The position numbers and the translations under genes were made by a program. Positions 1 to 23,046 of a stretch of 23,046 nt of DNA are shown in pieces. The DNA comes from Entophlyctis helioformis (taxonomy: Eukaryota; Chytridiomycota; Chytridiomycetes; Chytridiales; Chytriomycetaceae): NCBI GenBank assembly GCA_025526915.1, contig JAHLKH010000294.1, positions 1-23,046 of the forward strand, written 5' to 3'. Position 1 is the stretch's first letter. Each line of letters begins with the position of its first letter. Under the pieces are notes generated by a model that saw only the letters and a program-made list of their open reading frames with translations, was not told the origin of the DNA and did no database searches.

Positions 1-121
1 ATTCTGACGCCAGACAACATTGAAGAGTACTGGTGCGTGTCGAGTGGATCGGCCTGCCTTTGGCCGACGTGCTGCTGACCATGCCGCGTGCGCTGACAGG
101 GACCGCATCGTCAACAAGTGA
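1..121 (+). CDS. 3' end of an unidentified gene (last two exons)
   Basis: Frame 1 opens the window with ILTPDNIEEY, then reaches a GTGCGT donor at 33 and a CAG acceptor ending at 99. Joining 1-32 to 100-121 completes a Trp codon and gives DRIVNK followed by TGA at 119-121. Donor, acceptor and restored frame agree, and the GTGCGT donor recurs elsewhere in the window. The last exon would be only 22 nt long. The fragment (16 residues) is too short to identify a family. The stop lies 78 bp before the next start codon, which fits the compact spacing of the region. The alternative is that this is fortuitous open sequence in the 5' region of the next gene. Confidence 0.5.
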
Positions 122-199
122 CGAGCAAGATGTGTGCTTGTTGTGTGTGTGTGTGCTTCCAATGAACCTCGGCTTTCCACAAATCGCGAGATCTCGCCC

Positions 200-1345
200 A
201 TGTCCAGACGGCAGGGGCCGACGTCAGGGCCGTACTCTGCACGAGGCGCGGGCGCCTATGCCAGTGCAGCCGCCACCAAGAGCGCATCCAAGCCGCAGGA
301 CAGCGCCGCCGCCGCACCAAAGGCTGGCGCCAGCAAGGCCGCCAGCAGCGCCGGCAACAAGGCCATGTCGCTGTCGCTCGTCGGCCCGCTGACCATCGAC
401 GCTGTTCTCGGCGACGGCGTCCTCAACCCGCCGACGACGTTCGACTTTGAGGACTACATCGTCACCGAGCTCAAGGTCGACCTCACCCGTCTGCCGCCAG
501 GCACCGCCCGCCAGGAAGTGTGCCAGAACTTTCTCCGCGGCACCTGCAGGCTGTCCGCGGCCGTCTGTCCGTTCAAGCATCCCGAGAAGCCGCGCGCTGT
601 CGTCTGCAAGCACTGGCTGCGCGGCCTCTGCAAGAAGGGTGCGCTCTGCGAGTTCCTGCACGAGTACAACATGAAGCGCATGCCCGAGTGCTGGTTCTAT
701 GCAAAGCTCGGCGAGTGCACGAACCCAGAGTGCCAGTACCTGCACATTGATCCCGAGAGCAAGGTCAAGGAGTGTCCGTGGTATGCGCGCGGCTTCTGCA
801 AACACGGCGCTGGATGCCGGCTCAAGCACGTCAGGAAAGCGCCGTGCCCAATGTACTTGACAGGCTTCTGTCCCAAGGGCGAAGCCTGCCCCTTTGGCCA
901 GTACGTCCATCTTTGCAGGCTCTGTCTGCGTTTGTTGTTGGCGAGGCTGTCTGGCTGACGTTCTGGATGTTGTGCCCTGCCCTGTCCTGCTCTGCACAGC
1001 GCCAAGTTTGAGTTGCCTATTATTGTGCAGGTCAACGACGCGTCCATGGCCGGCTCTTACGGCGCACCACGGCAGATCTACTACCGCGCGCCGACCACAA
1101 GCCACAACGCCGGTGGTGGCAATGCGGGCAAGCCTGGTGGAGGCGCAGGCGGAGGCTCGGGCAGCATGGGCAGCAGCGGCGCGTACACACCTCGGCCGCC
1201 TGGCGGTGGTGGTGGTGCACAGCGCAACCTTGCGGAAGTGACGTGCTTCAAGTGCGGCGAAATGGGCCACTATGCCAACCACTGTCCCAAGCGGCGTCGC
1301 ATGGACGACTTTCCTGGACAGCCAGCCATGCGGCCGCCTTACTGA
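200..1345 (+). CDS. CPSF4: Cleavage and polyadenylation specificity factor CPSF30 / Yth1-like, CCCH and CCHC zinc-finger protein
   Basis: Two exons (200-900 and 1000-1345, intron 901-999, GTACGT...CAG) encode about 348 residues. The first ATG in this frame is at 200. After a low-complexity Ala/Ser-rich N-terminus and a short acidic segment (FDFEDYI) come five tandem CCCH fingers. Their starts read CQNFLRGTCR, CKHWLRGLC, CWFYAKLGEC, CPWYARGFC and CPMYLTGFC. The intron splits the last finger; splicing restores CPFGHAKFELP, close to the family pattern. A Gly-rich linker leads to a C-terminal CCHC zinc knuckle (CFKCGEMGHYANHC). In this family the fingers bind the AAUAAA poly(A) signal and bridge other subunits of the nuclear CPF/CPSF complex. 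The knuckle is present in animal CPSF30 and absent from yeast Yth1. The frame is intact, so this gene shows no sign of the base errors seen elsewhere. Confidence 0.93.
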
Positions 1346-1478
1346 CGATCCAAGATTCGATACTTTTGTACAATACAACCCCAATGACTATTTGATTCGA
1401 TGTTCTTGAGATCCATAAAGAGTGAAGTTTTCATTCAGATGCACATGGACACCAGGAGCATGGACATCAGACGCACGA

Positions 1479-2135
1479 TCAGGCAATGGAGATGGATGTC
1501 TTGGCGGCGACAGGCAGCTTGGGGATCAGAATGTCGAGCACGCCGTGGTCGAACTTGGCTGGATGCCAGCCGTGTCATGTCTGTGGGCAGCTGCACAACG
1601 CGACGGAAGCGGCCCAGTCGACGCTCATGGAACTGCAGAGTGAACTGCGTGTTGGTCTGTTGGTCGTGCTGTTGCGACTGTTGCGACTGTGGCTGTGGCT
1701 GATCTGTGCTGCTGGTGGTATCCTGGCTGCTGGTGTCGTTGTGGTTGTTGTTGTAGATGCTCGCAGTCTCGCCCTCAATCACAAGGTTGCCGTGGCGGTC
1801 AATGTCTGCGCGGATGCCGTCCTTGGACACGCCTGGCAGATCCGCAACGACTCGGATGGCCTGAGGCGAGTCCCACACGTCGATCAGTGGCTTGAAGATA
1901 GGCGTCTGCTGGCTGTGCTGCTGGCTGTGTTGTTGCTTGTGCTGCTTGGTGGCACAGAGTCTGATGCATTGGATGCATGTGCTGCAGCACGGCCGAGCTG
2001 CTCGATGAACACGCCAAGGGGAAGTGTTGGTTGTCTTGCCAGGCGAGGGCTGGAAGCACCAGAGGCGGCATCGAGCAAGGCGTCCATGAATGGATCGCAT
2101 GCGATTGGGGTGCAGTGGATTGTCGTGACGGGCAT
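1479..2135 (-). CDS. Small heat-shock protein (Hsp20/alpha-crystallin family), frame broken
   Basis: The likely start is ATG at 2135 (MPVTTIHCTPIACDPFMDALLD) and the likely stop is at 1479-1481. The alpha-crystallin domain is readable in pieces: IDVWDSPQAIRVVADLPGV, then DIDRHGNLVIEGE, a Gln/Asn/Ser-rich insertion of about 35 residues, then FTLQFHERRLGRFRRVVQLP, and finally KFDHGVLDILIPKLPV with the C-terminal GVL and IPK signatures. The four blocks lie in three changing frames. One break falls between the N-terminus and the domain (roughly 1890-1990). Two more lie near 1560-1580, where GG would be expected and G is seen. Sequencing error or a decayed gene are both possible; the clean signatures favour error. 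The family are ATP-independent chaperones that hold unfolding proteins. The heat-shock-element array upstream supports heat regulation. About 218 residues if the frame is restored, near the usual length for the family plus the insertion. Confidence 0.85.
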
Positions 2136-2272
2136 TGGATGAGCTGTGTTGTTGTTGTTGTTAGTGTGCTTGATGGCAGCCAGAGAGGGCGGGCGACCAG
2201 CTGCCCTTTTGTAGTCTGCGATTGCCTGAGGTGTCTGTGTGAGCCTGTGTGCTGCACACAGCCGTCCAGGTG

Positions 2273-2357
2273 TTCAGTGCTGTTCGCTGGTGTTCGCTGC
2301 CGTTCGCTGGTGTTCTTGCTTCGCGTGTGGTCGCGACTGAACGCGATGCTTCTCGAA
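2273..2357 (-). promoter_or_regulatory. Step-type heat-shock element array upstream of the Hsp20 gene
   Basis: Five TTC triplets occur at exactly 10-bp spacing (2273, 2283, 2293, 2303 and 2313), inside units resembling GTTCGCTGGT. This is the spacing of a step-type HSE, nTTCn separated by 5 bp. A palindromic nTTCnnGAAn core (cTTCTCGAAc) follows at 2350-2357. The array lies about 140-220 bp upstream of the Hsp20 start codon, where an Hsf1-type factor would act. Confidence 0.7.
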
Positions 2358-2588
2358 CCATCCAGACATGCTCAACTGCGCTCAACAGCCTTCTGTGGCT
2401 GCTCGGCTGCTGGCCATGCATCCCTCACACAGGACACACTCGGACATGACATGGAGTGCCTTGCAAAGAGATCACCGTTCATTAGAGGCAGCCACACAAA
2501 GCACGGCGAGTGTGGTGCACATCGCCATGTGAGATATCATGAGCCCGCTGGCAGTCCCAACAGGCTCCCATCAGCAGCGGCCCGTTCA

Positions 2589-3224
2589 TCAGGGCATGAA
2601 CATGGCCATCTTCCACAGGGGGCGGCTCTTCTTGGTGGTCTCAAGGTCGAACGCAACCAGCAGCAGGCCAACAAGCGCCACGTCGACGCCTGGCATCACA
2701 ACAATGTCGATCTGCAAGCCGCCTATCTTGTTCTTGTATGCACCTTTGTCGATGCGGATGTTGGCAATCGCCGCACCCTCGGTCGCCTCGCTACCAAGAT
2801 AGATGCCGCCGCCCTTGACCTCGCCCTCGACGCACAACTCTGTCTTGTGGCCCGTGGCGGGATCGACAACGGCCAGCCACATCTGGATGTGCTTCTTGGT
2901 GGCGGCGGCAATCTCAAAGAGCACTGGCTCGGCCTTGGCGCCGCTGGCGACTGTGTAGCCGCCGGTCGACTTGCGGATGTTAAGGATGGGCACGCCGTCA
3001 ATGTCGACGAGTGTGCGCTTGCCGCCCTTGAGCGAGAAGGTCTCACGAACGTCAAAGTACTTGATGCCGGCGGTGTCCTTGATCTCGAATATGGTTTCGG
3101 ATGTGCCAAAGACCGTCTCGATGCGCAGCTCAACCTTGCGGTCAAAGACGAAGCGGCCGTCCGTGGCAACGAGCGGCACTGGCGGCGAGACCAGCTTGTC
3201 GATGGTTGAGTGCGACTTGACCAT
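2589..3224 (-). CDS. LURP-one-related (LOR / tubby-C-like) domain protein
   Basis: One uninterrupted exon encodes 211 residues from ATG 3224 to TGA 2589-2591. Upstream in-frame codons are open, but this Met gives the family's usual length of about 200. The fold can be followed as alternating short beta strands: FEIKDTAGIKYFDVRETFSL, TLVDIDGVPILNIRKS, LCVEGEV, a polar turn, then LQIDIVVMPGVDVALVGLLLVAFD. The last segment is the diagnostic LOR ending, a strand followed by a hydrophobic helix with a PGVD motif. The family resembles the C-terminal domain of Tubby and phospholipid scramblases; plant members are linked to pathogen responses, and the function in microbes is not known. It lies 453 bp upstream of the Hsp20 gene on the same strand, with its own separate promoter region. 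Confidence 0.8.
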   Translation of the reverse strand: MVKSHSTIDKLVSPPVPLVATDGRFVFDRKVELRIETVFGTSETIFEIKDTAGIKYFDVRETFSLKGGKRTLVDIDGVPILNIRKSTGGYTVASGAKAEPVLFEIAAATKKHIQMWLAVVDPATGHKTELCVEGEVKGGGIYLGSEATEGAAIANIRIDKGAYKNKIGGLQIDIVVMPGVDVALVGLLLVAFDLETTKKSRPLWKMAMFMP

Positions 3225-3624
3225 TGTGGCTGTTGGACGATAACTTGTGGTTGTTGGCTGAAGAAGGCGGAGGGCAAGGCCGATCCTCTTATGCCGACAT
3301 GGTCGGAAGTTGCTGGTGCTTGGCCACATGTGCATGCTTGCTGCTTGGCCAGATCTGCATGTCTTGCTGCTTGGCAACACACAGCTGATGCTTGGCAACA
3401 TACAGCTGGTGCAGGTGCATGGACAGTCCTTGAGTTGAGGATCTGTCTGCCCGCTCTCAGTCACTCTGCCTGCCGACTCTCTGTCTGGCATCGCAGTCAA
3501 GGCATCTCGGAAGTCTCGGCCGTGAATCATTCCATAATTTCTGGCTCGATTTTCAGTGGTTTTGAGTGGCATTGCAACGCATGTATGGGAAGCGAATGGA
3601 CGATTTTCGGTCACCAAAAGGCTA
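3225..3624. other. Intergenic stretch between the LOR gene and the tRNA
   Basis: About 400 bp with no supported gene. It holds imperfect dispersed copies of a TGCTTGGCnA unit around 3317-3410 on the plus strand. These may be promoter elements of the LOR gene, which is read leftwards. No recognised motif was found. Confidence 0.5.
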
Positions 3625-3695
3625 GCGCCAGTGGTTTAGTGGTAAAATTCATCGTTGCCATCGATGAGCCCCCGGTTCAATTCCGGGCTGGCGCA
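3625..3695 (+). tRNA. tRNA-Gly (anticodon GCC)
   Basis: The acceptor stem GCGCCAG (3625-3631) pairs perfectly with CTGGCGC (3688-3694), followed by discriminator A. The anticodon arm is CATCG-TTGCCAT-CGATG with anticodon GCC. The T arm is CCCGG-TTCAATT-CCGGG. The D-loop carries TGGTTTAGTGGTA, which includes the internal A box, and GGTTCAATTCC is the B box. There is no intron, and CCA is not encoded, as expected in eukaryotes. Confidence 0.97.
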
Positions 3696-3963
3696 CACCT
3701 TTTGCCATTTTGCCTGTTGCCATTTTGCTGCCAGTCAGCCAGTCTGCCGATCCATCCACCTGACCGCCAGTCCGTCCGTCCCGCCCATCCCAGTGTCTAC
3801 TGTCGCTTGCTGTCTGTCGCTGTCTGTCGCTGTCTGTCGCTCTCCCCTCTGTTTGTGATGCGTTTGGGCAGTGTGGCATTCCTCGAGTTGATGTTCTCAA
3901 GAATCACGCGCTGCTGCTTTGGCGCTTGTCCAGCAACCCCATCGTCAAGACTGCGGCCTGCAA
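3696..3963. repeat. Intergenic region with a 10-bp tandem repeat
   Basis: No gene is supported between the tRNA and the FAM161-like start. Three perfect copies of CTGTCTGTCG lie at 3811-3840, next to further CTGTC and CCGTC units. The region is pyrimidine-rich on the plus strand. It probably contains the promoter of the downstream gene. Confidence 0.5.
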
Positions 3964-6515
3964 ATGACAAGCATCGCTGTCACGGGCACGGGGTACCGGC
4001 CGTCTGGCTGCCAGTGGGCGGCACCGCGATCTCGTGCCGCTGGCAAACAGCCTGCCGAGTCTGCCCCGCCAGAGCAGTCTGCCAAGCAACAGCAGCAGCA
4101 GCCGTCGCTCTCAACACCGTCCTCTGCCATGGCGCAGCACGGCGACCCAGCCACCGCACTCGACGGTGCCATCGACGACCAACCGCAGCACATGCGGCAT
4201 GATGATCGAGACGGGCTGGCATGGCGGTTGGAGGAAGCAGCACTCGACGGCTCGCCCCACGCTTTCCAGTCTGCATTCGACATCCAGCGAGAACGCCAGG
4301 CGCTAGCCGACCGCGCCAACGAGCTGCGTGCCATGTTCGAGGCAGACATCTCGCGCGGCTCGCGTCGCATCCGGCCCAAGTCTACGGCTGGACCGCCACG
4401 CCATCAACGCCTGGGCTTTCGTCCGTCTGGCACCAGTCGACCCAGCGGCGGCATGCCAAGGCGAAGAGGTTGGAAGGGGTGCTGGTCGACAGCTGCATGG
4501 ACGACGACGATCGGTGGCGGGCGTTCCAAGGCGTCCAGGAGCATGAGTACGAGCTCGAGAACCCAAGCGTTTCTGACGAGTTTTTCGACGTGCTGCAGGG
4601 CATCATGACTGCACATGACTTGGAGGGCATTGATCCTGAAGTCATCCAAAACAGTTTTCCGTGGCTGATGGCGCGTGCCAAGTCTGGCAGTCATGATCTG
4701 TTTGACCATCCCGTGAGCATCGCAGGCATGCTTGTTGGTGTGCGTGTGTGTGTGTGTAGCTTTCTGATTGGTGACGACTGGGCAGTTGCTACACAAGGCC
4801 AAGCCGGTTAAGAAGCAGTCGGTCAAGTCGGCCAAGAAAACGGCGACAAAAGCGGCAGCAGCATCGGCCCAGCCGCCGAAACCGTCCATTGTTAAACGCC
4901 GGTTCGAGGAAGACATGGCGGCACGAGAAAACAAGATCCGTGAGGAGCTCAACAGCAAGTTTCAAGCCAATCCAGTGCCTGCATCGTCTCTGATACCCAA
5001 GTAGACACCAATGATTCAGGCTCGCGGGCGATCGCCATCTCGCCACTAGGCTGCTCACAAGATGGTGGATAGGTTCAATCTCATCATGACCATGTCGGGA
5101 AACCGCGCGGCCGAGATCCGCAAACAGCCGTAGCCGCAGCACGGCTGAACACAGGCGACGCCTGTGCAAAGTGCCGAGCTTTGACTCAAAAGGGCAAGCG
5201 TGTTACGTGCAAATGCGAGGTAGGCAAACCGTTGCAGGGCTCGCAATGCCGATGCTGACGCAAGGTAGACCGAGATCAACCCACTTGTCAAGGAGGCGCT
5301 TGCAGCTGTAGAAAGAGAGCAGAAAGCCAAGAAACGGGCAGAGCACTCAAGCAGGCTGATGATCATGGTGCTGGCGACGAGAATATGGCAGTCTCAAGTG
5401 TGCCTCCGAGTCTGGCGATGCAATTGGTGATTGCGTTCCACGTGTGACAGAGACTGCGGTCCAAGATGGCAAGAAGCGTCGGGCACGCATGATAGGTGCG
5501 GCCCCATGATCAGAGGCAACCAATCATGAAATCGATCGCTGACCGGACAGATGGGCGGAGCGCAGAGAATGAGGGACAGCTGGATTGACCCAGGAGCACA
5601 CATTCCAGCCGCGTATCACTGGAGCCGTGCCTGATTTCAAGGCTCTCCAAGAGCAGTTTTACAAGCGATTAGAAGGCCGCAAACAGATGCGTGGTGGAAC
5701 CCAGTATGTGCTGCAAGGATGCGTGGCTTGGTGGCTGATACTGACAGATTGGCAAACATCGCAGGCCGATGCCGTTCAATGGGTTGGAGAGCCATGAACA
5801 GGAGCGCGCCAAGAGGATTGAAGAGCGTGCCAAACGGGCTGACGAGCTGCATGCACGTCGCACAGGCTCAACAGAGTCCAAACCAACTGTTCTCAACCCA
5901 AAGCTGCTCAAGGTAAGTCATGCTCACACTTTCCCCAACAAATGGTTCACCGTCTGACACACGATGACGGACGGATCAATCGGCCGACGGATGCACCAGC
6001 CTGTACACACCAAGCCAACGCATTCATGGAAGCTCAGGGTAGAGCATCTGCAGATGCAAAAGGATGCACAAAAGCTCATTGAGGAGATGGAAGAGCAAGA
6101 GCGGCTCGAAAAAGAGGAGCGCAATCGCGTGTTCTCGTTCAAGATCCGTGCACGCATTGATAAGAGTGCGGCCAAGGAGATTGCAGAGCGCACAGAGACC
6201 AAGCGACGGCACTTTGTGGAAGGTATGCAGAACGATGGACTCGGCTGGATGTATGGCGCTGACATGATGGATGGATGGATGGCTACGTATGCAGACCAGA
6301 AGAAACGGACAATGGAGTACATAGAGTCGATACAGGATATGAACAAGCGGATCTCGTCGCGCATGTGTTTGTTTGAGCAGGAGCAGATCGATATGGCCAA
6401 GCGGAAAGCAACGACTGGTGCGTACATGCCCTGCCAGCTGCTTTGGTCCAGACACTGATGATTGTACTGGCATGCAGACATTGATAGGGTTCTGAAAGAG
6501 GCGGGGCTGTCATAG
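3964..6515 (+). CDS. FAM161-like (UPF0564) centriole/axoneme protein, multi-exon, frame broken
   Basis: Clear exons are 3964-4712, 4786-about 5001, about 5580-5703, 5748-5912, 6054-6222, 6294-6417 and 6478-6515. The start could instead be ATG 4129. Family landmarks in order: a helical acidic N-terminal region; FQANPVPASSLIP (the FKA-x-PVP motif) near 4960; HTFQPRITGAVPDFKALQEQF near 5600; a long charged helix (IEEMEEQERLEKEERNRVF); and the C-terminal RMCLFEQ...DIDRVLKEAGL block, matching the conserved family ending. FAM161 proteins bind microtubules at centrioles, basal bodies and connecting cilia. Frame breaks occur near 4380 and 4452 and at the 5703/5748 junction. The 5005-5580 stretch is not resolved; it holds plausible pieces such as MVDRFNLIMTMSGNRAAEIRK (5061 on) and LVKEALAAVEREQKAKKRAE (about 5290). 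The stop codon is 12 bp from the target duplication of element A. Confidence 0.75.
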
Positions 6516-6527
6516 AAATGATTTATC

Positions 6528-6536
6528 ACTTTTTTC
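6528..6536. repeat. Target-site duplication, left of element A
   Basis: ACTTTTTTC, identical to 14333-14341 at the other end of the element. It is followed by GGCCCG, the start of the left terminal inverted repeat. Confidence 0.8.
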
Positions 6537-6537
6537 G

Positions 6538-6559
6538 GCCCGATATTCATACAATTGCC
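6538..6559 (+). repeat. Left terminal inverted repeat of element A
   Basis: Starts GCCCGATATTCATAC and matches the reverse complement of 14311-14332 at 17 of 22 positions. The first five bases and the TCATAC core are identical. The same right-end sequence begins element B at 19761. Confidence 0.8.
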
Positions 6560-6576
6560 AAGGTTTTGGAGTTAAG

Positions 6577-6734
6577 TTCGTCGCAAGAGGCGTCGAAAGA
6601 AGCCCGCGTATCACACGATGGAAGGTTCGAGTCAGCAAAGACATGCGACGACAGGCGGGCGAGGCACATCCAACGAGGGTCTCACTTTATCGTTAGAAAA
6701 GTGACCCGTTAGGTCGATCGGGAGGTTCCCCGAT
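6577..6734 (-). ncRNA. Candidate Fanzor guide RNA (omega/fRNA) scaffold region
   Basis: Three hairpins lie between the Fanzor zinc-finger exon and the left end of element A. They are: 6717-6722 paired with 6729-6734 (6 bp, perfect); 6677-6688 paired with 6698-6707 (10 bp with a 2-nt bulge); and 6577-6584 paired with 6590-6597 (7 of 8 pairs). The first two overlap the open 3' end of the Fanzor frame. TnpB and Fanzor guide RNAs typically come from the 3' end of the nuclease gene and run towards the element end. Position and structure fit; expression and boundaries are inferred. The guide would be expected to point to the 6537 end. Confidence 0.4.
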
Positions 6735-8884
6735 TCAAAGTTGGTGGTCAAACAAGTCACTGTGTGGATGCAGGTCAAGTGACTTGAGGGCAGGCTGTCT
6801 GCGTGCTGGTCGCAGCTGGCGACGGATGGACCGTGTCTTGAACGCGCACAGGAACGTGCCAGGCTGATCTTATCCCATGAGGCCACATGCGACTTGAAGT
6901 GTTTCCGCGTTTGAGGCTGTGGGACAACAGACGGAGCATCTCGTGCACGCAGCTTGATGGCGTATGCATTCGCGATGCGTTTGAGGTGCACTGGCGTGGC
7001 TGGATTGCTGTCGGCTTTGGTGTGCGTCAAGTAGAGCGGCCGGTGTCCAAAGAGCAGATGCCACAGCGCGACCATCCCGATGTTGGTGGCTCCAAGCACG
7101 TCTCGGTGGTAGACGGTCTTGCATGGTATGCACTCGTAGCGTCGCAGGTTGGTGCGGTTCTCGTATGGGATCCGCTGCTTGCACTGCGGGCACATCTGGC
7201 TGGTCAGGTTCTCGTTGCAGCGGTAGATCTGTGTGTGGTGTGTGGTGCATGATCGTGTGTCAGTTGGTGCACAGAATGGATGGATGGATGGACAGTGTGG
7301 CATCAGACGCACATAGGCATATCCAGATGACCGCAGATGCCTGATGAGAAACCTCTCAAACACAGCGTGCCGGCCACCTTGACCTGTAAAGTCGATGCCA
7401 AATGCCCACACAACGGAATGTTGTCCTCTGTCACTTTGTTCGGTCGACAGGGAGGCCTTGAGATGCAGCAGATGCGCGCTTGCCAGTGGTCGATCCTGCC
7501 AGCTTCATGATGCCCTCAAGAGCATTTCCGCGAATAGACATGCGGTTGCTGCGCTTGGTGAACCGCTTGGCCTTGACCTTCTGTGGATGCCATGCCATGC
7601 CATGCCGTCCAGTGCAATCAGCAGGCAATCAAGCAGCTTGGCGGCCATGCCAGTGGGCATCCAGAACCAGAGAAACGTACCCGTGCATTCAGGAATGGCG
7701 TGCAGTACGCATGGCAGCGCAGATCCCAAAAGGCTCTCTCGCCAGGCTTGACGTTTGGATCGGCATGCTTTGCTGTCTTGAATGCGATGGCCGCCTGGAT
7801 GTCGGCTGCCTTGGCATATCGATTGTTGAGCCTGGTACAGGAGGCAGGCACTGTGAGTTGATCAGGTCAAGAGTGCGCATGGCAGAGTCATTGCATGCAT
7901 ACCACCGCTGAAGATGCCCTCGGCATGTGCCATGCCAGAGGAGAGCACGTAGTTGGACTCGAGCTTATACGAAAAGTCTCTGAGATCAACCAAGATACTG
8001 GATGCGCCATACAGGTACCGCTCGCCCCAGTCAAAGCTGACAACGCGAACAGTCTGGTAGCCTTGGTCAGTGAACAGGTTGTTGGCGTTGATGATGTTGG
8101 GCAGTCGCTGTGAGGCGTAAAAGTTGCGCTTGCCCTGTCGTGCCATGGAATGAGTGAGGGATGTGCAATGCATGTGCACCAATGCGCGAGTTTAGCATGC
8201 AAGTGGCTTACAGGATTGGGCGTGTATGGCTTGGCGGCTGACGGGTTGGCTGGATGGCGGCTGTGGATGGCATGTCAGTTGGTGTGGACAACAAGTGTGC
8301 GTCTGGATTGGCACAGCAACTCACATTCGCCATCCAAGCCATCATCCAAGCAATTATTCACGCCACCAAGGCCACCAAGACCTCCATCATCAAAAATACT
8401 GTGCTGCTCGTCTGAAGACGCCGCGTTGGGATCTGTAGATCAAGGCGGCAGTCAGAATCCATGTGTGCACCAAAGCATTCAAGCATGCCACATACTGCGA
8501 GGCGACTCTGGACGGTTTGTGCGGCCATTGAGAGCCAGCTGGTAGATGCTGTATCCATCCGTCATGATGCTGCCCAGTCTGATTGTCTTGATTGGCCTCG
8601 CTGGACACGCGGCATCAATTGCAGCCTTGATATGCTCCTCGCGCTCCTTGCCAACCAGACCCCGCCATCAGCCTCTCGCGTTGCCTTGGCTGTGGCATCG
8701 GCTGTGGCCTTGGCAACCGCGTCCATTCGCGCTTTGGCCTCCGCAGGAGTCTGGAAGCGTCGCTTGCTCAAACAGAGTCCAGGAAGGAGGATTCGAGAAC
8801 ACAAACCTCACGGCTTGCACTAAACGCCTTCTCGATCGTGTCATTTGGTGACTCGAGTGTCAAGTCTTCATCTTTGTAGTCTAC
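6632..8884 (-). CDS. Fanzor (eukaryotic TnpB-like RNA-guided nuclease) portion of the element A gene
   Basis: Minus-strand exons read in order. An alanine-rich helix (AEAKARMDAVAKATADATAK, about 8780-8700) leads to IMTDGYSIYQLALN (about 8570-8530), which resembles the tDGvs motif that closes the N-terminal part of Fanzors. RuvC-I is VRVVSFDWGERYLYGAS (about 8060-8010). A basic helical exon, KVKAKRFTKRSNRMSIRGNAL, lies near 7570-7510. The RuvC-II region is VWAFGIDFTGQGGRHAVFERF (about 7420-7350). After an intron (acceptor at 7229) comes CNENLTSQMCPQC, then ECIPCKTVYHRDVLGATNI. The last two segments give a CxxC...CxxC zinc ribbon and the RuvC-III Asp in the DRDxxxAxNI position. No Glu is visible at the classical RuvC-II position, whereas NENLTS carries one, as in the rearranged site known from many Fanzors. 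Frame breaks lie near 8690, 8780 and 7420-7440. The C-terminus after about 6900 is low confidence. It probably continues the same transcript as the FEN1-like part, because a GTAGGT...TAG intron (8883-8947) joins it to upstream coding sequence. Confidence 0.82.
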
Positions 8885-8946
8885 GATAAAAGTGCAGTGT
8901 CAGCATCATATCATGCAGACATGGCATTTACAGGCAGTGCGACCTA

Positions 8947-11824
8947 CTGAGTGCAGCAAGGAGCTGCTCTCTCAATGCTTGCAAGACAGCATTGTCCTTG
9001 GTGGGTACGCGATCCTTCTTTGCCCCCATGACAGCCCAAAAGAGGGTGGCTCTGTGATGAGGACAAAGGGATCGCGGCTCGCCGGCTGCGGGCACAGCTT
9101 GATGGCTGTGCCGCCTGCGAGATCTCGCAGTTGCTTGAACTTGCCTGCCGGCGACAATGACGCGTTGCACTCGACCGCCATGAGCTTGTGCAATGCTTGC
9201 GGTAGCTCAACGTTGTCCTGGCCCTCTGTGGCTTGTGTTGTGCCAGGCGTACCGTCCTTGGTGGAGCCTTGCCCTTCCTGTGCCGTTGCCTCTTGGGTTT
9301 GGCGCTGTTGGTGGCCGATGAAGAGCTTGATGCGGGCCGCTTGCAGCCTGCTGTGGGAGGGGCGGCATCCAGAGTGGCTTGTGGTGTGGCGTCCTCGGCG
9401 GTAGCAAGCTTGGCGGCCTTGGCAGCCTTGGCGTCCTCAGCGTCCTTTGCAGCCTTTGCGGCCTTGGCAACATTGGCAGCCTTGGACATGATCTCGCGCC
9501 ATTTCTTGACATCCTCGGCAGACGAGCCAGGAACCAGGCGGTGGATCGCCGCGTCCACCAGCATCGACTGGTTCGAGATAAAATGCGTAGAGAGGGTGCC
9601 GCAGATATCCCTGGCCAGATTGCTGTAAATGCTCTTTGTGGCATCTGCACATAAGCTGTTGTCAAGAATGCCAGGCAAAACGCCATCCATGGCGTCTGCC
9701 TCCATCTGCACCGCGTCATCCTGCATCTCAGACGCCTGGATTGTGGCTGCCTGCTGGTTGCGCCGCCGTGTCTGCATCCATTGCAAACATGCGCAGCTTG
9801 GCCGCATCCTCCTGCATCTGCGCCATGCTGTCCTGCACCATCCCCTTTGTCCAAGTGCAATGAATGATCATCTGCATGGTCGTAACAAGCCATGAGTGCA
9901 CAACATGCTTGTACGCTCGTGGCTTGACCATCTGGCCACCTGCCAGAATGTACGCGAGGTATCGCAGAAGCATCGTGACGGCTCCCTCACCGCCAGAGAC
10001 GCTGCTGGTGAGCGCCGCGAGTAGATCATTTGCTGTTGGGACGGCTGGTCGCTGGACAGCTTGTTGTGGAGCATTGGTGCCGCTGGATGCTGCTGCTGGA
10101 TTGTGCACATCATGCTCGTCATGGGTGTCCAAGTCGTCAGGCTGCACAGGCAGCTCGGGCACATTGAGCAAGGAGATCTCGAGTGACACGCCCTGCTCAT
10201 CATGCTCGCCGTGGTCGTCGTGGTCGCCGTGGTCGTCGTGGTTGTTGTGGCCATGATCGCCGTGGTCATCAGGCTGTGTGGCCTTCTTGGCTGCCTTGAA
10301 CTCGCAGATCTTGAGCACCGTGCTGCTCTCGAGGGTCACCAAGTCGCCATACCGATGCAGCTTGCTGTTGCTGCTGCGTGGGCCATCACCGTACATCCGC
10401 CACACGGTGATGGGCTGTCTGAGGACGCACCCATTGGCATAGAGTGCCATGCTGTCCTTCTTGCCAAGGTCGTCCGGATTGACAAAACAGAGTGTTGTCA
10501 TGCCGTCCTTTGTTGCTTCCAAGACGCAGTATCGAAGTGGCAGCGGCGCGTCTGGGCTGAGCATGACCAACTCCTCGATCATTGCGGCAATCAGAATGAG
10601 ACCCGCGCGCCATATGCTTGCCGTAAACCGATACACGGCATTGAAAATGTCCTCGACGACCGTGCCGCGCGTCTGCATCGCCGGCGGCGTCTTGACTTGG
10701 CATCCAAACGCCTTCATAAAGATGGGGTCGGCAGAGAGCATTTCCTGCACATCGCACAAGTCAACACACACAAAACCAGACGCGCAGATCAACATGCCAA
10801 TCCAGAACCATACCGCGAGATTGACAATCTGCTCAGGACGATCATATGTGCTCTCCACCGGCCTTGGCTCGTCGCCATGGATGGCAGCGGCACCCGTCAT
10901 GACTGGCAATGCAATCAGGCGATAGATTGCTTCCAGTAGCTGCTGTATTGCTGATCTCTCGCCACGCTCGTATCTGTCAAAGAACGCGCTGGTCAGCATG
11001 CACATTCAAGGCACGCGACATGCCATATGCCACTTACGCCCGTGTCTCATCTTCAGATTGAGCCTGGCGGGCTTGCTTGCTCGCATCCTTCTTGTGCTCC
11101 TGGATGGTCTTGTCTGTCACGGCCTTCTCTGCACGCTCAGCTCGCTCCTTCTTGAATACAGCCTGTCTGGCCAGTGTGACAAGGTATGGATCCTGCTGTG
11201 TTTGGATGCAATATTAGGCGTGCATTCTGAATGTGCGCAAGATGCTCATGATCACAAGCCTGCACTTCAACTCACGGTTGTCTTTGTGTCTTGAAGCACA
11301 TCAATGTAGAGGATCTTGTCGCGATCTGTGCCATCAGCTGCGGCTGGAGATGGCAGCAGCATCTTTGGCGCTTTCGGTGGCTTGCCGACCTGTCAAGTCA
11401 AAGCATGAGCAGGTGCATCAAGCCGCCACATGCAAACAGAGCATAGAAATGCAAAGACGCACTGGGGCTCGCTCAATGATCAGTTTCAGCGTGTCTGTGG
11501 CTTGTTGATACTGCTCAGAAAGTGCCAGCGGCTTGAAGTCGTCCGGGCTGTGTTTCTTTTGGCATTCCAAGAGATTCAGCGTGTCTACGGCCTGGTTGCG
11601 AATGGCAGCAACAGCCTTTCGAGTCGCGATCCGTGTGCTCTTTCTGCGGTGCTGTTTAGCCTTGCGGTTGCCTGCCAGAAGAATGCCGTGATTGATTGTG
11701 AATACACAAGGTCGCACTGTGCCAAACAAATGCAGAGCGAACCTGGCTTCCTTGACCGCCTGAATGGTGCACATGCGACGCCTGGATACCTCTTGAGCCG
11801 TTCCTGCAGTCTCAGGATCACCAT
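8947..11824 (-). CDS. Unrecognised middle region of the element A gene
   Basis: A chain of minus-strand exons links the FEN1-like and Fanzor parts. From right to left: MVILRLQERLKR (11824 on); AVKEARFALHLFGTVRPCVF to LKLIIERAP (about 11790-11465, GTGCGT donor); VGKPPKAPKMLLPSPAADG to LQDTKTT (about 11395-11280); DPYLVTLARQAVFKKERAER to SEDETRA (about 11190-11035); then one long exon from 10975 to about 8948. The long exon holds a hydrophobic stretch (VNLAVWFWIGMLICASGFVCV), a His/Asp repeat (DDHGDHGHNNHDDHGDHDDH, about 10265-10200), an Ala/Lys heptad-like helix (AANVAKAAKAAKDAEDAKAAK, about 9490-9420) and a Ser-rich basic segment. Frame breaks lie near 9775, 9290 and 9025 (a C5 run). No family is recognised. 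It could be an accessory or targeting domain, or a very diverged transposase. Element B is cut before this part, so there is no second copy in the window. Confidence 0.6.
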
Positions 11825-11921
11825 CTGCTCGCCCAGTGATGGATCAAGTCAGCCATGCTCAAAATCAGCAAGAGCATGCAGTGGACAGTCAAGACACGCA
11901 TCCAAGCCATCCAAAACTCAC

Positions 11922-13685
11922 AAAGGCGTGTAACAGGCTCTGCTCAGCTGGGCTGAGTATCTCATATCCTTTTGTAGCGAGATCCTTCTCGTGCACAGCC
12001 TGGAGCAGCTGCTTGCTTGCATTCTCGCAGATATCAGCAAGAATGTCGCGGCCATTGATGCTGTCATTGGCAAGCTGATCTGCTGTGCACCGGAGGATGC
12101 AGCCAAGCACGACACGGCAGCTGTTGAATTCGTCAAAAACGCCGTCCATCCGCCTTGTGCTGACAGTGTGGTTGGCGAGCTCTGTGACTGCGTCCCGTGT
12201 GATGTGCCAAACCGCACCACTGGCATTGCCCTTCAGCTGCTGTGCCGTGTGGCTCAAGCAGCAGTCACTGCAGACCGTGCATGCAGAGGCAGATCTGCCA
12301 GTGGCATCCATCAGAGTCAGTGCCACAAGAATCCTCCAGAGATCGCAGCCGTGCCTACCTGTTTTGGGGCGAGGCGGTCCTGTTGGCAGTGATGCTGTCG
12401 CCATTGGATGGTGCATGCATTCATGTCAATGCCATGCTGTCCAAGTGCATCCAAACCAAGACTTACTGCCGCATCTGTCCTGCAAACACACTGGCATAAT
12501 GGCCACATGCTGGGGCTGTGATCTCTCCAATATCAGCTCCTCTCTCGTCACGGTTGAGAAACACCGCGAAGGCATTGCTGAATGACTGAGCAAGAGGCTT
12601 GCCGCCGATCTGGTACATCTGCCACATGAACGCGATCTTGATGACATGCACAAACATTCTGGCAATGTCGGGGTCTTGGAGGCATTCACAGACATCCGCA
12701 ACAGAGATGCCCAGCTGCTCTGCCTCCAAACGAATGCATGCCATGATGCACTTTGCAGCCGTGACAATTCCTTTCAAGTCCACAATGCAGCATCACGAGT
12801 AAGTCAAGGTCGCAGTGCATGGCATCCAAAAATGCAAAGCAGGCAAGTCAACCTACCAATCCCAACACAATGAAAGTAGTCATTGCTTGCCATTGCGGCC
12901 ACCAACTGGCAGACAAAGGGAATGTCTGGCAAGCCTAAGGCGGCTGCAATAGAGGCAATGCCATGGTGGTTATATGATCGCATCCGTGCAATCTGCCCAC
13001 TGCGCAGTTGCAGCAGCAGGACAGGGCAATAGCCGGCACAGTGGAACACCAGATCGGAGTCGCCACTGATGACCATGACTGGCACATTGCTGTCAAGAAG
13101 GCGCGTGAGCCATGGATTCTAGAAGCATGCAGAAGGCCAACCAACCTTGCTTCGTGGGAATGGCGTGCAATGCAAACATCTGCCTCATTCTCGCAAAGGC
13201 ACACAGACGACCCGCCTTTGAAGTATCCAAGAAGACTGCCAATGGCCTTCGAGATGGCTGCCTTGCGCTGCCGCGTCAGGGGGTATGCCTTCTGCAGGCG
13301 CTGCATCTCGTTTCTGGAATGGCATTGAGTCAGTACAGCATGCAGATCAACAGAAGCCAAGAGCATACCTTGAGAGCTTGCCGCTCTTCTGGCCGGCATT
13401 TCGCTTGGCCGCCTCAGCCATGAGAAAGGATGCCGCCTCCAATGCTGCCCAGGCCCGCCCGGCATAAGCAGCCTTGATGCCAGTGTCGAGCTGCGAGCCA
13501 TCCACATGCAGCTGGACTGTGTGCAGCTGTCCAATGGCCGCGGCGAGGCTGCTGATGAGCGGCTCAAGTAGCAGCCTCCAGTCGTTGTCAGACTGGGGCG
13601 GCTTTGCGGCTGCTGCTCTCATAATGTCAATGAAGAGCAGGCAAACGATGTCGACATGGATGATGCAGCTGATGGGCTCGGAGTC

Positions 13686-13718
<33 letters not shown>

Positions 13719-13832
13719 ATCTGGCTGCTGCTGGGCAATGGCCTGAATGGCACCTGAGAGAGGGGTGTCTGCTTTGTGGGTTTTGCTACCACCTGCTTTG
13801 TCGATGGGAGGAGTCGCGCCGACGACTCCCAT
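11922..13832 (-). CDS. FEN1/XPG-type (PIN-like) nuclease portion of the element A gene
   Basis: Exons are 13832-13369, 13313-12857, 12770-12467, 12394-12359 (36 nt) and 12294-11922. Both this copy and element B carry acidic residues at every position of the FEN1 active site. In this copy these are: CIIHVDIVCLLF; LHVDGSQLDTG; CENEADVCIA; VISGDSDLVFH; and NDYFHC. NDYFHC leads into a helix-hairpin-helix (GIGIVTAAKCIM) completed across intron 2. A Lys/Arg helix after HVDG resembles the helical arch. A Cys-rich tail follows (SACTVCSDCCLSHTAQQL). FEN1-family enzymes cut flapped or branched DNA. The start at 13832 is shared with element B, and the first 18 codons are identical in protein. Relative to B, exon 2 lacks one base in an A run at 13098-13099, which shifts the frame. 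A poly-Ala tract encoded by a CTG/CAG repeat is specific to this copy. Confidence 0.82.
13687..13718. repeat. CTG/CAG trinucleotide repeat coding poly-Ala
   Basis: About ten CTG units in exon 1 of the FEN1-like gene. Read on the minus strand in frame they give an alanine run. The repeat is absent from the element B copy, whose first exon is 15 nt shorter. Confidence 0.85.
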
Positions 13833-13976
13833 GCGTGTTGGGCGTGCTTGTTGGTTTGTTGTTGCGTGTTGTTTTGTGTCGGTCGTTTTATGGGCAAGCT
13901 GCTCTCGTAATATCAGACTGATGGTTGGCAGCAACACATGGAGCACTGGTCTGTGTGTGTGGAATGGCATGCTCCT

Positions 13977-13995
13977 CAGAGAGAGAGAGAGAGAG
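13977..13995. repeat. GA dinucleotide tract
   Basis: A run of nine GA units in the 5' leader of the element A gene. The matching site in element B (about 19983-20002) is a shorter, interrupted CT tract. Confidence 0.8.
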
Positions 13996-14000
13996 CGTTG

Positions 14001-14159
14001 CACATGACTATGCATTCGCCCCTCTTTATTCATGGAGGACACACACGCACGGCCCAGCGAGACAGCAGGCGCTGCTACCTGCACCACGGCCGTTGCTGTG
14101 CTCGCATCGCGCAGTGTCTGCACTGTGCAAGGGCTCTCTAGATCGACCAATCACAGCGA
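14001..14159 (-). promoter_or_regulatory. Near-invariant upstream block of element A
   Basis: This 159-bp block matches the reverse complement of 19821-19979 with one visible substitution (14077), although the coding parts of the two copies differ at about a quarter of residues. It lies about 170-330 bp before the start codon. In gene orientation it contains AATAAA, and it adjoins CCAAT-bearing repeats. Probably a promoter or 5' UTR under constraint, or a tract homogenised between copies. Confidence 0.6.
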
Positions 14160-14310
14160 TCCCACCAGGATCGGCAATCACAGCGACTCCACCAGGAGTT
14201 GACCAATCACAGCAATTCCACCAGAATTGACCAATCACAGCGACTCCACCAGGAGTTGACCAATCACAGCAATTCCACCAGAATTGACCAATCAGGAATA
14301 TTCCACCAGG
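14145..14310 (-). repeat. Subterminal 28-bp tandem repeat with CCAAT boxes, six copies
   Basis: Units start at 14145, 14173, 14201, 14229, 14258 and 14286 (periods 28, 28, 28, 29, 28). Each begins GACCAATCA (the second unit GGCAATCA) and ends with a TCCACCAG segment. Element B has two copies at the same place (19783-19835). Two roles are plausible: a promoter CCAAT-box array, or subterminal binding sites for the element's recombinase. Confidence 0.85.
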
Positions 14311-14332
14311 GGTAATGGTATGAGAACCGGGC
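14311..14332 (-). repeat. Right terminal inverted repeat of element A
   Basis: Its complement begins GCCCGGTTCTCATACC and matches the left end (6538-6559) at 17 of 22 positions. It is identical to the start of element B at 19761. Confidence 0.82.
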
Positions 14333-14341
14333 ACTTTTTTC
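14333..14341. repeat. Target-site duplication, right of element A
   Basis: ACTTTTTTC, identical to 6528-6536. The TTLL9 start codon is 18 bp further on. Confidence 0.8.
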
Positions 14342-14359
14342 TGACAAGACCAAAGAACG

Positions 14360-16379
<2,020 letters not shown>

Positions 16380-16678
16380 CCAGTTGCCGTTAGAGCCAGG
16401 CGATAAGCCAGGCACATGCCTGCATCACTGCATGCACGTCAACTCAATGAAAAGGCAAAACAAAGGAAAAGGCTGAGCGCGGCTCTGCTCTATTCATGTG
16501 CGCAATATCAAGGGGGGCATTATCATCATCATCATAGCTGCACTGAATCCGCAATACATGCATAAAACACGCATCAACCTTGTGGCGACAATGCTGACAC
16601 GCCACCGCCTGCGCCTCCTGCGCCGCCTGTGGCAAGCGGTCCCGAGACGCCGACCGCCCACCCAAGTTTCCACCAGCA
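16380..16678. other. Convergent intergenic region
   Basis: About 300 bp between the 3' ends of the TTLL9-like gene (+) and the kexin gene (-). It holds an A-rich stretch at 16447-16472 that could serve 3'-end formation of the + gene, and a short ATC run (16521-16536). No gene is supported. Confidence 0.6.
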
Positions 16679-19661
16679 TCAGCACCGCCCTTCCTCGATA
16701 TCACCGAAATCGTCGTCCGTGAGTAACAGCTCGCCAAATTCGTACTCATCAGCAGAGGGTCTGTCTGTGTTTCTGACTGGCGCGTACAGCGGCATCTTGA
16801 GCAACCCACGTCGGAACGCCACGTAAACACCAGCGACGATCAGTGTGAGGAGGAGGATCCAGCCCCAAACTGTGACAGAGACATAGGCCGTGTCGGGCTG
16901 CGGTTTCTGCGACTCGCTGCTGTCGATGGGCGATGGCGTTGGTGATGGCGTTGGTGATGGTGCAGCCGGCTCAGTCGGTGAAGGCGTGGCTGGCTGTGCT
17001 GGAGACGGCGAAGGAGACGGTGAAGGACGAGCCGTACTCTGCGACGGAAGTGCGCTGGATGATGGCAGCACTGATGGCAACGCGGTTGAAGACACGGCAG
17101 GTGGCAGCTGTGTTTGTGTGGTCGCATTTCGTCCCTCGCCCCAAAAGATTGCCGACCAGCTGTGCCACACGCCCTTCTTTTCCGGGGTCTCGTTATCCGT
17201 CACAACAACGGTCCATTCTCCCAGCACGTCCTCGTCCCTGCCACGGCCATCCCCAGTCAGCAATCATTTTCGGCAGAATTGCGATGCGGCAAGAGACTCA
17301 CCAGTGCATGACAGTCATCATGGTCCAGTTGAGGAATCCAGTCATGTGCTCGTCAAAGCGTCTGCCTTCAATCAGTCGCGACGTGACGTTTTGGGCGACC
17401 GCAAACTCACTGCCACGTCGCCACGACGCTCGTGGGTGATGTCAACCGTGACCGTGACGTGCTCAAGACGGTAGAAGCGCGCTGCATTGACCATATCGGG
17501 CGTGATGGTGAATGGGTACGAGATGCCATCGGCACTCTTGGCAGGAATCTCCTTCTCGACGAACGTGGTTGGAATGGTGATGTTGACCTGCGGGTTGAGC
17601 TTGGTGAACGTCTTGGCAGCCTCCACGATCGCATACGAGTCGAGCGTGCCATAGCCGTACTTGTGGTTGAACAGTCGTCCCGCTGCTGTGGGCAGCCAGT
17701 CGGGGTCGGCCTGATTGACCGGGTATGCCGTGTTGACAGTCAATTGCTGGAGATCTCTCCAGGTGAGGTCGGGCCGGATCGACAGGACCAGAGCATAGAC
17801 ACCAGCAGCGAGTGGGGCGGCAGCCGACGTGCCTCCGTGCTTGTCGGTGCAGCCTTCTTTCCAGTCTGTGGTCACAATGCCCGAAAAGCCACCACGGCCG
17901 CTCCACATGGAAATAAGATTCGCTGGACACGGCTCGGAAAAGGCCGGGTGGCCCTCGTAGCGATCGACGGCAGCAACAGTGATGGTGTAGATGCTGTTTG
18001 TGTACCCGTCGTAGTTGCAGTTGTCGCCCTTGACGCCGCCGTTTCCAGCCGCGAACACGTAGATGGATCCCAGCCCCTGACGGCCATTGACGATGCCGTT
18101 GTACACGGCCTGTGTGACAATATCGGGCGGTGCCTCCATGGTCTGCCATCATCGCGAGGGCCCCAGCTGCACGAGTAGATCTGGGTGGTATTGAACGCGT
18201 AGTTGATGGCGCTGCTTCGTCTGCATTGGTCAGATCGCCCGATAGCACGCGGATTCCTGCAGTCAAATGCAACGAGTCAGAGCCTTGGCCCGTGATTTGG
18301 CGACTGCAACCAAAGCAACCTGTTTCCTACCAGCAACTTTGGCGTCCCATGCAACGCCGACACCGCATACGTTGTTCTTGACAGCAGCCACTTCACCAGC
18401 ACAACGAGTGCCGTGGGTATCATCCGATAGAGTGGGCATAGGGTCTTTCTTGTGATAGTTGAAGTCAAAGGATCCAAGGAGCGACTGCGGGGACACATGG
18501 TCAGCGATCCACAGTAATGCGTGGCTGGTCTGGCATACGCATGGCTCACAAAGTTGTCGGCCAAGTCTGGATTGGTCAAGTCTAAACCGTCGTCAATGAA
18601 CCCAACGGTGATGTTCTTGCCAGTTATGCCTAGGCGGAAAATGCCAGTCAATCAGTCACGATAGCATCAAGTGAAGGCTAGACATGCACATGTGCATCAA
18701 AGGGGGGCTCTACCTTGCAGCCAGACACCCGTGATGTTCATGTCGTGTCCAGGCTCAGGCGCGTTAAACTGTAGCGCAGGTGTTAGTCCAATGCAGCCAT
18801 GGAAGAACGGGCAGTGCATGGCGGACGCACCAGATGCCATTGATCAGAGAACCTGGGGTCCTTGATGCCCAGCTTCTCGGTGATGTCGCCGATCCGGATG
18901 GGCGGGCCACGAGGTGCCTTGGAAGACGAGGCAAAGGACTCGGCATCTGGCCGCACAGGAGACGTTGCGGCGAGCTGATCGGCGAGGGGCTGCGCGTCCA
19001 GCAGCTCGCGCTTGAACAGGCGGCGACGCGGCAGCTGGGTCTCGAACCAGAGCACGCGCGCGTGGTCGGCAGCACGGCGTTCGAGCGCCGCCAGCTGGTG
19101 CCGATGGTTGGCGTCGCTGTCGCGCCTGTCGAGCTGGCCGGCTGCTGGCCATCCTGCTCGGTCTGGCCAGGCTGCCATGCGGCGCCGATCCCTCGGAGCG
19201 TCCCTCGGAGCGTCCCTTGGGGGCCGCAAACAGAAAGTAGTCTGGCAGCTCGCCGACGGGGCGGGCAAAGTGCATGTCTAGGTCGGCGGCCACGGCGCGA
19301 GCACGCAGCTTCCGCAGCGCCTTGTCCTGCGGCCAGCCGTCGGTGTCGAGCGGAGCGCAATGTAGTGGAAGCGCTCGTGGTCGTTGTGCGGCACCTGCAG
19401 GGCCGTCGCAGCCTCGCTTGCAGTCTCGCTTGCAGCGTACGTCGCTGCCTGCTCTGCGAGCCCGGCCGTCTGCGTGGTGGCGAGCGCTTGCACGTTGCCG
19501 CCCGTTGCAGGCGAGCTTGAATCAGGCGAGCCGGCGTCAAAGGCCGACGCAGCGACAGACGCAGCAGACGCAGCAGACGCAGCAGACCAGCTAGCCAGCC
19601 ACAGCGTGCACAGCATGCACAGCAAAGCGGCCGGCGATCGACAGCGCCATCGAGCGTGCAT
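16679..19661 (-). CDS. KEX2: Kexin/furin-like proprotein convertase (subtilase S8B with P domain), membrane anchored
   Basis: Starts at ATG 19661 with a hydrophobic signal peptide (LLCMLCTLWLASW). A propeptide follows, ending in RRRLFKREL (about 19030-19000), a dibasic self-cleavage site. Then DPRFSDQWHL|FNAPEPGHDMN spliced over intron 18769-18830. Catalytic Asp is in VGFIDDGLDL (about 18600), His in DDTHGTRCAGEVAA (about 18400), the oxyanion Asn in FAAGNGG (about 18050), and Ser in HGGTSAAAPLAAGV (about 17830). The P domain runs from IPTTFVEKEIPA through HERRGDVAVSLRSP to DVLGEWTVVVTDN. A Ser/Pro/Thr stalk, a transmembrane helix (VWGWILLLTLIVAGVYVAF) and an acidic cytosolic tail (DEYEFGELLLTDDDF) complete it. 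Such enzymes cut secretory precursors after dibasic sites in the late Golgi. Intron 17238-17301 is clear. One-base breaks near 19340, 19190-19130, 18140 (GGC for GGCC) and 17385 (a C run) resemble sequencing errors. Element B begins 100 bp upstream. Confidence 0.93.
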
Positions 19662-19664
19662 CTG

Positions 19665-19704
19665 CGTGTGTGTGTGTGGTGTGTGTGTGTGTGTGTGGTG
19701 TGTG
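19665..19704. repeat. GT microsatellite upstream of kexin
   Basis: An interrupted run of GT units immediately before the kexin start codon, between it and the end of element B. Confidence 0.85.
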
Positions 19705-19782
19705 GGCGGTGTGGAGGCAAGTGCCCGTTCGTGGACCCGCACGCGAAACGCGGAAGACGTGCCCGGTTCTCATACCATTACC

Positions 19783-19979
19783 CCTGGTGGAATCGCTGTG
19801 ATTGGTCAATCCTGGTGGAATCGCTGTGATTGGTCGATCTAGAGAGCCCTTGCACAGTGCAGACACTGCGCGATGCGAGCACAGCAACGGCCGTGGTGCA
19901 GGCAGCAGCGCCTGCTGTCTCGCTGGGCCGTGCGTGTGTGTCCTCCATGAATAAAGAGGGGCGAATGCATAGTCATGTG
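19783..19979 (+). promoter_or_regulatory. Promoter-like end of element B (two CCAAT repeats plus conserved block)
   Basis: GATTGGTC occurs at 19800 and 19828 (28-bp period) within the same repeat that is present six times in element A. The following block 19821-19979 is almost identical to element A 14001-14159. AATAAA lies at 19950-19955. The ATTGG boxes could serve the element gene to the right and, by position, kexin to the left. Confidence 0.55.
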
Positions 19980-20149
19980 CAACGCTCTCTCTCTCCTCTC
20001 TGAGGAGCATGCCATTCCACACACAGACCAGTGCTCCATGCATTGCCGCCAAACAATCAGAGCATGTCAATGCAAACAAACACCAGATCGCGACTTGCCA
20101 CGACACACAACAACACGCAACAACAAACACACAAGCACGCCCAACACAC

Positions 20150-21976
20150 ATGGGGGTCGTCGGCGCGACTCCTCCCATCGACAAAGCAGGTGGTAGCAAA
20201 ACCTTTGATCCCACAAACCCTCTCTCGGGTGCAATTCAGGTCGTGGTACAGCCCCCTCAAACACTGCAGCAGCACAACACAGAGCGTCCGCCCATCCAGT
20301 GTGTTGTGCATGTGGACGTTCTCAGTCTTTTTGCTGGCGATATCTACAAAGCAGCACCAATACTGCTGGCACAGCCAGAGGAAAACTGGACGCCGACACT
20401 CGAGCCGCTCATTGCCAGCCTCGCAGCATCAATTGGAAAGCTCCACATGGTCCGGCTCCATGTCGATGGCTCGCTTCTCAACACCAATATCAAGGCTGTC
20501 CGCACTGAGCGGGCACGGGTAAATTTGGAAGCAGCATTGTCGATCCAGACAATGGTGGCCAAGCGAAAAGCAGACCAGAAAGGCAACAGGCTCACAAAGT
20601 ATGCCACTTGCTGTTGTTGATTTGCATGCCGTGCTGACTGAGTGCCCTTCCAGGGACGAGATCCAGTCACTCCAGTGGGCATTTCCATTGACATGCGAGC
20701 GTAAGGCGGCAATCTGCGGGGCCATTGGGGGTCTTCTTGGATACTTTGGGGAAGGGTCATCTGTGTGCCTTTGCGATAATGAGGCGGATGTTTGCATTGC
20801 ATGCCGTGTGCGCAAAGCAAGGTTGGTTGGTCTTCTGCATGCCTCTCCAATCCATGGCTCACACGCCTTTCTTGACAGCAATGTGCCGGTCGTCGTCATC
20901 AGTGGTGATACCGACCTTATCTTTCATTGTGCCGGCTATTGCCCTGTCCTGCTGCTGCAAATGCGCGGCAGACAGATTGCGCAGATAAGATCGTACAACC
21001 ACCCAGGTGTAGCATCTATTGCAGCCGCCTTTGGCTTGCCAGAGATTCTTGACATCTGCCGGTTGGCGGCAGCCGCAGCGAGAAATGACTATTTTCATTG
21101 TGATGAGATTGGTATGTTGGCTTGCCTGCTTTGCAATTTTGGATGCCATGCGCTGCGACCTTGACTTACTCGTGATGCTGCAATGATGACTTGCAAGGGA
21201 TCGTCACGGCTGCAAAGTGCATTATGGCATGCATTCGTTTTGAGGCAACATGGGCAGGGATCACTGTCGCAGAGTTCTGTCAACGCCTGCAAGACCCAGA
21301 CCTTGCCAGGATGTTTGTGGACGTCTTCAAGGCCTCATTTATGTTGCAGATGTACAAGATCGGCGGCAAGCCTCTTGCTCAATCGTTCAGCAATGCCTTC
21401 GCGGTGTTTCTTGACCGTGATGAAACTGGAGCGGATATTGGAGAGTTCACAGACCAAAGCCATGGTTGTTATGGGGATGTTTTTGCTCAAATGATACCGC
21501 TGTAAGTCTTGCTTTGGATGCACTTGGACAGCATGGCATTGACATGAATGCATGCATCATCCAATGGCAACAGCAGGACTGCCAACAGGGCCGCCTCAGC
21601 TCGAAAAAAGTAGGCGTGCTTGTGATCTCTGGAGGATTCTCATGGCACTGACTCTGATGGATGCCACTGGCAGATCTGCCTCTGCATGCACAGCCTACAG
21701 CAACTGCTGCTTGAGCCACACGGCACAGCAGCTGAAGGACAAGGCCAGTGGTGCGGTTTGGCACCTTACACGGGATGAAGTCATGGTGCTCGCCAAGCAC
21801 ATTGTCAACACAAGGCGACTGGACGACGTTTTTGTCATGCTCAATGGCTGCCGTGTCGTGTTTAGCTGCGTTCTCCGATGCACGGCAGACCTCCTCGCCG
21901 ACGACATTCTCAACGGCCGCGACATCCTTGCTGATATCTGCGAGAATGCAAGCAAGCAGCTGCTCCAGGCTGTGCA
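20150..21976 (+). CDS. FEN1/XPG-type nuclease gene of element B, 3' part replaced by an LTR insertion
   Basis: Exons 20150-20598, 20654-21111, 21198-21501, 21574-21609 (36 nt) and 21674 onward. The four introns are 55, 86, 72 and 64 nt, the same lengths as in element A. The frame is uninterrupted. Acidic active-site positions: VVHVDVLSLF; LHVDGSLLNTN; CDNEADVCIA; VVISGDTDLIFH; and NDYFHC, followed by the helix-hairpin-helix IGIVTAAKCIM. Over 73 residues of exon 2 it matches element A at 53. Exon 5 (SACTAYSNCCLSHTAQQL to SKQLLQAVH) ends abruptly where element A continues EKDLATKGY, because the retrotransposon LTR begins at 21977. Without the rest of the element the protein would be a FEN1-like domain with a foreign tail. 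This copy gives the best reference frame for the family. Confidence 0.85.
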
Positions 21977-22036
21977 TGACTGGCGTATCGCTAAAGAAGC
22001 ATATTGTAGTACTGGGCCGCCAGACGGACTTGCCGG

Positions 22037-22160
22037 CTGGTTGCAGGGGCAGTGAGTATGCACGCGAGGAAGGGCGGGCAGACGACTTCATTGAGACATA
22101 AGCACGGACCTGGTTGCAGGGGCAGTGAGTATGCACGCGAGGAAGGGCGGGCAGACGACT
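22037..22160. repeat. 51-bp direct repeat inside the LTR
   Basis: 22037-22087 and 22110-22160 are identical over 51 bp (starting CTGGTTGCAGGGGC), separated by 22 bp. This is a recent tandem duplication within the LTR. Confidence 0.9.
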
Positions 22161-22214
22161 GCAAGAACGGGGGCAACCAGAGCGGGGGACGCGGCCGGGC
22201 GATGTCTGTCCGGT

Positions 22215-22238
22215 CACGTGGGTCACGTGGATCACGTG
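22215..22238. promoter_or_regulatory. Three phased E-boxes in the LTR
   Basis: CACGTG occurs at 22215, 22224 and 22233, exactly 9 bp apart, 24-47 bp inside the U3 end of the LTR. CACGTG is the palindromic core for bHLH factors such as fungal Cbf1. A role as an LTR enhancer is inferred. Confidence 0.5.
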
Positions 22239-22261
22239 ACCGCGACCGAGCATCCGTTACA

Positions 22262-22270
22262 CTCCCCCCA
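22262..22270 (-). other. Polypurine tract of the retrotransposon
   Basis: TGGGGGGAG on the minus strand, directly before the LTR start TGTAAC. This is the standard position of the plus-strand primer in Ty3/gypsy elements. Confidence 0.8.
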
Positions 22271-22314
22271 GCGTAGACAGCCACTCATAAGAAAGAAGAG
22301 TGGATGAACAGCGA

Positions 22315-23046
22315 CTAAGAGGATGCAGGGGCGTTGCACACACGAGAGGCAGAAGTGCGGGCAACGATGGACGCATAGGACACAGGACGGGGAACCGTGC
22401 GCTCAGAGCGGCGAGGTGGGGCGGGATGGTTGAGAGGGGGGAGAAAAGAGAGAGAGAAGGAAGGAGGAGAAGAGGGAGGAGGGAGAGGAGGGAAAGATGG
22501 AGAGAGAGAGGGAGATGCGGGTGCAGCAGGTGCGATCGGCTCGTCAGCCGGAGCAGGTGCCGCGGGCGTGGCTGCCGCTGGAGCAGGGGCCACTGGTGCA
22601 GGAGCAGGCGCAGTGCGCTTGCGGCGAGAGGGCTTGGATGCCTTGGGCTGCGTGGGAGCAGGAGCCGCGGCTGGAGCAGGAGCAGCCGGTGCAGGAGCAG
22701 CCGGAGCAGGAGCCGCGCGCGTGGGCTGAGCCGGTTTGGACGCCTTGCCCTTAGGCGCCTTGGTCGGCCGAGCGTGGAATGCCTTGACGAGGTCCTGGGC
22801 CTTGCGCATGTCGGCGGCTGGGACCCATGTGTTGTCGTCGGCTGGATAACCGACCCACTTGACCAGATACTCGATCTTGCCGCGATAAGTGCGCGAGTCA
22901 ACGATCCGCTCGACCTCGTAGTTGTCCGACGTGCCGTCGTCGGCGTGGTACTCGGGGTCCGGCCGGGAGGGCACATCCTTGCGGCCGGTGGGCGCAGACA
23001 GAGGGTCGACATACGGGCAGATCCGGTCAGCATGGAACACGTTGTG
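22315..23046 (-). CDS. Ty3/gypsy pol C-terminus: integrase tail with chromodomain (partial)
   Basis: The open frame enters from beyond the window and stops at 22315-22317. Its first residues, HNVFHADRICPYV, match the integrase segment that precedes the chromodomain in chromoviruses (pattern H-x-VFH...L-x-PY). The chromodomain is at about 22923-22771: YEVERIVDSR, then IEYLVKWVGYPADDNTW with the aromatic cage residues Y, W and W in place, then DLVKAFHARP. It directs integration by reading histone methylation in this family. About 150 residues of Ala/Pro- and Ser/Pro-rich sequence follow, which is long for the region after a chromodomain. The frame shows no breaks in the window, consistent with a fairly young copy. 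Confidence 0.9.
   Translation of the reverse strand, partial: HNVFHADRICPYVDPLSAPTGRKDVPSRPDPEYHADDGTSDNYEVERIVDSRTYRGKIEYLVKWVGYPADDNTWVPAADMRKAQDLVKAFHARPTKAPKGKASKPAQPTRAAPAPAAPAPAAPAPAAAPAPTQPKASKPSRRKRTAPAPAPVAPAPAAATPAAPAPADEPIAPAAPASPSLSPSFPPLPPPSSPPSFSLSFLPPLNHPAPPRRSERTVPRPVSYASIVARTSASRVCNAPASS

Follow-up and report, generated by a model that had tools for sequence, protein, structure and literature searches.

The analysed stretch of DNA, referred to here as the window, comprises 23,046 nucleotides of the chytrid Entophlyctis helioformis. It was found to contain a transposon with terminal inverted repeats (TIRs), lying on the minus strand at about 14332-6537 and bounded by a 10-bp target site duplication (TSD). 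The initial annotation had described one transposon at 6632..13832 that carried both a FEN1-like flap nuclease and a Fanzor; the locus was right, but the element is longer. Both domains do lie inside this single minus-strand element, with FEN-like exons at 13832-11922 separated by GT-AG introns and the Fanzor zinc ribbon closer to the 3' end (Table 1).

Table 1. Positions of the main transposon's features and of a second element piece in the window
Feature	Position	Strand	Remarks
5'-side TSD GAAAAAAGTG	14332..14341		Same as 6527-6536; element end shares last base
5' TIR GCCCGGTTCTCATACCATTACC	14311..14332	-	96 genome places with ≤3 mismatches; backward control 0
Subterminal repeats, CCTGGTGGAATCGCTGTGATTGGTCAAT type	14142..14311	-	6 copies of 28-29 bp; repeat family D3
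Exon 1	13369..13832	-	Start codon ATG at 13832; N-terminus FEN-like, with DG and the first Asp ligand
Exon 2	13146..13313	-	CENEAD motif
Exon 3	12857..13089	-	SGDSDL and NDYF motifs
Exon 4	12467..12770	-	Remaining helix-hairpin-helix-like segment and C-terminal helices
Exon 5	12359..12379	-	21 bp
Exon 6	11922..12294	-	Cys-containing region downstream of FEN part
Exons 7-11	11824-11743, 11671-11463, 11389-11276, 11192-11038, 10973-10814	-	Linker
Exon 12	8948..10744	-	Middle region without assigned identity; acidic and Lys/Arg-rich stretches
Exons 13-14	8880-8492, 8260-8212	-	WED part of the Fanzor, containing the TDG motif
Exons 15-18	8134-7903, 7831-7681, 7580-7313, 7228-6738	-	Fanzor RuvC and zinc ribbon
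Cas12f1-like TNB zinc ribbon, PF07282	7079..7249	-	E 3.2e-9, above curated cut-off
Conserved 3' end	6537..6739	-	Mostly non-coding; candidate guide-RNA scaffold
3' TIR, terminus ATATCGGGCC	6537..6561	-	166 genome places with ≤3 mismatches; backward control 0
3'-side TSD GAAAAAAGTG	6527..6536		Same sequence as 5'-side copy
5' piece of second element	19761..22004	+	Subfamily C, inverted relative to main element; TIR and FEN exons

The window copy is dead. Eight frameshifts were located at about 9760, 9261, 9049, 8794, 8666, 7909, 7433 and 6769, that is, three in exon 12, two in exons 13-14 and three in exons 15-18, and none within the FEN part or the linker. Because of these frameshifts, the window copy was dropped as a representative of the gene, and sibling copies were used for the gene model. 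The second element piece matched copies L020-L023 at about 97% and was truncated at 22005 by another repeat.

The transposon family was found to comprise more than 100 whole or partial copies, with 3' ends matched at 166 places and 5' ends at 96 in the 29.6-Mb genome. The middle-exon query gave 142 genome matches, the Fanzor zinc-ribbon query at least 150 (150 of 205 candidates scored) and the FEN exon query 154, with at least 124 loci among the 150 matches listed. The 28 two-ended elements were 7,231-9,794 bp long. Matching flanks of 7-12 bp, mostly 8-11 bp, were present in 19 of 31 elements versus 1.6% of 930 mispaired ends, four of these 19 elements being two pairs with common flanks; the remaining 12 had no convincing TSD. 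The family thus has the inverted termini and TSDs of a TIR DNA transposon. At least two copies have open frames, and the subfamilies show graded divergence.

The pairing of the two domains was recurrent. Among the matches listed, 53 of 150 zinc-ribbon loci had a same-strand FEN locus within 9 kb upstream, at a spacing of 5.1-6.4 kb in 50 of these 53; a FEN locus lay downstream of none of the 150 and on the opposite strand at one. The other 97 zinc-ribbon loci had no upstream FEN locus among the matches listed. Three of them were inspected, and no FEN was found in any, the copies being devoid of the 5' part.

In copies L009 and L020, the frame was open from FEN to Fanzor over 1,902 reference codons and 17 introns, with no frameshifts and no stops. 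Since the reference frame was hand-built from L009, L020 represents an independent case; 1,737 of its codons were aligned with L009, and 1,194 were identical. Intron place and phase were common to six subfamily types with few exceptions. At 14 of the 15 junctions tested, an intron lay within 6 codons in all covering copies, and at one, in 20 of 21 copies; the phase was mostly the same. The intron after codon 1370 has lost its usual acceptor in L009, and therefore the aligner chose other sites there. If left unspliced, 15 of the 17 introns in L009 and all 17 in L020 would introduce a stop or a frame shift. All 520 residues of P0003, a public gene model from other authors, fit copy L017, and four of the introns in the present model are shared exactly with it. 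The initial annotation had seen no intergenic gap, and this held: between the FEN part and the middle exon lie six introns, which follow reference codons 519, 547, 616, 654, 706 and 759 and keep the frame. The intron that it had mapped at 8883-8947, between the middle region and the Fanzor part, is present as well, although at 8947-8881 and in phase 1. The 231-nt intron separating exons 13 and 14 may contain an additional short exon.

Selection was estimated between families. The dN/dS values were 0.21-0.45 for the FEN part (one of ten pairs saturated), 0.18-0.51 for the middle region and 0.28-0.71 for the Fanzor RuvC part, with up to 1.11 in one pair for the Fanzor tail. The linker was weakly constrained (0.51-0.70).

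The locus could instead encode two proteins, namely, a FEN protein that terminates within the unspliced intron behind codon 519 and a distinct Fanzor produced from another start or splice form. If this intron stayed in the message, 17 of 18 copies would run into a stop codon, and the FEN part is annotated in public gene models by itself, as a protein of 397 or 520 aa. However, in 16 of 18 copies the codon-519 intron had phase 0 and a length of 96-98 nt; it was one codon off in L023 and different in L028. The linker was free of frameshifts in 18 of 21 aligned copies, some only partly covered (frameshifts were found in L013, L017 and L028, and the alignments of L018 and L019 were doubtful across the linker), and its dN/dS values were below 1. 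Moreover, L009 has ACA where the next exon of the window copy has an ATG. Two separate proteins seem unlikely. The proposal of a single giant gene stood as far as one frame is concerned, which is well supported because of the common frames, introns and selection, even though the window copy is broken and the public models call the FEN part alone. One giant FEN-Fanzor gene, predicted to splice into a single protein, is the best gene model. Relatives of 1,053-3,350 aa were not found among the 7,986 scored candidates with the most words in common, and no gene besides the FEN-Fanzor frame was recognised in the family.

The C-terminal part is a Fanzor, a predicted RNA-guided nuclease. PF07282 scored 37.2 bits in the window and 40.3 bits in L009 versus a curated cut-off of 26.3. 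The Fanzor/TnpB motif, described as D-X(125-275)-[TS][TS]-XX-C4 zinc finger-X(5-50)-RD (PMC3627910), was found in L009 as D-X188-TS-XX-C4-X5-RD (D1550, 188 residues, TS1739, four Cys at 1743-1766, 5 residues, RD1772). The TDG motif of the WED domain, named in PMC10711439, was found as T1478-D1479-G1480, which was invariant in at least 5 of the 7 copies compared, with no alternative residues seen. A PDB sequence search with the Fanzor part gave no match. The 3' end showed 86% mean column identity over the 16 of 21 copies in which it was located. Its predicted RNA fold had a z of -2.0 in L020 and almost no covariation, with a double change in 1 of 52 pairs, and an Rfam search with it gave no match.

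The N-terminal part is likely a FEN/EXO1-type 5' nuclease. The FEN-type residues D56, D106-G107, E193, D195, D216, D218 and D276 (P0001 numbering) were invariant in 8 of 8 rows; the acids among them, D56, D106, E193, D195, D216, D218 and D276, are taken by us to correspond to the FEN1 ligands. The carboxylate active site of FEN/XPG 5' nucleases is thus predicted to be present. No XPG Pfam model was matched above its cut-off: XPG_I_2 matched 6 of the 8 rows, at best with E 3.9e-4, and the FEN part of the window reached 19.6 bits versus a cut-off of 24.2 (E 7.1e-4). When the structure model of P0001 (pLDDT 43.8) was searched with Foldseek, the first 14 matches were all 5' nucleases of the FEN/EXO1 superfamily with EXO1 at the top, none at E ≤0.001. 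The assignment is made because of the invariant acids, the sub-threshold Pfam matches and the EXO1 fold matches from this low-confidence model. The FEN1/XPG label of the initial annotation was accordingly kept in the form of a divergent, FEN/XPG-like part below the curated Pfam cut-off, whereas its Fanzor label passed the profile search outright.

The XPG models PF00867 and PF12813 matched the genome at C1, C2, C38 and C43 and at none of the listed FEN loci, hhalign to the host XPG, EXO1 and FEN1 was not significant, and a PDB sequence search with the FEN protein gave no match. The FEN profile gave a single PDB match, to a xylanase (E 1.8), which was judged to be chance. In a PHROGs scan of the FEN rows, two families of unknown function were each matched by a single row, at E 0.017 and 0.056, and of 32 pattern matches among the viral contigs searched for relatives, none was confirmed. 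FEN exon pieces were also aligned in depth (A3), with 11% column identity, and this alignment was left out of the analysis. This divergence from the XPG models, together with the strong divergence of Fanzor N-terminal halves noted in PMC3627910, would be compatible with a part that has kept the fold but, inactive as a nuclease, binds DNA or has a structural role at the N-terminus of a long Fanzor. Since the FEN-type acids are invariant, a dead nuclease is very unlikely.

No identity could be assigned to the middle region. Pfam and PDB searches gave no convincing match, and its structure model (pLDDT 47.8) gave no recognised fold (best Foldseek E 2.8). The invariant acids within codons 760-1370 are D824, D1230, D1328 and E1335. 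No transposase was recognised by eye in the ORF lists of six copies, nor any other gene in five more places that share this 5' end and either lack a listed FEN or hold a short element (L089-L093; ORFs listed for C199 only). Of these, C199, C109 and C35 contained remnants of the 3' Fanzor end, C100 a FEN start, and C11 5' sequence alone, up to the contig end. In the genome, the MULE transposase PF10551 was not matched (six-frame, exon by exon; control found in 3 of 14), no transposase of the IS1595/Merlin type was found, and hAT gave no match, its control being likewise silent. KDZ gave four matches, three with stops. A shallow look found no link between candidate transposases and the TIRs of the family.

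The TIRs and the mostly 8-11 bp TSDs nevertheless imply a transposase, and the middle region, being constrained and without a convincing match, could hide one. The FEN-like nuclease might then belong to the transposition machinery and, with a catalytic domain in the middle region, process the ends of the element itself when it excises or integrates, while the Fanzor separately favours retention. However, the four invariant acids could not be read as a known DDE pattern, which does not exclude one, and the poor fold model provides no test either way. This explanation is considered rather unlikely.

Several known systems resemble the family in part. SPu-1 of Spizellomyces punctatus, a Fanzor1 element, measures about 2.1 kb; it has a single ORF of 633 aa, its TIRs are 33 bp long and its putative TSDs are TA (PMC3627910, PMC10432273). 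As described there, it shares with the present family a chytrid TIR element with many copies, a Fanzor, a zinc-ribbon motif and no recognised transposase; unlike SPu-1, the E. helioformis family is 7.2-9.8 kb long, its TSDs are mostly 8-11 bp, and its Fanzor frame has 17 introns and an N-terminal FEN-like nuclease. PGv-1, a Mariner element, also combines a Fanzor with a second nuclease, but according to PMC3627910 the Fanzor and a GIY-YIG nuclease are separate proteins beside a Mariner transposase, whereas in E. helioformis both nucleases lie in one frame, no transposase is recognised and the second nuclease has a non-GIY-YIG fold. KolobokP and other Kolobok lineages are DNA transposons with a DDE transposase and added His-Me or exonuclease genes, proposed to cut and promote recombination-based spread (PMC9587614); the word Fanzor does not occur in that paper. 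The present family differs from them in having a Fanzor and no recognised DDE transposase. No FEN-Fanzor pairing, and no Fanzor together with XPG, was found in the literature searched. Academ transposons, known from Repbase reports, link an XPG nuclease to a DDE transposase and a helicase and have 3-4 bp TSDs; an XPG-type nuclease inside a DNA transposon is thus common to Academ and the present family, and we know of no Fanzor in Academ.

The repeated pairing and the constraint on both parts suggest a joint role of the two nucleases. The best explanation, held with middling confidence, is a TIR family with a FEN-Fanzor frame of about 1,900 codons, in which a guided cut, 5' nuclease processing and homologous repair would restore the element. 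The conserved 3' end would supply a guide RNA that takes the Fanzor part to the empty site, either where the element has excised or on a sister or allelic chromosome. The cut ends would then be resected or de-flapped by the 5' nuclease tethered to it and would therefore be repaired via homologous recombination, and the element-bearing copy would thereby restore or add the element. The transposase making the first cut may hide in the middle region or act in trans. A more far-reaching version, put forward tentatively, is that the family encodes a natural RNA-guided cut-and-resect enzyme, i.e., a Fanzor fused to the transposon's own EXO1/FEN-type 5' nuclease. Each guided break would undergo immediate resection and be channelled into homologous repair, which would make a self-contained copy-back system without a classical transposase gene.

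The biological roles of Fanzors are described as unknown (PMC10432273). The presence of a predicted RNA-guided nuclease and a likely FEN/EXO1-type nuclease in one conserved frame leads to the prediction of resection-coupled homologous repair and makes the copy-back idea testable. Engineered fusions of RNA-guided nucleases and exonucleases exist, and the FEN-Fanzor lineage would be their natural counterpart.

The window contig (C294) belongs to a 29.6-Mb genome. FEN-like minus-strand exons proposed in the initial annotation were confirmed and joined in a single frame, and its placement of a Fanzor downstream was borne out: the minus-strand order was FEN-like exons, linker, a long exon in the middle and finally a Fanzor whose zinc ribbon matched a Pfam model. 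The window copy was dead, with eight frameshifts, all lying outside the FEN part and the linker. Elsewhere in the window, a tRNA gene was found, and a repeat interrupted a second FEN copy and continued past the contig end. This repeat was found again within or adjoining other elements (L010, L017, L018, L019 and L026), and, by eye, the sequences related to it in L019 and L030 resembled Ty3-type pol with a chromodomain.

Coordinates of features in the window and of element copies on other contigs
Feature	Contig	Coordinates	Strand or orientation	Remark
FEN-like exons	C294	13832-11922	-	
Second 5' piece of the FEN-Fanzor family	C294	19761-22004	inverted relative to window element	
Repeat	C294	22005-23046	+	
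tRNA gene	C294	3625-3695	+	Rfam RF00005, 63 bits
Element copy	C18	101646-109654		
Element copy	C272	1114-10816		
L093, ~1 kb	C35	164492-165479		internally deleted
Copy of ~1 kb	C436	7861-8911		internally deleted

A 1,902-codon protein built by hand from copy L009 was aligned to 21 copies with a purpose-written spliced protein-to-DNA aligner. The frame was open throughout in L009 and L020, with 17 introns each; the other copies were frameshifted or truncated, with one to three linker frameshifts each in L013, L017 and L028, and the L018 and L019 alignments were doubtful in the linker. Because L009 fits by construction (except at one intron, whose usual acceptor was lost), L020, with 1,737 of 1,902 codons aligned, is the independent case. 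At 14 of 15 tested junctions an intron lay within six codons in all covering copies, and at the remaining one in 20 of 21, although common intron places were partly built in, since the aligner was set to GT-AG introns and guided by reference gaps. In a check independent of this guidance, intron retention would cause a stop or frame shift for 15 of 17 introns in L009 and all 17 in L020. An extra short exon may lie in the intron that follows codon 1500, which measures 199-357 nt in most copies.

Six FEN-type proteins were present in the protein database, all from E. helioformis, and no fused FEN-Fanzor protein was found among the candidates sharing most words with the query. The public model P0003, which provides a second independent check on the introns, matched copy L017 (C239) at 520 of 520 residues; four of its introns agreed exactly with the present model, the fifth was off by a few bases and the sixth lay outside the reference. 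P0001 had, by eye, the same exon joins, and both models stopped inside or shortly past the FEN part. As read from the sequence, the single frame from FEN to Fanzor is real, and a single protein is likely. Of the single giant gene suggested as possible for 13832-6632, the open frame (L009 and L020) and recurrent introns stood; the public models represent FEN alone.

The pairing was also seen across the genome. Among the listed loci, at least 53 of the 150 zinc-ribbon matches had a FEN locus on their own strand no more than 9 kb upstream, none had one downstream and one had it on the other strand; likewise, at least 53 of 124 FEN loci had a zinc ribbon downstream among the matches listed. These figures are lower bounds because the FEN query represented a single subfamily and only listed matches were counted. 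Three zinc ribbons were fetched from among the 97 for which no FEN locus was listed; by eye, all were of the same family, with the 5' part absent from the fetched stretch and retroelement sequence upstream in two. Among 20 copies fetched via the middle exon, 17 aligned at least partially to the FEN part (all except L016, L018 and L019).

Aligned copies shared a 5' end, GCCCGGTTCTCATACCATTACC, and a 3' end, ATATCGGGCC, which are mutually imperfect inverted repeats. With up to three mismatches, the 3' end occurred at 166 genome places and the 5' end at 96 (reversed-pattern controls, 0 for each). At least 41 of 94 transcribed 5' ends paired with a 3' end within 20 kb, among the 100 3' ends listed, and 28 of these 41 elements were 7,231-9,794 bp long. 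The target-site duplication (TSD) sample comprised 31 of the 41, leaving out a 2,168-bp pair and nine above 13 kb. Matching flanks of 7-12 bp (score of at least 7, element ends free to move 3 bp) were found in 19 of the 31, versus 1.6% of 930 mispaired flanks; since flanks were shared in two pairs among the 19 (C18/C272 and the two 1-kb copies), the independent cases number 17. The TSD of the window element was GAAAAAAGTG. The C18 and C272 elements, and also those on C141 and C176, had both flanks or the 3' flank in common, a pattern suggestive of either ectopic exchange or duplication of the segment. Both 1-kb copies retained both ends and the zinc ribbon, and given their common flanks, one is probably a duplicate of the other.

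In ten between-family pairs (Nei-Gojobori), dN/dS was 0.21-0.45 for the FEN part (one pair saturated), 0.51-0.70 for the linker, 0.18-0.51 for the middle and 0.28-0.71 for the Fanzor RuvC part, with less constraint on the Fanzor tail (0.26-1.11); these figures are rough because many synonymous distances were close to saturation. Identity between family representatives was 42-65% in the FEN part, compared with 79-85% in the RuvC part and 94-97% in the zinc ribbon to the best match, and dS was low across the RuvC and zinc-ribbon region (reference codons 1516-1800); the 3' third seems to have been homogenised. L024 was chimeric, with an A-type FEN part (97%) and a D-type middle, and in L012 a C-like start was joined to a body of type A. 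The far greater likeness of the Fanzor third than of the FEN part, together with L024, indicates that recombination among families occurred.

Transposons that carry a Fanzor, and others with an added nuclease, are already known; judging from the portions of the literature searched, including PMC3627910, PMC10711439, PMC10432273 and PMC9587614, in which no such pairing was found, what is new here is a FEN/XPG-like nuclease paired with a Fanzor. No transposase was recognised by eye in the ORFs of the element copies or among the genome transposase candidates tried; inverted repeats and TSDs lead one to expect such an enzyme, and it is the main gap in the mechanism. A few, partly broken KDZ transposase matches occurred on C334, C271 and C396, and no link between them and the element's inverted repeats was found. 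According to passages of PMC10432273, Fanzor cleavage at the sister chromosome possibly promotes transposon spread, as TnpB does. We propose that the tethered 5' nuclease would resect Fanzor-cut ends, and that this would favour homologous repair from the element-bearing copy. The likeness of the 3' third and the L024 chimera may fit the proposed resection and homologous repair, but ordinary ectopic exchange also explains the recombination among families.
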